From Herpetosiphon geysericola (GTDB taxonomy: Bacteria > Chloroflexota > Chloroflexia > Chloroflexales > Herpetosiphonaceae), in NCBI RefSeq assembly GCF_001306135.1, contig NZ_LGKP01000015.1, positions 1-64,000 of the forward strand: DNA of 64,000 nucleotides, written 5' to 3'. This document shows positions 1 through 64,000 of this stretch, in pieces (within the stretch, counting starts at the first letter, position 1; every line of letters begins with the position of its first letter). Position numbers and translations under genes: made by a program. Below the pieces are notes generated by a model that did not search any database, was not told the origin of the DNA, and worked only from the letters and a program-made list of their open reading frames with translations.

Positions 1-236
1 GTGTACAGGAATGTATGAGAGGCACCGTCGAGACGAGGCGGACAACTGGGGTGCTGTGGAGGCCGTGTGAACGGTAGAGCAGACACCCGCAGAAAGCCAA
101 GCGATCATCGGTTGCCGCGCGTCGGCAGGACGCGGTGTGGCCAGAGGATGGTTGCATGGCAGGCAAGACTGGCATTGATGTGCGCTATGCGAATGAAGAA
201 GTCGTCAGCTATGGGTGATTGGAGCGAGGGCGAACA
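1..236 (+). rRNA. Possible strongly diverged 3' end of 23S rRNA (partial)
   Basis: This stretch lies directly 5' of the 5S rRNA, where a 23S 3' end is expected. It carries 23S-like landmarks in the right order: TGTATGAGAGGCACCG (12-27) resembles the sarcin-ricin loop, usually AGTACGAGAGGACCG. CGGTAG lies at 72-77, GAAAGC followed by AAGCG at 92-103, and AGCTATGGGTGATTGG then CGAGGGC at 207-231. The distance from the loop to GGTAG, about 61 nt, is close to that in E. coli, about 63 nt by my recollection of that sequence. The loop itself, however, differs at normally invariant bases, and the rest aligns poorly by eye. It could be a divergent rRNA, a decaying copy, or a chance-like spacer. The two opposed ORFs here look spurious. 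Confidence 0.35.
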
Positions 237-238
237 AT

Positions 239-357
239 TTGGTACGTGTCGAGGTGGTTGTGCCCCACGCTGCTCCATCCCGAACCAGGCCGTGAACGCG
301 ACACACACCGAGGCTACTGCAGCACCCGCTGTGGGAACGTAGGGGGATGCGTACCAT
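239..357 (+). rRNA. rrf: 5S ribosomal RNA
   Basis: The ends form a perfect closing helix: TGGTACG at 240-246 pairs with CGTACCA at 350-356. The loop C hallmark CCATCCCGAAC is present, followed by GTGAACGCG, a version of the usual GTGAAACGC one base shorter. The loop E/helix IV region (GGCTACTGCAGC ... GCTGTGGGAACGTAGG) also fits 5S. The length of about 119 nt is normal. A strong terminator follows directly, as expected for the last gene of an rRNA operon. Confidence 0.85.
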
Positions 358-363
358 TCCACG

Positions 364-402
364 CAACACCGTGAGTAATCCTCACGGTGTTGTTGTTTGT
401 TT
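364..402 (+). terminator. Rho-independent terminator after 5S rRNA
   Basis: CAACACCGTGAG and CTCACGGTGTTG form a perfect 12-bp stem (364-392) with a 5-nt loop, followed by a T-rich tract. Confidence 0.9.
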
Positions 403-414
403 AGGTATCAAGCA

Positions 415-453
415 AAATACCCTTCATGAATATTGCATTCGTGAAGGGTATTT
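415..453. terminator. Second, bidirectional terminator hairpin
   Basis: AAATACCCTTCATGAAT and ATTCGTGAAGGGTATTT form a 17-bp stem with one G-T mismatch and a 5-nt loop. It backs up the 5S terminator on the plus strand. On the minus strand, where T-rich sequence follows, it can end transcription of the membrane-protein gene at 519-1886. Confidence 0.75.
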
Positions 454-518
454 ATAGTTTCTAGGTTATTGCTTCAATGCTTGTTGCCTACGGGTAGTTG
501 ATTGCATTAATTTCATAA

Positions 519-1886
519 CTATGGTTGATAGAAAACACTGTAACTTTGATTATTGCTTTGACGTTGCCAGCCATCGCTGGTTAGTGTCGTATCAAGCGGA
601 CTATTGTTTTCTACAATGGCACAACTGATACTATATTTGCTAAAAAGGGCTTGATACTCACCTGTCTGTTCCATGGTTACGTTTGCTTGCATAAAATCCT
701 TGGGATACGGGTCAAAACGATTATCAATAAAAACTGGCTTTTGTGGTGCAAACCAAATTAGCTCGCCACCAATATTGTAGCTATTGTACATATTGCCTGG
801 GCATTGCTCTAAAGCAGCAATAATTGGCTCAGAAAGTAATGGCTCGCGTTGATTCCACACAAAAAGAGCTAATATCAGCGCAATGACACTGCTAATACCA
901 ACTAAGATTAATTGCATTGGCTCGGCTTTCGTGGCTTTATTCGTTAGCTGCTGCTTCGGTGCGAGCATTTGGGCCAGAAACAGAACCGCTAAACCGTCGA
1001 AAAAGATGCTTTGACGCACTGAACGAAATGCCATAAAACCGAATAATAGCGTTGCCAACATTAAAAACCAATCGTAGCTGGTGCTCGGTTTATAGCGTTT
1101 TTTATACCAAACCAGCCCAACCACGCCAACTAATACAAAGAATGGATAGCTAGTTAAATTACTCAGGCTTTGGTTGCGCCATTCTTCAATAAAGCTATAG
1201 GTGCTGCTATCGAGTGAATTCAGCGTGAAAAGCCATAATTTATAGCCATGAGGATTAATCATGGTTGCGCTTACTGCTGCAATGCCAATCATCAGCCAGT
1301 GTACAATTGCTTCACGTTTGATAATTGCTGCAATTCCAACTAAACCAAGTAAGACGATGCCAATCACAAAACCTGCATGTAAATTGGCCCAAATCAGCAT
1401 ATACGGCACAATCCACCAGTGCAATTTTGGCTGGCGAATCAACATAATCAAACTAATAAATAATAAAAATGAAATAATTTGTGGCCGAATACTCCACGCA
1501 CTAATGTTATCAATAATGCCTAAAGTGATCAGCAATAGGGTTACTTTGCTGCTACTAGGACTTAATCGATAAATAATTAGCCATGTGAGGGTAACAATCA
1601 ATGCAAATGCAATCACAACTAATCCAAGCCCGCCGATTGCATAGATTAGGTACATCAGCACTTGGGTTAGCCATTCATGATTTGGCCAATAGGCATTGAG
1701 ATTTGTCCAACTGTAAAGATCGGTGGTAATAATGCTTTTCTGCTGAAAAATATCTTGACCTGTACGCAAGAGCCACCATGTATCACTGCTAAAGTTCATA
1801 CAGGCACTCATTGCGAAAATCAATATAAAAGCAATCAGGGTGAGATAATCTTGTTGGAGCAACCAATTTCTGAGTGGTTTGAACAT
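519..1886 (-). CDS. Polytopic membrane protein of the DxWW/HEWL family
   Basis: A 455-residue protein with about ten or more hydrophobic helices. Near the N-terminus it has DTWWLLRTGQDI, then TTDLYSWT and WPNHEWLTQVL. These motifs typify a widespread family of uncharacterised membrane proteins with GT-C glycosyltransferase-like topology, where an early Asp sits in the first loop. The C-terminal 100 residues are predicted extracytoplasmic and include a CPGNMYNSYNIGGELIWF segment. The start codon has GAGGA five bases upstream, and a TATAAT-like -10 lies at 1924-1929. A role in transferring a lipid-linked sugar is possible but is inference only. Confidence 0.6.
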   Translation of the reverse strand: MFKPLRNWLLQQDYLTLIAFILIFAMSACMNFSSDTWWLLRTGQDIFQQKSIITTDLYSWTNLNAYWPNHEWLTQVLMYLIYAIGGLGLVVIAFALIVTLTWLIIYRLSPSSSKVTLLLITLGIIDNISAWSIRPQIISFLLFISLIMLIRQPKLHWWIVPYMLIWANLHAGFVIGIVLLGLVGIAAIIKREAIVHWLMIGIAAVSATMINPHGYKLWLFTLNSLDSSTYSFIEEWRNQSLSNLTSYPFFVLVGVVGLVWYKKRYKPSTSYDWFLMLATLLFGFMAFRSVRQSIFFDGLAVLFLAQMLAPKQQLTNKATKAEPMQLILVGISSVIALILALFVWNQREPLLSEPIIAALEQCPGNMYNSYNIGGELIWFAPQKPVFIDNRFDPYPKDFMQANVTMEQTGEYQALFSKYSISCAIVENNSPLDTTLTSDGWQRQSNNQSYSVFYQP

Positions 1887-1951
1887 TATAATCCTCGCTA
1901 TCGGTTGGGGCTGAATACGAGGATTATACTGGATTTGCTGGTTAAAACCGA

Positions 1952-1991
1952 AAACTGCCTACTCAAGCATTGTGATGCGAGTAGGCAGTTT
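1952..1991 (-). terminator. Terminator between the P-loop gene and the membrane-protein gene
   Basis: AAACTGCCTACTC (1952-1964) pairs with GAGTAGGCAGTTT (1979-1991). On the minus strand the stem is followed by T-rich sequence, so it probably ends the phosphatase/P-loop transcript. It also has T's on the plus strand. Confidence 0.8.
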
Positions 1992-1998
1992 TGCTCGT

Positions 1999-2346
1999 TT
2001 AATTGCTGATCACCGAAAGTACCCGGCGCAGGACATCGTTGATCGAATGTTTGGTGGTATCAAGATAAATATCGGCAGCCGCACGTGCTTCTTGCAAGCG
2101 TTGTTGCTGCTGATTGTGTAACCAAGCAGGGAATGTGGGTCGGCCACGTTCATGGACAGCTGGTAAATCGACATCAAGATAAATCACATAATTTGCTTGA
2201 TGTTTGCGCCAAAGCCCACGAATCCCAGAATGCTCTTGGGCAATCACCCGTGCTTGAATTCCATGGGTTTCCAAGCCTTGGCGTAAGGTTGTTTTACCGG
2301 CGGCACATGGCCCCACAATTACCACTGTTTCAGCTTGATCACTCAT
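1999..2346 (-). CDS. Small P-loop NTPase / nucleotide kinase-like protein
   Basis: A 115-residue protein with a Walker A motif GPCAAGKTT at residues 12-20. Further on it has a YVIYLDVDLPAV strand and a ERGRPTFPAWL segment rich in Arg, resembling the lid of small nucleoside/shikimate-type kinases. It is short for a kinase, so it may be a minimal P-loop ATPase with another role. It lies 59 bases downstream of the SpoIIE-type phosphatase gene on the same strand and is probably co-transcribed with it. The substrate cannot be told from the sequence. Confidence 0.6.
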   Translation of the reverse strand: MSDQAETVVIVGPCAAGKTTLRQGLETHGIQARVIAQEHSGIRGLWRKHQANYVIYLDVDLPAVHERGRPTFPAWLHNQQQQRLQEARAAADIYLDTTKHSINDVLRRVLSVISN

Positions 2347-2405
2347 CGGCGGTTCCTTTCAGCGTATCTGCTGACCGCCAGCTTTGCCTCGATGAAGCCT
2401 GTGAA

Positions 2406-3122
2406 TTAGGCTCGTTCTACTGGAAAACAAACGGTCATGCGGCGAACTTTATTTTCCGACTCCATCGGTAAGGCGGCCATCACGATCACGCTCATATCGT
2501 CGTTCGGTCGATTTTGATCGAGTTCCACTGCACGTCCTAATACATCATCGGTAACTTCTTGGGCTGTTCGTCCTTGGCGAACGTTAAAATTGCCAAGATA
2601 GTTTTCGAGCTCAATACTTTCGTTGTAACGTCGGCCCGCATGCAAAATACCATCGGTAAACACCACAACATACACATACGGACGTAAGCTAATTTTGGTG
2701 ATCACCGGCTTGGTCATCGAATACAGGCCAATCGGCGTTGACGGCTCGTTGTAGGTCGTCATTCCTTGTTCATCGATTACATAAAATGGACAAGGATTAT
2801 TTCTTGATACTAACACACTTCGGGCTGAAAGATCTACTGAAAGTATATTAAGTGTTGCTGAGACTTGGCCATGGCGATAAGCATACAGATAATCGTGAAC
2901 TGCCCGCGCAACAGCACCATCGCGTGCGCCATCTTTGAGCATGGAAATTGCCCTGGTTGTAACCAGGTTACTCAGCGTTTTGGCTCCGCGCCCACTGCCT
3001 TGGCCATCGGCCAATACAAACGAAAAGCCGCCATGCGGTCGCTCGATCATCTCAAGGGTGTCGCCGCTTTCTGGGGTGGCATACTTGCCAACTTTTGCAA
3101 CACCAACTTGCAGTTCCAACAT
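2406..3122 (-). CDS. SpoIIE/PP2C-type serine phosphatase
   Basis: A 238-residue single-domain phosphatase. It has the metal-binding DGQGSGRGAKTLSNL motif near residue 39, VVFTDGILHAG and the C-terminal NDDMSVIVM. These are the typical Asp-containing motifs of RsbU/RsbX/SpoIIE phosphatases that bind two divalent metals and dephosphorylate Ser-phosphorylated anti-sigma antagonists. There are no sensor or membrane domains, so it resembles RsbX more than RsbU. The ATG at 3122 is chosen because GAGGA precedes it; an upstream in-frame extension to 3206 has no comparable site. The gene is divergent from the metallo-hydrolase gene. Confidence 0.8.
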   Translation of the reverse strand: MLELQVGVAKVGKYATPESGDTLEMIERPHGGFSFVLADGQGSGRGAKTLSNLVTTRAISMLKDGARDGAVARAVHDYLYAYRHGQVSATLNILSVDLSARSVLVSRNNPCPFYVIDEQGMTTYNEPSTPIGLYSMTKPVITKISLRPYVYVVVFTDGILHAGRRYNESIELENYLGNFNVRQGRTAQEVTDDVLGRAVELDQNRPNDDMSVIVMAALPMESENKVRRMTVCFPVERA

Positions 3123-3234
3123 AACAATCCTCAGATTTCTAGTATTGATGGTGCGATTGCCTTTGTTCATCATACCACGAGACAGCGCGCTTTGGGTGCG
3201 GTACAATTGGCCTTAGTAGTATAAGGAGGCCGCT

Positions 3235-4248
3235 GTGGAGCAGCGCGTTTTACGCTTTGAAACCCAAGCTGGTGTACGCATCTACAGCTTGCCTGTAGAG
3301 GTTTTTTCGCAGTTTTATGCGAATGTCTATCTGGTGGTCGCCGATAGTACAATCTGTTTGATCGATACTGGCTCAGGCCACGGCAATTCCAACCGCGATC
3401 TGCTGACTGGCTTCGCTGCGCTTCAGGATCAATGGGGCGAAAAACTAAGCTTGGCCGAGGTTAATCAGATTATTCTGACCCACGCTCATATCGATCATTT
3501 TGGCGGCTTGCCATTTGTGCGCCAATTTACCCAAGCGCAAACCGCTATCCACATTGCTGATCGGCGGGTGATTACCAATTACGATGGGCGGTTGCGCTTC
3601 GCATCGAAGGCATTAAGCCGCTTTTTGCGCCACGCTGGGGTTTCTGCCGCGCAACATCAGCATTTGATGGGCATGTATTTGCAAAATAAAGAGGCTTTTC
3701 AAACCGCGCCAATCGAGCAAACCTTCGAAGATGGCGATCGGCTGTGCGATTTATTCGATGTGGTGTATACGCCTGGCCATTGCCCAGGCCAAGTTTGTTT
3801 GCGTTTGGATGAAGTGTTGTTCAGTGCTGACCATATTTTGGCTCGCACCGCGCCGCATCTTGCCCCCGAAATGATTACCCCAGGCACTGGTTTAGAGCAC
3901 TATATTTGGGGCTTGCAACAAGTCGCTCGGCTTGATGGCATTGCGTTGACCTTGGGTGGCCACGAGCAGCCAATCGAAAACTTGCCCAAGCGTTTGGAGC
4001 AAATTTTTGCCTCGAATCAGCGCAAAATCGAGCGCATTAGCGATTTGCTCAAGGCTCAGCCGCAAACTGTGGCGCAGCTGAGTGCTTCGATGTATCGCGG
4101 TTTGCAGGGCTACGACGAGCTATTGGGCATCGAGAAAGTTGGTGCATTTGTCGAATATTTGTATCTGCGCGGCTATGTGCGGCCTGTCAATATCGCTCCC
4201 GACGACGATGACCGCGACCCGATTAATGTGGTGTATGAGTTGTTTTAA
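3235..4248 (+). CDS. Metallo-beta-lactamase-fold hydrolase
   Basis: A 337-residue protein with the signature THAHIDHFGG (H83, H85, D87, H88), a second ligand His in TPGHCPG (H182), Asp in FSADH (D199) and a later His in LGGHEQ, so the two-metal site appears complete. The C-terminal ~75 residues look like a winged-helix-type cap (ERISDLLKAQPQTVAQLSA), as in many MBL hydrolases that act on thioesters or lactones. GTG start preceded by AAGGAGG. The true substrate is unknown. Confidence 0.8.
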   Translation: MEQRVLRFETQAGVRIYSLPVEVFSQFYANVYLVVADSTICLIDTGSGHGNSNRDLLTGFAALQDQWGEKLSLAEVNQIILTHAHIDHFGGLPFVRQFTQAQTAIHIADRRVITNYDGRLRFASKALSRFLRHAGVSAAQHQHLMGMYLQNKEAFQTAPIEQTFEDGDRLCDLFDVVYTPGHCPGQVCLRLDEVLFSADHILARTAPHLAPEMITPGTGLEHYIWGLQQVARLDGIALTLGGHEQPIENLPKRLEQIFASNQRKIERISDLLKAQPQTVAQLSASMYRGLQGYDELLGIEKVGAFVEYLYLRGYVRPVNIAPDDDDRDPINVVYELF

Positions 4249-4315
4249 GTAGCCAAGTTCCCTCAAGCCAACCTCTCTCCCGTGGTGCCGTCGAAGGGTT
4301 TTAATTATTTGTTCC

Positions 4316-4342
4316 CCCTCGCCCGCAGTTAATGGGCGAGGG
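4316..4342. terminator. Bidirectional terminator hairpin
   Basis: CCCTCGCCC and GGGCGAGGG form a 9-bp stem between the convergent MBL hydrolase and ccdA genes. T-rich sequence flanks the upstream side. Confidence 0.6.
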
Positions 4343-4357
4343 AGTGAGCAAACGATC

Positions 4358-5278
4358 TTATTCGCCAGTGAAGAAATTTTGAATATCGTATTGAACGTTG
4401 TTGGCCCATTTGCTAATTGGGTTATCGAGCGCAATATCATTCAATGTGCTCATTTGGCCTGTCACTAGCAAAATCCCAACCGCAATCAACAAGATGCCGC
4501 TGATGACGCTGGTGGAGTGCAAAATAATTGTGCGCTTGCCGATGTTAAACTCCAAAGCGCGCCCGCGCAGAATCTTCCAACCCTTTGACCCTTGGCCAAG
4601 TTTGTTGAAAAAGGTCGCGACGATCATCAAGGGCAGGGCTAGGCCAAGCACATAGATGAAGGTTAATGTTGCCCCAGCGATAATCGAAGCTCCAGTTGAG
4701 ATCAGCAAGGTCAAAATTGCACCCAAAATTGGGCCGATACACGCTGTCCAGCCGAGCGCAAAGGTCAGGCCATAGAGATAGGCACTGCCAACGGTGGCGC
4801 TTGAGCTGCGTTTGATATTCGCTCCGGTGAAGCCAATGCCAAAGATGCTCATTACGCCCATCACGATGATAATAACGCCGCCAATTTGGGCAAATAAATC
4901 TTTGTTGGATGAAATGCCGCGGATGGCTTGACTGGTTGCCGTAATCGCCATGCCCAGCACAACCATCGTGGTTGCCAAGCCTGCAAAGAAAGCCAACGAC
5001 GAGATAATTGTGCGCTGGCGTTTTTGGGCGACGCTCTCCTCGCCAGCACTATTGATGCCGAATGTCCACGCAAAATAGGCTGGTAGCACTGGCAAGGTAC
5101 ATGGCGAGAGAAACGATAAAACGCCCGCCATAAAAGCCGGAACCGCCAAGGTAATCACATTTTGGCCACCTTGAGCGACCCCAATCAGCAAAATTGCTGC
5201 TACCACAAACACGGCTAGCCCAATCATAGCCATGGTAAACAGTCGGGAGGGTTGGCGCTGAGTTTGCGCTTGTTGCAT
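4358..5278 (-). CDS. ccdA: CcdA-type thiol-disulfide membrane transporter
   Basis: A 306-residue membrane protein with six or more helices in the core. The paired cysteines needed to relay reducing equivalents across the membrane are present: LSPCTLPVLPAY (C60) and TACIGPILG (near residue 179). Members of this DsbD/CcdA family pass electrons from cytosolic thioredoxin to extracytoplasmic thiol proteins in cytochrome c maturation or disulfide repair. The N-terminus has one extra helix before the core. It starts three bases after the folP stop codon, so the two genes form an operon despite unrelated roles. No other cytochrome c biogenesis gene lies nearby. Confidence 0.85.
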   Translation of the reverse strand: MQQAQTQRQPSRLFTMAMIGLAVFVVAAILLIGVAQGGQNVITLAVPAFMAGVLSFLSPCTLPVLPAYFAWTFGINSAGEESVAQKRQRTIISSLAFFAGLATTMVVLGMAITATSQAIRGISSNKDLFAQIGGVIIIVMGVMSIFGIGFTGANIKRSSSATVGSAYLYGLTFALGWTACIGPILGAILTLLISTGASIIAGATLTFIYVLGLALPLMIVATFFNKLGQGSKGWKILRGRALEFNIGKRTIILHSTSVISGILLIAVGILLVTGQMSTLNDIALDNPISKWANNVQYDIQNFFTGE

Positions 5279-5281
5279 ATT

Positions 5282-6538
5282 TTATCCTTCGTGACGAACT
5301 AAGGCATCGGTCATTCGACAAACATCGACCATCGCAGCAACATCATGAACGCGCACGATATCGGCTCCTGCCTGAATTGCATAGGCAACGGTGGCGGCTG
5401 TGCCCCACAAGCGCTGCTCAACTGGTCGGTTTAATGTTATCCCAATCATGGATTTTCGGCTAGTGCCGACCAATAATGGGTAGCCCAAGCTGGCGATTGT
5501 GCGTAGTTGCCGTAATACCTGGAGGTTTTGCTCAGGGCTTTTGCCAAAACCAATGCCTGGGTCGAGCAAAATCAAATCGTTGGCGATGCCAGCTTGCAAG
5601 GCAAAATCGATGCTTTGGCGTAATTCAGCACAGACTTCGCCAATAATATCGCCATAGTCGCTGGCGGCGTAATTTGTGCCATGGGCAAATTGTTCAACTG
5701 TGCTGACCCGATTGTGCATCAAAATGATTGGCACTTGAGCCTGGGCCACAACCTGTGCCAAAGCTGTATTCCAACTGCCATCAGCCTGCCGCAAGCCCCA
5801 AATATCGTTAACAACGTTCGCGCCAGCAGCCAGCGCCGCCGCCACAACCTGGGCTTTGTAGCTATCAATCGAAATTGGCAGCGGGCACACTTGGCGAATC
5901 GCCTGAATTGCTGGCACAACCCGCGCAATTTCTTGCTCAATGTTGACTGTGCTGGCTCCAGGCCGCGTCGATTCGCCGCCAATATCCAAAATATCGGCTC
6001 CAGCATCAGCAAAATCAAGTGCTTGCTGCTGAATCTGGCTTTGGCCTGCCTCAAGCAACCCATCATTCGAGAACGAATCGGGTGTGACATTGACAATACC
6101 CATCACCAAGGTTTTTTTGCCCCAATGCCACTGGGTTGAGCCAAGTTTGAGGCTACCACGGGCTTGATTATGCACAAGCAAAGCGCCAATTTGTTGGGCC
6201 AAGGCTTGCAAGGCAGGCAACGGAATCGCTTGTAATTTGGCGCATAAGGCCCGCCACGAACGCTCATTCGCCCACGCCAGCAGCTTGGTTGGGTTGCTGC
6301 TTTGGCCTAAATAGACGTGTGGGCTAACCAAGGCATCGCCATCGAGTGCTAATAGCTCTTGTTTCACAATCATCGCCGTATGCGGATCAACCTGATCGCA
6401 ATGCAGCATAATCAGGTTGGCCTTGGTCAACACCCGTTCGGCGGCGTTGGGGTAAGTTTCAATTTGAGCGATCACATGGAGCAATTCAGCGCGTTGTTGG
6501 GGGTAATATTGACGAATGTTATAGGCAAATTCAGGCAT
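5282..6538 (-). CDS. folP: Dihydropteroate synthase with N-terminal extension
   Basis: Folate pathway enzyme joining p-aminobenzoate to dihydropterin pyrophosphate. The catalytic TIM barrel starts near residue 140 with VMGIVNVTPDSFSNDG, followed by GGESTRPGA, PISIDSYKAQV, VNDIWG, LDPGIGFGKS, LVGTSRKS and RVHDV, so every pterin and sulfa-site motif is present. The first ~135 residues form an extra domain absent from short bacterial enzymes of about 280 residues; similar long forms are known in archaea and some deep-branching bacteria. The start has only a weak AAAGA-like ribosome site. No other folate gene is adjacent. Confidence 0.92.
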   Translation of the reverse strand: MPEFAYNIRQYYPQQRAELLHVIAQIETYPNAAERVLTKANLIMLHCDQVDPHTAMIVKQELLALDGDALVSPHVYLGQSSNPTKLLAWANERSWRALCAKLQAIPLPALQALAQQIGALLVHNQARGSLKLGSTQWHWGKKTLVMGIVNVTPDSFSNDGLLEAGQSQIQQQALDFADAGADILDIGGESTRPGASTVNIEQEIARVVPAIQAIRQVCPLPISIDSYKAQVVAAALAAGANVVNDIWGLRQADGSWNTALAQVVAQAQVPIILMHNRVSTVEQFAHGTNYAASDYGDIIGEVCAELRQSIDFALQAGIANDLILLDPGIGFGKSPEQNLQVLRQLRTIASLGYPLLVGTSRKSMIGITLNRPVEQRLWGTAATVAYAIQAGADIVRVHDVAAMVDVCRMTDALVRHEG

Positions 6539-6654
6539 AATCCAATCTTTCGTGCTAAGCCATGGCTATTCTAGCCGATATGTCGCAGTTTGCGACTCGG
6601 TTCAATAGCTGATTTTAAATGTGTATTGTACTTGGAGATACCAAGATTGCTTTT

Positions 6655-6985
6655 GATCCACGAAGAGCACGAAGAGCACGAAGAGCACGAAGCATGGAAA
6701 CCACGAAGGATACGAAGCACCGAAACCACGAAGGACGATTATTTTTTGGCCACGAATTGCACGAATTCCACGAAGGATAATTATTGTTTAGCCACAGATT
6801 GCACAGATTGTTTTGATTATTGTTCCAATAGCCCAAAGCCTATAGCCTTTCAACTCGCTTTTGACTTTTGATTTTTGCCTTCTGCCTTTCGATTGTTCTA
6901 TGTTCTATGCTCTTTTCTGACTTTTGACTTCTGCCTTCTGACTTCATCCCTCATCCTTTCGCCCATCTCCCCCACATGTGTGACG
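6655..6985. repeat. Mosaic of degenerate word repeats (patch A)
   Basis: A gene-free stretch made of short repeated words: CACGAAGAG units with a ~9-base period at 6660-6780, ACAGATTGCACAGATT near 6797, AGCCCAAAGCCTATAGCC near 6830, runs of CTTTTGACTTTTG, TGTTCTATGTTCTATG near 6896 and CATCCCTCATCC near 6950. The same words recur in six other patches of this window. Open frames here give repetitive EEHEEHE peptides and look spurious. Confidence 0.75.
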
Positions 6986-7048
6986 GCTATGCTATAATCT
7001 GCGCTTGGATTGAGTTTTTGAAGCTGTCTGCTGAACAGGAGCCGCATT

Positions 7049-9097
7049 GTGCTACCTCGAACGTTTGGCAACTATACGATTGAGCGCGAATTAGATCGAG
7101 GCGGAGTTGCGGCAGTTTTTCTCGGCCAACATCGAGCCTTGCCGCGCCAAGTGGCGATTAAAGTCTTGCTCAATCATACCGAAGAGTTGGTTGAGCGTTT
7201 TCAGCGCGAAGCCGAAATTACCAGTAAACTGCGCCATCCGCAGATCATCGAAATTTATGATCATGGCATGCAAGGCCCGTTTGCCTATACGGTGATGGCG
7301 GCACTCATGGGCGGCTCGTTAAAGCGCATGCTCGAAACTGCGCCTCAGCAGCATCTAACGCCCGAGCTTGCGCTCAACGTTTTTTACCAAATTGGCGAGG
7401 CTTTGGATTTTGCCCATAGCCAAGGGATTGTCCATCGCGATGTTTCGCCTGGCAATATTCTGTTTGATCACGATCTGCAACGGGTTGTGCTGTGCGATTT
7501 TGGGATTGCCCGTTGGGAACAGGCCCATAGCAACACGACCAACCGCGTGGTGATGGGCACGCCTGGCTATTTCTCGCCTGAGCATCTGCGCGGCGCACGC
7601 GAAGTCAACGCTCAATCCGATATTTTTGGGCTTGGTTTGGTCTTATATGCGATGTTGGCTGGCCGTCTGCCGTGGGCCGAACCGCTTGATTATGCCGACC
7701 CTCAGAATGTTCAACCGTATCCACCCATATCGACGTTAGTTGGTCTTTCGCCTGACATCGACCCAATTATTGCCAAATTGCTGGCGGTCGATCCTGCTCA
7801 ACGCTATCAAACAGTAGCCGAGGCAAGCGCAGCACTACGTCGGATTTTTTCGGAGCATCCTGCCTTGACTACCAGTGAAGGGAGCGTCTCTGTGCAGCGC
7901 CACTCGATCTATCTCGCCCCATCCTTCCGCGCGGAAGGTCTCGAACCCAATGCCGTCGAAGAATACCTTGGCCCGCAGCTTAAATCGGAACCTATTAAGC
8001 GTGCGCATCGGCGTGCCGCTATTTTGAGCCAGCCAGAGCATTTGGTTAATTTGCTCGAAGCTTGGAGCATGGGCGAGCGCTTCCGGCGGCGCAATCTTGG
8101 TCGTCTCGCCACCTTCTATCGCATCCAAAGCCAAAATATCTATTACTACAAGCTCGATGTGCTATATGAACATCGTGGCGAAGCCTTCATCAAACAAGAG
8201 GCCGACCGCGAACGCCAGCCGATGAGTGGCGAGATGGAATTGGGCGTGTGGGATGTGAAGCTGCCAGAATTTAGCGATTTTGTAGCTTCCGAAGGCTTGG
8301 TCGATCGGATCAAAGGCTCAGAACAGGTCAGCCAATGTGGCCGTTGTTCGACCAAGGGCAATATCTTATGCCAAAAATGTAAAGGCAATGGCCGCGTCAC
8401 CATCACCAAAACCGTTGAAAAGATGGTTGATGTCACCGATGCCAATGGCAATAAGGTCCAAACCCCAACCCAAGTGGTCGAAAACGAAGTCCAAACCTGT
8501 AGCGATTGTAAGGGCAAAGGCTATTTGGTCTGTCCCGATTGCCAAGGCATTGGCATGATCGTTAAGCGCAAGGCCTTCAACTGGCAGCGTATCCCGCTCA
8601 ATTGGAGCATTCACGACGATTTGCCCGAGGTTGATGAAGGTTTATTGCAGGCCGAAGCCGTCGAAGTTTGCAATTATATGCTGACCAACATTCCCAAAGA
8701 ATGGGCGCTGATTCCTAAGCTCGATAGCTTGGTCGAAAAAGCTATGGCCGAAGTCAGCAAAGATAAGCGGATTGTGCTGGCGCGCTTGATCGTGCATATG
8801 GTGCCAGTTACGAAGTTGCAATTTGCGCTTGGCCAGCAGCTTGATGATGGCGATGTGGTCAAGCTCTATGATACCGATAACGATGCTGATACGCCCAGCG
8901 TGCCAGTGATTGTCGAGGAGCCAGGCGAATTGCCACGCGATTTGTTTACCTTGCACTTGCTAGGCTTCAAAAATACGATTAGCGAAGAAGAAGCGCGGGT
9001 TTTCCGCGATTGGGCGCGCATTATCAGCTGGCTTGGGGTTGCTGCACTCGCCGCTGCCTTGCTGATTACGCTGATCTTCGTTATTTTTATTTACTAG
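7049..9097 (+). CDS. Ser/Thr protein kinase with DnaJ-type zinc fingers and C-terminal membrane anchor
   Basis: A 682-residue protein. The PknB-like kinase domain spans residues 8-268 with Lys38, HRDVSPGNIL (catalytic Asp131), DFG at 150-152 and SPE at 176-178; S-P replaces the usual K-P after HRD-x. Residues 280-425 have no motif I recognise. Four CxxC pairs follow (C430/C433, C441/C444, C484/C487, C495/C498), three with the CxxCxGxG pattern of DnaJ zinc centres. One helix near residues 655-680 ends the protein, so the kinase should face the cytosol with the anchor at its C-terminus. GTG start preceded by AGGAG. Targets are unknown; its neighbour is a VWA lipoprotein transcribed convergently. 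Confidence 0.88.
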   Translation: MLPRTFGNYTIERELDRGGVAAVFLGQHRALPRQVAIKVLLNHTEELVERFQREAEITSKLRHPQIIEIYDHGMQGPFAYTVMAALMGGSLKRMLETAPQQHLTPELALNVFYQIGEALDFAHSQGIVHRDVSPGNILFDHDLQRVVLCDFGIARWEQAHSNTTNRVVMGTPGYFSPEHLRGAREVNAQSDIFGLGLVLYAMLAGRLPWAEPLDYADPQNVQPYPPISTLVGLSPDIDPIIAKLLAVDPAQRYQTVAEASAALRRIFSEHPALTTSEGSVSVQRHSIYLAPSFRAEGLEPNAVEEYLGPQLKSEPIKRAHRRAAILSQPEHLVNLLEAWSMGERFRRRNLGRLATFYRIQSQNIYYYKLDVLYEHRGEAFIKQEADRERQPMSGEMELGVWDVKLPEFSDFVASEGLVDRIKGSEQVSQCGRCSTKGNILCQKCKGNGRVTITKTVEKMVDVTDANGNKVQTPTQVVENEVQTCSDCKGKGYLVCPDCQGIGMIVKRKAFNWQRIPLNWSIHDDLPEVDEGLLQAEAVEVCNYMLTNIPKEWALIPKLDSLVEKAMAEVSKDKRIVLARLIVHMVPVTKLQFALGQQLDDGDVVKLYDTDNDADTPSVPVIVEEPGELPRDLFTLHLLGFKNTISEEEARVFRDWARIISWLGVAALAAALLITLIFVIFIY

Positions 9098-9119
9098 CTC
9101 GAATAGTTGGCACAAAAAT

Positions 9120-9160
9120 AGCGCTGGCGTTACAAGCAACGCCAGCGCTGTTGGTTTTTT
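9120..9160. terminator. Bidirectional terminator
   Basis: AGCGCTGGCGTT (9120-9131) and AACGCCAGCGCT (9138-9149) form a perfect 12-bp stem, followed by TTGGTTTTTT on the plus strand and preceded by an A-run that serves as T-run on the minus strand. The T-run abuts the stop codon of the convergent gene. Confidence 0.9.
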
Positions 9161-10811
9161 AGAAGTAGCGGCTGAGGTTTTCGAAGATTTTATCAATATC
9201 GCCAGTGCTGCCCTCGACCAATTCGGTGCGTGAGAAATCGGCAATTTGTTGCAAAATGCTTTTTTCTGCATCAGCGCCGTAGGCAATTGGGAAAATTTGA
9301 ATGCTTGATTCGCCAAAATTTCCCAACATCTGATCGATTGAGATTTGGCTGGCGGTATCAGCGCCATCGCTCAAGACCACAATCGCGTTGATTCGGTCGG
9401 GCTGTTTGAGCGCTTCCAGCTCTTGGCGAGCGAGATCAACCGCATCGTAAAGCGACGTATTGCCATCGGGCACCAGCCCTTGAGTTTGCATTTGCAACTT
9501 GGACATATTTTCGCTGCGGGTGGCGAGCGGCACCAACACGCTTGGACTCGACGAGAAGCCAATCATGCCGACGTTATCTTTGCTGGGCAAGCGACTGAGA
9601 AAGACTTCTACGCCAAGTTTGGCTTGATCCATCTTATCGTCGTCGCGCATCGAGCCAGAGCTATCGACAACCAACATAATATTGGCTGGCTTACGGTTAT
9701 TGGCCCAAGCGTTTTTGGCGGCCACAATCACATCTGCTGGTGGCGTTGCCAACGAATTGCGTGGCTGATTGGGGTCTACGCCGAATTGCGGGGTTAATGG
9801 CGAGGCCAACGCAACATCAACATTCGCTGGCCGAAAGCCTTGCTGCATCGCAAAATTTTGGCTGTCGGGAGTAAGCAAGAAATTGTAGAAGACGCTAGCC
9901 GCAGCTTTTTCATCGGCGTTGGCATCGCTCATCACAATAAATGGGTTATCGTGAATAAACGTACCTTCTTTAGGATAAATTGCCACCAACGGCACATTTG
10001 GCGCTTGTTTATTGAAGTCAATCAGGGTAATTTCTTCCATTGGGAAGGCCGAGATATAGGCCATGCCATATTTTTGCATGTTTTGGCTAAACACCAAGGT
10101 ATTCGAGCCATAGTGCTTGATGCCTTGTGCCAAATCGCGCAAAAATTGTTGGCTTTTTTCTTGGTTAATGTCTTCGACCGTGAGATCGCTAGTTTTGCTG
10201 TTGGCTGCATACAACTCGGCCAACACCGTTGAAAGCGCAGTTGTGCTAATGTCGGGGTCGGTGTGGCCCCACGAGAAGCGGCCCCAATCTTGTTGGCCAA
10301 ATTTGCCCCAGCCCTCTGCATCTTGAATCAAGGCCAGCATATCCGACCAGCCAACCTCTTTGTCGGGGTAGCCCATGGCTTCGGCCATTGGTTTCCACAT
10401 CGAAATAACCACTGGCGTTAACACCAACGATTGTGGATCTGGCTCAGCAATGTTGGGGTTATTGCTTTCTTTCTTCAAGACTTCGAGCCAGGTTGAGGCT
10501 GAAGGTGTCCAGATGGTGGTTTTCAGTTGACCAGCGCGCAGTTGGGTGCGGGCCGTGCCTGAGGAAAGCTCAGTGCCTTGGACGACAATTCGTTTGCCAT
10601 TTGATTGCACATTTTGGTTGTTGAAGTTGGCGATTCGTTCTTCAAGCCATTTGGTTTTTTCAGGGCTATAGGTGATGCTAATCAGCAGATCATTTGCCCC
10701 TACAACTGGGCCACTGGTTTGGCTCGTTCTCGTAGGTACTTGGGCTTCCTCGCCACAGGCGGCAAGGATGAGCATAATGAGGATGAGAAAACTCCGGAAG
10801 AAGCGTTGCAT
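9159..10811 (-). CDS. Lipoprotein with solute-binding-like and VWA domains
   Basis: A 550-residue exported lipoprotein: hydrophobic N-terminus and lipobox LAAC with the lipidated Cys at residue 19. Residues 40-345 look like an extracellular solute-binding domain of type 2 (WKPMAEAMGYPD, FNKQAPNVPLVAIYPKEGT, FNFLLTPDSQ-like region). Residues 377-550 are a von Willebrand A domain with an intact MIDAS (DSSGSM, D383) and the later SDGAD. Such SBP-VWA fusions occur in Chloroflexota and cyanobacteria with unclear function; they may bind a surface partner in a metal-dependent way. No ABC permease is adjacent, so it need not be a transporter subunit. Confidence 0.85.
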   Translation of the reverse strand: MQRFFRSFLILIMLILAACGEEAQVPTRTSQTSGPVVGANDLLISITYSPEKTKWLEERIANFNNQNVQSNGKRIVVQGTELSSGTARTQLRAGQLKTTIWTPSASTWLEVLKKESNNPNIAEPDPQSLVLTPVVISMWKPMAEAMGYPDKEVGWSDMLALIQDAEGWGKFGQQDWGRFSWGHTDPDISTTALSTVLAELYAANSKTSDLTVEDINQEKSQQFLRDLAQGIKHYGSNTLVFSQNMQKYGMAYISAFPMEEITLIDFNKQAPNVPLVAIYPKEGTFIHDNPFIVMSDANADEKAAASVFYNFLLTPDSQNFAMQQGFRPANVDVALASPLTPQFGVDPNQPRNSLATPPADVIVAAKNAWANNRKPANIMLVVDSSGSMRDDDKMDQAKLGVEVFLSRLPSKDNVGMIGFSSSPSVLVPLATRSENMSKLQMQTQGLVPDGNTSLYDAVDLARQELEALKQPDRINAIVVLSDGADTASQISIDQMLGNFGESSIQIFPIAYGADAEKSILQQIADFSRTELVEGSTGDIDKIFENLSRYF

Positions 10812-10905
10812 AAGCTTAATCTCCTTAAACTGACAAGCTCTATTGTAGCGCTTTGCAAGGCGTTAAGAAAGGTTCGTTGCTGGTACGCGTGTTGGATGGT
10901 TGAGG

Positions 10906-12822
10906 TTACGCGTGGTTGCGCAGCACGGTGCGAATGCCTTGTTGCAAGGTGGGGTAGGTTTGGAGATCATCGAGATTGCCGCCAACGCTGATTAATGCTT
11001 GGGCCACATCTGGCTGAACGCCAGTTAAAATGAGGTTTGCACCGAGCAAGCGAATGCCTTGGGCTGCCCGCAACAAGCGGCTGGCAACTTCGCGATCAAC
11101 GTTTGGCACGCCAGTCATATCGAGCAAGGCAACCCGCGCACGTTGGCTTGATATGCCATCAAGCAGATTATTGGTAATTTGTTGCAAACGCTCGCCATCG
11201 AGCGCCCCGACCAGTGGCATAACCATCACTGTATCGCTCAAGGGAATTAATGGTGCGCTCAAGCGCGCTAGCATCGCCGTATGGCCGCGAATCATTTCAG
11301 CTTGCAGTTGATTGCGCTCTTGCTCGGTACGGCGACGAATCTGAATATCGCGCAGGAAGGCGATCCAAAGTTGGTGCTCGTCAGTTTGCATGGTGCCGAG
11401 CACCATTTCAACAGGTTGAGTTTCGCCATTGGGCAAGCGCACATCAAACTCAGCGGCTCCCGTTTGCTGCTGAAGGCTTGCCAATTCGACCCCCAGCACC
11501 TCAGCGATGTTTAATTGATCGACGTTACGGCCTAAAATGCGTTCGGCAGCCCGATTGGCCGAGCGAATAATGCCCTGTTGATCGTAGGTAATAATCGCTT
11601 CGGCAGCGTGATCGACAATTGCTTGGCGTTGGCTGCTTGATTCGACCATGGCGCTGGCGATTGAATTGAACGAGGTCGCAACTTGGCCTAATTCATCGCG
11701 AGTATCAATTGTTACATTGCTCAGCGTATTCGAGGTGAGCATACTGCCAGCGGCCTGTTGAAAAGCCCGCACCGTATCCATAACCGCGCGGTAGAAGCCA
11801 AGAAAGAGATAGATTGCCAACAAAATCAACGAGGCAATGAGGCCAATAAAGAATGCGCGCCTCGTTTGCGCTTGGCTAATCCGCTGATTGAGCAGGGCAT
11901 TAAGCTGGGTTGAGGTAGCATCCCAAAGCTTAAAACTACTGTTGAGGGTAAACTCGGTTTCTTGGCGAAAGGTTGTGGAATCGATGGTTGGCGTTTCAAC
12001 CCGAATCACTTGGAGCAGAATTTGAAAACTAAGCTCTTCGGTGGCTTGAATGAAGCTGCGCACCGATTCTTCCATCAGCGGGCGTAAAGCCTCGTTATTG
12101 CTAAATACCACACCCAAACTATAGTTAATTTCGGTGTTCGTTTCTTGCAATTGGCTATTGACGACTGTGAGCGTATTGCGCTCTTCTGGGCTGATCGTGC
12201 CGCGATCGATTGCATTGCCGCCGGCGCTGGCCACGCTCGCAGTTGCCGCTTGATGGGCTGGCAGGGTTTCGATTAGCGCATTCATGAGGTAATAACTATC
12301 GATATTGGGATCGAGAATTAAGCCCGATTGATCGCCGATGCGTTGCATACAGGCGCGCACCGCTTGGAGCACTCGATTGTGGGCGGCATTGCTATCCGCC
12401 ACACTGCGCAAGGTCAATTGCGCTTGGAGCCGTTCCCATTCATTAAAAAGCACGGTTACTTGGGTTTGGGTATCAAAGCGACCTTTATATTGACTATCGA
12501 AGGCTTTAAATGCTTCAAGTTGGTTGCTAATTGTCTCGTTTTTGAGCAAGAGTGGGCTTAATGAGGCTTGGTCGCCACCGAGATAGCGTTCAGCCAATAA
12601 TTGTTGCTCAACAATTGATTGCATGAGGCCACGCAGCGGTTGCAAATAGGTCGTGCCCTCTAATTCGCTGCGGGTATAATTTATTTCACGTTGTAGATCA
12701 GTTAATAGTGCACTCAGCAAAAAGGTTAATGGAATGGCAAAAACCAAACTCAATAACCCGAATTTTTGGGGATACGTTAGGCGTTTCATCAGCCATGTGG
12801 CTGGAGTAAAGAATGCACGCAT
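10906..12822 (-). CDS. Membrane sensor with HAMP, PAS and STAS domains
   Basis: A 638-residue protein: first helix at residues 20-42, a ~280-residue extracytoplasmic helical sensor region, second helix near 323-345, HAMP linker (TRDELGQVATSFNSIASAM), PAS domain (AIITYDQQGIIRSANRAAE) near 400-490, a coiled linker and a C-terminal STAS domain near 525-635 (LLDMTGVPNVDREVA). The STAS part resembles RsbR/RsbS stressosome proteins; a Thr in DMTGVPNVD sits where a phosphorylated residue is expected in that family. It lacks a kinase or methyl-accepting domain, so output must be through partner binding. The SpoIIE-like phosphatase at 2406-3122 could be a partner, which is inference. Confidence 0.82.
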   Translation of the reverse strand: MRAFFTPATWLMKRLTYPQKFGLLSLVFAIPLTFLLSALLTDLQREINYTRSELEGTTYLQPLRGLMQSIVEQQLLAERYLGGDQASLSPLLLKNETISNQLEAFKAFDSQYKGRFDTQTQVTVLFNEWERLQAQLTLRSVADSNAAHNRVLQAVRACMQRIGDQSGLILDPNIDSYYLMNALIETLPAHQAATASVASAGGNAIDRGTISPEERNTLTVVNSQLQETNTEINYSLGVVFSNNEALRPLMEESVRSFIQATEELSFQILLQVIRVETPTIDSTTFRQETEFTLNSSFKLWDATSTQLNALLNQRISQAQTRRAFFIGLIASLILLAIYLFLGFYRAVMDTVRAFQQAAGSMLTSNTLSNVTIDTRDELGQVATSFNSIASAMVESSSQRQAIVDHAAEAIITYDQQGIIRSANRAAERILGRNVDQLNIAEVLGVELASLQQQTGAAEFDVRLPNGETQPVEMVLGTMQTDEHQLWIAFLRDIQIRRRTEQERNQLQAEMIRGHTAMLARLSAPLIPLSDTVMVMPLVGALDGERLQQITNNLLDGISSQRARVALLDMTGVPNVDREVASRLLRAAQGIRLLGANLILTGVQPDVAQALISVGGNLDDLQTYPTLQQGIRTVLRNHA

Positions 12823-12913
12823 GGTTCGTATACCTAATGGCTGAGGTGTGGTTGGCCCTTATGATAGCACACCTAGGCCCTTTTGTGCAGTAGCTCTTGC
12901 GCGCTGCTGCTAC

Positions 12914-13528
12914 CTAAACCTCAGGCTTTGTCGTAGCGCGCTGAGGTTGATCTTGGGGCGGCAGCAAGGCTTGCTCGATAAATTGCAACAACGTTGGCTC
13001 GTAGTTGCTAACATCGCTTTCGCCGCGCAGCATCGCCATGGTCACGACCCATTCAATTAAGCCTGCCAAAATTTCGGCCAAGGCCAGCGGTTGATAGCTG
13101 TACATGCTGCCTTGCTGCATGCGTTGGGCCAAGGCTTCGGCCAAAATAGCATGCAAACGTAAGCGGGCTGGTTGTTGTTGCTCGACCTCAAGGTTTAAGC
13201 CTGCTTCCAGCCCCAACAAGCGAAATAAATCAGTGTGTTGCAATGAATAGCGAATTGCGGTTTGAACGCATTCACGAATCATGGTTTGGGTTGATTCGAG
13301 CGCTAAAATGGGCAGAATAACTTCAGTCAAGCCCTCTAAAACTGAATCGGCCAGCGCCATCGCCAAGGTTTGCTTCGAATCAAAATACAGATAGAGCGTT
13401 CCCGTGGCCATTTCAGCGCGTGCAGCGATATCGAGCATGCGGGCTTTAGTGTAGCCCTGCTGCATAAATACTTCACGGGCGGCACTGAGAATAGCTTGGC
13501 GGCGATGAGGGTCGGCGGTACGTGCCAA
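12914..13528 (-). CDS. TetR family transcriptional regulator
   Basis: A ~204-residue regulator with an N-terminal helix-turn-helix (RRQAILSAAREVF, then IAARAEMATGTLYLYFDSK), the classic TetR layout. The rest is a helical ligand domain not specific enough to name an effector. The TTG at 13528 is preferred because AGGAGC lies six bases upstream and it gives the normal N-terminal length; the longer reading to 13609 lacks a ribosome site. Both flanking genes belong to other transcription units, so its target is not obvious. Confidence 0.8.
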   Translation of the reverse strand: MARTADPHRRQAILSAAREVFMQQGYTKARMLDIAARAEMATGTLYLYFDSKQTLAMALADSVLEGLTEVILPILALESTQTMIRECVQTAIRYSLQHTDLFRLLGLEAGLNLEVEQQQPARLRLHAILAEALAQRMQQGSMYSYQPLALAEILAGLIEWVVTMAMLRGESDVSNYEPTLLQFIEQALLPPQDQPQRATTKPEV

Positions 13529-13671
13529 TGGATAGCTCCTTTGTGGCTTGAACAATGTGGCAAGTGTTGCTTGATTATAGCAAAAATCGCTGTTTGCAGA
13601 ACCAGCCAATTGGGCAGTTGAACAGGCTTTTTAGCCCATTCTAAAGGCTTAAACATGCCTGAAAAAGAGGC

Positions 13672-13699
13672 TTGCCATGCATTTTTGCTGTGCTATACT
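13672..13699 (+). promoter_or_regulatory. Sigma-70-type promoter for the zinc-ribbon gene
   Basis: TTGCCA (13672-13677) and TATACT (13694-13699) are separated by 16 bases. The start codon of the next gene lies about 140 bases downstream, giving a long 5' untranslated region. Confidence 0.6.
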
Positions 13700-13838
13700 T
13701 GGCCGCAAGTGAATGTTTTGGGCGCGACCTCAAATGGAGCTTTGCTGCCCCACTCGCAATCGGCTTTCGCGCTTGAGTTTTACGTTGACCCAAACCCTTT
13801 CACCCCGAAAATCGGTCTTACCTTTTGGAAGGAATCCT

Positions 13839-14267
13839 ATGAGTTTCACCGACAAAACCCTCGTCTGTGTCGATTGCGGGAATGACTTCGTTTTTACTGC
13901 TGGTGAACAAGAGTTTTACGCCCAAAAAGGCTTTACCAACGAACCACGGCGTTGCACCCAATGTCGGCAAAGCAAAAAACAACAACGTAGCGAGCCAAGT
14001 GGTCGCTCAAGCTATGATCGAGATAGTGGTTTTGGTGGTCGTGAACGCAGCCGCGAATATGGCGGGCGCGATAGTTTTGGTGGTGGCCGTTCTGGCTTTG
14101 GCGGTGGCAATCGCCGCGATGCTGCTGGCCAAGCTCCCCGTGAGATGTACGATACCGTCTGCGCTGAATGTGGTCGCACGACAACTGTACCATTCAAGCC
14201 GACTCAGGGCCGTCCGGTCTATTGCCGCGACTGTTTTCAAAAGCAACGAACCTCTTCGCGTTGGTAA
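13839..14267 (+). CDS. Small zinc-ribbon protein with Gly/Arg-rich linker
   Basis: A 142-residue protein with two zinc ribbons. The N-terminal CVDCGNDFVF ... RRCTQCR unit matches the zf-trcl type, and the C-terminal CAECGRTTTVPFKP ... YCRDCF unit matches the CxxC-x17-CxxC type. Between them lies a ~60-residue Arg/Gly/Ser-rich low-complexity linker (GFGGRERSREYGGRDSFGG). This arrangement suggests nucleic-acid binding, with RGG-like repeats recalling RNA-binding proteins. The ATG at 13839 has GGAAGGA upstream. A longer in-frame reading from 13713 includes promoter sequence and is rejected. Confidence 0.8.
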   Translation: MSFTDKTLVCVDCGNDFVFTAGEQEFYAQKGFTNEPRRCTQCRQSKKQQRSEPSGRSSYDRDSGFGGRERSREYGGRDSFGGGRSGFGGGNRRDAAGQAPREMYDTVCAECGRTTTVPFKPTQGRPVYCRDCFQKQRTSSRW

Positions 14268-14303
14268 ATTGGCTCGGTTAAGCTAAATTTGGTGGGGCAG
14301 TCG

Positions 14304-14338
14304 TTCAGTCGCCAATTGGGGCGGCTGAATTGTTTTTT
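14304..14338 (+). terminator. Terminator of the zinc-ribbon gene
   Basis: TTCAGTCGCC and GGCGGCTGAA pair around AATTGG, followed by TTGTTTTTT. Confidence 0.75.
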
Positions 14339-14479
14339 AGCTGCTTAATCAAGCCATAGCTATTGCTCCTTTGTTATGGCTTATGTCCAAGGTGGCTGAG
14401 GCAATATTCTGCTTGGATAGCATTTTGCATAAAGGTTTAGTATGATCGTTGCATACTAGCTGTTTTTTGGAGGTAGACA

Positions 14480-15307
14480 ATGGCGTTATTGGCCGAAAAA
14501 GTGGCATTAATTACTGGGGCTGGCCGTGGGATTGGCGCAGCTGCTGCTCGTTTATTCAGCCAGCATGGCGCCCATGTAGTGCTCTGCGATTTGGATGCTG
14601 CTCCGGTTGAGCAATTGGCAGCAGCATTAAACGCTGCTGGTGGCAAAGCCTTGGCGTTTGCAGGCGATGTGACCAGCGCCGAATTTGCGCCGCAAGCGAT
14701 TGCTGCTACGTTGGAGCATTTTGGGGGCCTCGATATTTTGGTCAACAATGCTGGCTACACCTGGGATGGCGTGTTGCACACGATGGATGATGCGCAATGG
14801 CAAGCGATGCTCGATGTGCATTTATCAGCACCATTCCGCCTGATTCGGGCGGCAGCTCCCTACTTGCGCGATACAGCCAAAGCTGAAATCAAGGCTAACG
14901 GTGCCGCCAAACCACGCAAAATTATCAATGTTTCTTCGGTTTCGGGGGTGTATGGCAATGCTGGTCAAGCCAATTATGCTGCTGCCAAATCTGGTGTGGT
15001 TGGCTTAACCAAAACCTTGGCTAAAGAATGGGGTCGCTTTAATGTTCAGACCAATGCAGTGTGCTATGGCTTTATCGAAACCCGTTTGACCGCTGCCAAG
15101 GAGCAAGGTGAAACGATTCAGCGCGGCGAACAGGAAATTAAGCTTGGGGTGCCCGAAAATCTGATGGCTGGAATTACCATGTTTCACCCGATGGGGCGGG
15201 CTGGTACGCCAGAAGAAGCTGCTGGGCCAATGGTCTTTTTGGCATCGAGTTTAGCCAATTATGTGAATGGCGAAATCTTGGAAGTAACTGGCGGCATGGG
15301 GATTTAA
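14480..15307 (+). CDS. SDR-family oxidoreductase, FabG-like
   Basis: A 275-residue short-chain dehydrogenase/reductase. Cofactor motif TGAGRGIG at residues 12-19, NNAG near 89-92, and the catalytic triad S153, Y166, K170 (NYAAAKSG). Asp37 after the second strand hints at NAD(H), although FabG-type enzymes here usually prefer NADPH. A ~15-residue insert before the catalytic Ser and a ~20-residue loop after it distinguish it from plain FabG of ~245 residues. TTTGGAGG precedes the ATG. It stands alone, so the substrate (3-oxoacyl chain, steroid-like or sugar) cannot be assigned. Confidence 0.85.
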   Translation: MALLAEKVALITGAGRGIGAAAARLFSQHGAHVVLCDLDAAPVEQLAAALNAAGGKALAFAGDVTSAEFAPQAIAATLEHFGGLDILVNNAGYTWDGVLHTMDDAQWQAMLDVHLSAPFRLIRAAAPYLRDTAKAEIKANGAAKPRKIINVSSVSGVYGNAGQANYAAAKSGVVGLTKTLAKEWGRFNVQTNAVCYGFIETRLTAAKEQGETIQRGEQEIKLGVPENLMAGITMFHPMGRAGTPEEAAGPMVFLASSLANYVNGEILEVTGGMGI

Positions 15308-15318
15308 GCAAGCTCTTA

Positions 15319-15394
15319 TTTCTCCTCCCTTCCGTCCCTCCGCTGGAGGGAGACGCAGGGGGTTTTCAGCCCCCTGCACCCCCAAATATTTATT
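15319..15394 (+). repeat. Two-hairpin intergenic element, copy 1
   Basis: Starts with TTTCTCCTCCCTTCCGT. First hairpin is CCCTCC-gct-GGAGGG; the second is GCAGGGGG-ttttcag-CCCCCTGC; it ends with ACCCCCAAATATTT. It lies just after the SDR stop codon. Confidence 0.85.
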
Positions 15395-15462
15395 TTGAGG
15401 AATGTTCCGATTTGTTCTCATCCTCGGCTTCGTGCTCTTCGTGCTCTTCGTGGATCAACCAA

Positions 15463-16755
15463 CTAGCCTGCTGCTTGCTCTTTGCTGTTGCTCGATTCAA
15501 TGATGCCGCGATCAAGCAATTCTTGCAAGCCTTTGGCAACTGCTTCGACCGTAAAGTCAATGTGCTCAATTGTGTGAGCACTGGTCAGGAAGTTAACATC
15601 GCGGCGCAAAATCACGCCATGTTTGGCAATTGCGCCCAACAATGCTTCCATCAAACGGGCATGAGTTGGCATGTCGGGGGCAAACGAGAAGAACGGAATT
15701 GCATCGTAGCCACAAACCCGCAACGCCACCCCAAGCGCCTCGGTTTTGGCGTTCACGCCTTCGCGCAAGCGCTGGCCAAGCTTGGCAACATGCGCAAAGT
15801 AATTGGTGTTGCGATAGACGTTGATCACTGCGTAACAGACCTCCAAGGAAAGCATTTCGCCGCCAAAGGTGGTTGAAACTTGCAAATCTGATAAGCGTTC
15901 GAGATACTTTTTGGGGCCAGCAATCGCTGAAAGTGGCATGCCTGCGGCGATCCCCTTTGAGAGACAGACGAAATCGGCATCAACGCCATAGAATTCTTGC
16001 GCGCCACCAAGCGCCAAGCGGAAGCCCGTCACCACTTCGTCGAGCACAAATAATGCGCCAACTGCATGACACGCTGCCTTGACTTCGTTCAAATACTCAG
16101 CATCCAAGCAGTGTTTGTAGGGCATTGAGAGCAAAACGGCGGCCAATTGCTCGCCATGCTTGTTGATCGCAGCAATCAAGTTGGGCTTTTCGTGGGGAGC
16201 CATCAACGATACTTGCTCGGTATATTGGCTCAGGCCTGCGGGCACGCCTGGCGTGTAATACATAAAATGATCGTGCCAACCGTTGTAGCCAACCGTGATA
16301 ATTCGTTCGCGCTTGGTAACGTGGCGGGCCAAGCGCACCGCTGCTGAGGTGGCATCAGCGCCGGTTTTGAAGAAACGCGCCATTTCGGCGTTGGGAATGA
16401 TATCGAGCAAGGCTTGGGTTGCGCGAACCTCAACTTCGGTGGGCAGCGAATGAATCAGCCCTTTATCCAAATTCTTGCGAATCGTTTCGACAACTGCTGG
16501 GTGATTGTGGCCTAAGGTGGTTGCGCCCAAACCACAAATATAGTCGATATATTGGTTGCCATCAACGTCGGTGACTAATGCGCCATCGCCATGATCAATA
16601 AAGACTGGAAACGAACCATAGGCAAATTGTTCGGGCCGTTTCATTAACGATTGAGTTGTGCCAGGAACAATTGCTTCTGCTTGGGCCAATAATTCCATCG
16701 ATTTGCTGAGATTGAGGGCTTCGCCGCTGACCTTTGGCAGTTGTGCTGCGCTCAT
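15463..16755 (-). CDS. Class III PLP aminotransferase, glutamate-1-semialdehyde aminomutase-like
   Basis: A 430-residue fold-type I PLP enzyme. The PLP-binding DEVVTGFR (Asp243) and Schiff-base Lys267 in LSKGIAAG are intact, and GATTLGHNHPAVV and FFKTGADATSAAVRLAR match the GSA-aminomutase subgroup. True HemL usually acts in tetrapyrrole synthesis, but no hem genes are nearby, so it may be one of the many HemL-like transaminases. The ATG at 16755 is favoured because GGAAGGA lies nine bases before it and overlaps the alternative start at 16773. A 15-bp perfect inverted repeat lies about 50 bases upstream. Confidence 0.8.
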   Translation of the reverse strand: MSAAQLPKVSGEALNLSKSMELLAQAEAIVPGTTQSLMKRPEQFAYGSFPVFIDHGDGALVTDVDGNQYIDYICGLGATTLGHNHPAVVETIRKNLDKGLIHSLPTEVEVRATQALLDIIPNAEMARFFKTGADATSAAVRLARHVTKRERIITVGYNGWHDHFMYYTPGVPAGLSQYTEQVSLMAPHEKPNLIAAINKHGEQLAAVLLSMPYKHCLDAEYLNEVKAACHAVGALFVLDEVVTGFRLALGGAQEFYGVDADFVCLSKGIAAGMPLSAIAGPKKYLERLSDLQVSTTFGGEMLSLEVCYAVINVYRNTNYFAHVAKLGQRLREGVNAKTEALGVALRVCGYDAIPFFSFAPDMPTHARLMEALLGAIAKHGVILRRDVNFLTSAHTIEHIDFTVEAVAKGLQELLDRGIIESSNSKEQAAG

Positions 16756-16803
16756 GCTGCTCGATCCTTCCATATATGCCTAGGCTGATGTGTAATTATG
16801 TAG

Positions 16804-16840
16804 AATAAAATCTATTTAGTCGGATTAAATAGATTTTATT
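16804..16840. promoter_or_regulatory. Perfect 15-bp AT-rich inverted repeat
   Basis: AATAAAATCTATTTA (16804-16818) is followed by a 7-base spacer and its exact complement TAAATAGATTTTATT (16826-16840). It lies ~50 bases upstream of the aminotransferase start, where an operator is expected, and no gene ends next to it on either strand. Confidence 0.55.
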
Positions 16841-16940
16841 TGAGCGCTAGTATACGGAAGGGGCTTTGGTTTGTCAAAAATAGCTTAATCAGCCTTGATA
16901 TGCTTCTCTATTTTTGATTAGATTAATAAAGTTGCTTGGA

Positions 16941-17012
16941 TTCTCCTCCCTTCCGTCCCTCCGCTGGAGGGAAACGCAGGGGGGGGCAGCCCCCTGCACC
17001 CCCAAATATTTG
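16941..17012 (+). repeat. Two-hairpin intergenic element, copy 2
   Basis: Same layout as the copy at 15319-15394: TTCTCCTCCCTTCCGT, CCCTCC-gct-GGAGGG, GCAGGGGGGG ... CCCCCTGCACCCCC, AAATATT. It lies downstream of the DUF5107-type gene. Confidence 0.85.
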
Positions 17013-17072
17013 TCTATTGAATTGTTATTATTGTTTCAGTTCTCCATCTTCGCGTACTTCACGGTTACAAGA

Positions 17073-19226
17073 TTATGGCGTGATTAATTCTTGGGTTTGG
17101 TCAGCCCACTCAACGCTAATTGGACGATTGGGATAGACAAGTTGCTCTAGTTCAATTCGTAATGGCTGTTGGGGCTTGAGATCAAGCGTGCCTTGCCAAA
17201 AGAGTTTGCCTTCGCTCATAATTTTGATTGGCGTGGCGGCGAACGCTTGGCTTGGTTGAATTGCGACCACCAAATGGCCAGTGCTGCTGCGATCCATCCC
17301 AACTGCGCCAGCGTGATTGCCAGCACTGAGATCTCCAAGGTCATGTAAGGGCAGCCAATGGGCTTCGAACGATCGGCTTTGGCCTGCTGGTAAGGCTGGA
17401 TAATCCCAGAACGTGCGTTGGGCGCCATGCCATAGTTCGGCGTAATCGCTGCCATCGGTGGTATACAGGCTACGATCAAACTGATCATCAAAGGCAAAGG
17501 TTTTAATCCCAGGCAAATTTGGGTCAAGATCAACCAGCATGAGACCTTGGTTGAGCGCCGGATCATACACTCCAGCCCAGCTGCCGCTCAAGTTGTCGGC
17601 AGCAAAAAGGCCAATGTAGCCGTTCCATGTTGCATAGCGGCTAAGATCGCGATTGTTGAACGTGGGCCAGCTAATGGTTTGTTGCGGTGCTGGCAAGGCC
17701 GTATCTTGGGTGGCATGGACAATCATCTGCTTGGTTGGCACAACGAAATGGAGGCTTGGTTGCAAATGGTTGATCCCACCAGGTGCAATCATCGCATTCA
17801 TCCAAAATTGGAATGGCTGTGGGCTGGAGGTTGGGTTGCGATAAACGCCACGCATATTCACGATTTGGCTATCGTTGGTTAGCTCAACTGTGATTTCAAT
17901 CTGCACTCCGGTGTGGCGTTCGGTGGTTGAAGCAATCACCCGCGCTGCATCGTTGGTTTGCTCCAAACGATAATCCCAAGGCTCAGATTCTAGGTAGCCA
18001 TGTTCCTCGGTTGGTGCTGCCCATTCGATGCCGCCAGCCGCTAGCCACCAACCGCGTTGGCCCAAATGGCTGGCTTTGATCACCGGATTTTGATAGAGCA
18101 GGTTTTGGCCAGTGGCTTTGTTGGTCAATTGATAGACGCGGCCACCAAGTTCTGGCAGCATCGTCAGCGTGACATAACGATTCTCAAGCTTGAGCAAGCG
18201 ATAATTTTTTGCTTGATAGGCAGTGATTTTGCTGCGATCAATCCGTTTGTAGGGGAAAATCGGATCGTTTGGCTGGCTATCGACGAGTGCGCCTTGATAG
18301 CCTTCGGTGTTCAAGGCGATTGTTCCTGCCTCGGAAACGCTGGCTTTGCTTTCGCTCGCCTGAAAATAATGCATTGGCGTGGCATAGCGCCAGCGATAAT
18401 AATGGCTGCCCACATTGCCCATTTCAACTTGCCAATTGGCCGAATTATTGGGATTGTAGGTCAATACGCGCCGCTCGAAGGCTTGGAAAAGCACCCGCTG
18501 ATTTTGGCCGCCGATTCTGGTATCGATCCAATAGGCCTCGGTGATCGGATAGCCAAATGTGCCCAACACGTTGGTTACATCGCCCAGCGCTTGCTGAAAA
18601 TCGACAAATACTTTGGGTACATTGTGGCCAGTTACGGTTTCATAATGGGCAATTGTGGTATTGGGCATTGCTAGATTTGGCTCATCGCTAATTTGCCCAT
18701 TAGCTGCCAACACGCTGCTAATGCGTTGGCCTTGGCGATTTTCGCTGCGATTATAACCATTAGTCGTGGCGATTGGCCCAAGGCTGGCGTAGGTTGGGCT
18801 AGTGCTATCGGGGTCGCCTGCAATTGGCACATTGGCTGCGGTGCGTGGCTCGAAGCGCTGATCGCCGGTTTGCATCTGGCCGCTAATCATCTCGACCACC
18901 AACAAACCGTTGGTTGCAAACCACTCGCTATTGCGGTCGGCAGCTGGTTGAGTAATTTCCATGCGAGCTTTATCAAAATATTGGGTTAGGCGATTGTTCT
19001 GCGGCGATTGTTGATAGCGCTCAAAACTGCGTGGCCCAATTTGCTGGCCCCAAACCCATGAGCGGCTGGTTTGGCCATCGGCAACCGCTTGATCGGCGCG
19101 TTGCCAGCGTTGGCGAAAGGCCGAATCTGCAAAGCCATCAGCAAATGCAGCATAACTTGGCCGTTGCTGAACTAAGCTGAGACTGACAATTAAGAGGCAA
19201 AAAACCAAACTTGTACGTCGCATCAT
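17073..19226 (-). CDS. Secreted protein: shared Chloroflexota module plus DUF5107-like domain
   Basis: A 717-residue secreted protein. Residues 1-25 are a signal peptide (MMRRTSLVFCLLIVSLSL ... SYA). Residues ~27-282 are a module also found at the C-terminus of the GH99-like protein at 45770: RSWVWG, QYFDKARMEIT, TNGLLVVEMI, HNVPKVF, FGYPITEAYW and QAFERRVLTY. Residues ~300-717 resemble the DUF5107/aldose-epimerase-like fold (LPELGGRVYQLTNKATG, GGIEWAAPTEEHG) seen in carbohydrate enzymes. The ATG at 19226 follows GGAGG; longer upstream readings would hide the signal peptide. Role in extracellular glycan processing is inferred. Confidence 0.72.
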   Translation of the reverse strand: MMRRTSLVFCLLIVSLSLVQQRPSYAAFADGFADSAFRQRWQRADQAVADGQTSRSWVWGQQIGPRSFERYQQSPQNNRLTQYFDKARMEITQPAADRNSEWFATNGLLVVEMISGQMQTGDQRFEPRTAANVPIAGDPDSTSPTYASLGPIATTNGYNRSENRQGQRISSVLAANGQISDEPNLAMPNTTIAHYETVTGHNVPKVFVDFQQALGDVTNVLGTFGYPITEAYWIDTRIGGQNQRVLFQAFERRVLTYNPNNSANWQVEMGNVGSHYYRWRYATPMHYFQASESKASVSEAGTIALNTEGYQGALVDSQPNDPIFPYKRIDRSKITAYQAKNYRLLKLENRYVTLTMLPELGGRVYQLTNKATGQNLLYQNPVIKASHLGQRGWWLAAGGIEWAAPTEEHGYLESEPWDYRLEQTNDAARVIASTTERHTGVQIEITVELTNDSQIVNMRGVYRNPTSSPQPFQFWMNAMIAPGGINHLQPSLHFVVPTKQMIVHATQDTALPAPQQTISWPTFNNRDLSRYATWNGYIGLFAADNLSGSWAGVYDPALNQGLMLVDLDPNLPGIKTFAFDDQFDRSLYTTDGSDYAELWHGAQRTFWDYPALPAGQSRSFEAHWLPLHDLGDLSAGNHAGAVGMDRSSTGHLVVAIQPSQAFAATPIKIMSEGKLFWQGTLDLKPQQPLRIELEQLVYPNRPISVEWADQTQELITP

Positions 19227-19389
19227 CCGTTCCTCCAAAACCAAACATCTGTTGCGAGTATAGCGCTGGAGGCTGGCAAAAACTATAGCATCTCGCTGAA
19301 GTTGGCCTGAGAAACCTGAAAATCGCCAAAGCTTGGCCGAATATGCTCTATAGTATTGGCAGTGTGTATGGTCGAAAGGGGTTGCCACA

Positions 19390-20154
19390 ATGAATGATTT
19401 GCAAATTGCCGAACAACTGCAAGCAAGCTATGGTCTTTTTGCGCCAATTCGTACCCATTTTCGCGGGCCTGGCGTTGAACGCGGTGGTTGCCCACGCCAC
19501 GGCATGCATGCAGTCTATGCCAAAAAATATGGCGAGCATCTGGCAACCATTTATCCAGGCATTAGCTCAATTGGGGTTGAATCGTCGTTCGAGTCCAGCC
19601 AATTGCCAGCGATTATGGCGGCCTTGGCGGCCTTGCGCGAGGTATTGCTGGCAAATTTGGCCCATCGGATTGTTGAATATGCCCAAGCGAGCAAGCCCTA
19701 CATTTTGCCCGCCTATTTGCGTAGTATTGAGCTGGCGCTTGAGCATTTTGCCAAACGCTACCCGGAACAGCTGGCGGCGCTTGATGCGATTTTTTGTGTT
19801 GCTGGCGGCGAGGGCTTTCGCGATTTAATTGTGTTTCATGGTGGGCATTTGTTGGAGCAAGCCAAGGCCGGCGCACTCTGGACGAATATCGATATGTATT
19901 CGTTGGTTGATCTACACGACCGCGAAACGGCTGAAGGCCTGCAAAAATTTGAAGTTTGGTGCCTTGGCGGCGATTTGGCCAAAGCGGTTTTGGCCGAATT
20001 TCAAAAAGCCGCTTTGATGCTCGCAACCCAAGGTTGGCAACCACAGCCCCTCACCAAAGAATTAGCCTTATTGCCAGTCGATCTGAATCGCCATTTTGGC
20101 CAGATGGTGCGCAATCTGTTGCATACTGCGCTATCTCAATATGTTTTGGGCTAA
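19390..20154 (+). CDS. Conserved-looking protein of unknown function
   Basis: A 254-residue soluble protein I do not recognise. It begins MNDLQIAEQLQASYGLF and has a GGCPRHGMHAVYAKKYGEH segment with one Cys and two His, and FESSQLPAIMAALAALREVL and later helices typical of an all-helical domain. There is no signal peptide or transmembrane helix. AAAGGGG lies before the ATG. It is divergent from the secreted DUF5107-type gene with about 160 bases between the starts, and a hairpin terminator follows the stop. Confidence 0.6.
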   Translation: MNDLQIAEQLQASYGLFAPIRTHFRGPGVERGGCPRHGMHAVYAKKYGEHLATIYPGISSIGVESSFESSQLPAIMAALAALREVLLANLAHRIVEYAQASKPYILPAYLRSIELALEHFAKRYPEQLAALDAIFCVAGGEGFRDLIVFHGGHLLEQAKAGALWTNIDMYSLVDLHDRETAEGLQKFEVWCLGGDLAKAVLAEFQKAALMLATQGWQPQPLTKELALLPVDLNRHFGQMVRNLLHTALSQYVLG

Positions 20155-20160
20155 AAACCA

Positions 20161-20190
20161 ATGGTCGCGCATCATGTGACGCGCGACCAT
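20161..20190. terminator. Bidirectional terminator hairpin
   Basis: ATGGTCGCGC and GCGCGACCAT form a 10-bp perfect stem with a 10-nt loop between convergent genes. Confidence 0.7.
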
Positions 20191-20220
20191 GATTTAGCTT
20201 AACCCTGAGGGAATTCGAAT

Positions 20221-20985
20221 TTAATGGCGCATACGTGATTGAATCGTTTGGCTGATAATATGCGCCAAATCTGGGCGCTGAATATCGGCGTGGGTAAAGG
20301 TCAGCTTGGCATAACGCTCATTGAGATCGAAATCGGCAAACAACTTGGCAAAGCCATGCAAGCGTTTGTCGATTTCCAAATAGACATCAACTCCATAATC
20401 TTGCAGATCAAGCACAACCTCTAATTCTTCGATGTGGAAACTTTGGTGGCCATAGGGCTTAAACTCAAGCTCTTGCACAAATGGATATGGGCCGCGCCAG
20501 CGCGAATTGTATTCATTGTGCACGGTGTAGAGTTGGAAGCCAATTTGTTGGATGGCCTGAATAATCGTTGCCTGCGATGGATGCGGCTGAATGTTCAGCT
20601 GATCAACATCGCTGGCATCGACCCCACCGCTAATCGATAAGCCAGTGCGAATAAAGACAGGCTGATGGCCCATGGTTAACGGCGTATCGAGCGGCAAATT
20701 GATGCTAAATGGAATCCGTTGTTGCGCCCCTGGTTGGAGCACAAAACGCTGGGTCAGCGGATATTGACCAATTGTATGATCTTGGGTCATTTTGCTATCG
20801 TCGTATTCGCGGGTATAGCGCGTGACCAAAAACAGATACAGTGCTTCAATATCTTGTTCGACATCGCCGCCGATAATATGCACTTCGCCGGCAATTGTGC
20901 CACCAGGCGTAGTTGTATTGTTGTGGAGATGAGTTTCGATACGAGCATTGCCAATACCAACACTGGCGAGCAATTTACGGAACAT
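20221..20985 (-). CDS. Spo0M-like sporulation-control family protein
   Basis: A 254-residue protein with the arrestin-like Spo0M fold signs: MFRKLLASVGIGNARIETHL at the N-terminus, PGGTIAGEVHIIGGDVEQDIEALYLFL, then a second beta-sandwich with PFSINLPLDTP. In Bacillus, Spo0M affects sporulation and cytoskeletal behaviour; here no sporulation genes are known nearby, so a role in cell shape or envelope is more likely. The second ATG (20985) is chosen because AGGAGG overlaps the first at 20991 but is properly spaced from the second. Confidence 0.85.
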   Translation of the reverse strand: MFRKLLASVGIGNARIETHLHNNTTTPGGTIAGEVHIIGGDVEQDIEALYLFLVTRYTREYDDSKMTQDHTIGQYPLTQRFVLQPGAQQRIPFSINLPLDTPLTMGHQPVFIRTGLSISGGVDASDVDQLNIQPHPSQATIIQAIQQIGFQLYTVHNEYNSRWRGPYPFVQELEFKPYGHQSFHIEELEVVLDLQDYGVDVYLEIDKRLHGFAKLFADFDLNERYAKLTFTHADIQRPDLAHIISQTIQSRMRH

Positions 20986-21051
20986 GCACATCCTCCTAGG
21001 TTATCGAATTATTATCGCCTTATACGTAGACATAGTATCAAAAGGTTTCAC

Positions 21052-21447
21052 TTAATCTTGGCAATGTTGTAACACACAATGCACACAGGTTTCAAGCGTG
21101 GCGCAACGGCAACGCAGCCCGCGCTGCAACAACTGCTGCACATGGCTGGCCTGTTCGAGCAATTGGCTAAGATCGGCCAATTTTTGCTTGGCTAATTGCC
21201 GCCATAAGCCAGCCAATGGCGCTTGCTGTTGTTCATGTTGAAACAACAATTGAATTTCATGCAGGCTAAAGCCAAGGCGCTGGGTGGTGCGAATAAACGC
21301 TAAACGCTCGAAAATCTGCTGATCGTAATAGCGCCGCCCATTCTCACGGGCAGCAGGCGGCAATAGATTAATTTCTTCGTAATAGCGAATGGTTGAGGCC
21401 TTGATACCAGCCTGTTTGGCGACCATACTGATGCTGAGTTGTTGCAT
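21052..21447 (-). CDS. MerR family regulator with Cys-rich C-terminus
   Basis: A 131-residue MerR regulator: winged helix SISMVAKQAGIKASTIRYYEE, RRYYDQQIFERLAFIR, then a coiled dimerisation helix and a C-terminal CRCATLETCVHC with CxCx5CxxC. That pattern recalls the iron-sulfur site of SoxR or a metal site of other MerR proteins but fits none exactly. A hallmark 19-base-spacer promoter with a central palindrome lies between it and the thioredoxin gene. It is therefore likely a redox or metal switch that controls thioredoxin by untwisting that promoter. Confidence 0.85.
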   Translation of the reverse strand: MQQLSISMVAKQAGIKASTIRYYEEINLLPPAARENGRRYYDQQIFERLAFIRTTQRLGFSLHEIQLLFQHEQQQAPLAGLWRQLAKQKLADLSQLLEQASHVQQLLQRGLRCRCATLETCVHCVLQHCQD

Positions 21448-21470
21448 ATGCCGACCCCTGAAATTGCTGC

Positions 21471-21501
21471 TTGACTTCCAGTTAACTTGAACTTGTAGAC
21501 T
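21471..21501 (+). promoter_or_regulatory. MerR/SoxR-type promoter with operator in the spacer
   Basis: TTGACT (21471-21476) and TAGACT (21496-21501) are spaced by 19 bases, too long for ordinary sigma-70 use and typical of MerR-activated promoters. The spacer holds CAGTTAACTTG, with AGTTAACT as its core palindrome, close to the SoxR operator of enteric soxS, which has a core AAGTTAACTT. The thioredoxin start lies 50 bases downstream. Confidence 0.8.
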
Positions 21502-21553
21502 CCTAACAAGCTAGGGTAATCATGCAATAGCTGTCAAGTGGAGGAACAGATTC

Positions 21554-21895
21554 ATGCCAACCGTGATCGATCAACCAGTTCATATTACTGATGCCAGCTT
21601 TGAAGCCGACGTTTTGCAATCGGCAGCGCCAGTGATTGTCGATTTTTGGGCGCCATGGTGTGTGCATTGCCGCGTAATTGCGCCGATTTTGGCCAAACTG
21701 GCCCAACGCTATGCTGGTGAAATTGTGGTGGCCAAAATCAATACCGATGAGGATGTGCAATATGCCAGCCGTTTGGGCGTGCGCGGTTTGCCAACGATGG
21801 TGGTATTTCAGCATGGCCAAGAGGTTGACCGTTGGATTGGAGCAATGAGCGAAGCAGCGTTTGAGCAACGAGTGCAACGCTTGCTTGGCCGTTAA
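21554..21895 (+). CDS. trxA: Thioredoxin with WCVHC active site
   Basis: A 113-residue single-domain thioredoxin, cytosolic, without signal peptide. The active site reads FWAPWCVHCRVIAPIL, so C-V-H-C replaces the canonical C-G-P-C; the cis-Pro loop GLPTMVVF is intact. The CVHC sequence may shift redox potential towards a more oxidising, DsbA-like value (DsbA has CPHC). GGAGGAA lies upstream. Its promoter appears under control of the adjacent MerR protein, so it is probably induced by oxidative or metal stress. Confidence 0.9.
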   Translation: MPTVIDQPVHITDASFEADVLQSAAPVIVDFWAPWCVHCRVIAPILAKLAQRYAGEIVVAKINTDEDVQYASRLGVRGLPTMVVFQHGQEVDRWIGAMSEAAFEQRVQRLLGR

Positions 21896-21902
21896 AATAT
21901 AA

Positions 21903-21934
21903 TAGGCAGGCTGCTTCTCACGGCGGCCTGCCTA
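21903..21934 (+). terminator. Thioredoxin terminator
   Basis: TAGGCAGGC (21903-21911) pairs with GCCTGCCTA (21926-21934); GTTTATTCTT follows. Confidence 0.75.
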
Positions 21935-22393
21935 GTTTATTCTTCCTCAGTACAGGGTCTAAGCTCCCACAAGCGGACTATTGGCGTTCCTCCAACCTAC
22001 TCCATTGTTCTTCTCTCCCACAAGCGTTAATGATAGACTGATGGTAGCTGATGTAACATTGTTACAGTGGCTACTGTGGGTTTGCAATGGGTGGCAATGT
22101 AGCCCTCTACAGCTACAGAGCGCACGGCTGGCGACCATGAGACCTCCTAGGGGTGACCGATTGAGCGCGACGACGCTTGAATTTGGCTGCTTGCCTAGCA
22201 CATGCTGTTCGTTGAAAACCAATCGTCGGCTATAATGATGCTCAGCAATGCCCTATTCGCACTGGTTCGGTTGGTTATTAAGTTATGGATTGCGTTAGCA
22301 GTCGATAGTGCTACGATAACATACAATCAAGCGCTGCAAATGCAGCTTTGCTCTTGAATCTCTCTAGAGTTTTGCTGGAGAACCTTGGAGAAA
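21935..22393. other. Gene-free stretch with short palindromes
   Basis: Almost 460 bases without a credible gene. It holds a 7-1-7 palindrome TGTAACA-T-TGTTACA at 22052-22066, followed at once by ACAGT-ggct-ACTGT. Such sites fit a dimeric regulator, but no start codon within 150 bases points to a regulated gene. Two opposed ORFs of about 85 codons have no ribosome site or protein-like composition. Confidence 0.5.
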
Positions 22394-22654
22394 TTACGAA
22401 TCCGTAACTGATTGTTGCGGTTCGTTCGGGGTTGATGCTGATTGAGAAAGATAGCGATCAAGCTCGGCGGCAGTTGTATACCAATAGCGATCAAGTTTGA
22501 TGCCACGGATTTTACCTTTATTAAGGTAAACGCGCAAACTGCCTTCGGTTAGCGACTGCGCTGGGTAATATTCACGGGTATAGGCCGCCGCCTGCTGCAA
22601 GGAGAGCAGTTGGCTGGCTGGTGGGTCGTAGGTTAGACCAGAGGGCTGTTCCAT
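22394..22654 (-). CDS. Small helix-turn-helix protein, excisionase/MerR-like
   Basis: An 86-residue protein with LLSLQQAAAYTREYY ... SLTEGSLRVYLNKGKI ... IKLDRYWYTTAAELDRYLS, the pattern of helix-turn-helix domain 17 proteins (excisionase-like). These bind DNA as small partners of integrases or regulators, but no integrase is present. AAGGA is spaced properly before its ATG. The start overlaps that of the plus-strand ATPase at a shared CATG, so each gene's ribosome site lies inside the other's 5' coding end. Confidence 0.7.
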   Translation of the reverse strand: MEQPSGLTYDPPASQLLSLQQAAAYTREYYPAQSLTEGSLRVYLNKGKIRGIKLDRYWYTTAAELDRYLSQSASTPNEPQQSVTDS

Positions 22655-24248
22655 GCCACATCCTTGGCCAAATAAAATGCTTCGCCAATTACTCCGCGGC
22701 GAGATATTATCACAATCGTTGCAGCAATGGGTTGATAATCATGGTGGTCGGCAGGTGGTTATGCAAACGTTGCGCGATGGCATGAGCCACGATGTTGATG
22801 CACTTGCCTTCTTTGAACAGCAGGTCAATCGTTATACCACAGAAAGTCAAAAAGCTGCAAATCTTAATATGGCCGATAGCACCTACTATGCCAAACGTGG
22901 TCGTTTTTACGAGCAATTACGCCATTTGCTCGATCATCTGCCCAGCTTGCGGCCGACCACGATCATCGGTCTGCCCATTCCGCTGACTCCGCTGGTTGGC
23001 CGTCAAGCTGTGCTGCACGAGTTGCTTGAGCTTTGCCGCGATTATCGGCTTGTGACCTTGCATGGCATCGGTGGCATTGGCAAAACTCGGCTGGCAATTG
23101 CCTTGGCCAGCTATATCGCCGATGCTGGCTTTGCCCAAGAAGTGGTTTTTGTTGATTTGCGCAATGAATATACGGTGCACGATAGCTGGCATGCCTTGCT
23201 CAATCGCTGGCTGGGCGACCCCAAGGCCGATTTCGCTAGTTATATTCAGCAATCCAATCGCCGCACGGTGCTAATTATTGATAATTGCGAACATATTCGC
23301 TCAATTGCTGAAATGTTATTGCCGCTGTTGAATTTTGGCAATGTTTCAATTATCACCACCACCCAAATTGCCCTGAGTATCAACGGCGAACGGCGGTTTC
23401 CGGTGCCCGCCTTGAGCCTAGAGGAAGGAATTTTGCTGTTTGAGCAACGTGCTCGCGATTTGAATCGTCAGGTTGAGCGGCGCCAAACCGAGCAAATTGT
23501 CCAGCGTTTGGCTGGGCATCCATTGGCCATTGAAATTGCTGCCTCGCAATTATTATTAGTCTCGGCCAGCGATATTTTGGCTATGACCAACGTTGAAATG
23601 CTCGAAATTGAATCGTTGGCCAATGGCTCAGCGCCACATCGCACCTTGCGCCAAATGGTCGAATATAGCTTTTCGTTATTAAGTGATGATGTTCAGGCTG
23701 CTTGTTTGCGCTTGGCGCTGTTTGAACATCATTTTAGCCTAGCCCAAGCCACCAAAGCCTTTAAAGTCAATTGGCGGGTGGCTAGTAGCTTGGTCGATGC
23801 TTCGTGCTTAGAAGGCAGCGTCGATAGTCGTGGCGAAACGCGGTTTAGTATGCCGCTAGTCACCCGCTTATATGCGCGCCAAGTTGCGCTCGAACGCGAT
23901 GTTTATCATCAGTTGATGCTCGAATTCAGCCAATATTGGGCCAGCGAGATCAAGCAGGTATTGCAACAGTGGGAACAAACCATTGAACGGGCCAAAGATC
24001 ATGGCGAATTGCTCACCCCAATGAATGATCTTTCGCTCTTGCGGGATAGTTATACGACGATTCGGGGCTGTTTGCAGTGGACGTCGATTTATGCCCATGA
24101 TCAATTATTGGAGCTTATCGCTGGTTTGTGGAAGTTTTGGCTGCACTATGAAAGCCCAGAGGGCAAATTGTGGCTGCGTTCGGCGATGAGTATGGTTAGC
24201 GAGCAACAGCGGGCCGAGTTGCAGCCGATTCTGCTGCTATTTAGCTGA
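22653..24248 (+). CDS. STAND (NB-ARC-like) ATPase without effector domain
   Basis: A 531-residue P-loop protein. An N-terminal helical region of ~105 residues is followed by PLVGRQAVLHELL, Walker A GIGGIGKT at 138-145, Walker B RTVLIIDNCEH, sensor ITTTQIAL and GERRFPVPALS, then GHPLAIEIAASQLL and the winged-helix LRQMVEYSFSLLSDD. This is the architecture of AfsR/LuxR-type STAND proteins. It lacks the usual LuxR HTH or long TPR array, so DNA binding may be supplied in trans by the small HTH protein divergent from it. Its stop overlaps the response regulator gene by eight bases, convergent. Confidence 0.8.
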   Translation: MPHPWPNKMLRQLLRGEILSQSLQQWVDNHGGRQVVMQTLRDGMSHDVDALAFFEQQVNRYTTESQKAANLNMADSTYYAKRGRFYEQLRHLLDHLPSLRPTTIIGLPIPLTPLVGRQAVLHELLELCRDYRLVTLHGIGGIGKTRLAIALASYIADAGFAQEVVFVDLRNEYTVHDSWHALLNRWLGDPKADFASYIQQSNRRTVLIIDNCEHIRSIAEMLLPLLNFGNVSIITTTQIALSINGERRFPVPALSLEEGILLFEQRARDLNRQVERRQTEQIVQRLAGHPLAIEIAASQLLLVSASDILAMTNVEMLEIESLANGSAPHRTLRQMVEYSFSLLSDDVQAACLRLALFEHHFSLAQATKAFKVNWRVASSLVDASCLEGSVDSRGETRFSMPLVTRLYARQVALERDVYHQLMLEFSQYWASEIKQVLQQWEQTIERAKDHGELLTPMNDLSLLRDSYTTIRGCLQWTSIYAHDQLLELIAGLWKFWLHYESPEGKLWLRSAMSMVSEQQRAELQPILLLFS

Positions 24249-24648
24249 AAATTGACGTTGGGATGTCGCTTAGCCAACTTTGCTCCCAAACTGGTTCACC
24301 AGCCAGCAAACGGGCAATTTGTTGGGGAAAATAGGCTGGACGAATCGGCTTACCCAAAAAGCCAAAAAAGCCAAGCGCTTTGGCCCGTTCAACAATGCTC
24401 ATATCGCTAAATCCTGTCAGGGCGATGCAGGGAGCAATTGGCCGCAGCGAGCCAATTAAATCAAAGCCCGATTGATCTGGCAACTGAACATCCAGCAAAA
24501 TGAGAGCTGGATGCACGGCCTGCACTGCTTGGGCGGTGGCAATGCGCCCATTGGGGAAGAAATGCAGTTGATGGCCTTGTTGATGCAAGGTACTGCGAAT
24601 AATTAAGAGCGTATCTGGTTGATCTTCGATGACAACAAGTGTAGCGAT
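24241..24648 (-). CDS. Single-domain response regulator, probable ATC start
   Basis: A ~135-residue CheY-like receiver: the acidic pair in LVVIEDQPD, phosphoacceptor Asp in ILLDVQLPD, Thr in IALTGFSD and Lys in FLGKPIRP are all present. No output domain is attached. AAGGAGG at 24654-24660 lies five bases before an in-frame ATC (24646-24648); starting there puts LVVIED at the usual distance from the N-terminus. No ATG, GTG or TTG fits, and the next in-frame alternative GTG at 24702 lacks a ribosome site. No histidine kinase lies nearby. Confidence 0.78.
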   Translation of the reverse strand: MATLVVIEDQPDTLLIIRSTLHQQGHQLHFFPNGRIATAQAVQAVHPALILLDVQLPDQSGFDLIGSLRPIAPCIALTGFSDMSIVERAKALGFFGFLGKPIRPAYFPQQIARLLAGEPVWEQSWLSDIPTSIFS

Positions 24649-24715
24649 ACAAGCCTCCTTTGATTCAGTGGTTGGTTGAATTGTACCGCGAAAGCTGTGC
24701 ACTGGGCAATAGGGT

Positions 24716-24754
24716 TACAGCCCCTCGTCCATTCAATGTGGGCGAGGGGCTGTA
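24716..24754 (-). terminator. Terminator of the ABC-2 operon
   Basis: TACAGCCCCTCG (24716-24727) pairs with CGAGGGGCTGTA (24743-24754). It lies ~29 bases after the permease gene on the minus strand. Confidence 0.75.
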
Positions 24755-24782
24755 GATTTCATGGAAGCTAGAGCATAGAATT

Positions 24783-25658
24783 TTAGCCGCCGCTTGAACG
24801 AGCAACCGACTTCTGCAATTGCTTCGAGCTACGCCAAATCAACAATGGAATCAGCACCAACCAAAGCAGCAGCGAAATCAGCCATGGCTGCAAAATCACG
24901 CCGCCACCTAACGCACCTTGGAGATCTAAAGTCCAGGTGGTGGCTTGGCCTTCGCTAATGCTTTGAATCCACATCACGAGGCTGAAAAACGGGCTAAACG
25001 ATAAGATAACCACGCCCAAGTTACGAATAAAACCATTGTTCATAATCGACTTAAACAGCGCTTCATCGTTCGAAAGGATTCCCACGACCAAAAGTGCTAG
25101 CAATGGCAAGCCAACGGCCATAATCAGTGCTAAGCCTAAGGTGGCCAGCATTGCGCCGCGGCTAGTTTTGGCCCACGAGGCACCCCAAATGCCGACCGTG
25201 CCATAGCCCAAAACCGTCACAACCTGAATTGTCAAGGCAATCAGCAAATCACGAATTTCAATCCCGCCAATCAGCAAGGCCATTGCCCCAATCGGCAAAC
25301 TGGCCAAACTGAGCAGAAACAGAAATAAACATGGTGCAATCAGCTTGCCCAAAATAATCTGGTAGCGGCGCACAGGCGTGACCATCAATACATCGATGGT
25401 TTGGCGATCGCGTTCGCTGCCCAACGACGAAGCATTGAGCGACGGGGCAAAAAACGTTAGCTGAAATATGGCGACCACTGCCGAAGTCACATACAGCGCT
25501 AGCCCAATATCACTGCGGTCGCTAAATCCGCCGTCATTAAAGCCTGCATAAATGAGGACACACAAACCACTTAAAATGAATAAATAGATGCTAAGCATGG
25601 TAAAGGCGCGATTGCCGCGCAGATACGAGCGAAATTCCTTTTGCAAAATTGCCTTCAT
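24783..25658 (-). CDS. ABC-2 type transporter permease
   Basis: A 291-residue protein with six helices (LSIYLFILSGLCVLIYAG, YVTSAVVAIFQLTFFAP, and others), a GSERDRQTIDVLMVTPV segment typical of ABC-2 export permeases, and Arg-rich ends. Start overlaps the ATPase stop by ATGA, so the pair is translationally coupled. Exporters of this NatB/GldF-like type move lipids, drugs or cell-envelope parts; the substrate is not readable. Confidence 0.88.
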   Translation of the reverse strand: MKAILQKEFRSYLRGNRAFTMLSIYLFILSGLCVLIYAGFNDGGFSDRSDIGLALYVTSAVVAIFQLTFFAPSLNASSLGSERDRQTIDVLMVTPVRRYQIILGKLIAPCLFLFLLSLASLPIGAMALLIGGIEIRDLLIALTIQVVTVLGYGTVGIWGASWAKTSRGAMLATLGLALIMAVGLPLLALLVVGILSNDEALFKSIMNNGFIRNLGVVILSFSPFFSLVMWIQSISEGQATTWTLDLQGALGGGVILQPWLISLLLWLVLIPLLIWRSSKQLQKSVARSSGG

Positions 25659-26614
25659 GCCACCACTCCTTGCGTCACATGCAAAAAGACTTCTTCAAGG
25701 TCGGATTGGCGTTCGGCAAAGTGATTGACCCGAAAGCCTTGGCCAATCAGGTTGCTCAAAATGCTGCTGCTCTCGTCGCTGGTACCGCTAAAGTTAATGG
25801 CCAATTTGCCACCTGCTTGATCATCGGCAAGCTCGTTGATTAAATTGACATCGTTGATTGTTGGGAGTTGTTTGAGCAGCTGTAATGCTGCCATTGCCCG
25901 CTCAACAACTTGAATTTCAATGAGCTTGTGGGGCCGTAAGTCGTGCATAATTTCGTTAACTGGGCCACTTGCCAAGAGCGTACCGCGCTCGATAATGCCA
26001 ATATGGCTACACATTTCGGCTAGCTCCGACAAAATATGTGAGCTTACCATAATTGTTTTGCCCATACGGCTTAATTCGCGTAGCAATTCGCGGAGCTCAA
26101 TGCGTGCCCGAGGATCAAGCCCGCTGGCCGGTTCATCGAGGATTAACAAACTTGGGTCGTGGGCCATAGTGCGAGCCAAACTCAAGCGTTGTTTCATACC
26201 ACGGCTCAAATTCATCACATAGCTATCGTGTTTTTCGGTCAAATCGACCAATTGCAAGAGTTCCTGAATCAAGCTCGTGCGGCGCGGCTGTTTGATGCCA
26301 TACACATGAGCGAAGAAATCAAGATATTCCCAGACCCGCATGCTATCGTAGACCCCAAAATAATCGGGCATAAAGCCAATTAATTTGCGCACTGCATCGG
26401 GGTTTTGGCGCACCGAAATGCCATTAACCAAGGCTTCGCCAGCAGTTGGTTGGAGCAAGGTGGTCAAAATGCGCATGGTTGTGGTTTTGCCGGCGCCGTT
26501 TGGCCCGATAAAACCATAGACCGCGCCTTTGGGAATACTCAGATTGACCTGATTGAGCGCGACATGCGTGCCAAAACGCTGGGTTAAATTGTGAGTTTCA
26601 ACGATCAATTCCAT
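25655..26614 (-). CDS. ABC transporter ATP-binding protein
   Basis: A 319-residue ABC-2 type ATPase. Walker [10 protein letters not shown], signature LSRGMKQRLSLAR, Walker B LLILDEPASGLDP and the switch His (VSSHIL) are intact. An extra ~90 residues at the C-terminus is typical of ABC-2 exporters. The upstream gene ends in TGATG overlapping this start. It resembles GldA-type gliding-motility ATPases as well as drug exporters; in a gliding filament that reading is tempting, but not proven. Confidence 0.88.
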   Translation of the reverse strand: MELIVETHNLTQRFGTHVALNQVNLSIPKGAVYGFIGPNGAGKTTTMRILTTLLQPTAGEALVNGISVRQNPDAVRKLIGFMPDYFGVYDSMRVWEYLDFFAHVYGIKQPRRTSLIQELLQLVDLTEKHDSYVMNLSRGMKQRLSLARTMAHDPSLLILDEPASGLDPRARIELRELLRELSRMGKTIMVSSHILSELAEMCSHIGIIERGTLLASGPVNEIMHDLRPHKLIEIQVVERAMAALQLLKQLPTINDVNLINELADDQAGGKLAINFSGTSDESSSILSNLIGQGFRVNHFAERQSDLEEVFLHVTQGVVA

Positions 26615-28500
26615 CAGCGTTGCTCCAAATCAACATACAAATTGTAGATAGTGCTACTCTTTTGCGGAGCGGCTAGGCCATCGACCATAATTTCGTGCAA
26701 AACCTCAGTATCGAGCACTGTGATATGCGGCGCGGTATAGAGCGAATTTTTAGGCAAGCCATTGTAATTGGTGCGCTCATTGCCTGCGCTCCAAATCAAT
26801 TGTAGGGCCTGGCTAAGTTGATCGTTACTGAGCAATGGGCTACTTTGATTTGCTCGATTGCGCAGACTATTATCGATCGTAACTGATTGGCCTGGGGCCA
26901 GCGTTGGGAGCACAATGCTATCTTCGCCAGCGTAGACAACTGCATTCTCAACCGTGCGTTGGCTGCGGTTGGTGATGGTCGCACCTTCCCACGAGTTGGG
27001 CTTGGCGACGTTAACTTCAAAATTATAGGGCACAGTAACTGCGCCAATAGCCGCGAGGGTTTGCATATCGCCAATGTTGCTTTGCCAGTTTGGCAGGAGC
27101 GTTTGGCCATCGCTGGTTTGCTCGATCGTTCCTGAGCCATCATCACCGAAGGCTTGCGACGATTGGTTGCCAGCAGTCAAGCTCGAATTGATACTGCCGT
27201 TCCATGCGCCGCGGCGCCCAGCATTGAACCCATAGTTAACACTGACCCGGCCTTGCTGCGAGCCAAGTTGGCTATCGACAACATTGATTGTTGTGACGCT
27301 GATATTGCCAGTGCGCAAATCGCCCCCAGCAACATACATAATCCCCACGAAGCCTAGCACGATTAATGGAATCGTAAACCAAGCCCATTCACGCCGATCC
27401 AAACGCCGCAAAACAAAGTAGTTGATTGGCCCAATCAGCAAAATGTAGCCAAACAAAATGCCCATAAAGCCTAAAACAGAAGGCAAGTTTTGGTCGCTAC
27501 CTCTTATTTGCATCGACCATGGCGAGAGCGCCACGTTCCAATCGCGGTAGAGTTGCGGTTGGAGAATTACTGGCCAAACCCGCCGATCATTCACTTCTGC
27601 TGGTAAATCGCTTGGATTGAACGCTGTGAGCAGCACATGGCCCATGCCAAGTTTGCGACTGACCAACAACGGCTCGTTATTCGCGCCAAGGCCTAAAGTT
27701 GTTGCCTCGGTATTTGGCGTAAGTTGGTTTACCTTCAGTTCGACTTGGGCAAATTGGGGGACTGTCTGTTTATTGAGGCTGGTCAGAACAGCTGACGTAT
27801 TGCTGCTGTTGCTGCTGCCAGGTAAAAGTGCGGTTAATGCTTTGGGCAATTCGGCGGTGTTTGGGCCGCCGCTGACGATCAAGGTGCCGCCAGTTGCAAC
27901 CCAGCGTTCCAATGCGGCTGCTTGCTCGGCGCTTGGCTGCACATCTTGCAAGACAATTGCGCCAAAATTAAACAGCTCGCCATCGTTGCTTGGTAGTTGG
28001 GCCGGATCGAGTAGCATAATCGTGGTTAGGCGGCCTGGCACGGCGGCTCCAGCCAAACTTGAGGCAGGCCCGCCAAACACCCCAACCAACACCTCTTGGC
28101 TATCGTGAACCCGTACATTGCTACGATTGAGGGCAAGTTGATTACCTCGTTGATCGAGCACTTTAATGGTTACGACGGTTTGATTAAGATTGGCGCGCAG
28201 CAACAAGCGCACTTGTTTGCGTGCACCACCAGGCAAATCGATCGTTTGGCGCACATCTGCTTGGCCAAAGCCAGTTTCAACTACCACGTGAGCTTGAATA
28301 TCGGCCCCAGTATTTTCGATGGTTGTGATAACCGGATACCACCCATTATTGAGCACATGCCCTTGGGCATCGAAGCCAACTTGATCGATACTAATGCTAA
28401 TCGGGGTGGCATTTTGGGCATAACTTGAGCTTGGCCACAGCAGATAGGCTAGGACCAAGCCAAGCCAAATCCACCCACGCCATCGGGCTGAATGCGCCAT
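26614..28500 (-). CDS. Membrane-anchored extracytoplasmic protein of an ABC operon
   Basis: A 628-residue protein. N-terminal signal peptide (WIWLGLVLAYLLWPSSSYAQ), a long extracytoplasmic beta-rich part with GWYPVITTIENTGADI, a glutamine amidotransferase-like segment (AALERWVATGGTLIVSGG) near residues 200-220, two helices near 355-410 (LGFMGILFGYILLIGPINYFVL), then another outside domain. The GATase-like plus two-helix layout occurs in proteins next to ABC-2 exporters, including GldG-like ones. The ATG at 28500 has AAGGAG upstream; the gene is coupled to the ATPase by TGATG. Confidence 0.6.
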   Translation of the reverse strand: MAHSARWRGWIWLGLVLAYLLWPSSSYAQNATPISISIDQVGFDAQGHVLNNGWYPVITTIENTGADIQAHVVVETGFGQADVRQTIDLPGGARKQVRLLLRANLNQTVVTIKVLDQRGNQLALNRSNVRVHDSQEVLVGVFGGPASSLAGAAVPGRLTTIMLLDPAQLPSNDGELFNFGAIVLQDVQPSAEQAAALERWVATGGTLIVSGGPNTAELPKALTALLPGSSNSSNTSAVLTSLNKQTVPQFAQVELKVNQLTPNTEATTLGLGANNEPLLVSRKLGMGHVLLTAFNPSDLPAEVNDRRVWPVILQPQLYRDWNVALSPWSMQIRGSDQNLPSVLGFMGILFGYILLIGPINYFVLRRLDRREWAWFTIPLIVLGFVGIMYVAGGDLRTGNISVTTINVVDSQLGSQQGRVSVNYGFNAGRRGAWNGSINSSLTAGNQSSQAFGDDGSGTIEQTSDGQTLLPNWQSNIGDMQTLAAIGAVTVPYNFEVNVAKPNSWEGATITNRSQRTVENAVVYAGEDSIVLPTLAPGQSVTIDNSLRNRANQSSPLLSNDQLSQALQLIWSAGNERTNYNGLPKNSLYTAPHITVLDTEVLHEIMVDGLAAPQKSSTIYNLYVDLEQR

Positions 28501-28545
28501 GAAAACTCCTTCGCACAACAGATTCTGACTCCCACTGCGTTGATC

Positions 28546-29829
28546 TTAGTTTCCGGTTTCCAATTGCTCAGGGGGTGGCAATTTGGATTCGATGTGGGTT
28601 CGATGATCATCAAACAACACTTGTAGCTCCTCACGTTGGAGCTTGTGATAATGCTGCAACAGCATCAAGGTACTATCAAAATCGCGGTCGCGGGCACGTT
28701 GCTCAAATTGATCGCGATAATCGGAAATGACCGCCAGCACGCTATCGGGCGCTGCTACCCCGCGAAAGGTGAAATTCTCGTTTTGGCCAGCGGTAAACAG
28801 CTCGACATCGCCGTACTTCAAAATTCGTGCCCATAAATTTTCTTGATTGAGCGAAACATTTTGGATTTTATCCCAGGTTGTTTCACGTTTGGTTTCGCGG
28901 CCCAACGGCTTGCGCTCAATATCGATAATATTAATTGGGGTAACAATATATTCATCATTGCGCCAATCGATGACCTCGTAAATCAGCCAGGCAATACAAA
29001 ACAAGTCGAGCACAGCCAGAATCAGCAACGAACCACCAGAACGAATAAAATCGTTGCCAATTAACAGCGACCACGACAAATTCAAAATCAAAAACAGCAA
29101 AATTGGATTGGCAGCTTCGACAAATAAAAACAGCCAATGTTTGCGCCAGATAATCGAATTGCCGCGCACTTCGGGGCTTGGTGGAATAATGCCCAAAAGT
29201 GTACGGCCAGTTTGTTCTGGTGGAATAAAATCGCTTAATGGTGGTAGGCTGGGCATGACGCCTTGTTTGAGCACCCTTGCTCTGACAATTTGCTCAACCC
29301 GCCCAACTTGTTCTTCTTCTTTAACTGGCTCAACGAATTCGAGAATCGTATCGCGAACCAATGTAGGATTGACGATCCCAAGGAAGGCAATGTTGCGCAA
29401 ACGGCTGGCAGTTTGGACCTCAATTTCGCCATAATCAAAATAGCGGGAAAATATCGATTCGGTGACGGTTTTGACGTCTTCGATTTCGCGCACATACAAC
29501 TCGTTGCGTTGGACGCTAATCAAAAAGCGTGAGTTGTAGGAAATAACGCGCTGGTTGGTTACGACGAGGGCATCGTTGCGCCAATCGAAATAGCTATAAA
29601 TCATGGCGGCAAAGAAGATCGTGCCAGCGCCAAACAGCACAGTATTCAAGCTATCGATGCCAACGATCGAGACCCGCCACAAGAAAATGACGGTACAGAT
29701 AAACCAAAATGTGAACCAAATTGAAAGGTTGCGCGCCAAAACCAGCCAATGGCGATAGGCGATCAGCTTGACGCGTTCATCAGATTGCAGATTGATATTG
29801 AAGCTGATTTGAGGCACGGTGGTTGGCAT
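28546..29829 (-). CDS. Membrane protein with two bacterial PH (DUF304-like) domains
   Basis: A 427-residue protein with two repeats, each of two helices then a PH-like beta domain. The first is ALVVTNQRVISYN ... IEDVKTVTES; the second is DEYIVTPINIIDIERKP ... WDKIQNVSLNQ. YdbT/YdbS-like proteins of this family sit in the membrane and sometimes act with envelope or secretion systems. It heads the four-gene operon: it ends 45 bases before the extracytoplasmic protein's start, and the other three genes follow tightly. The C-terminal ~50 residues are charged and coiled. Confidence 0.78.
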   Translation of the reverse strand: MPTTVPQISFNINLQSDERVKLIAYRHWLVLARNLSIWFTFWFICTVIFLWRVSIVGIDSLNTVLFGAGTIFFAAMIYSYFDWRNDALVVTNQRVISYNSRFLISVQRNELYVREIEDVKTVTESIFSRYFDYGEIEVQTASRLRNIAFLGIVNPTLVRDTILEFVEPVKEEEQVGRVEQIVRARVLKQGVMPSLPPLSDFIPPEQTGRTLLGIIPPSPEVRGNSIIWRKHWLFLFVEAANPILLFLILNLSWSLLIGNDFIRSGGSLLILAVLDLFCIAWLIYEVIDWRNDEYIVTPINIIDIERKPLGRETKRETTWDKIQNVSLNQENLWARILKYGDVELFTAGQNENFTFRGVAAPDSVLAVISDYRDQFEQRARDRDFDSTLMLLQHYHKLQREELQVLFDDHRTHIESKLPPPEQLETGN

Positions 29830-30068
29830 AACATCCCATCCTATTCATAGCTGAGTTGGCTGACATTCGGGCTGCCATCGGCTTGCGCTCAGAAGGCCGC
29901 CCCGTGGGCCATTGTTTGCTCAGCCAAATAATCGCGCTTTGGTGAATGGCAGAGAGGTTTTGGTGAGTGCTGTTTGGACTCAAGCCTAGTGCTATAGTAT
30001 TTTGTTTATCAGCCAATCGTCAAGCGCCAATTGCTGCGGCTGGGCGCGTGGAACAATGTTTAAACAAA

Positions 30069-30096
30069 AACGGCGTGGATGCAACTCCACGCCGTT
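30069..30096 (-). terminator. cmk terminator
   Basis: AACGGCGTGGA and TCCACGCCGTT form an 11-bp perfect stem. On the minus strand it is followed by TTTGTTT. Confidence 0.85.
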
Positions 30097-30107
30097 GGTG
30101 TACTGCA

Positions 30108-30797
30108 TTAAGCTTGCGCTTCAACGCCCATGAGATTGACGATTGCTTGAAAGACATCTTCCGGCGAGCGGCCATCGGTGCTGATGGTGATTGCATCGGC
30201 GGCTAAGAAGGTGTTAGCTGCATCGATTGCATCGCGGCGGGTCAAATCGGCCAAGACTTCGTTATAGCTAATTGCGCGGCCACGGGCATTGAGTTCTTGG
30301 GCGCGGCGTTGGGCACGTTCTTCAACCGAGGCATCAAGATAGATTTTTAATTGAGCATCGGGCATAATCACCGCCCCAATATCGCGGCCTGCCATCACGA
30401 CATGGCCAGCTTTGCCGATTTGGCGTTGGGTATCGCGCAGGGCTTCGCGCACAGCAGGATGGGCGGCAACTTGCGAGACATTGCGTTCGACATTGGCCGC
30501 GCGCAATGGCCATGTGATGTCGTTGCCATTGGCCAGCACCGTGTATTGGCGACCATCGGCGATGCTTGGTGCGAGCACGTCAAAATTGGTAGTTTGGGCG
30601 AGTTTGGCGAGAGCGGCGGCGTTCGCGAGATCAACAGCTTGTTCAAGGGCCACATAGGTCAAAGCTCGATAGAGCACCCCTGTATCAAAATAGATATAGC
30701 CAAAGTGGTCTGCTAACAACTTACCGAGCGTACTTTTCCCCGACGCTGCCGGGCCATCAATTGCAATTGTATGTGGTGTAGTCATAGTCAAAAACAC
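30108..30797 (-). CDS. cmk: Cytidylate kinase
   Basis: A ~229-residue kinase phosphorylating CMP/dCMP with ATP. Walker A GPAASGKST follows four to five residues after the first Met, then the classic FDTGVLYRALT, NGNDITWPLRA, VSQVAAHPAVREA and GRDIGAVIMP signatures. Either GTG at 30797 (AAGGAA six bases upstream) or ATG at 30785 is possible; the GTG has the better spacing. An in-frame extension to 30932 has no ribosome site. In many bacteria cmk is followed by rpsA or plsC, but here it stands alone, ending at its own hairpin. Confidence 0.93.
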   Translation of the reverse strand: MFLTMTTPHTIAIDGPAASGKSTLGKLLADHFGYIYFDTGVLYRALTYVALEQAVDLANAAALAKLAQTTNFDVLAPSIADGRQYTVLANGNDITWPLRAANVERNVSQVAAHPAVREALRDTQRQIGKAGHVVMAGRDIGAVIMPDAQLKIYLDASVEERAQRRAQELNARGRAISYNEVLADLTRRDAIDAANTFLAADAITISTDGRSPEDVFQAIVNLMGVEAQA

Positions 30798-31064
30798 AGA
30801 TATTCCTTGCTGGATACCTCCAAACAGGCAATATTTGAGCGCATGCTGAAAGGTGAAGGGTACACATCGCAACCACTCTCCTGTTGAGTACCCAGCGTAT
30901 GCAATACCCCACTTGTGGAAGTGAGGAGACAATAAATCATGAAAAGGCTGGAAAAGCCATGGTTCTATTGTAGCATAATGAGCTAATTTTGCAGGGATTA
31001 TGGCAACGACCCAGACGATCTGCTATAATCGCACGCCGAACCATGATCATAGTTGGAGGTTGCG

Positions 31065-31874
31065 ATGCGCTCTGGCATCTGGCGAAGTTGTTGTTTATTG
31101 CTCTTAGTCGTGTTAACAGGTTGTGGCAGCCTGACAATTTACGATCTTACCGGGAATCCGGCAAATTATAACGGTCAAGATGTGACGGTCGAGGGTGTAT
31201 ACCTGTGGAAGCCGGGCAATCCTGGCCTCTCGGTGTTGGCGAAGGGGGTTTCAACCCGCAATGATGGCACTGATGCCCAGCCAGTCGATACCTTGGTCTG
31301 GCTTGAGAATTTTCCTGCTGAGGCCAGCGCCAATTTACACCGCCCAATCGATAGCATTTATGGCGCAGTGCGGGTCAAGGGCAAGTTTGAAACTGGCTCG
31401 TTTGGTCCAGATGGCAGCTATACCAGCCGCTTGGTCGTGCAATCTGCTGAAGCGATTGAGCAAGTCGAGCGGGTTGAATATCCAGCGCCGAGCGAAGCGC
31501 AGCCCAATCAGGTTTCAATCTATGAGCTTGAGAAAAATCCAGCTGCTTACAACGGCCAAACCGTTACTACTCGCGGCATGTATTATTGGACTCAAGCCAG
31601 TTCTGGGTTGTTGGTAACTGGGGTGCGCACCGAAAAGCCGCTTGGGGCTGATATTGCCAGCGGGGTTAATCCGCAGCCAATGGGCACGCCAATTTCGATG
31701 GAAGGATTTCCACCGGATCTTTCGAGCCAACTCAATGTCGGGCCAGGCAATGGCTTTGTTTGGGGCTTGGTCGAAGTAACTGGAACCTTTCAAACTGGCG
31801 GTCAATTTGGCTTGGAAGGCCGTCATGGCTCGCAATTAATTCTCGACCCAGCATCAGTGAAAGCAATTAAATAA
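31065..31874 (+). CDS. Lipoprotein with two tandem OB-like repeats
   Basis: A 269-residue exported lipoprotein: signal and lipobox LLVVLTGCGS (Cys18 or so). The mature protein has two homologous halves: SLTIYDLTGNPANYNGQDVT and, ~145 residues later, VSIYELEKNPAAYNGQTVT, each followed by a G-Y-WxxxxxGLxVL-like strand pattern and a final RVKGKFETG / EVTGTFQTG. This points to duplication of an OB-fold-like unit. TTGGAGG precedes the ATG and a TATAAT-like -10 occurs at 31024. Ligand unknown; it may bind an oligosaccharide or be structural. Confidence 0.72.
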   Translation: MRSGIWRSCCLLLLVVLTGCGSLTIYDLTGNPANYNGQDVTVEGVYLWKPGNPGLSVLAKGVSTRNDGTDAQPVDTLVWLENFPAEASANLHRPIDSIYGAVRVKGKFETGSFGPDGSYTSRLVVQSAEAIEQVERVEYPAPSEAQPNQVSIYELEKNPAAYNGQTVTTRGMYYWTQASSGLLVTGVRTEKPLGADIASGVNPQPMGTPISMEGFPPDLSSQLNVGPGNGFVWGLVEVTGTFQTGGQFGLEGRHGSQLILDPASVKAIK

Positions 31875-31899
31875 GCATTCATCAGCATAGAAGGCTGCA

Positions 31900-32535
31900 A
31901 TGTACTACTTCCTAAAGGCTATGCACGAGGATGATATTCCGCGTGTGCAAGAAATTGAGCGCCAAAGTTTTTCTGCGCCATGGTCGGCCAATACCTATCG
32001 CCGCGAATTAAGCTCGCCAGCGACCAGCCGCTATATTGTGGCGCGCTCTAGCCCAACGTTGCCGCCCGATGAGCCAATTATGCCCTATGTGCCGAGGCGA
32101 TCGTTGCTTCAGACCTTGCTGCCGTCGGTGTTTACCAAGCCGCAGCCTGTTAGCCCCTATCCCTTGGTTGGCTATGCAGGCTTGTGGTTGATGGTCGACG
32201 AAGGCCATATCACGACGATTGCGGTAACGCCCTCGCAGCGCGGCCAAGGCCTCGGCGAACTTTTGCTGAATGGCTTGATCGACCAAGGCATGGACATGGG
32301 CGCAACCCGCTTGACCTTAGAAGTGCGGATCTCGAATGAATCGGCCCAACGCTTGTATTTGAAATATGGCTTCGAGCCAAGTGGCACGCGGGTACGCTAC
32401 TACACTGATAACGGCGAAGATGCCCTGATTATGTGGACTGATGTCATTACTGAGCCAAGCTATCAACAACGCTTGGGTGACTTACGCGAACGCTTGGCGC
32501 TACGCCTTCAGCGTCAGGCAGGAATGGTCGAATAG
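31900..32535 (+). CDS. rimI: GNAT acetyltransferase, RimI-like
   Basis: A 211-residue N-acetyltransferase. The acetyl-CoA motif ITTIAVTPSQRGQGLGELLL is followed by LEVRISNESAQRLYLKYGF, close to RimI, which acetylates the N-terminal Ala of ribosomal protein S18 and relatives. An insert of ~45 residues (RSSPTLPPDEPIMPYVPR ...) lies before the core, with a C-terminal extension of ~25 residues. It lies 25 bases after the lipoprotein gene. RimI proper is usually ~150 residues, so the target could differ. Confidence 0.75.
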   Translation: MYYFLKAMHEDDIPRVQEIERQSFSAPWSANTYRRELSSPATSRYIVARSSPTLPPDEPIMPYVPRRSLLQTLLPSVFTKPQPVSPYPLVGYAGLWLMVDEGHITTIAVTPSQRGQGLGELLLNGLIDQGMDMGATRLTLEVRISNESAQRLYLKYGFEPSGTRVRYYTDNGEDALIMWTDVITEPSYQQRLGDLRERLALRLQRQAGMVE

Positions 32536-32732
32536 TCCTGTTGCACAAATGCTGCATGTTGGCTATGATGCATAAATTCATGGCTGATAATCGGTTGTCC
32601 GGTGCGGCGAGGGCGCGCAGTCAGCAATGAGGATGATGGTTGATTGTTCGCTGGTTAACATGGGACGGTGCCGTTTGTGATTAATGGTTGGGGTCGCTTC
32701 CACCGTCGAAGCGGCCTACTGAAGGAGCTTGC

Positions 32733-34109
32733 ATGAAGATCGTCGTTGCAGGAACAGGCTTTGTGGGCTTACCCCACGCTGCGGTCTGCTCAGAATATGG
32801 TCACGAAGTCTATGCCTATGATATTGATACCAAGCGGATTGCTGCCTACAAAACCGCCAAGCGCGAAGAAATTGAAAAATATGTTAATGAGCCAGGCTTG
32901 GCCAGTATTATCGAAGAAAATATCGACCGTTCTCTGCATTTTATTGATGATCTTGAGCCAGTAATCGAAGGGGTCGATGCCTTTTTCTTGTGTTTGCCAA
33001 CCCCGCCCAATCGCGATGGTTCCTCGAATTTGAGCTACTACTTCGATGCGGTCAACCATTTGGCCAAGCTGTTGGCCAAACGTGAAGATCAACGCCGCGT
33101 GGTGATTATCAACAAGAGCACCGTACCAGTTGGCACTGGGCGCCAACTTGAGCAAGTGTTGAAAAGCCATAATGTGCCAAACGTGGGCATTGCCTCCAAC
33201 CCCGAATTCTTGCCCGAAGGCAACGCAGTTGAAAAATCGCGCCATCCTGATCGGGTGGTGGTTGGGGCCGATACCGAGGAAGATTTCCGGATTTTGCGCC
33301 GTATTTACTCGCAGTTTATCAACCATGTGCGGATTGCCTTTATTGAAACCACGCCCGAAACTGCCGAATCGATTAAGTATGTTGCCAACACCTTGTTGCT
33401 GACCTACATTTCGTTCTGGAACGGGGTTGGTGGCCGCTTGGCCGAATCGGTGCCAAACGTGCGAATGGAAGACCTCAAGCGTGGCGTGACCGCCGACACT
33501 CGGATTAGCAAATGGGGTTCGTTTGTTTCCAACGGTGCTGGTGGCTCGTGCTTTGGCAAAGATATTCAATCATTGATCTATCAACTCAAGAGCCGCAACC
33601 AAAGCACTGATTTGCTCGAATCGGTCTATGAAATCAACGAATATCAAAAGACCTATTTGATCGATCGGGCTGCTGCAGAAGCTGGCGTGAAGTTTAACAA
33701 CAAAGTTGTGGCGTTATTGGGCTTGGCCTTCAAGCAACGTACCAACGACATGCGCGATGCTTCGGCCTTGAAGGTCGTCGAAAGCTTGCTTGGCCGTGGG
33801 GTCAAGGAAATTCGCGCCTACGACCCAATGGCCGAAGAAGAAGCCAAACGCTTCTTCAACGCCGAACACAACCACTTGTTCGAACGCATCACCTATCACT
33901 CGTCGGCCAAAGCAGCCCTCGAAGGTAGCGATATTCTGTTTATCTCGACCGACTGGGAAGAATTTCGCGGGCTTTCGAGCACAATTGAAAGCACTGTGCC
34001 AGCGCCATATTTGATCATCGATGGCCGCCGGATGATTCCTGATTACGATGAATTGGTCGAACGCGGCTACAGCTATTTAGCGGTTGGCTCACCCTACTTG
34101 AACAAATAG
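32733..34109 (+). CDS. UDP-glucose/GDP-mannose dehydrogenase family protein
   Basis: A 458-residue NAD-dependent four-electron dehydrogenase making a UDP-uronic or GDP-uronic acid. N-terminal Rossmann motif AGTGFVGLPHA, middle dimer helix with TPETAESIKYVANTLLL, catalytic Cys273 in GAGGSCFGKDI, Lys in STVPVGTG region and C-terminal LGLAFKQRTNDMRDA are intact. The ATG at 32733 has AAGGAG upstream; the longer reading from 32688 is rejected. The GT2/flippase pair is 1.4 kb away, so it may feed envelope polysaccharide synthesis. The nucleotide sugar cannot be settled from sequence. Confidence 0.88.
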   Translation: MKIVVAGTGFVGLPHAAVCSEYGHEVYAYDIDTKRIAAYKTAKREEIEKYVNEPGLASIIEENIDRSLHFIDDLEPVIEGVDAFFLCLPTPPNRDGSSNLSYYFDAVNHLAKLLAKREDQRRVVIINKSTVPVGTGRQLEQVLKSHNVPNVGIASNPEFLPEGNAVEKSRHPDRVVVGADTEEDFRILRRIYSQFINHVRIAFIETTPETAESIKYVANTLLLTYISFWNGVGGRLAESVPNVRMEDLKRGVTADTRISKWGSFVSNGAGGSCFGKDIQSLIYQLKSRNQSTDLLESVYEINEYQKTYLIDRAAAEAGVKFNNKVVALLGLAFKQRTNDMRDASALKVVESLLGRGVKEIRAYDPMAEEEAKRFFNAEHNHLFERITYHSSAKAALEGSDILFISTDWEEFRGLSSTIESTVPAPYLIIDGRRMIPDYDELVERGYSYLAVGSPYLNK

Positions 34110-34127
34110 CGATTATTGTTGCTTCAG

Positions 34128-34157
34128 CCGCCCTTGATTGGTTAAGATCAAGGGCGG
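34128..34157. terminator. Bidirectional terminator
   Basis: CCGCCCTTGAT (34128-34138) pairs with ATCAAGGGCGG (34147-34157), with TTGGTTGTTTT following on the plus strand. It lies between the dehydrogenase and the convergent peroxiredoxin-like gene. Confidence 0.85.
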
Positions 34158-34166
34158 TTGGTTGTT

Positions 34167-34718
34167 TTAGTGGCCCACGCTGCGTTGCTGATAGTGCTGA
34201 GCTAATTGCAAGACCTCGCTCAGCGACCATTGATCGTAGCCATGCACTCCATATTTGCAGGCCACAATGGTGCCATCGGGAGCAATCAGAAAGTCGGCGG
34301 GCAGGCCCAGCGGGTTTTGGCCTTTTTCGGGCGTGCCTGCTCCATGCTTGAACAGGCCTTTGAGTGCTGGCAGCCACGATTTCGGGTGCAGCACCGCCCA
34401 AATTGAGCTATCGACGCCAAAAGCTGCATACAGTTTTTTGGTTGGGTCGGCAATGAGGGCAAATGGAGCCGTTGCATGGCTGGCAAACATAGCAGTTTTC
34501 GAGGAATGAAAGACCGCAACTTCTTGAATTCCAGCTTCAGCGAGCGCCGCGTGGCCCTGAATAAATGCCCGAATATGCAGATTGCACATCGGGCAGCCTG
34601 CAAAACGTCGAAATTGCAGATGAGTCAATTGCTGCTGGTGGGGAATGCTAATGGCTTGATCAGCGATGCTCATCAAATGCCGTGGATCGATCGTTTGGCC
34701 TGCTTGATAACGTGGCAT
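34167..34718 (-). CDS. Peroxiredoxin-like (AhpC/TSA-type) protein
   Basis: A 183-residue thioredoxin-fold protein. The CPMC motif in FRRFAGCPMCNLHIR takes the place of the catalytic site, and IAPDGTIVACKYG is a typical late strand with another Cys. Such AhpC/TSA-like proteins (PF13911 type) lack the classic PxxxT-C of peroxiredoxins, so activity may be thiol oxidoreductase rather than peroxidase. It is divergent from a TetR gene, with an inverted repeat between, which suggests TetR represses it. Confidence 0.75.
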   Translation of the reverse strand: MPRYQAGQTIDPRHLMSIADQAISIPHQQQLTHLQFRRFAGCPMCNLHIRAFIQGHAALAEAGIQEVAVFHSSKTAMFASHATAPFALIADPTKKLYAAFGVDSSIWAVLHPKSWLPALKGLFKHGAGTPEKGQNPLGLPADFLIAPDGTIVACKYGVHGYDQWSLSEVLQLAQHYQQRSVGH

Positions 34719-34744
34719 CAGCTTGCTCCTTACTCCGAAATTCG

Positions 34745-34783
34745 TTATACTAATTATGTAGTGGATATTACAGAATAGTATAA
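34745..34783. promoter_or_regulatory. Candidate TetR operator between divergent genes
   Basis: TTATACTA (34745-34752) and its complement TAGTATAA (34776-34783) flank AATTATG-rich sequence in the intergenic region of tetR and the peroxiredoxin-like gene. The half sites are eight perfect bases, 23 apart; they might be two -10-like elements instead. Confidence 0.45.
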
Positions 34784-34814
34784 TAGCAATAAATACTCAA
34801 CGCAAGGGGATGTG

Positions 34815-35450
34815 ATGGCAGAGCAAGAATTTTCAAATACGAGTACCCAACGGCGTGGCCGCCCACGCGAATTTGATCGCACCAATGCCTTGGAGTGTGC
34901 AATGCGCCAATTTTGGCAACACGGCTACGAAACACTCTCGATGGCTGATTTGACGAGCTGTTTGGGGATTAACCCGCCGAGTTTATATGCAGCATTTGGC
35001 AGCAAGCAGGCCTTTTTCCTTGAGGCGATTGACCATTATTTGGCCACGCGCGGCGCCTATGTCTACGCCATCCCAAGCGATCAACGCTCGCCCAGAGCAA
35101 TGCTGAGCCACCTGTTGCAACGGGCAGCTGAAGCCTTCAGCGATGCAGCCTATCCAGCTGGCTGTTTTGTGCTAGCGAGTATTTCAGCAACCTACGATTC
35201 GTATGAAATTGAGCAAGCAATTGTGCAGCGCTGCCAGCAACGGATGAGCAAAATCGACGAATTAGTGGCTTTGGGCGTGCAAATGGGCGAGCTACCAGCT
35301 ACGACCAATGCTGAAGAATTAGCCCAATTTTTCGTTTGTGTGTTGCAAGGCATGTCGTTGCAAGCGCGCTTGGGAGCGAGCACCAGCCAACTGCAAGCAA
35401 TTGTGGCGAATGCGCTGCAAGTATGGCCACAAGCAGCGCGTTTGCGCTAG
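34815..35450 (+). CDS. TetR family regulator
   Basis: A 211-residue TetR regulator: RRGRPREFDRTNALECAMRQFW, then MADLTSCLGINPPSLYAAFGSKQAFFLEAIDHYL is the HTH and early ligand domain. The C-terminal half with LVALGVQMGELPATTNAEELAQFFV is the TetR_C-type dimer region seen in AcrR/YxaF-like repressors. AAGGGG lies before adjacent GTG and ATG codons; I use the ATG at 34815. It likely controls itself and the divergent peroxiredoxin-like gene. Confidence 0.85.
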   Translation: MAEQEFSNTSTQRRGRPREFDRTNALECAMRQFWQHGYETLSMADLTSCLGINPPSLYAAFGSKQAFFLEAIDHYLATRGAYVYAIPSDQRSPRAMLSHLLQRAAEAFSDAAYPAGCFVLASISATYDSYEIEQAIVQRCQQRMSKIDELVALGVQMGELPATTNAEELAQFFVCVLQGMSLQARLGASTSQLQAIVANALQVWPQAARLR

Positions 35451-35488
35451 GCTAGTTTCTGGTACAATGCCTCTCCGGAGGTTCAACT

Positions 35489-36406
35489 GTGGAACGCACA
35501 ACGCTTGCAAGTGCTCAAACCACAACGTCATCACCGTTTCCTTGGACGGTGAGCATTGTGATTCCAGCCTTTAATGAAGCCGCAACAATTGGCGGGGTGG
35601 TGCGCGAGGTTCGCACACGCTACCCTGAACTTGAAATTATCGTGGTTGATGATCATTCGAACGATGCCACGGTGGAAATTGCCACCGAGGCTGGCGCACG
35701 GGTGATCACCCGTCCTTATAACATTGGCAACGGCGCTGGGGTCAAAACTGGGGTTCGCGCCGCAACTGGCGAAATCGTGATTATTATGGATGGCGATGGC
35801 CAGCACAACCCTGCCGACATCGAACGCCTGCTGAGCTATATCGGCGCTTACGATATGGTGATTGGCGCTCGTTCGCGGGCAGGCCAAGAAAATTGGCTAC
35901 GTTGGTTGGGCAATAGCGCCTTGAATGGCTTAGGCTCGTATCTGACTGGCATGGAAATGCAGGATTTAACCTCGGGCTTTCGGGCCTTTCGACGTTCAAT
36001 TTTGCTTGATTATATTCACCTCTTACCAAACCAATTTTCGTGGCCAACCACTAGTGCCTTAGCCTTTGCCAAAGCTGGCTATCATGTGCGCTTTGAGCCA
36101 ATCGCCATGCAACGCCGCCAAGGTGGTCGCTCCAAGCAAAAGCTGCTGAAGAATGGCTTTAAATTTACGATCATTATTTTGCGGATTATCAGCCTGTTTA
36201 ATCCAATTCGGGTGTTTATGCCAGTTAGTGGCTTTTTCTTTGTGCTATGTATTATTTCGTATGTGCTTGGCGCGCTGAACGATAATAACTGGTTGCATTT
36301 ACCGCCGACGGCGTTGTTTTGCTTGATTGCAACCATGTTTTTCTTTTGTTTTGGCTTGCTGGCCGAAACAATTGCGGCCCTGCGCTTTGAACGGATTCGC
36401 CAATGA
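35489..36406 (+). CDS. Glycosyltransferase family 2, polyprenyl-phosphate-sugar synthase-like
   Basis: A 305-residue GT-A enzyme. VSIVIPAFNEAATIGGVV, IVVDDHSNDAT and MDGDGQHNPADI (DxD at 101-103) define a DPM1-like glycosyltransferase. Residues ~235-300 contain two helices that anchor it in the membrane. GTG start with GGAGG upstream. It overlaps the next gene by ATGA; GT2 plus UPF0104 partners commonly make and flip a lipid-linked sugar. Substrate nucleotide sugar unknown. Confidence 0.88.
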   Translation: MERTTLASAQTTTSSPFPWTVSIVIPAFNEAATIGGVVREVRTRYPELEIIVVDDHSNDATVEIATEAGARVITRPYNIGNGAGVKTGVRAATGEIVIIMDGDGQHNPADIERLLSYIGAYDMVIGARSRAGQENWLRWLGNSALNGLGSYLTGMEMQDLTSGFRAFRRSILLDYIHLLPNQFSWPTTSALAFAKAGYHVRFEPIAMQRRQGGRSKQKLLKNGFKFTIIILRIISLFNPIRVFMPVSGFFFVLCIISYVLGALNDNNWLHLPPTALFCLIATMFFFCFGLLAETIAALRFERIRQ

Positions 36407-37419
36407 AAAAAAGAATTATCAATGGGCTTTTGACGGCGTTGGGGCCAGCAATTTTGATTTGGTTTCTGGCAACCAACGATCTGACGAGTATTTGGAATGT
36501 GATTCGGACGACCGATCCATTGCTGTTTGGGGCTTCGGTTGTGCTGGTGTTTCCCTTTCTCTATTCCAAGGGTTGGCGCTGGCGCTTGATTTTGCAAGGC
36601 TGGAATATCAACATTAGCCCATGGTTTGCCTCGTTGCTGTATACCTTGGGGATTTTTGTTGGCTCGGTCACGCCTGGGCAGGGCGGCGATGCAGTGAAGG
36701 CATGGTATTTGCGCCGCGAGGGCCATCCCTTGGGGCCAAGCTTGCTTTCAATTGTGGTTGATCGCTTCTTCGATGTAGCGATTATGGGAATTATTGCTGG
36801 CTCAGGCTTGTATTTTTATCGCACCTTTTTGCCAGGCAATGTGCAACTGTTGATTATCGCCTCGCTGTTGGGTGTGGTGGTTGGGGTGGCGATTTTGGCT
36901 AGTGCTGGTTTGCGGCGCTGGTTTAGCACCAAAGTCTTGCCCGTGGTCGTGCCTGCCAAATTGCGCCAACTTGCGGTCAAGGCTGGCTTGAAAGATCGCG
37001 TGTTGCATATGCCGTTGAGCCGCATCGTGACTTTGGTTTTGTTTTCATTCCTGACCTTGGGCTGGACATTTGTGCGGCTCTATTTGTTGTTTCTGGCAAC
37101 TGGGGTCAAGATTGATATTGGCCCGTATATGGCCATGATTGCGATTATCTCGTTGGTCAGCGTCATTTCGATAGCTGGGATTGGGATTCGCGATGTAGTG
37201 ATGATTTTGATTATGACCAATTTGGCCCAGACTGGCCAGATGGTGCCAGTTGCTGGCGGTAGCTTTAGCAGCGAGCAAGCTACTAGCCTAGCGCTTGGCA
37301 TCTCAACTCTCTTTTTGGTGTTAAATGTGATTAATGTGGTGCTGGGCTTCTTGGTTTCGTTGCGCTACCCGTTGGGCGATGCCTTGCTCAAAACCGATTT
37401 AGCAACTGCCGAAGAGTAG
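36403..37419 (+). CDS. UPF0104 / AglD-type flippase-like membrane protein
   Basis: A 338-residue protein with about eight helices and the family signature GSVTPGQGGDAVKAWYL followed by SIVVDRFFDVAIMG. It belongs to the lysylphosphatidylglycerol synthetase TM-like family (UPF0104), often coupled to GT2 enzymes. ATG overlaps the GT2 stop, so they are translated together. It may flip the sugar-lipid made by its partner. Confidence 0.85.
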   Translation: MKKRIINGLLTALGPAILIWFLATNDLTSIWNVIRTTDPLLFGASVVLVFPFLYSKGWRWRLILQGWNINISPWFASLLYTLGIFVGSVTPGQGGDAVKAWYLRREGHPLGPSLLSIVVDRFFDVAIMGIIAGSGLYFYRTFLPGNVQLLIIASLLGVVVGVAILASAGLRRWFSTKVLPVVVPAKLRQLAVKAGLKDRVLHMPLSRIVTLVLFSFLTLGWTFVRLYLLFLATGVKIDIGPYMAMIAIISLVSVISIAGIGIRDVVMILIMTNLAQTGQMVPVAGGSFSSEQATSLALGISTLFLVLNVINVVLGFLVSLRYPLGDALLKTDLATAEE

Positions 37420-37428
37420 GTTTGCAAA

Positions 37429-37757
37429 GGATGAGGGATGAAGGATGAAGGGGAATTGGCTAGTTACGGGAACCACGAAGGACACGAAGCGCACGAAGGG
37501 GAATGGGCTATTGGCTCTTGGGGATTCATTGCAAATGCCAATATGGGTTCCGCTAGCTCAAAGCCTTCAGCCCATAGTTCTCAACCCTTTGCGCCTCTGG
37601 GTTAAATATTGAGCCACAGATTGCACAGATTCGTTGGATTGTAGATTTGGAACTACGAAAGAGCACGAATAACCCATAATTGTTTTTAAGCATAAAATCC
37701 AATCTTTGTGGCCTTCGCGCTCTTCGCGGTTTCAACAACTCCCACCCCCGGATCCCT
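37429..37757. repeat. Mosaic of degenerate word repeats (patch B)
   Basis: Contains GATGAGGGATGAAGGATG (37432-), CACGAAGGACACGAAG, GCCACAGATTGCACAGATT, TTTGCGCCTCTGGGTTAA and TTCGCGCTCTTCGCGG. No gene is visible. Confidence 0.75.
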
Positions 37758-37761
37758 AAGA

Positions 37762-38628
37762 TTAAATTTGCCAAATGAATAAGGCGAGGGTTGCCAAGCT
37801 TACAGCGATGATTTTGCGCGCGGTTAATTGCTCGCGGAACAATGGCACGGCGATAATCGCGGTAATTGGGGTTTTGAGGTTGATTGCTAGCAGCACAAAT
37901 GGCAAGGTTGCCGCATCGGACAACGCTTGGGCATGCATCATTGCTATAAAGCCGCCAAAGGTTACCAAGCCAACCACTGCGCCCCAACCCCACTCGTGAC
38001 GCCGCACTTGGGGCGTAAGGTGTAGCCCAGGAATTACGCCAGCAGCAAAATCAACAAACATCAACAAGCCAATTTGAGCACCGAAATTGCGGGCATAGGT
38101 GACGGCGGCAAAGCTCGAAATGACTAACAAACCCAAACAAACGTAGGTCGCTTTGCTCAGGGTTTCGCTGCCCTTAACTTGCGCGCCAATCAACACGGCG
38201 ATTGCAGTTAAGATACAGGCCAATACATTGCCAATAGTTGGGTTGCCAGCCTGCGAAGGCAAATTGATTGTGACCGAGCCAAATTGCAGCGCATTCCAGG
38301 CTGCGGGCAAGAGCAAAATCACCACCCCAGCAATCACTAAATCCAAATTGCTGATTGCAAAAACCAACGAGGCTGGCGAATGTTCGAGCGCTTTGGCGCG
38401 GGCAATTGTGGCGAAATAAAAGGTTACGCCTGCCAGAAAGGCCAAAATTGCCGCAGGCCACGACCACGATTCGCCGCTAGCGATAAAATAAATTAGCCCA
38501 CAGATCGTTGCGATCACGCTTGAGGCATAAACCATTTGGGCCGGACGCGTCCGACTGGCGAGGGCCTTGAACAGCAGCGACAATCCAGAATAGGCCACTA
38601 CTGCTAAAGCGGTTAATCCAAAAACCAT
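37762..38628 (-). CDS. EamA/DMT-family transporter
   Basis: A 288-residue, about ten-helix membrane protein in two halves of the drug/metabolite transporter type: LEHSPASLVFAISNLDLVI at the end of the first half and LSDAATLPFVLLAINLKTPITAIIAVPLFREQLTARKIIAVSL at the end of the second. The ATG at 38628 has AAGGTGG upstream; an in-frame extension to 38721 would run through a terminator hairpin and is rejected. Substrate unknown. Confidence 0.8.
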   Translation of the reverse strand: MVFGLTALAVVAYSGLSLLFKALASRTRPAQMVYASSVIATICGLIYFIASGESWSWPAAILAFLAGVTFYFATIARAKALEHSPASLVFAISNLDLVIAGVVILLLPAAWNALQFGSVTINLPSQAGNPTIGNVLACILTAIAVLIGAQVKGSETLSKATYVCLGLLVISSFAAVTYARNFGAQIGLLMFVDFAAGVIPGLHLTPQVRRHEWGWGAVVGLVTFGGFIAMMHAQALSDAATLPFVLLAINLKTPITAIIAVPLFREQLTARKIIAVSLATLALFIWQI

Positions 38629-38684
38629 CGTGTTCCACCTTGGTGTGTCACTAAAAAGCTCGATGCTGGTTGGAACAGAGACAC

Positions 38685-38709
38685 CAAAAAAGCGCGGGAA
38701 GACCCGCGC
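38685..38709 (-). terminator. Terminator after the liv/cupin operon
   Basis: GCGCGGG (38692-38698) pairs with CCCGCGC (38703-38709). On the minus strand a run of T's follows (A-run at 38685-38691). It separates the cupin gene from the downstream transporter. Confidence 0.9.
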
Positions 38710-38729
38710 CTTAAGACTCATCAGCGAGG

Positions 38730-39104
38730 CTACTCTGTAATGGTTTCGCCTGCCGCCGTCCAGGGCGGCTCAACGATACATAAAAACTCTAAGCGTTGCT
38801 CGCCATCATTGCGCAGCCATTGTGAACAACGGGGCGGAATATAATAGTACGAGCCAGCTTCGACTGCATGGGCTTGACCATCAAGCACCATCGTTCCACG
38901 ACCAGCGATAATGTAGTATACCTCAGATTGTTCAAGCACATGATCGGCAGTTCGACCACCAGCTTCAACATAGGCATGGGCTAAACTATAGCCAAGCGCG
39001 ACTGGATGGCGCTCTGGGTGCAGCAGTTCGCGTAGGTGGCAGCCATCGCCAGCAACAAACTCGGTTTGATCGCGGAGCTGGGCCACATAAGGTTGTTCGC
39101 TCAT
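38730..39104 (-). CDS. Small cupin-domain protein
   Basis: A 124-residue single cupin: SLAHAYVEAGGRTADHVLEQSEVYYIIAGRG is motif 1 (with His, Glu and Glu-like ligands) and YYYIPPRCSQWLRNDG motif 2. Motif 2's second His is replaced by Q in this copy, so metal binding may be altered. It overlaps livF by four bases (ATGA-type), so it is translated with the transporter. It may act on or sense a compound imported by the liv system. Confidence 0.8.
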   Translation of the reverse strand: MSEQPYVAQLRDQTEFVAGDGCHLRELLHPERHPVALGYSLAHAYVEAGGRTADHVLEQSEVYYIIAGRGTMVLDGQAHAVEAGSYYYIPPRCSQWLRNDGEQRLEFLCIVEPPWTAAGETITE

Positions 39105-39808
39105 TCCATCCCCAAGTAGGCCTTTTGCACGTCTTCGTCTTCGCGCAAGGTGGCCGCATCGCCAGCTTTTACAATGACGCCAGTTTGCAGCACATAAGCG
39201 CGATGGGCGATACCCAAGGCCATCAAGGCGTTTTGCTCGACCACCAAAATGGTGGTGCCTTGGTTATTGATATTTTGAATAATTTCAAAAATCAGGTCAA
39301 CCAACACTGGAGCCAAGCCCATCGATGGCTCATCGAGCAAGAGCAAGCGAGGTCGCGACATAAGTGCTCGGCCAATCGCCAACATTTGCTGTTCGCCGCC
39401 AGAGAGCGTGCCGCCACGTTGAGCAACCCGCTCTTTCAAGCGTGGAAATAGCTCAAACACCCGATCCATATCGCTGGCAATTTCGGCCTTATCGTTGCGG
39501 GTAAAGGCTCCCATTTCTAAGTTTTCGCGCACTGTCAGGTTGGCGAAAATCCGCCGCCCTTCTGGCGATTGCGAAATGCCCTGCGAAACAATTTTATGCG
39601 CCGGAACACTATTCAGGGTCTTGCCTTCAAACAGCACTTGGCCAGTTCGCGGCGGCGTAATGCCAGAAATAGTGCGCAAGGTTGTGCTTTTGCCTGCACC
39701 ATTCGAGCCAATCAGGGTTACAATTTCGCCTTGATTAATTTCCAGCGAAATCCCCTTGAGCGCATGAATGTTGCCATAATAGGTATGTACATTTTGCAGT
39801 TGCAACAT
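39101..39808 (-). CDS. livF: Branched-chain amino-acid ABC transporter ATPase LivF
   Basis: A 235-residue ATPase. MLQLQNVHTYYGNIHALKGI start, Walker A GSNGAGKST, ENLEMGAF, signature LSGGEQQMLAIGRAL and LLLLDEPSMGLAP are LivF hallmarks. The ATG at 39808 follows AAGGA. A longer frame to 39901 reads repeat words and is rejected. It is separated from livG by a ~180-base repeat patch, unlike the tight packing of the other liv genes. Confidence 0.93.
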   Translation of the reverse strand: MLQLQNVHTYYGNIHALKGISLEINQGEIVTLIGSNGAGKSTTLRTISGITPPRTGQVLFEGKTLNSVPAHKIVSQGISQSPEGRRIFANLTVRENLEMGAFTRNDKAEIASDMDRVFELFPRLKERVAQRGGTLSGGEQQMLAIGRALMSRPRLLLLDEPSMGLAPVLVDLIFEIIQNINNQGTTILVVEQNALMALGIAHRAYVLQTGVIVKAGDAATLREDEDVQKAYLGME

Positions 39809-39827
39809 CGCGAATGTCCTTATAGTT

Positions 39828-39985
39828 GAAAGAACATAGAACATAGAACATAGAGCATAGGGTTCAGGGGCCAAGTGGGAGTCAGAGAAATTAGTTATCA
39901 AGTTCCTTGCCCAGAACCTTAGCGTTCTTCATATCCTTTGTGGTTCCAAACTCGATCCCCAACCCCTAACAACCGATCCCCAAGC
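39828..39985. repeat. Mosaic of degenerate word repeats (patch C)
   Basis: GAACATAGAACATAGAGCAT, CATATCCTTTGTGGTTCC and GATCCCCAACCCCTAACAAC words fill the gap between livG and livF within one presumed operon. Confidence 0.7.
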
Positions 39986-40801
39986 CTACGCTTTATCAAA
40001 TACCGGAGCGCCGCCGCCTTTGCCCTTGGCCGCGTGGCCAGTGCCAAGATAGGCTTCGACCACCTTGGGATCGGTTTGGACTTCGCGTGGCAAGCCTTCG
40101 GAAATTTTAATCCCGCGATCAAGCACGGTTACCCGTTCAGAAATGCCCATGACCACTTTCATATCGTGTTCGATCAGCAGCACAGTCAGATCGCGCTCAT
40201 CACGTACCCGATAGATCAACTCGGTCAAGGCATCGGTTTCTTTGGGGTTCATGCCAGCGGTTGGCTCATCGAGCAACAACAATTTGGGATCGGTTGCCAA
40301 TGCCCGCGCCACTTCCAAACGGCGTTGATCGCCATAGGGCAGATTTTTGGCCATTTCATCGGCGCTATTGCGGCCCAAACCAACATATTCGAGTAACGCA
40401 AAGGCTTTTTGACGAGCGGCTTTTTCTTCGGCGCGCATGCTGGGTGTGCGAAACAGCGTGCCTAGCAAGCCAGTATGCATGCGGCAATGCTGGCCAACCA
40501 ACACATTTTCCAACGCCGTCATATGCGCAAACAAGCGAATATTTTGGAAGGTGCGACCAATCCCAAGTTTGGTCACTTCGCTGGGCTTAGTGCCATTGAT
40601 CCGTTGACCATTGAAAATCATATCGCCATCGCTGGGTGTATACAAACCAGTGATCATATTGAAGAAGGTAGTTTTGCCAGCGCCGTTGGGGCCAATCAGC
40701 CCAACAATCGAACCTTTTTCAATTTCAAATGAAACATCGCTCACGGCGGTTAGGCCACCAAATCGCTTGGTAATGCCGCGAGCTTGCAGCAAGGGTGCCA
40801 T
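39986..40801 (-). CDS. livG: Branched-chain amino-acid ABC transporter ATPase LivG
   Basis: A 271-residue ATPase. ARGITKRFGGLTAVSDVSF, Walker [44 protein letters not shown] signature and LLLLDEPTAGMNPKE are typical LivG features, with a ~25-residue insert after the Q-loop (GTLFRTPSMRAEEKAARQKA) that LivG has. The ATG at 40801 follows AGGAG. Ends with a Gly/Lys-rich tail. Confidence 0.94.
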   Translation of the reverse strand: MAPLLQARGITKRFGGLTAVSDVSFEIEKGSIVGLIGPNGAGKTTFFNMITGLYTPSDGDMIFNGQRINGTKPSEVTKLGIGRTFQNIRLFAHMTALENVLVGQHCRMHTGLLGTLFRTPSMRAEEKAARQKAFALLEYVGLGRNSADEMAKNLPYGDQRRLEVARALATDPKLLLLDEPTAGMNPKETDALTELIYRVRDERDLTVLLIEHDMKVVMGISERVTVLDRGIKISEGLPREVQTDPKVVEAYLGTGHAAKGKGGGAPVFDKA

Positions 40802-40811
40802 AGCAGGTCTC

Positions 40812-42563
40812 CTACGCCGCCAACGACGGATCAGCTTCCGCCTCGGCTGCAACACTATTGCTATTGATCGTATCGTCATCGGGATGCAGTTCGGCTTTAC
40901 GGCGTTCGTTGGGCAAGAGGCCCTCAGGGCGGACGAGCATCATCACCACCAACACAATCCCAAACAGCAACAAGCGTTGTTGAGTTAGATCTTGCAGCGC
41001 TGAAACTCCAACCGTACTCGTGTCCTCGGCTCGTGCCTTGGTTTCAGCAATCCGCCGAAACAACTCAGCGCCTTTGGGAATAAACATCTTATCGGCGCCC
41101 TGAATCAACAAGCCCCCAACAATCACCCCAGTCATATTGCCCAAGCCGCCAAGAATCACCATACACAACAAGATGATCGAGACGCTAAAGTCGAACGAGC
41201 TTGGGAAGATTGCCCCGATGAATGCGCCATAGAACGCGCCACCAAAGCCCGAGAACATTGCACCCATTGAGAAGGCCAGCAATTTGGTTCGTACTACGTT
41301 GATGCCCATTGCATCGGCGGCCAATTCATCTTCGCGCATGGCCATCCAAGCGCGGCCTTGGCGTGAATCACGCAGGCGATTGATAAAGAAAATCGCCAAG
41401 CCCATGATCACAATGAGCAGGTAATACCATGGAATTTTGTTCGATGGCTCGAAATCGCCAATCAAGGGCAAATGGGGCGGCGAGATTGGGTTAATCCCTT
41501 TATTACCACCAGTTAAGTCAACTTGCTCAATCCCAATTGGCATCCCAAAGAAGCGCAAGGTTAAGGTGCCACCAGGCGGGCCGCCACCAAGGCTCCGAAA
41601 CAGAATTGGCACAATTTCACCGAAGCCAAGCGTCACAATCGCCAAATAGTCGCCGCGTAAGGGCAACGTCGGCGCCCCCAAGGTTAAGCCTGCGATCGCT
41701 GCCACCGCCGCTGCCACCCAAATCACCAACCAAAAACTTAGGTTGATCCCAAGGTGCGGCGATGAGAGCATCGCTGTGGTGTAGGCGCCAATCGCGAAGA
41801 AGGCTGCATAGCCTAAGTCGAGCAAGCCAGCATAACCCACCACAATATTCAAGCCCAAGGCCAAGAGAATAAAGATATAAATTGGAATCAAGGCATCGAG
41901 CAAGAGCAAATTGCCAGCCCGATCGATCAGCGGAATCAAGAGCACTGGTAGGGCGATAACCGCCAATAATGGAATATTCGGGCGCAATGGCAAACTGCGG
42001 GCAGCACAAGCAGCGGCCCCCAAGAGTGCGCCGGTCAGGGTCGAAAAGCCAAAGGCAAACAGCAAAATCAGAATATCGCTGCCTAAGCCTAGCGTATCGG
42101 CCAAAATCACCGTTTCGGATAAATGCTCAGCAAAATCGCCAGCACTAATCCCAGCAGCGGGCGCAATCACAAAGGCCATAACAAACAGGGCTAAGCCTGT
42201 CCAAGCCCCGGCAATTGCCCCTGCCTCCGCCCCTAAGATTGCTGCTTTCTTGGGATTGGCTTGTGGGCTACGTTGAAAGGCCAACAAGCCTGCTCCCAAC
42301 CCACTGAGCATCCCAGCAATAATCGCCACCCCAGGTTTATGCGTGCCATAAACAATCGTCATGACCGCGCCGAACATCCCAGCAATCAAGCCAGCTTTAA
42401 TCATATCGGGCAATGGCGCACTGTAGAGCAAACAGAGTGCGGCAATCACCAAACCACCAAGCAGTGCTGCGCCAAGCCCAAGGTTGGGATAATTCCATAA
42501 GAAGAATGTCCCGACCGCAAAGCCAACCCCGCCAGTTGTTAAATAGCGCTTTGTATTTGGCAT
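40812..42563 (-). CDS. livM: Branched-chain amino-acid permease LivM with extra N-terminal membrane region
   Basis: A 583-residue permease. The LivM core begins near residue 228 (IYIFILLALGLNIVVGYAGL) with AFFAIGAYTTA, LRGDYLAIVTLGFGEI and GRAWMAMREDELAADAMG, as in normal LivM of 300-400 residues. Ahead of it lie ~220 residues rich in Gly/Ala with about six more helices and no match I can name. Another insert of ~40 residues precedes the EAA-like loop. The ATG at 42563 follows GAGGA; 13 bases separate it from livH. Confidence 0.88.
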   Translation of the reverse strand: MPNTKRYLTTGGVGFAVGTFFLWNYPNLGLGAALLGGLVIAALCLLYSAPLPDMIKAGLIAGMFGAVMTIVYGTHKPGVAIIAGMLSGLGAGLLAFQRSPQANPKKAAILGAEAGAIAGAWTGLALFVMAFVIAPAAGISAGDFAEHLSETVILADTLGLGSDILILLFAFGFSTLTGALLGAAACAARSLPLRPNIPLLAVIALPVLLIPLIDRAGNLLLLDALIPIYIFILLALGLNIVVGYAGLLDLGYAAFFAIGAYTTAMLSSPHLGINLSFWLVIWVAAAVAAIAGLTLGAPTLPLRGDYLAIVTLGFGEIVPILFRSLGGGPPGGTLTLRFFGMPIGIEQVDLTGGNKGINPISPPHLPLIGDFEPSNKIPWYYLLIVIMGLAIFFINRLRDSRQGRAWMAMREDELAADAMGINVVRTKLLAFSMGAMFSGFGGAFYGAFIGAIFPSSFDFSVSIILLCMVILGGLGNMTGVIVGGLLIQGADKMFIPKGAELFRRIAETKARAEDTSTVGVSALQDLTQQRLLLFGIVLVVMMLVRPEGLLPNERRKAELHPDDDTINSNSVAAEAEADPSLAA

Positions 42564-42576
42564 ACAATCCTCGTTT

Positions 42577-43743
42577 CTAGGCTTTTTGGCCACCTTCTTG
42601 CCCGAGCAACCCAGTTGGTCGGAAGAGCAAAATCAAGACAAGAATGGCGAAAATCACCGCATTCGACCAGCGTGTCCCAATGTATTGATCGCTCAAAGCG
42701 AGGATCAAGCCAATCAGCAAACCACCCAAAGCCGAACCAAGGATATTGCCAATGCCACCAAGCACTGCTGCGGTAAACGAGAGCAAGCCAGCGGTAAAAC
42801 CCATACTAAATAAAGCAGTCCCGTTGTAGAGACCAACGATCATACCGGCAGCACCGCCCAACGCGCCACCAATAAGGAAGGTTACGGAGATGGTGCGGTC
42901 GGCGTTGATGCCCATCAAACGTGCTGCGTCACGGTCTTGTGCGGTTGCCCGAATCGCCTTACCAAGCTTGGTAAAACGTACAAACGAATACAATCCCGCT
43001 AGCAACCCAAGGCTTACAACGGCTACCAGCAAATCTTTATAGGTATATTTCAAACTATCGGGAATAAAAAAGACTTGGCCGTTAGGCAACAAGTCGGGAA
43101 TGTTCTTGGGGGCAACTGATTGAGTACCCATCGCATCGGCAACCCGCCCAATTGCATCTGAGCCAAGCCCATCTGCAATTTTATCCCAGATCAGGCCATC
43201 GCCAAGGAAGATCCCAACATTTTGCAGCACAAACGACATCCCAATTGCTGAAATCAAGGGCGCCAAACGCGGAGCATTGCGCAATGGCCGATAGGCAAAG
43301 CGCTCAATTCCTGCATTCAAGAAGGCGGTGCAGAGCATCACCAAGCCCAAAATCCCAAGCAGCGAGAAAAAAATCGTAATGCCTGAGCTGGTTTTGGGGT
43401 CTAAGCCAAACAAACTAATAAAGATCAACGACAGAAATGCGCCGATCATAAACAAATCGCCGTGGGCGAAGTTGATCAACTCCAAAATCCCATATACCAA
43501 GGTATAGCCAAGCGCAATTACCGCAATGTAGGTGCCTTTGGTCAAGCCAATGACGATCTGCTGGGTCAGCTGTCGCGGGCTATCCCACATCTCAAGTAAA
43601 ATCGTTTGGTAAATGGGTATGGCAAAGAATCCGAGGAAAATAATCAGGCCGACAATCGAAAATGCCCGTCGCTTGGTCAGAAATGGCTCTCGTGGTACAA
43701 GCGGAGCCGCCTGCGGCGACGATGGAGTTTGAGATGCTGCCAT
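42577..43743 (-). CDS. livH: Branched-chain amino-acid permease LivH
   Basis: A 388-residue permease. TYIAVIALGYTLVYGILELINFAHGD, ERFAYRPLRNAPRLAPLISAIGMS and TAQDRDAARLMGINADRTI are LivH family motifs. An N-terminal extension of ~60 residues with one helix and a ~45-residue insert (WDKIADGLGSDAIGRVADAM) make it longer than the usual ~300. It follows livK after a hairpin. Confidence 0.92.
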   Translation of the reverse strand: MAASQTPSSPQAAPLVPREPFLTKRRAFSIVGLIIFLGFFAIPIYQTILLEMWDSPRQLTQQIVIGLTKGTYIAVIALGYTLVYGILELINFAHGDLFMIGAFLSLIFISLFGLDPKTSSGITIFFSLLGILGLVMLCTAFLNAGIERFAYRPLRNAPRLAPLISAIGMSFVLQNVGIFLGDGLIWDKIADGLGSDAIGRVADAMGTQSVAPKNIPDLLPNGQVFFIPDSLKYTYKDLLVAVVSLGLLAGLYSFVRFTKLGKAIRATAQDRDAARLMGINADRTISVTFLIGGALGGAAGMIVGLYNGTALFSMGFTAGLLSFTAAVLGGIGNILGSALGGLLIGLILALSDQYIGTRWSNAVIFAILVLILLFRPTGLLGQEGGQKA

Positions 43744-43800
43744 AGCGCGTTATTCCTATGTACCCAGCAAGGGGCTGGTGACGATAATCCACACAGGGGA

Positions 43801-43826
43801 AAGGGACGATCGATTGATCGTCCCTT
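43801..43826 (-). terminator. Stem-loop between livK and livH
   Basis: AAGGGACGATC and GATCGTCCCTT form an 11-bp perfect stem with a 4-nt loop and no following T-run. It may protect or attenuate, letting livK be made in excess over the membrane genes. Confidence 0.6.
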
Positions 43827-43843
43827 GGAAACGGTATGCAAAC

Positions 43844-45067
43844 TTATTTGAGGACTTGAATAAATTCGAATGCGCCATTCTTGATTTGTTGGCCGCTCAT
43901 TTGGGTCAATGTCGTGTCGCCACTAGCATCGAAGCCCCATTTGCCCAACACGCCATCGAAATCTTTGGTTGCGAAGACGTTCTTCAAGATGGTTTCGCGG
44001 TTGATGCTATCGCATGATTTGTTGATTGCAGCCAAGGCAACGTTGGTTGAATCGTAGCCATAAGCAGCGTAGGCTTCTGGCTCGGCGTTGAATTTGGCTT
44101 TGTAGGCGTTGTACCATTCGGCACCCTTGCCTTCAAGCTTCGATGGTGGAACCCCACCGAAGGTTGCGTAGACGCCTTCAGCGTTATCAGCGCCAGCTGC
44201 ATCAATAAAGGCTTGTTCGTAGATGCCGTCTGGACCCATGAACTTGACTTTATCAGCGGTCATGCCAGCAGCGCGCATATCTTTGACCAATTGGCCTGCG
44301 TTGCTTTGGGTAATCCCGCCGAAGTAGATCATATCGGGGTTGGTGGCGGCGATTTTCGACATCAAGGCTTTGTAGTCGCTGGCTTTTGAATCGATGCTAT
44401 CGCGGCCTGCGATTTTGATGCCGTTTGCTTCTGCGGTAGCAGCGAATACGTCAGCAATCCCTTTGCCATACAACTCGGTATCATCCAAGATGTAAACATT
44501 GGTTACGCCCAATTCTTTGGCCCAATTGCCTGCGGCTGCACCTTGCAAGTCGTCTGCTGGCACAACCCGGGTGTAGTTGCGGGTGCCTTTTGGATAGTAG
44601 ACTGCTGGTTCGCCTTCAGCGCCTTTGCCTTCCTTGGTCAAGCCAGGGTAGGTGTTGGCTGGGCTGATCATCACAATGCCTGCGTTGTTCAAGATTGGAA
44701 TCGCAATCTTGGCTGCACCTGAGTTGAAAGTCCCAATGTAAACCATCACATCTTTGTTTGAGGCAGCAGCATTGGCGTTTTCTGCTTCTTTGGTTTCGTC
44801 CCAAGCACCTTTGGCTGCGGTTGCATCATCAAGATCTTCATACTTGATTTCAACATTACCATTGCACGCGGCATATTTGTCTTCTTCTAAACGCATCTTA
44901 ATGGCGTTTACGATGGTATCTGTTTGTCCTTTTGAGGAACCGGTGCGAGGTAAGCTGCTAACAATCGTGACGGTGGTTTTGGCTGTTCCGCCAGTTTCAG
45001 TACCACATGCGGCCAAAATTACCATGATCATGGTCAAGACGAGCGAGAATGAAAGAAAACGTTTCAT
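43844..45067 (-). CDS. livK: Branched-chain amino-acid-binding lipoprotein LivK
   Basis: A 407-residue lipoprotein. MKRFLSFSLVLTMIMVILAACG is a signal peptide with lipobox LAAC. The mature part has type I periplasmic-binding repeats: VTIVSSLPRTGSSKGQTD, IKMRLEEDKYA, VMISPANTYPGLTKEGKG, RNYTRVVPADDLQGAAAG and YDSTNVALAAINKSC. It delivers substrate to LivHMGF. Its strong promoter and ~190-base leader are separately listed. Confidence 0.93.
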   Translation of the reverse strand: MKRFLSFSLVLTMIMVILAACGTETGGTAKTTVTIVSSLPRTGSSKGQTDTIVNAIKMRLEEDKYAACNGNVEIKYEDLDDATAAKGAWDETKEAENANAAASNKDVMVYIGTFNSGAAKIAIPILNNAGIVMISPANTYPGLTKEGKGAEGEPAVYYPKGTRNYTRVVPADDLQGAAAGNWAKELGVTNVYILDDTELYGKGIADVFAATAEANGIKIAGRDSIDSKASDYKALMSKIAATNPDMIYFGGITQSNAGQLVKDMRAAGMTADKVKFMGPDGIYEQAFIDAAGADNAEGVYATFGGVPPSKLEGKGAEWYNAYKAKFNAEPEAYAAYGYDSTNVALAAINKSCDSINRETILKNVFATKDFDGVLGKWGFDASGDTTLTQMSGQQIKNGAFEFIQVLK

Positions 45068-45256
45068 AATTCCAGTTGCTCCTTGTTTAAACCCGAGGAA
45101 AGCCTAAAACTGGCTAGCCCAAAGCCATACATGGTTTTAGTGATGAGGCATGAACCTCCTTAAAAGCCACATTGAACTCTAAGGTGCAATCATTGAACGA
45201 CGAGCTACCTGCAATGGTAGCGGGTTGGATTGGGAGAAAGTAGAGGGACTTATAGG
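45068..45256 (-). promoter_or_regulatory. Long livK leader with mini-ORF
   Basis: About 190 bases separate the predicted transcription start from livK. A GCTACC-attgca-GGTAGC hairpin lies early. AAGGAGG (45155-45161) precedes ATGCCTCATCACTAA (45137-45151), a four-codon ORF M-P-H-H; a livK ribosome site follows later. The leader could be regulatory, though no known riboswitch was recognised. Confidence 0.45.
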
Positions 45257-45261
45257 GCGGT

Positions 45262-45290
45262 AGTGTACACAACGACCATGGTTTTGTCAA
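45262..45290 (-). promoter_or_regulatory. Strong sigma-70 promoter of the liv operon
   Basis: On the minus strand TTGACA (45285-45290) and TACACT (45262-45267) with a 17-base spacer. Confidence 0.8.
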
Positions 45291-45308
45291 ACAATCGAGG
45301 TAGGACAA

Positions 45309-45700
45309 TCAAAGGATGAAGGATGAGGGATGAAGGATGAAATACCAAATCAAAAGGCAAAAGTCAGAAGTCAAAAGAACAGAGAACAGAGCGTAAAGTC
45401 AAAAGCCCATAGCCACTAGCCCAAATCCCATAGCCTCATCTTCGTATTCTTCGTGGATCAGCATTTAACGCAGCGGCGCAGAGAATGAGAGAATGTGGGT
45501 TATGGGCTTTATGCTATGTGCTAGTGGAGCATAATCCTCATAATCTGTGCAATCTGTGGCCAACGGCAAGGATGAAGGATGAGGGATGAAGGATGAAGGG
45601 CTATGCTCTCCACATGGAGCTTGACGTTCTTCGCGATCTTCGCGTCCTTCGCGGTTTCGGCCTTCGTGTTGCTTCGTGATCTTCGTGGATCATACCAAAC
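45309..45700. repeat. Mosaic of degenerate word repeats (patch D)
   Basis: GGATGAAGGATGAGGGATGA words begin and end it; between are GTCAGAAGTCAAAAG, AACAGAGAACAGAG, CCCATAGCC, TTCTTCGTGGATC, TTTAACGCAGCGGCGCAGAG, AATCTGTGCAATCTGTGGCC, and a run of CTTCGCG/CTTCGTG units at 45630-45690. Confidence 0.8.
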
Positions 45701-45769
45701 GGACTCCTAAATCTCCATTTTGCTTGTACAATAAGAACACCTGAGTCGCAGTGGACGAAAGGAGCAAAC

Positions 45770-47497
45770 ATGCGACGGATTCTTCTCCTGCTGGGCTTGA
45801 TCCTAAGCCTAACCATCATTCCCTCCAACTCGCCCGCAACCAGTGCTGCCGAGCCTTCGCGCCCGGTTTTTGCCTACTATTATGGCTGGTGGGGTAGCCA
45901 AACGTGGTATCTCGATAAGATTCGCGATCGCCCACTCGAACTTTACGAAAGCGACCGCGATAGCACCATGCTCAACCAGATTCGCCAAGCCAAAAATGCT
46001 GGCATCGATGGCTTTATTTGTACGTGGCGCTATACCTGTGCGCGTTTGCTGCAACTCGCTGAGCAAGAAGGCAATTTCAACATCGCCTTCAGCGTTGATC
46101 CGGTGGCCGATGGCACGCTTGGCTCAACTCAAGCAATTGTCGATAATATGCGCGAAATGGCTGACCTTGCCAAAAGTAGTGCCTACTGGCATTGGGATGG
46201 CAAGCCAGTCTTCATCTTCTGGAACGATACGATTTTGCCCGGTGGCCGTGGCTCATTGAATGATTGGACTGATTTGCGCAATCGCGTTGATCCCAATCGT
46301 AATCAATTTTGGCTCGGCGGTGGGGTCAATTTCAATCTCTTGGATGTCTTCGATGCGCTCCACTTTTTCGATATTACCTGGGAACGCAAACAAGGCGATG
46401 CCATGAGTTCCTATAGCCGCAATTTGCGCGACTATAACACGCGCCGCAATAGTAACAAACCATTTGTGGCAACTGTTATGCCTGGTTATGATGATTTGCT
46501 CTATCGCAACGGCCACTTGCGCGACCGCGAGAACGGCAACTACTACCGCGCTGGCTGGGATACGGCCATGAATTATCAGGCGCGGGCGGTGATTCTGACC
46601 AGCTGGAATGAATGGTATGAAGGCAGCCAGCTTGAGCCAAGCCAAAGCTATGGCAACCTCTACCTTGATATTTCGCGCGAAAAAATCAATGCCTTCAAAA
46701 ATAATGTGCCGACGATTCCTGATGGCTTTGCAGATGCCAACTTTGAGAAAACTTGGCAACGCACCGATAAGCCAGTCCAAGATGCGCGTAGCAACCGCTC
46801 ATGGGTTTGGGGGCCAGCAATCGCCAAAGGCCAATACGAGCCATACGGTGGCAGTACGCGCTTGGTTCAATACTTCGACAAATCGCGCATGGAAGTTAAT
46901 AATCCCAATGGCGACCGTAGCCAGCCGTGGTTTGTAACCAACGGCTTGTTGGTAGTCGAAATGATTCGCGGCCAAGTGCAAATTGGCGATAGCTCGTTCG
47001 AGCAACGCATTCCCGCCGATGAAGCATTGGGCGGCGACCCACGGGCGATTAACGATGTTGCGCCAGGCTATAGCTCGCTGCGTGATGTTTTGGGTGCTCA
47101 GCCTGACAAAACTGGCCAAACCATCGCTACCCAACTCAAACGCGATGCAACCACCAGCGCGATTGATGCGCCAAGCGTGGTAACCAACGCCAAGTTTGTC
47201 AGCCAAACCAGTCATAATATTCCCGATGTTTTCTGGAATTTTATGAATCAACGTGGGACGGTCTATGAAAATGGCCGCTTCGTTGAAGGCCAAGTTATCG
47301 ATTGGGTCTTTGCTTTCGGCTATCCGCTGAGCGATGCCTATTGGATGCGGGCCAAACTTGGTGGCAGCGAAACCTGGATGTTGGTGCAAGCCTTCGAACG
47401 CCGGATTTTGACCTATACCCCAACCAACTCTGCTGCCTTTCAAGTAGAGATGGGCAACGTTGGCCAACACTATCGCCGTTGGCGCTACGGCAACTAA
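45770..47497 (+). CDS. Secreted GH99-like enzyme fused to a C-terminal Chloroflexota module
   Basis: A 575-residue secreted protein. Signal peptide at residues 1-27 (MRRILLLLGLILSL...). Residues ~30-310 are a GH99/WbsX-like TIM barrel: YYYGWWGSQTWY at the start, the sidechain-rich GIDGFICTWR, and TSWNEWYEGSQLEP at 277-290, the usual acid pair region of GH99-like endo-mannosidases and related glycan enzymes. Residues ~316-575 are the module also at the N-terminus of the protein at 17073: RSWVWG, QYFDKSRMEV, TNGLLVVEMI, FGYPLSDAYW and QAFERRILTY. A hairpin terminator follows. Substrate glycan unknown. Confidence 0.8.
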   Translation: MRRILLLLGLILSLTIIPSNSPATSAAEPSRPVFAYYYGWWGSQTWYLDKIRDRPLELYESDRDSTMLNQIRQAKNAGIDGFICTWRYTCARLLQLAEQEGNFNIAFSVDPVADGTLGSTQAIVDNMREMADLAKSSAYWHWDGKPVFIFWNDTILPGGRGSLNDWTDLRNRVDPNRNQFWLGGGVNFNLLDVFDALHFFDITWERKQGDAMSSYSRNLRDYNTRRNSNKPFVATVMPGYDDLLYRNGHLRDRENGNYYRAGWDTAMNYQARAVILTSWNEWYEGSQLEPSQSYGNLYLDISREKINAFKNNVPTIPDGFADANFEKTWQRTDKPVQDARSNRSWVWGPAIAKGQYEPYGGSTRLVQYFDKSRMEVNNPNGDRSQPWFVTNGLLVVEMIRGQVQIGDSSFEQRIPADEALGGDPRAINDVAPGYSSLRDVLGAQPDKTGQTIATQLKRDATTSAIDAPSVVTNAKFVSQTSHNIPDVFWNFMNQRGTVYENGRFVEGQVIDWVFAFGYPLSDAYWMRAKLGGSETWMLVQAFERRILTYTPTNSAAFQVEMGNVGQHYRRWRYGN

Positions 47498-47518
47498 GCA
47501 ATAGCATTAAATTACAAC

Positions 47519-47547
47519 GCGCCCGCTTCACATAACGAAGTGGGCGC
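47519..47547. terminator. Bidirectional terminator hairpin
   Basis: GCGCCCGCTTC and GAAGTGGGCGC form an 11-bp stem with one G-T pair between convergent genes. Confidence 0.7.
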
Positions 47548-47565
47548 GGCTTGATTTAACCAAGT

Positions 47566-48183
47566 TTATTGAGGGCAGCGCATGTTGACACATTCGGGGC
47601 CTTTGAGAATATACTCATCAAAGAAGGCTCGAATTGCAGTTTCATCAACGCTATCCAACAATTGGCGATGGTTCCAAGCAGTCAAGGCAATTTTGGTATC
47701 CATATTTTCGCGGCTAACCAAAATAGTGCGATATTGTTCGGCGCTCAAGGCGGTAAACAATTTGACCAATTGCTCGTTTTCGGCAGCACTGGTGACGCTT
47801 GGCTTGAACCAAATAATCACCCCGCCATGCTCCATGTTGTGCACAATCCGCTCATCTTCTGGTGGATTGGTTTGGTAAAGCCCCCATTGAGCAGGGCCAG
47901 CCCAGTGGCTGCCAGAGGTTGGTGGGTTTTGTTTGTATTCGACTTTCGTGCCATCGGCAACGTGTTGTTGGCCTTCATCGGGTAATTCTTGAACAACCCC
48001 AGTCGTTGAGGGCGCTGTCGTTCCTTCAGCAACCGTCACCTTTTCAATTTCATTGCCATTTCCCCGATTCAGGAATATAACACCAACCACCACAAGCACC
48101 AAGATTACAGCACCGATGCCGAAAACTAACGGCAACTGCGATTTTTGGCTCACTTGGCGACGACCACGACGAGGTTGAGACAT
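47566..48183 (-). CDS. DUF3105 membrane-anchored protein
   Basis: A 205-residue protein: a basic N-terminal tail, one helix (PLVFGIGAVILVLVVVGVIF) at residues ~20-42, then the DUF3105 domain with YKQNPPTSGSHW, VHNMEHGGVIIWF and a CVNMRCPQ end. Two His and paired Cys suggest metal or heme-like binding but the function is unknown. The ATG at 48183 has AAGGAG upstream. It follows psuG by 22 bases and is probably co-transcribed. Confidence 0.85.
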   Translation of the reverse strand: MSQPRRGRRQVSQKSQLPLVFGIGAVILVLVVVGVIFLNRGNGNEIEKVTVAEGTTAPSTTGVVQELPDEGQQHVADGTKVEYKQNPPTSGSHWAGPAQWGLYQTNPPEDERIVHNMEHGGVIIWFKPSVTSAAENEQLVKLFTALSAEQYRTILVSRENMDTKIALTAWNHRQLLDSVDETAIRAFFDEYILKGPECVNMRCPQ

Positions 48184-48205
48184 GCGAAGAACTCCTTGAA
48201 ATAGA

Positions 48206-49117
48206 TTAAACTGATTGGAACAAAGCAACTGCTACTTGAGCAGCAATTTGAGCATTATTATTAAGTAACGCGGTGTTGGTGGCGATGCTTTCGCCTTCGG
48301 TTTCGCGCGCCATGGCGCTGAGCAAGAATGGGGTAACTGCTGCGCCCCGAATGCCTGCTGCGTCGGCCTGCGCAATTGCCCGCCCAATGGCTGCTTCAAC
48401 AAATTGGGGATCAAGCGCTTTTTCGACTGGTGGTGGCACTGCCAAAACCATGCCGCTGCCGCCGCCATAGACCCGATGCGCGGCCCAGGTTGCTGCTGCT
48501 TGGGCTGCATCATCAACCTTGCGGCCCAAGTGTAAACCGCTATGAGCGCTATAGAAGGCTGGCAACTCTTCGGTGGTATAGCCAACCACGGGCACGCCAT
48601 AAGTTTCGAGCACTTCTAAACTTGCTGGCAAATCGAGAATCGATTTTGCGCCTGCGCAAACCACTAAAACTGGGGTTTTGCCCAATTCGCCAAGGTCAGC
48701 AGAAACATCCCAGCTTTCGCGCGCACCCCGATGCACGCCGCCAATGCCGCCAGTTGCAAATACCTGAATGCCAGCCAAGCCAGCAATGGCCATGGTTGCG
48801 GCGACGGTTGTTGCGCCATCGCGGCCATTCGCCACTGCATAGCCAATATCGCGGCGGCTTAGTTTCAGCACATCCTTTGCGGTTGCGAAATGCTCAATTT
48901 GCTCGTTGGTTAGCCCAACATGGACTGCCCCCTGAATTACGGCAATCGTGGCTGGCACAGCTCCTGCCGCACGCACGGTTGCTTCAAGTTGCAAGGCAAT
49001 TTCGCGATTATGCGGGTAGGGCAGGCCATGGCTAATAACTGTTGATTCCAAGGCCACCACTGGTTGGCCATTGGCAAAAGCTGCTTGCACCTCAGGTGCG
49101 AGAATTAAGTTGGTCAC
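48206..49117 (-). CDS. psuG: Pseudouridine-5'-phosphate glycosidase
   Basis: A 303-residue enzyme of the PsuG/IndA family, splitting pseudouridine 5'-phosphate to uracil and ribose 5-phosphate. The family signs ALESTVISHGLPYPHN, GAVHVGLTNEQIEHFA, RRDIGYAVANGRDGATTV, FATGGIGGVHRG and VCAGAKSILDLPASLE, GYTTEELPAFY are intact. Its kinase partner PsuK is not adjacent. Co-transcription with a DUF3105 gene appears incidental. Confidence 0.93.
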   Translation of the reverse strand: MTNLILAPEVQAAFANGQPVVALESTVISHGLPYPHNREIALQLEATVRAAGAVPATIAVIQGAVHVGLTNEQIEHFATAKDVLKLSRRDIGYAVANGRDGATTVAATMAIAGLAGIQVFATGGIGGVHRGARESWDVSADLGELGKTPVLVVCAGAKSILDLPASLEVLETYGVPVVGYTTEELPAFYSAHSGLHLGRKVDDAAQAAATWAAHRVYGGGSGMVLAVPPPVEKALDPQFVEAAIGRAIAQADAAGIRGAAVTPFLLSAMARETEGESIATNTALLNNNAQIAAQVAVALFQSV

Positions 49118-49249
49118 AATCTATTCCTTCTGTGGCGGTTAAATAAGTAGTCAGCCTCGATCACCTCAATCGAAACAAAACTATACCATAACTACATCTT
49201 CTCCATGCGTGCCAATAGTCCTAAATTAATATTCTAACGCAAGTTACTC

Positions 49250-49930
49250 AAGAACGAGAAAGCGCAAATCAAAAGGCCAAAAGGAACGAGGCTATGGGCG
49301 ATAGGCTCTTGGCTAGCGGAACATGGTTCGGGGAATTCGGGCAATTCGTGGCAAAAAAAACTATTCATGGATTAATAGTTTAACGCAGAGGCGCAGAGAA
49401 ATGATGGCTTTTGGCTAGAGGCTTTGGGCTGGCACGATCATAATCCTAAAAATCTGTGCCAATCTGTGGCTAAAATAAAAGGATGAGGAATGAAAAGTCA
49501 AAAGGTAAGTCAACAGCCAAAAGCCCATAGCCCCATCTTCGTGTCCTTCGCGATCTTCGCGGTTTCGGCGCTTCGTGGCCCTTCGTGTCCTTCGTGGCCA
49601 AAAATAATCATCATTCGTGTTCTTCGCATCATTCGTGGTTTTGGTTCTTCGTGGTTTCTTAGCAATGATCCCTGATCCATAACAACTGATCCCTCAACAG
49701 TATTTCTCCTCCCTTCCGTCCCTCCGCTGGAGGGAAACGCCGGGGGTTTTCATCCCCCAGCACCCCCTAATGTTTCTTCGTGGACTGTTCTGCTGTTTCT
49801 TTTCCTCTTTTTCGATTGGTGATCTTCGTGATCTTCGCGGTTTCGGCTCTTCGTGTTGCTTCGTGCCCTTCGTGGATCAAAACCAATTCCCAATTTGTTC
49901 TCTGTTCTTTGCCCTTGATACCCTACCACT
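49250..49930. repeat. Mosaic of degenerate word repeats (patch E), with a two-hairpin element inside
   Basis: Word units include TTAACGCAGAGGCGCAGAGA, AATCTGTGCCAATCTGTGGC, AAAGCCCATAGCC, GATCCCTGATCCATAACAAC and long CTTCGTG/CTTCGCG runs (49535-49660, 49800-49885). The two-hairpin element copy 3 lies in the middle. No credible gene; the nearest genes start at 49117 (minus) and 50078 (plus). Confidence 0.8.
49703..49773 (+). repeat. Two-hairpin intergenic element, copy 3
   Basis: TTTCTCCTCCCTTCCGT, CCCTCC-gct-GGAGGG, then CGGGGG-ttttcat-CCCCCAG and ACCCCCT, within the word-repeat patch. Confidence 0.8.
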
Positions 49931-50077
49931 AGACTATGATTTTATGGCATAATAGGGCTACTCCACGTTTGAGCAACGTCCTCGCATCGATCAGAACGGC
50001 ATTTCCCCCACGCTTGTGGAAAGGCTACCAACCAGTGCATCTCTACCTGTCCAGCAACATCAGAATAGGGGGTTCCC

Positions 50078-51163
50078 ATGGCCTCAATTGGACGAATTGA
50101 TCGGAATGTTTCGAGTTTGCCACGCCCAGATGAGTATCCACCATCGAGTATCACCTTTGATTTCATGTCAATGGTTTTTGCTGCATGGTGGTTGGTTGGT
50201 TTGTTCGCTGATGGTGCAGCCCATGCTCGGAATGCAGTTGATACCTTCTTTACGCCTTGGCATCTTATTCTCTACTCTGGCTTTTTGGCAGTAGCGTTAT
50301 GGATTGGCGGGTTGCAGCTCCGCAATATGTACAAAGGCTACAGCATTTGGCGGGCCTTGCCCCGCGGCTACTTGCTGGCCTTGGTTGGCATTATTTTGTT
50401 TGCGATTGCCGCGCCGCTCGATTTTATTTGGCACGACGTTTTTGGCTTTGAGCTGCGGCTTGATGCCTTGCTTAGTCCGCCGCACTTGATGCTAATTACG
50501 GGCGCAATGCTGTTTGGAACCGCTCCTTTGCGCACAGCGTGGATTCGCTTGCAACAAGGCGAGAAACTGGTTGGTTGGCGCGGTGGACTAGCGCCGATGG
50601 TCTTGTCGCTGTTTTTCTTTATGGTTACAACCGCCTTTATGACCCAATATGCCCATCCCTTGGCTTCACCCAGATGGCTTTCGGCACCTTATAGCGTTGA
50701 AATTGAGATGTATCGGACTGACCTGTGGGGGATTGCTTCAGCCCATATCAGCACCTTTGTCTTGATTAGTATTTTGTTGCTTTCGCTACGCTTCTGGCCC
50801 TTGCCATTTGGCTCAATTACGCTCTTGGTCGGCGGTAGTATGTTTATGCTTTGGGTTATGCGCGCATCAAGAGTCATGGATTATTGGCCGGTTTTGGTCT
50901 GGGCAGTGGTCATTGGTTTGGCTGCTGATTGCGCCATGCACTATTGGAAGATCGATCGCCACAACCGTTTGGGTATTCGCTTGCTGTGTAGCTTGTTGCC
51001 TGCTGGCTTCTTTTTGGGCTACTACCTGATTATTATGGCTGGTCCTGGCCTGACCTGGATCACCCATATGTGGACAGGGATGGTTTTTGAAGTAGCAATT
51101 GTTGGCTTGATGTTGAGTTTCTTGGTGGCTCCACCCTACGAAAAGCTCGATAAAGCACGCTAA
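50078..51163 (+). CDS. Polytopic membrane protein, paralog 1 of a tandem pair
   Basis: A 361-residue protein with about nine helices. Conserved His-containing segments: DTFFTPWHLILYSGF, DFIWHDVFGFELRLDALLSPPHLMLITGAMLFG, and near the C-terminus LTWITHMWTGMVFEV. It matches the protein at 51415 over its whole length. I do not recognise the family; the several His in or near helices could bind metal or heme. Start ATG at 50078; a GGG run lies upstream but no clear ribosome site. Confidence 0.7.
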   Translation: MASIGRIDRNVSSLPRPDEYPPSSITFDFMSMVFAAWWLVGLFADGAAHARNAVDTFFTPWHLILYSGFLAVALWIGGLQLRNMYKGYSIWRALPRGYLLALVGIILFAIAAPLDFIWHDVFGFELRLDALLSPPHLMLITGAMLFGTAPLRTAWIRLQQGEKLVGWRGGLAPMVLSLFFFMVTTAFMTQYAHPLASPRWLSAPYSVEIEMYRTDLWGIASAHISTFVLISILLLSLRFWPLPFGSITLLVGGSMFMLWVMRASRVMDYWPVLVWAVVIGLAADCAMHYWKIDRHNRLGIRLLCSLLPAGFFLGYYLIIMAGPGLTWITHMWTGMVFEVAIVGLMLSFLVAPPYEKLDKAR

Positions 51164-51183
51164 AATTCCAGTTTCGCCGCTTG

Positions 51184-51222
51184 CAATCGCACCTCATGGC
51201 CAATGAGGTGCGATTGGTTTTT
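51184..51222 (+). terminator. Terminator between the tandem paralogs
   Basis: CAATCGCACCTCAT (51184-51197) and ATGAGGTGCGATTG (51203-51216) form a perfect 14-bp stem, then GTTTTT. Confidence 0.92.
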
Positions 51223-51414
51223 AAGAAGTGTAGGGAAACTAGGCTGCATAGCACCTTTTGGTGTGCTAAGTATTTACCTTTTGGCTATCGTCGTCGCTTG
51301 AATCTATGCTACTATGGGCGTACTTATGACAAGGCGGTCGAGCTATTCTTGCTTAGCACTCCATCCTACTTGCTCTTTATCGCCATAGATCTATTCCACG
51401 CAAGGAGGCCAAGC

Positions 51415-52512
51415 ATGGCAACGGTCGGCCCAACCAAAACTACCGCAGCACGGCTGAATCCTGCGCCTGTAGGCTATCCAGCATTCAGCAAGCGGCTCGA
51501 TGCGTTGTGTATTTTCTTTAGCATTTGGTTGATCATTGGGCTTTTTATTGATGGTTTGGCGCATGCCGAGCAACGAATTGATACATTTTTCTCGCCGTGG
51601 CATGCAGTGCTCTATTCAGGCTTTTTAGGTATTACCTGTGTCATTGGCACCGTGCAGCTCCGCAATATGTACCGCCACTATCCCCTGACTAAAGCTTTGC
51701 CTCGCGGCTATTTCCCTGCCTTGTTGGGCATTCTGCTGTTTTCGTTTGCTGCCCCGCTTGATTTGCTGTGGCACGAATGGTTTGGCTTTGAATTGCGCCT
51801 CGATGCTTTATTTAGCCCACCCCACTTGATGATTATCAGCGGGGCGATGTTGTTTGGTACTGCACCATTACGCACCGCGTGGATTCAAACTCAAGCTGGA
51901 GCGCGCTTGCAGGGCTGGCGTGATTTAGGCTCAATGGTGATGTCGCTGTTTTTTCTGATGGCGGCTGTGAGCTTTTTTACCCAATATGCTAGCCCAATTG
52001 TCAATGCGCCATTTCTCTCAGAGCCATATATTGAAGCAACCATGTCGAATATCGACCTGCGCGGGATTAGCACAGGCATCATCACGACGCTGGTATTGAT
52101 TGGGGTTTTGCTGCTCTCGCTACGCTTCTGGCCCTTGCCATTTGGCGCGATGACTCTGTTAATTGGTGGCAGCACCGGCTTGATTTGGTTTGTGCACAAT
52201 AAAAGTTCGCAAGCCTATTGGCCAGTCGTGATTTGGGCTGCAAGCGTGGGCTTGCTTGCTGATCTCGCCATGCATGGCTTCAAAATCAATCAACAACGCC
52301 CATTGCGCGTTCGGCTGCTGTGTAGTTTGCTGCCTGCTGGCTTCTTTCTTGGCTACTATCTGATAATCATGGCGAGTAGCGGCCTCAATTGGATTACCCA
52401 TATGTGGACTGGTATGGTTTTTGAAGTAGCGATTTTGGGCTTTTGCCTCAGCTTAATTGCCATTCCACCCTATGCAAGGAATAGTGAAGCGAGTACGGAT
52501 CAGGAGCGTTGA
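51415..52512 (+). CDS. Polytopic membrane protein, paralog 2 of a tandem pair
   Basis: A 365-residue protein matching the one at 50078: DTFFSPWHAVLYSGF, LDLLWHEWFGFELRLDALFSPPHLMIISGAMLFG and NWITHMWTGMVFEV. AAGGAGG precedes the ATG. A terminator lies between the two genes, so each is a separate transcript; the in-frame extension upstream to 51181 spans that hairpin and is rejected. Function unknown. The pair may have arisen by tandem duplication followed by moderate divergence. Confidence 0.72.
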   Translation: MATVGPTKTTAARLNPAPVGYPAFSKRLDALCIFFSIWLIIGLFIDGLAHAEQRIDTFFSPWHAVLYSGFLGITCVIGTVQLRNMYRHYPLTKALPRGYFPALLGILLFSFAAPLDLLWHEWFGFELRLDALFSPPHLMIISGAMLFGTAPLRTAWIQTQAGARLQGWRDLGSMVMSLFFLMAAVSFFTQYASPIVNAPFLSEPYIEATMSNIDLRGISTGIITTLVLIGVLLLSLRFWPLPFGAMTLLIGGSTGLIWFVHNKSSQAYWPVVIWAASVGLLADLAMHGFKINQQRPLRVRLLCSLLPAGFFLGYYLIIMASSGLNWITHMWTGMVFEVAILGFCLSLIAIPPYARNSEASTDQER

Positions 52513-52800
52513 TCCACGAAGGACACGAAGGGCACGAAGATATGGATTTGTACCCTATTCAGACATTCAACGAATCTATCCTTGGCGTTCTTCGTGTCCT
52601 TCGCGATTCCGTTACCTAATTCCTGGCCCCTAATCCCTGAACCCTCCTGTGCTCTGCGCCGCTGCGTTAAATTTGCCCATTTTTGCCTTTCGAAATTTGA
52701 CTTCTGAAGTTCTATCCAATTGCCTGACCCCTGACAACTAGCCCCAGATCCCCAACCCCCAGCAACCGATACCCAATCCCGGTATATGTTCTATGCTCTT
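52513..52800. repeat. Mosaic of degenerate word repeats (patch F)
   Basis: CACGAAGGACACGAAGGGC, TTCTTCGTGTCCTTCGCG, CCCTAATCCCTGAACCCT, CTCTGCGCCGCTGCGTTAAA, TTTGACTTCTG and GATCCCCAACCCCCAGC words; no gene. Confidence 0.75.
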
Positions 52801-52803
52801 TGG

Positions 52804-54705
52804 TTAGCCTTTACGCCCAAATTGGCGTTCGATTTGGCCTTGGGTAATTTGAAGCATAGTTGGGCGGCCATGGGGGCAGGTGCGTGGCATTTCGCAGCGT
52901 TCTAGTTGTTGCAGCAGCTGACGCATTTCTTCATGGGTCAGGGTTTTGCCTGCCCGAATTGAGCTATGGCAAGCGATTGTGGTCAACATTTTTTCGCGTC
53001 GATCGTCGCTAGTAGCACCACCTTCGTAGCTTAGATGATCGGCTATTTCCATTAATGCAGTTGCAATTTGACCAACATGCAGATTACTTGGCACCGCCCG
53101 CAACATCAAGGTGCCTTCGCCAAATTCCTCTGCTTCAAAGCCCCATTGCTCCAAATCGGCCAAATGCGCGCTTAGCAAGCGGGTTACTGCTGGTGGCAAT
53201 TCAATTGGCTGGGCTAGCATCAGGGTTTGGCGCTCAATCGGCACATCTTGGTGCTCAGCCATCAATCGCTCATAAACCACTCGTTCGTGGGCAGCATGTT
53301 GATCGACCAAGTACATGCCATCGCTGCTTTCAGCGACGATGTAGGTTTCGTTTACTTGGCCAACCACCCGTAGCATTGGCAATTTGGCTTCGCCTGGAGC
53401 GGGCATGCTTGGAGCATACGTCGGATCGAAGGCTTGTTGTTGGGCTGGCAAAAAGGCGCTTGGCTGGTTTTGGCTGGTTGGAGGCGTGTCAAAGCGCGCT
53501 TGGCTGGCGCTTGGCGGCAAGGCTACGGTCGAATCAAAATCATCATCTGGATACGTATTGACCTGCGGGCGCGGCGCGATTGGTGCATCATCAAACAAGG
53601 GCGCATCGTTGCTGGCACCACGCCGTTCACCATTTGGCGAGCGCAATTCAACCCGTCGATTGACACTTTCATTAGCCCCAAAGCCAGTCCAAGCGCGAAT
53701 GGTGCTTTGCGCTGCTAAGGCTTCGCGCACTGCCTTGGTCAACGCGCCATAGACATGCGATTGATTGCGGAACTTGACCTCGCTTTTGGTTGGATGCACA
53801 TTCACATCAACCGCTTCTGGCTCAAGCTCAATATTCAGGGCCACAATTGGGTGGCGGCCTTTCATCAATAAGGTATGATAGGCCTCCTCGATCATATAAA
53901 CCAAGTTGCCTTGGGGCTTAATCCAGCGTTGATTGACGAATAAATGCATGTAGGAGCGAGCGGCGCGGAAGGTTGAGGGCTGACTAACAAAGCCATGCAC
54001 CCGCACTGTTTCATCTTCTGCTTCCGAGGTGCGATCAACGCTAATCATCTCGCGGCCAACGTCAATCCCATACAATTCGATTAAAGCATCGAGCAAGCGG
54101 CCATTGCCTGGCGTTTGTAGCGCAAGCTTGCCATCAAGCAACAATGTCCAGCGAATATTGGGGTAGGCCAAGGCATATTGGGTTACGATGGTGCTAATCT
54201 GGCTCATTTCGGTGGCATCAGAGCGCATAAATTTGAGCCGCGCTGGGGTGTTATAAAACAAATTGCGAATCGTGAAGGTTGTGCCAACCGAGCAGCCACG
54301 GGGAGTTTTAGCCTGAATCTCGCCGCCAGCAATTCGTAATTCTGTGCCAACCTCGTCAGCAGCGGTGCGCGTGAGGCAAGTTACTTGGGCCACCGAGGCG
54401 ATTGAGGGCAAGGCCTCGCCGCGAAAGCCAAGCGTGCGAATCGAGAATAAATCCTCAATTTCGGTAACTTTGCTGGTTGCATGGCGCAAAAATGCCGTTT
54501 CAACCTCGTCACTCGGAATCCCAGAGCCATTATCTTGGATGCGCAACTCGCGTTTGCCGCCCTCGCGTGCTTCGACCCGAATCTCGGTAGCGCCAGCATC
54601 AACCGAATTTTCAATTAATTCTTTGACCACCGAAGCAGGGCGTTCCACCACCTCGCCAGCGGCGATTTGGGCAGCTAAAGTTGGGTCTAAAACACGAATT
54701 GGCAT
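52804..54705 (-). CDS. mutL: DNA mismatch repair protein MutL
   Basis: A 633-residue MutL. GHKL ATPase domain: ELIENSVDAGAT, QDNGSGIP, GFRGEALPSIASV. The C-terminal domain has DQHAAHERVVYE, the DQHA(X)2E(X)4E endonuclease motif, and CPHGRPT near the end, so this is a nicking MutL rather than the E. coli type. A long Pro/Ala-rich linker joins the domains. ATG at 54705 with GAGGAG upstream; the longer frame to 54753 is rejected. MutS is not in the window. Confidence 0.95.
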   Translation of the reverse strand: MPIRVLDPTLAAQIAAGEVVERPASVVKELIENSVDAGATEIRVEAREGGKRELRIQDNGSGIPSDEVETAFLRHATSKVTEIEDLFSIRTLGFRGEALPSIASVAQVTCLTRTAADEVGTELRIAGGEIQAKTPRGCSVGTTFTIRNLFYNTPARLKFMRSDATEMSQISTIVTQYALAYPNIRWTLLLDGKLALQTPGNGRLLDALIELYGIDVGREMISVDRTSEAEDETVRVHGFVSQPSTFRAARSYMHLFVNQRWIKPQGNLVYMIEEAYHTLLMKGRHPIVALNIELEPEAVDVNVHPTKSEVKFRNQSHVYGALTKAVREALAAQSTIRAWTGFGANESVNRRVELRSPNGERRGASNDAPLFDDAPIAPRPQVNTYPDDDFDSTVALPPSASQARFDTPPTSQNQPSAFLPAQQQAFDPTYAPSMPAPGEAKLPMLRVVGQVNETYIVAESSDGMYLVDQHAAHERVVYERLMAEHQDVPIERQTLMLAQPIELPPAVTRLLSAHLADLEQWGFEAEEFGEGTLMLRAVPSNLHVGQIATALMEIADHLSYEGGATSDDRREKMLTTIACHSSIRAGKTLTHEEMRQLLQQLERCEMPRTCPHGRPTMLQITQGQIERQFGRKG

Positions 54706-54779
54706 TGCTCTGGCTCCTCGTAGATGCACATTTTTACCCTGCCATTGTAGCATAATTTGGGCTTTTTAGCATAAATGAG

Positions 54780-54985
54780 CTAGTTTGGAGTTGGGGATAG
54801 GAATGAGGGGTCAGGATTTAGGGATGAGGGATCAGGGGTCAGCGAAACGAAACCACGAAGATCACGAAGGATAATTATTTTTAGCCACAGATTGACACAG
54901 ATGTTTAGGATTAGGTTGTTGCCAGCCCAAAGCCAATAGCCAATAGCGTTATCCCTCTGCACCTCTGCGTTAGCATTGATTCACG
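54780..54985. repeat. Mosaic of degenerate word repeats (patch G)
   Basis: GATGAGGGATCAGGGGTCAG, CACGAAGATCACGAAGG, GCCACAGATTGACACAG, AAAGCCAATAGCC, CACCTCTGCGTTAGC words; no gene. Confidence 0.75.
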
Positions 54986-55040
54986 AAGGCACACTAACGC
55001 AATTGGGGTTTAGAAGCAATTAAACAATCCACAACATAAA

Positions 55041-55103
55041 CATTTGGGGGTGCAGGGGGCTGAAAACCCCCTGCGTTTCCCGCTGGCGGGACGGAAGGGT
55101 GGC
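55041..55103 (-). repeat. Two-hairpin intergenic element, copy 4 (reverse)
   Basis: On the minus strand: CCACCCTTCCGT, CCCGC-ca-GCGGG in place of CCCTCC-GGAGGG, AACGCAGGGGG-ttttcag-CCCCCTGC, ACCCCCAAATG. It begins immediately after the methyltransferase gene on that strand. Confidence 0.85.
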
Positions 55104-55109
55104 AAACAT

Positions 55110-56303
55110 TTACATGCGCTCAGCGACGCGGGCGAGCACAAATTTGAGGTAGCGTCCCTCGTTGAAATGCGCAGGCACCGGATGATCAAGCGCTTGGCCA
55201 GCTTCATGAATAATTCGCAGTTGTTGGTCGGTTTGGGCCGCCGCCTCGCCAAGCATCAAGCGAAAATTAGCAGGCGATAATTGGCTGGTGCAGCTGGCCG
55301 AAGCCAAAAGCCCTCCAGTTGCCACACACTGAATCGCCAAGGCGTTGAGTTTGACATAAGCACGGGTCGCGGCATGAATGTTCTTCTTTGAACGGGCAAA
55401 CGATGGTGGATCGAGAATCACCAAATCGTAGGTTTCGCCGCGCTGAATTGTGCGATGCAGAAAATCAAAGCAATCGCGGGCTAAGAACGTATGGTGCTCG
55501 CCCATCAAATCGTTGAGCACAAAATTCTGCTCTGCATCGCGGGCCGCTGCTGGCGCAATATCAACGCTGGTGGTTGCGCTGGCACCGCCTCGGGCTGCAT
55601 ATAACGAAAATGCTCCGGTGTAGGAGAAACAATTGAGCACCGTTTTGCCTTTGCTCCATTGCTCGATCGTGTGGCGGTTTTCACGATGATCGAGAAATAA
55701 GCCAGTTTTCTGGCCCTCAAACAGATTGGCAATCAACTTGAGGCCATGCTCTTGCACCACCAAGTTGGCTGGCGGTAATTCGCCCCACAACAGCTCAATT
55801 TTGCCAGTTTCATCGTCGTTTTCGCTATCGTCGCGGCGGCGGCGCACCACACCACGCAGTTGTGGCACGCTTGCTTGCAAGGCCTTGACCACATCAGCAA
55901 TCAAAACCTCGACACAATCTGCGTAGGTTGCAATCACCGCGTATTGGTTATAGAGATCGATGGTGATGCCTGGCATGCCATCGCCTTCGCCAAACAGCAA
56001 GCGATAGGCGGTGGTGGCAGTTTGGCGCAATGGTTCGCGGGCTTGCCATGCCTGCTGAACCATGGTTTTGATCCAGTTGGCATCTGGTTGCATGCGACTT
56101 GAGAAGATGCGCAGCGCAATCGGCGAGCGCGCATCCCACAAACCAAAGCCTTGCCAATTGCCACAATGCAGTCGAACCCATGTGCCGCTCGCTAAGCGAG
56201 TACTAGGCGGCACATGGTCGCGATAAACCCATGGATGGCCTGCCTGCAAATGGGCCTTGAGCTGCGTTGGCAAATTGATAGTTGGCATTGAACGGGCGGC
56301 CAC
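55110..56303 (-). CDS. Class I SAM-dependent rRNA methyltransferase, RlmI-like
   Basis: A 397-residue protein: N-terminal PUA-like domain (HPWVYRDHVPPSTRLASGTWVRL), then a Rossmann methyltransferase with VLNCFSYTGAFSLYAARGGAS as the SAM motif, TYDLVILDPPSFARSK as the NPP-like active site and a late SCTSQLSP. This matches the RlmI/RlmK family that methylates cytosine-5 in 23S rRNA. GTG start six bases after AGGAG. The response regulator upstream is separated by only 12 bases. Confidence 0.88.
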   Translation of the reverse strand: MAARSMPTINLPTQLKAHLQAGHPWVYRDHVPPSTRLASGTWVRLHCGNWQGFGLWDARSPIALRIFSSRMQPDANWIKTMVQQAWQAREPLRQTATTAYRLLFGEGDGMPGITIDLYNQYAVIATYADCVEVLIADVVKALQASVPQLRGVVRRRRDDSENDDETGKIELLWGELPPANLVVQEHGLKLIANLFEGQKTGLFLDHRENRHTIEQWSKGKTVLNCFSYTGAFSLYAARGGASATTSVDIAPAAARDAEQNFVLNDLMGEHHTFLARDCFDFLHRTIQRGETYDLVILDPPSFARSKKNIHAATRAYVKLNALAIQCVATGGLLASASCTSQLSPANFRLMLGEAAAQTDQQLRIIHEAGQALDHPVPAHFNEGRYLKFVLARVAERM

Positions 56304-56315
56304 ACACGACTCCTC

Positions 56316-56687
56316 TTAGACTGCAGATGGCACGTAACCACGCACCATTTGCAATAAATCTTGAACATCAAACGGCTTGGAAATGTAGTTGGTATAGCCA
56401 GCACTAAAGGCGCGTTGGCGATCTTCCTCGGCTGCATGGGCTGTGATCGCAATCACTGGAATATGCGCCAAATCAGGCTGCATGCGAATTTCGCGAATCA
56501 GCGTCCAGCCATCTTTAACTGGAAGTCCTACATCGAGTAGTACAAGCGCTGGGCGATGTTGGCGCATATATTCAATTAATTGCAGCCCGCCATTCAGGGT
56601 GCGCACGCTATAGCCATAGCGGGTCAACATGCGCATAACAAGGTCGGCAAGGGCTGGTGTATCATCAACAACTACTATATGGTGCAT
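56316..56687 (-). CDS. Single-domain response regulator
   Basis: A 123-residue CheY-like receiver: HIVVVDDTPALADLVMRML, ALVLLDVGLPVKDG (phosphoacceptor Asp), VIAITAHAAEEDRQRAFSAG and YISKPFDVQDLL with the conserved Lys. No output domain. ATG at 56687; a GGGGG tract lies upstream but a clear ribosome site is lacking. It ends 12 bases before the methyltransferase start and likely shares its transcript. No cognate kinase nearby. Confidence 0.85.
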   Translation of the reverse strand: MHHIVVVDDTPALADLVMRMLTRYGYSVRTLNGGLQLIEYMRQHRPALVLLDVGLPVKDGWTLIREIRMQPDLAHIPVIAITAHAAEEDRQRAFSAGYTNYISKPFDVQDLLQMVRGYVPSAV

Positions 56688-56879
56688 AATTTGCAAACCC
56701 CCGTAATGTAGATCGATATAAAACCTCGCAAAGGTCACGCTTACTTCATTCAACTGGCAATCGTTGGTCGCAACCGTGGTCACTACCAAGACTGCCGCGT
56801 CGTAATGATTCAATGGAGGACTTTAGTCCTAGCTTACGAGGGTGACTTTACTTCTAAGCTTACCAAATTGCGCAATAAA

Positions 56880-59327
56880 TCACAATTCGATTGAGCCAAG
56901 CTGCGGTTGGGTGATCGTTGGCAGCACTAAACTAGGTTGATCTCCGTCGCTGGTGTGTTGGCTGCCGCGCTCAAGCGGATTCGTGACAAAGGCAATTGGT
57001 AAAACTTCATCCATATGTTCAACTGCAATCACGGTTATTTGGCGGCGCACGTTATTTGGCACTTCTTCAAGATCACGCAGATTCTTTTTGGGAATCAGCA
57101 TGGTTGTGATGCCCGCCCGAAATGCGCCCAAGATTTTGTCGCGCAAGCCGCCGATTGGTAGCACCCGCCCGCGCAAGGTAATTTCGCCAGTCATGGCCAC
57201 ATCGCGGCGCAATGGCCGATGGGTCAAGGCCGAAATAACCGAACAGGCTAAGGTAATGCCAGCCGATGGCCCATCCTTGGGCACACCGCCTTCTGGGACG
57301 TGAATATGAATATCGATTTTTTCGAAGCGCTTGCCATCAATCCCCAAGCGGCGCGAGGATGCCCGCGCATACGAAAGCGCTGCTTGCGCCGATTCCTGCA
57401 TCACATCGCCAAGCTGGCCGGTTAAGGTTGTTGTGCCTTTGCCATCGACGATAGCCGTTTCGATGGCGACCACATCGCCACCATTGCTCGACCAAACCAT
57501 GCCCGTTGCGACCCCAATTTCATCGCGGTCGTTGGCACGGCTATAGTCGAACGGTGGCTGACCAAGAAAATCACTAAGCATGGTTGGCGTGATTCGCCGT
57601 GGATAGCGCTTTTTCTCGGCCACGCGGCGGGCGATTTTGCGACAGATGCCGCCAATCTCGCGCTCAAGGTTGCGCACGCCTGCTTCCCAGGTATAGGTGC
57701 GAATGATTTGGCGCAACGCTTCATCGCTAATGCTGATGGGATGTTGCTTCAAGCCATTCGCTTCAATTTGCTTGGGAATCAAGAATTTGCGCGCAATTTG
57801 GACTTTTTCTTCTTCAATATAGCCAGGCAGCTCAACAATCTCCATCCGATCAAGCAATGGCTCGTCGATCGGGTCAAGCATGTTGGCGGTGGTAATAAAC
57901 ATAATCTTCGAAAGATCATACGGCAAATCAAGGTAATGATCGGCAAATGTATTGTTTTGCTCAGGATCAAGCACCTCTAACAAGGCCGCCGCTGGATCGC
58001 CACGAAAATCGTTGCCCAGCTTGTCGATCTCATCGAGCATAAAGACAGGATTGATTGTGCCAGCATCTTTCATGGTTTGGATAATGCGGCCTGGCATTGC
58101 CCCAATATAGGTGCGGCGATGGCCGCGAATTTCGGCCTCGTCGTGCACGCCGCCAAGCGAAAGCCGCACAAACTCGCGGCCTAAAGCTTCGGCAACTGAA
58201 CGGCCAAGGCTGGTTTTGCCAACGCCTGGTGGGCCAACAAAGCACAAAATTGGCGATTTGGTGCTATCGCCAGCAAGCATACGCACCGCAATAAATTCTA
58301 AAATTCGCTCTTTAACTTTTTTCAAGCCATAGTGGTTGTTATCGAGCACTTGGGCTGCAACCTGAAGGTCGTTAACATCGGCGCTGGTTTTCGACCAAGG
58401 CAGATCCAACAGCCAATCCAAATAGGTTCGAATAACGCTATATTCGGGCGCTGCTGGCGGCATCATCTCCAAGCGGCCAAGCTCTTCGAGGGCTTTGGCT
58501 TGGGCTTTGGCAGGCAGATCAGCGGCCACAATCCGATCATGCAATTCGTTCAATTCGCGAGTCAGCGGATCTTCTTGGCCTAACTCAGTTTGGATCGCCT
58601 TGAGTTGTTCGCGCAGGAAGAAATCGCGTTGCGATTTATCGACTTCTTTTTGGACTTGATTTTGAATGTGATGCTCTAGTTCAAGCACATCAAGCTCTTG
58701 CGAAAGCACAACGCTCAAGCGGCGCAAGCGTTCCTCGACCTCAAACAGTTCGAGCAATTGCTGGCGGCGGCCAATATCAAGTGGCAAGGTTGAGGCGATG
58801 AGGTCGGCGAGGGCGCTGCCATCCTCAAGATTAAGTGCGGCAACATAGGCATCATCGGGCATGGTGCGGCTGAGTTTAACCACTTTTTCATACGAGGCCA
58901 ACACGCCACGCATCATGGCTTCGACCGCCAAACTTGATTCTTGGTCGGGTTCGATAATCTGCACTTCGGCGTTGATATAGGGTTCGGTTGCTAGCCAATC
59001 GACAATTTGCACCCGCTGTTGGCCTTGAACCAAAACCGAGGTTGTGCCATCGGGCAATTTCAGCACCCGTTCGATATGGGCGATGACCCCGACCTGATAC
59101 AGTTGGCTGGTATCGTGCTCCTCGATTTCAATTGCACGCTGGGCTACGGCAACAATCCGCCGATCAGCGCTCATTGCTGCTTCAATTGCGGCCATCGATA
59201 GATCACGGGCTACAAAGAGCGGGGTGACCATTGTCGGGAAAAGCACGGTATTAATCAGCGGGAGCACAGGTAATTCAACCCTGGCTGCTACCTTCACATC
59301 ATCCACCAACTGTCCATCATCTGCCAT
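56880..59327 (-). CDS. lon: ATP-dependent protease Lon
   Basis: An 815-residue LonA-type protease. N-terminal LON domain (LPVLPLINTVLFPTMVTPLFV), coiled middle, AAA+ ATPase with GPPGVGKT at 365-372 and FMLDEIDKLG, then the protease domain with catalytic Ser688 in PKDGPSAG and Lys731 in GGLRDK. Cytosolic hexamer degrading misfolded and regulatory proteins. The C-terminal ~40 residues (RGSQHTSDGDQPS...) are a low-complexity tail. I do not see a CIRCE or other heat-shock operator upstream. Confidence 0.96.
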   Translation of the reverse strand: MADDGQLVDDVKVAARVELPVLPLINTVLFPTMVTPLFVARDLSMAAIEAAMSADRRIVAVAQRAIEIEEHDTSQLYQVGVIAHIERVLKLPDGTTSVLVQGQQRVQIVDWLATEPYINAEVQIIEPDQESSLAVEAMMRGVLASYEKVVKLSRTMPDDAYVAALNLEDGSALADLIASTLPLDIGRRQQLLELFEVEERLRRLSVVLSQELDVLELEHHIQNQVQKEVDKSQRDFFLREQLKAIQTELGQEDPLTRELNELHDRIVAADLPAKAQAKALEELGRLEMMPPAAPEYSVIRTYLDWLLDLPWSKTSADVNDLQVAAQVLDNNHYGLKKVKERILEFIAVRMLAGDSTKSPILCFVGPPGVGKTSLGRSVAEALGREFVRLSLGGVHDEAEIRGHRRTYIGAMPGRIIQTMKDAGTINPVFMLDEIDKLGNDFRGDPAAALLEVLDPEQNNTFADHYLDLPYDLSKIMFITTANMLDPIDEPLLDRMEIVELPGYIEEEKVQIARKFLIPKQIEANGLKQHPISISDEALRQIIRTYTWEAGVRNLEREIGGICRKIARRVAEKKRYPRRITPTMLSDFLGQPPFDYSRANDRDEIGVATGMVWSSNGGDVVAIETAIVDGKGTTTLTGQLGDVMQESAQAALSYARASSRRLGIDGKRFEKIDIHIHVPEGGVPKDGPSAGITLACSVISALTHRPLRRDVAMTGEITLRGRVLPIGGLRDKILGAFRAGITTMLIPKKNLRDLEEVPNNVRRQITVIAVEHMDEVLPIAFVTNPLERGSQHTSDGDQPSLVLPTITQPQLGSIEL

Positions 59328-59550
59328 GGGTTATCACCTTTTGTCTCAAGTCCAGATTGAGTTGCTTGCAGAAACATACGGGGCATTATAGCACAGCCTT
59401 CTTGCGATGAACGGTTGCTGGCCCGCTGCGCGCCCATCCAGACCAACCTAGCTGGGCTGCGTGAAGAAATTGTTCCATTTGGTAAGCAAAATCGCACTTT
59501 AGCGCTTGAGCTTGGCTGATTAAACTTGAAGCACCACAAAGGAGGATGCT

Positions 59551-59601
59551 ATGGCCAAGCAACGGCAACAGGCTCTGAAGGTCTGGGGGAGGCTGCGATG
59601 A
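59551..59601 (+). CDS. 16-codon mini-ORF coupled to the next gene
   Basis: ATG at 59551 preceded by AAAGGAGG with 5-base spacing encodes M-A-K-Q-R-Q-Q-A-L-K-V-W-G-R-L-R and stops in ATGA, overlapping the start codon of the DUF1858/DUF2249 gene at 59598. The ribosome site is stronger than that of most genes here. It may be a translation-coupling leader or small basic peptide. Confidence 0.5.
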   Translation: MAKQRQQALKVWGRLR

Positions 59602-60359
59602 TTAGTGCAACAATGCGAGTTGGAGAATTACTGGGGCGTTATCCAGAGCTAGAAGATTGGCTGATGTTGAATGTGCCAAGGCTGGCTCGGCTTTCGAATC
59701 CCCATTTGCGGCGGATGTTAAGCCGCTGGCTGACCTTGAGCCAGCTAGCCCAAATGCTGCACGTAGACGTTGATCAGTTGCTGATGGCGGTTAATCAAGC
59801 TTTAAATGTGACCAAACAACCAGTTACGCCCCCAATTGAACCCCCTGCTTGGCTGCAAGAACGCCCAATTTATCAAACAATCTACGTTGATCAGATGAGC
59901 AATGAAGTTGATGACCCTGTGCAATTGATTTTGCGCAGCGCCAAAACTGTTCCAGCAGGCACAGTCTTATTGCTGGTTAATGCGTTTGATCTCACTCAGC
60001 TTTGCGCCAGCTTAGAGCATCAGGGCTTTGTTAGTTGGCAACGCCCGAATCAAGCCCATTGGGATTGTTATCTGTATCGCAAACTCCCTGGCGAAGAGCA
60101 ATGGTTTGCTGCCCGCCCTGAGCAGAAGCAATACACAGTGATCGATAATCGTGGCCTTAAAACGCCGTTGCCCTTAGTCAATATCTTGGCAGCCTTGAGC
60201 AACTTGGAGCCAGGTCAACAATTGTTGAGTTTGACCGATCTCCAGCCAACCTACTTGTTCCCAATGCTCGACGAACGGGGGTTTATCTATAGCACCAGTC
60301 GCGCAATCGATTATGGCTATATCACCACAATTAGTCGGCCTTTGATTTCGGTTAATTGA
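59598..60359 (+). CDS. DUF1858/DUF2249-domain protein
   Basis: A 253-residue protein with an N-terminal DUF1858-like helical domain (VGELLGRYPELEDWLM, LTLSQLAQMLHVDVDQLL) and then DUF2249 (DDPVQLILRSAKTVPAGTVLLLVN, FDLTQLCASLEHQGFVSWQ). Such domains occur near nitric-oxide or iron-sulfur repair genes (Ric/ScdA-like) but a precise role is not known. Start ATG overlaps the mini-ORF stop. Confidence 0.75.
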   Translation: MISATMRVGELLGRYPELEDWLMLNVPRLARLSNPHLRRMLSRWLTLSQLAQMLHVDVDQLLMAVNQALNVTKQPVTPPIEPPAWLQERPIYQTIYVDQMSNEVDDPVQLILRSAKTVPAGTVLLLVNAFDLTQLCASLEHQGFVSWQRPNQAHWDCYLYRKLPGEEQWFAARPEQKQYTVIDNRGLKTPLPLVNILAALSNLEPGQQLLSLTDLQPTYLFPMLDERGFIYSTSRAIDYGYITTISRPLISVN

Positions 60360-60445
60360 ATAGATCATTATCGCAACTCTACATCCTCAAAAGGGTTTTT
60401 AATGAATAATTGAATTGGTCACCATCATTTATGCAATTGGTTGTC

Positions 60446-60509
60446 ACCACCCTTCCGTCCCGCCTCAAGGCGGGCAACGCAGGGGCTTTAATCCCCCTGC
60501 GCCCGCTCA
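60446..60509 (+). repeat. Two-hairpin intergenic element, copy 5 (diverged)
   Basis: CACCACCCTTCCGT, CCCGCC-tcaa-GGCGGG, AACGCAGGGGCttta-ATCCCCCTGCGCCC. Both stems are kept although the sequence differs from other copies. Confidence 0.75.
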
Positions 60510-60609
60510 AGAGCAATGTGTGGCAGACAGACAGCATTTGATGAACCTGCCATGGTGTGGTTCGCAGCGTCGCAATCTAGGGCTTTACATTTGGCCAAAG
60601 CTGGGTTAT

Positions 60610-60632
60610 CATATCGGATATTACCGAAATGA
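60610..60632. promoter_or_regulatory. ArsR operator, copy 1
   Basis: CATATCG-GATATTA-CCGAAATGA, immediately before the arsR start. The same 23-base layout recurs at 60954-60976. Confidence 0.7.
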
Positions 60633-60641
60633 AGGTTGGTT

Positions 60642-60938
60642 ATGACATCGGCGCTACCCCATGAAATTCAGGCTTTTTTGCGGGCTTTGGGCAACGAAAC
60701 CCGCCAAACGATCTTGTTTTTGTTTGCCAGCCACCAGCAACTGACGGTTGGCGAAATTGCCGAACTGGCCCAGATTGGTCAATCGACCGCTTCAGAACAC
60801 TTGACCATGCTCAAACGCGCAGGCTTGTTGACGTCAACCCGCCAAGGTAAAGAGGTCATCTATCAAGCTGATAACCAACAAATGGTGGCCTATGCAGAGG
60901 AATTATTAACCTACTTAAAAACCTGTACTTACGAATAA
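60642..60938 (+). CDS. ArsR family regulator without metal Cys
   Basis: A 98-residue winged-helix repressor: FLRALGNETRQTILFLFA and TVGEIAELAQIGQSTASEHLTMLKRAGLL. The usual metal Cys pairs of ArsR/SmtB (ELCVCDL-like) are missing; one Cys occurs near the C-terminus. The ATG at 60642 follows AAGG; an in-frame TTG at 60636 is an alternative. Operators at both ends imply it represses itself and the adjacent dehydrogenase-like gene. Confidence 0.88.
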   Translation: MTSALPHEIQAFLRALGNETRQTILFLFASHQQLTVGEIAELAQIGQSTASEHLTMLKRAGLLTSTRQGKEVIYQADNQQMVAYAEELLTYLKTCTYE

Positions 60939-60953
60939 TATTTTTTTATTCAA

Positions 60954-60983
60954 CATATCGTTATATTCCGAAATGACGATATG
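60954..60983. promoter_or_regulatory. ArsR operator, copy 2
   Basis: CATATCG-TTATATT-CCGAAATGA, followed by CGATATG so that CATATCGT and ACGATATG form an inverted repeat. It lies 21 bases before the dehydrogenase start. Confidence 0.75.
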
Positions 60984-61003
60984 TTATTTTAGGGAGCAAC
61001 TCA

Positions 61004-62068
61004 ATGCAAGCAATTGTGATTTTAGGTGGCTACGGGGTGGTTGGTTCGCAAATTGCCCAAATCTTACGCCAGAGCCATAGCGATTTGCCTTTGATTTTGG
61101 CGGGTCGCAATCCCGATCAAGCCCAAGCCTTGCTGGCAGAGTTGGGTGCACACACCAGCGTAGCGGCAGTTGATGTGCTCAAACCGAAGCCGTTGGCCGG
61201 CTTGCAACCACGCGCGATCATCAATGCAGTTAACGATCCGCATGATTATGTGTTGCAGGAAGCCGTGGCGCGGGGGATTCCGCTGGTCGATATTACGCGC
61301 TGGACATCACGCTTACAACATACCTTGAATGGGCTTGATCGGGCTGCGCTCAAGGCTCCGTTGGTCTTTGCCTCGCATTGGATGGCGGGCTTGGCAAGTG
61401 TGGTGGCGGTTGCAGCAACGCAGCAATTAGCCCACACCGAACAGCTTGATTTGCATGTGCTGTTTTCGCTTAAAGATAAAGCTGGGCCAAATTCGATTGA
61501 ATATATGCAGCATCTTACGACGCCGTTTACGATCACTGAAAAGTATCAGCAGCGTGAGGTTTATCCCTATACAGAGCCACAAACCGTTACCTTTCCCAAT
61601 GGCTACCGTGCTAAAACCTATCGCTTTGATACGCCCGATCAATGGACGTTGCCGCAAAGCACCAGCGCTGCAAGTGTTTCAGCGCGGATCACCTTTGATG
61701 ATCGTTTGACGATGGGGTTGTTGTTGAGCTTGGCCCGCTCGGGCGTGTGGAAATTGTTGATGCATCGGCGCTTTGATCGCTTGCGGCATGCGTTGCTCTA
61801 TAATCCAGGCAAGGGTGCGGCCCATGAATTGGTGTGGCAGATTAGCGGGCGCGATGCTGCTGGCAACCCACAGCAACTGACCAAAACAATTGTTGATCCG
61901 CAAGGCCAAACCCATTTGACCGCTGTGGGCGCGGTGATTCAGCTTGAAACGATGTTAGGGTTGGATGGCAGTCCCGCTTTGGATGCAGGCATCTACTTTC
62001 CTGAAACTGCGCCAAAGTTGGCCTATGCCTTGCAGCGCATGCAGCAGCTTGGGGTGGAATTGAATTAA
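61004..62068 (+). CDS. Saccharopine dehydrogenase-like NAD(P)-binding protein
   Basis: A 354-residue protein with an N-terminal Rossmann fold (AIVILGGYGVVGSQIAQIL, LILAGRNPDQAQALL) of the saccharopine dehydrogenase/trans-acting enoyl reductase type. The rest has the mixed alpha/beta pattern of that family, with no clear substrate motifs. AGGGAG before the ATG. Its operator indicates control by the ArsR-like repressor, and a terminator hairpin follows. Confidence 0.8.
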   Translation: MQAIVILGGYGVVGSQIAQILRQSHSDLPLILAGRNPDQAQALLAELGAHTSVAAVDVLKPKPLAGLQPRAIINAVNDPHDYVLQEAVARGIPLVDITRWTSRLQHTLNGLDRAALKAPLVFASHWMAGLASVVAVAATQQLAHTEQLDLHVLFSLKDKAGPNSIEYMQHLTTPFTITEKYQQREVYPYTEPQTVTFPNGYRAKTYRFDTPDQWTLPQSTSAASVSARITFDDRLTMGLLLSLARSGVWKLLMHRRFDRLRHALLYNPGKGAAHELVWQISGRDAAGNPQQLTKTIVDPQGQTHLTAVGAVIQLETMLGLDGSPALDAGIYFPETAPKLAYALQRMQQLGVELN

Positions 62069-62073
62069 TTGAA

Positions 62074-62109
62074 GAAGCAGCGGCTTGCGAAATAGCAAGG
62101 CGCTGCTTC
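62074..62109 (+). terminator. Terminator
   Basis: GAAGCAGCG (62074-62082) and CGCTGCTTC (62101-62109) form the outer stem, with inner CTTGC-gaaata-GCAAG; TTTGCTT follows. Confidence 0.85.
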
Positions 62110-62120
62110 TTTGCTTAGAT

Positions 62121-62588
62121 TTATTGTGCCATCGCGAAGGCACCATACAGAATCAGAAAATTAATCATAACGATTGCAGCATGCACGATTAAGCCGTTGC
62201 GTAATGTGGGTTGCGAGCCAAGATCAACCGCGTTATTAAATGGCACAAAAAGCCCGTGTTCGGCAGTTTGGGCATGCGTGTGCACGCGCAACCGCAACAG
62301 ATCACTGGTTCGATATGGCCCTTCGGTGTAGGCATTGCGCAGCATGGGCACATATTTTCGGCCTATGATTAACCCAATTATGCCAACAATGATTAATTCA
62401 GGAAAGGGTAGCGGTAATGCTCCGCGCTGAATCAAATAGCAAAATAGCCCAAAATATTGGCCAATGCTTAGCCAACGTAAACTATGCAGCAAAAACCAGC
62501 GAATCGTTGTTTTGAAAAATGCATAGCCATAACACAAGCTGATCCAGCCAATTAATCCTATTCCGAGTAGAAAGAGATAGAAGAGCAT
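62121..62588 (-). CDS. Small membrane protein of unknown function
   Basis: A 155-residue protein with about four helices (MLFYLFLLGIGLIGWISLCY, IGQYFGLFCYLI, ELIIVGIIGLIIG and VHAAIVMINFLILYGAF). The loop YVPMLRNAYTEGPYRTSDLLRLRVHTHAQTAEHG has several His and Arg. I do not recognise the family. It converges with the dehydrogenase gene over a terminator. Confidence 0.6.
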   Translation of the reverse strand: MLFYLFLLGIGLIGWISLCYGYAFFKTTIRWFLLHSLRWLSIGQYFGLFCYLIQRGALPLPFPELIIVGIIGLIIGRKYVPMLRNAYTEGPYRTSDLLRLRVHTHAQTAEHGLFVPFNNAVDLGSQPTLRNGLIVHAAIVMINFLILYGAFAMAQ

Positions 62589-62893
62589 AAAAACCTCGCA
62601 CTTAAGCGTAAATGTTGCTTGGCAGTCAACTATTTTCTGTACAACATACTAAATCATAGGGTTATGGATCTAGGAATAAACACCACGCTTGTTGAGCATG
62701 TTGATCGACTGAAGCGTGCTGAAATTAAGTGCAGGCAGAATGATGAGGCTTGGTGGTTGGTTGGCATGGAGCGACTCTTAATCTCGACGAGGAGCATAGC
62801 AAAGCCAATTTGGCTTGTCAATAGCCCATTAACCCACAGCACCCGCTCGCACGGGGCAGAGAAGGTGCTGTGGAATGTAAGCTATGCGCGAAA
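62589..62893. other. Gene-free stretch with inverted repeat
   Basis: About 300 bases with no convincing gene. CCACAGCACC (62834-62843) and GGTGCTGTGG (62864-62873) form a 10-bp stem closing a ~20-base loop that itself can pair CCCG with CGGG. It lies just after the ettA stop codon on the minus strand and may terminate or process that transcript. A 92-codon plus-strand ORF lacks a ribosome site and a recognisable domain. Confidence 0.4.
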
Positions 62894-64000
62894 TTAATCG
62901 CGGCGCAGCTTGCGATAGGTGATGCGATGGGGATGATCGGCGGCGCTGCCTAAGCGTTTGCGGCGGTCGGCCTCATATTCGCTGTAGGTGCCTGGATACC
63001 AAACCACTTGGCTGTCGCCTTCAAAGGCCAGCATGTGGGTGGCAACCCGATCGAGGAACCAGCGATCGTGGGAAATGATCACTGCACAGCCGCCGAAATT
63101 TTCCAAGGCTTCTTCCAAGGCGCGCAAGGTATGCACGTCTAAGTCGTTGGTTGGTTCGTCGAGCAGGATGACGTTGGCGCCCGATTTGAGCATTTTGGCT
63201 AAATGGACGCGGTTGCGCTCGCCGCCTGAGAGGCTACCGACCTTCTTTTGTTGGTCTGAACCAGAGAAGTTGAAACGGGCGACATAGGCGCGCGAATTGA
63301 CCGTGCGTGGCCCTAACTGAATTTGTTCAGCGCCCTCGGAAATTTCTTCCCACACGGTTTTTTCTGGGTCGAGCGTTTCGCGGCTTTGGTCGACATACGC
63401 CAACTTGACGGTTGAGCCAACCTCAAACACCCCACTATCTGGCTGTTCTTGGCTGGTGATCATACGGAACAAGGTGGTTTTACCAGCGCCGTTTGGCCCA
63501 ATAATGCCCACAATCCCGCCCGCAGGTAAATCGAGGGTCAGGTTGTCATAAAGTAACTTGTCGCCAAATGATTTGCTCACATCGTTGGCGCGAATCACAA
63601 TATCGCCCAACCGTGGCCCTGGTGGAATGAAAATTTCCAATTCGCCTTGGGCTTTTTCAGTATTTTGGCTAAGCAATTGCTCGTAAGCGTTAATCCGCGC
63701 TTTGCTCTTGGTTTGGCGGGCTTTGGGCGCCATATTAATCCAATCCAACTCGCGTTGGAGGGTTTTTTGGCGTTGTGATTCGGCTTTTTCTTCGTTGGCA
63801 AGGCGATTTTGCTTTTGCTCAAGCCACGATGAATAATTGCCCTTCCATGGAATCCCTTGGCCACGATCCAGTTCCAAAATCCAGCCAGCCACATTATTTA
63901 AGAAGTGGCGGTCGTGGGTTACGGCGATAACCGTGCCGGGGTATTCTTGCAAGTGCTTTTCGAGCCAAGCCACCGATTCAGCATCGAGGTGGTTGGTTGG
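62894..64000 (-). CDS. ettA: ABC-F protein EttA, C-terminal part (5' end outside window)
   Basis: About 369 residues of the second half of EttA, the ribosome-associated ABC-F ATPase that gates translation in response to energy state. The visible part begins inside the first ATPase ([17 protein letters not shown]), then the P-site tether with Arg/Lys-rich [17 protein letters not shown], followed by the second ATPase with Walker [10 protein letters not shown], signature [13 protein letters not shown], Walker [16 protein letters not shown] and a switch His in [11 protein letters not shown]. Highly conserved; the N-terminal ATPase lies beyond the window edge. Confidence 0.94.

Follow-up and report, generated by a model that had tools for sequence, protein, structure and literature searches.

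Conserved DNA sites suggest that, in Herpetosiphon and other Chloroflexota, a MerR-family regulator with a five-cysteine C-terminal tail activates an unusual thioredoxin gene and, in the soil Ktedonobacteria, the genes of two quinone/flavin reductases as well. On balance we favor a one-target redox switch, made up of the MerR protein and the trx promoter, that would answer a redox-active or electrophilic signal by producing a non-housekeeping thioredoxin. The argument is built on the anatomy of the locus, its conservation, the movement of the operator together with its target, and the membership of the regulon. As it occurs in Herpetosiphon and other Chloroflexota, the system is probably a previously unreported redox-stress switch; searches of the open-licence literature found no relevant report of such a MerR-controlled thioredoxin.

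Anatomy of the locus

The window, i.e. the whole 64,000-nucleotide stretch of DNA that was analysed, carries the following features, with the MerR and trx genes separated by an intergenic gap of 106 bp.

21052..21447, minus strand: MerR-family regulator, 131 aa, with a helix-turn-helix, a long dimerisation helix (about residues 78–110) and a C-terminal CxCx5CxxCx4C; the ATG is at 21447
21471..21501, plus strand: predicted MerR-type promoter/operator, TTGACT-N19-TAGACT, with the imperfect dyad ACTTCCAGTTAACTTGAACT; read from the sequence and conserved with the thioredoxin in relatives
21496..21501, plus strand: -10 element TAGACT, 19 bp from the -35; read from the sequence, with TA...T and identical spacing in 15 of 15 tabulated operators
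21540..21544, plus strand: ribosome-binding site GGAGG of trx; read from the sequence, with GGAGG in five of six members of the genus and AGAGG in the sixth
21554..21895, plus strand: thioredoxin, 113 aa, active site WCVHC (TIGR01068, Pfam Thioredoxin)
21903..21934, plus strand: intrinsic terminator with a 13-bp stem and a T-rich tail, directly 3' of trx

The regulator matches the MerR_1, MerR and MerR-DNA-bind models of Pfam above their gathering scores (1.4e-19 for MerR_1 and 1.1e-11 for MerR-DNA-bind), and both Pfam and fold matches identify a winged-helix MerR domain with a dimerisation helix. The 19-bp promoter spacer with its dyad, seen in the window and in the relatives, falls in the 19–20 bp range of the family. 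The C-terminus of the regulator, CRCATLETCVHCVLQHCQD, has cysteines at C113, C115, C121, C124 and C129; a preliminary description of this DNA had correctly reported a divergent MerR gene with a C-terminal CxCx5CxxC, overlooking the fifth cysteine (C129). These five residues, together with W82 and G110, are invariant in 17 of 17 aligned five-cysteine MerRs, over an identity range of about 42–98%, and CxCx5CxxCx4-5C is common to the MerRs of this kind in Herpetosiphon, the other Chloroflexales genome, the Thermomicrobiales MAG and Ktedonobacteria. In an AlphaFold model (mean pLDDT 88.7), C113 and C115 lie in a loop, and the later cysteines sit either within a short helix or at its end. Structure matches to the model include CadR, PbrR, CueR and SoxR; fold comparison was set aside as a way to tell SoxR from metal sensors, CadR (Z 13.3) and SoxR (11.3) both scoring high on the common fold.

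The divergent gene encodes a thioredoxin (NCBIfam TIGR01068, 111.1 bits with a cut-off of 96.8; Pfam Thioredoxin, 2.3e-29) whose active site reads WCVHC, in agreement with the earlier statement that CVHC replaces CGPC. The canonical TrxA motif, WCGPC, is found in the other TrxA of the genome (C9). Given the terminator at 21903–21934, the transcript probably carries trx alone.

The trx promoter

The -35 element, TTGACT, occupies 21471–21476 and lies exactly 19 bp from TAGACT at 21496–21501, with CAGTTAACTTG in between, just as first described. A search with the full promoter pattern gives a single hit within the window and no hit across 100 shuffles, and the full motif has a single exact match in the 6.14-Mb genome. 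The preliminary description had also called the central sequence nearly the soxS operator core. As a description this is fair, in that CTCAAGTTAACTTGAG differs from that core at 3 of 16 positions (the native E. coli soxS site is TTTACCTCAAGTTAACTTGAGGAATTATACT), but it is weak evidence alone and was rejected as proof, since 17 of 100 shuffled windows contain an equally good match. The further suggestion that the operator is specifically SoxR-like does not hold, because the core is common to several MerR-type regulators here: the same core fronts the unrelated CCPFF gene of a sister group of MerRs and a site in G046.

Two further sites in the window genome (G000) have two mismatches each: the first is the paralogue's own promoter, and the second lies at an aldo/keto reductase gene and has another dyad; a genome-wide operator search found no larger regulon there. 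A second MerR-type promoter of the genome (L249, G000:C1:122367-122397), TTGACTTTGAGTGCACTCAAAGGTGTAGACT, with a perfect dyad and a 19-bp spacer, lies upstream of an aldo/keto reductase gene with no adjoining MerR gene, and at G000:C45 a MerR gene without a Cys tail (L253) diverges from a short-chain dehydrogenase gene across TTGACTTAGAGCGCGCACGAAGGTTTAGACT, again with a 19-bp spacer. A block of the trx leader around AATCATGCAATAGCTGTCAAG (21515–21537) does not vary among the six Herpetosiphon genomes; read on the minus strand it gives TTGACA, which could be the -35 element of merR.

Conservation across the Chloroflexota

The MerR–operator–trx arrangement is kept in all six Herpetosiphon genomes, comprising the window genome and five others; the closest named relatives are H. 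giganteus, H. aurantiacus and H. llansteffanensis. The thioredoxin of H. aurantiacus has CGHC and those of the other Herpetosiphon have CVHC. The whole unit, with a MerR of 42–53% identity, recurs in another member of the same order, Chloroflexales (G016), in a Thermomicrobiales MAG and in Ktedonobacteria, including Dictyobacter kobayashii, D. aurantiacus, D. arantiisoli, Ktedonosporobacter rubrisoli, Thermosporothrix hazakensis and others. Across 15 tabulated operators the invariant columns are TTGACTT, AG, CTT, TA and the final T, with the -10 at exactly 19 bp. This spacing is independent evidence, because the scan for MerR-adjacent sites ignored the -10 element.

The operator remains with the thioredoxin gene where the regulator does not. 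The MerR gene lies elsewhere in G171, G366, G372, G382 and G388, where a good operator is found directly upstream of trx on another contig, and in G331 a transposase lies between MerR and the operator with trx, the operator staying directly upstream of trx. These partings represent at least two independent separations in addition to the G331 insertion. The unlinked sites provide an independent test, because the search pattern that found them had been built from MerR-adjacent sites. Two genomes count against the scheme: G280, an 88% complete MAG, has an operator and a CPPC trx, with no five-cysteine MerR recognised in the incomplete assembly, and in G299 the core is kept beside MerR in the absence of both the -10 and a following trx. 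The G331 locus (L081, Tengunoibacter tsumagoiensis) has transposase genes splitting the five-cysteine MerR from an intact operator–trx unit, and in Ktedonobacter and Ktedonospora (L055-L058) the five-cysteine MerR gene is now just downstream of an apparent 5S rRNA gene, away from the thioredoxin. With this conservation and the wider regulon described below, the original proposal of a MerR-type promoter with a dedicated MerR regulator and a thioredoxin target is strengthened.

The regulon in Ktedonobacteria

We scanned 29 Ktedonobacterial genomes of one family (f24) with the strict pattern and obtained 23 sites: 10 at trx, 6 at NADPH-dependent FMN reductase genes (PF03358), 4 at F420H2-dependent quinone reductase genes (F420H2_quin_red, PF04075) and 3 that are the sister MerR's own. 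Neither a strict site at any other gene nor a match to the reversed control pattern was found in these genomes. Strict sites occur in 11 of the 14 genomes with a five-cysteine MerR versus none of the 15 without (nominal p 1e-5, with kin genomes treated as independent), and in the three exceptions (G299, G305 and G377) a site of weaker form adjoins MerR. A looser search of the 15 genomes lacking the regulator gave two sites, one being the sister MerR's own and the other lying before a CPPC trx. In a looser scan that covered 15 genomes, G377 had a further site, in front of an alpha/beta-hydrolase gene. The reductase sites most naturally belong to the five-cysteine MerR, because it is the sole member of its subfamily found at E 1e-20 in G356, G171, G366 and G372. 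The term "self-contained", which had been applied to the switch, fits Herpetosiphon, where trx alone carries the site, but not Ktedonobacteria, where the operator also fronts the two reductases and often needs to be served in trans.

Recruitment of the thioredoxin

Among 27 thioredoxin genes from 12 genomes, the active site is non-CGPC in 11 of 11 with the operator versus 2 of 16 without it (nominal Fisher p 6e-6, related genomes being counted as independent). The operator-bearing genes encode CVHC, CGHC, CPPC, CPHC, CHHC or CTYC, never CGPC; CGPC is present in 14 of the 16 operator-free thioredoxins. The altered active site is likely to mark a shift toward a more oxidising or isomerase-like enzyme, because the cytoplasmic CGHC thioredoxin of P. 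aeruginosa has a potential of -170 mV and isomerase activity (PMC12830090).

The operator-bearing thioredoxins do not form one clade. In the reduced tree (support 100/99), the Herpetosiphon and G016 proteins fall beside the TrxA of the lineage to which they belong, and the Ktedonobacterial proteins beside Ktedonobacterial TrxA. A single clade was rejected (p-AU 2.9e-5), and masking the CxxC and dropping long branches did not change this (p-AU 2.7e-5). On these sequences, therefore, either the target was captured from the local trxA on two or more occasions or gene conversion overwrote it, with CGPC lost each time.

A sister three-cysteine system

The nearest relatives of the regulator are MerRs with CxCx5C only, which lack the CxxCx4C extension and diverge from a different small gene with a CCPFF-like motif. 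Such pairs occur in Chloroflexota, Bacillota and Acidobacteriota (loci L008, L010, L060, L063-L069, L103, L104, L109-L113, L115-L118, L120, L121 and L125), and no Pfam or NCBIfam family was found for the partner protein of roughly 105 aa. A MerR tree built without the Cys-tail columns, from a short alignment with rough support values, is compatible with a five-cysteine clade (92/87 for a set including one three-cysteine row; strict monophyly, p-AU 0.59). Partner identity changes only twice on this tree. One change is L122 (Chloroflexi MAG PMV_1.47), where a MerR on the three-cysteine side that has lost CxC diverges from the gene of a CPPC thioredoxin across an operator of the same type; this pairing is an independent recruitment of a thioredoxin. 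Cross-talk is possible, because some genomes also contain a three-cysteine MerR whose operator core is nearly identical.

Proposed mechanism

In the MerR family, a dimer bound to a dyad within a 19-bp spacer represses its promoter until the effector site changes, and then untwists the DNA and activates. Here, the dimer would sit on the dyad within the over-long trx spacer, and the resting protein would keep the promoter inactive. Modification of the Cys tail would cause MerR to untwist the spacer, as in other family members, allowing RNA polymerase to use the TTGACT/TAGACT elements, and trx mRNA would be made as far as the terminator. The non-CGPC thioredoxin, whose active site is probably more oxidising or isomerase-like, would then mend damaged thiols, and it may return the regulator to its resting state as well.

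The signal, the chemistry of the tail and the role of the thioredoxin are the parts of this scheme that we infer. Redox-active or electrophilic (quinone-type) stress is the most likely signal because the Ktedonobacterial operator lies before genes for an FMN reductase and for an F420H2-dependent quinone reductase as well; since only trx has the site in Herpetosiphon, this argument is borrowed from relatives. The redox role suggested in the preliminary description draws further support from the Chloroflexota-wide conservation and from a wider regulon that would join thiol repair to flavin and quinone reduction.

For the chemistry of the tail, we rate a switch by thiols or zinc about as likely as a [2Fe-2S] cluster in which one ligand has been relocated; both are sub-cases of the one-target redox switch. 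A thiol or Zn-thiolate switch, in which the five cysteines would be disulfide-bonded or alkylated under disulfide or electrophile stress with no Fe-S cluster, is a serious possibility that we would stop short of calling probable. It accords with the invariance of five cysteines over so wide a range of identity, with a target that is a thiol-disulfide oxidoreductase, and with companion reductases that act on flavins and quinones, the latter being thiol electrophiles, but it leaves unexplained why a SoxR-type tryptophan and three SoxR ligand positions are retained.

Those same residues are what recommend a SoxR-type [2Fe-2S] sensor, in which C124, three residues after C121, would replace SoxR C119 as the fourth ligand and redox-cycling compounds would oxidise the cluster to activate trx. 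We hold this version only tentatively. Profile alignment to SoxR (2zhg) places C113, C115 and C121 on C122, C124 and C130, and the invariant W82 on W91. For two Ktedonobacterial members (75.5 and 88.8 bits) the top-scoring NCBIfam equivalog is SoxR, no protein over the SoxR cut-off was found in the genomes of 31 relatives or elsewhere in Herpetosiphon, and the regulon resembles that of Streptomyces, where a flavoprotein reductase and a quinone oxidoreductase are among the targets of S. coelicolor SoxR (PMC4146615). However, the position of C119 is an invariant glycine (G110), giving GxxCxCx5C in place of the four-ligand CxxCxCx5C, and all scores are below the TIGR01950 cut-off of 116.9 bits, the window protein reaching 64.8 bits against SoxR and a higher 76.9 against MerR. 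The sister group, moreover, keeps just three cysteines. On the curated cut-off and the missing ligand, we rejected the assignment of the regulator as SoxR itself.

A soft-metal(loid) sensor of the CueR/MerR kind, with the thioredoxin helping against metal-damaged thiols, seems improbable. The C113-x7-C121 spacing equals that of CueR C112-C120, CadR, PbrR and CueR are among the closest fold matches, and some sister MerRs adjoin membrane proteins rich in Cys, with a P-type ATPase as a neighbour in G001. For the Ser77 of CueR, Herpetosiphon has A79 and many relatives have Ser. Against the metal reading, the cysteine with which the dimerisation helix of ZntR starts (C79) is absent (A79 in the window protein; Ala, Ser, Gly or Pro in relatives), and every metal-sensor equivalog cut-off is missed (TIGR02051, 76.9 of 150.85; TIGR02043, 56.5 of 167.95; TIGR02047, 59.4 of 151.45; CueR TIGR02044, 66.7 of 147.4 bits), as is that of NmlR (NF041849, 40.5 of 175). 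No efflux pump, metal reductase or metal chaperone gene with the operator was found in the 29 genomes. That MerR and trx are mere neighbours and the dyad a chance or unrelated site is very hard to credit: although the soxS resemblance alone is not significant, the operator stays beside trx when MerR is elsewhere, is unique in the genome and is conserved in 15 operators.

Implications

The one-target redox switch would link a dedicated stress promoter to atypical CxHC/CPPC thioredoxins, about whose physiological role little is known. As no true SoxR was found in these genomes, the five-cysteine MerR is a concrete candidate for the sensing of redox cycling in Chloroflexales. The five- and three-cysteine sister groups offer a natural comparison of how the chemistry of a MerR Cys tail changes; the three-cysteine MerR with its CCPFF partner is a widespread uncharacterised system in at least three phyla, and the Ktedonobacterial sites make the regulon directly checkable. 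A bolder view, which we consider doubtful, is that the regulators form a separate, Chloroflexota-specific class of MerR redox sensors with a small regulon, whose tail arose from a SoxR-like layout by the move of one ligand and whose regulon gained its thioredoxin gene from the host's trxA at least two times with CGPC lost each time; the regulator would then have stayed constant while its effector was recruited anew and altered convergently.

Comparison with known systems

SoxR (E. coli soxS; S. coelicolor, PMC4146615) shares with the window regulator the MerR family, the 19-bp spacer, a AGTTAACTT-type dyad, three of the four Fe-S ligand positions and W91, and the reductase targets of Streptomyces have counterparts in Ktedonobacteria. 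Unlike SoxR, the window protein has glycine for C119 and the added C124 and C129, scores below TIGR01950, and has a thioredoxin rather than soxS as its target in Herpetosiphon. CueR, MerR, CadR and ZntR have the same fold, dimerisation helix, C-terminal Cys loop and over-long promoter spacer, whereas the present regulator lacks a cysteine at ZntR C79, has a five-cysteine tail and is associated with redox enzymes instead of metal efflux. The sister three-cysteine MerR has the same CxCx5C and almost the same operator but no CxxCx4C, and its partner is a small protein without a family. For the effector, Patrx2 of P. aeruginosa (PMC12830090) is likewise a cytoplasmic thioredoxin with a PDI-like CxHC; the window motif is CVHC and MerR/SoxR is absent from the main text of that paper, whereas the CGHC of Patrx2 is exactly the motif of H. 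aurantiacus.
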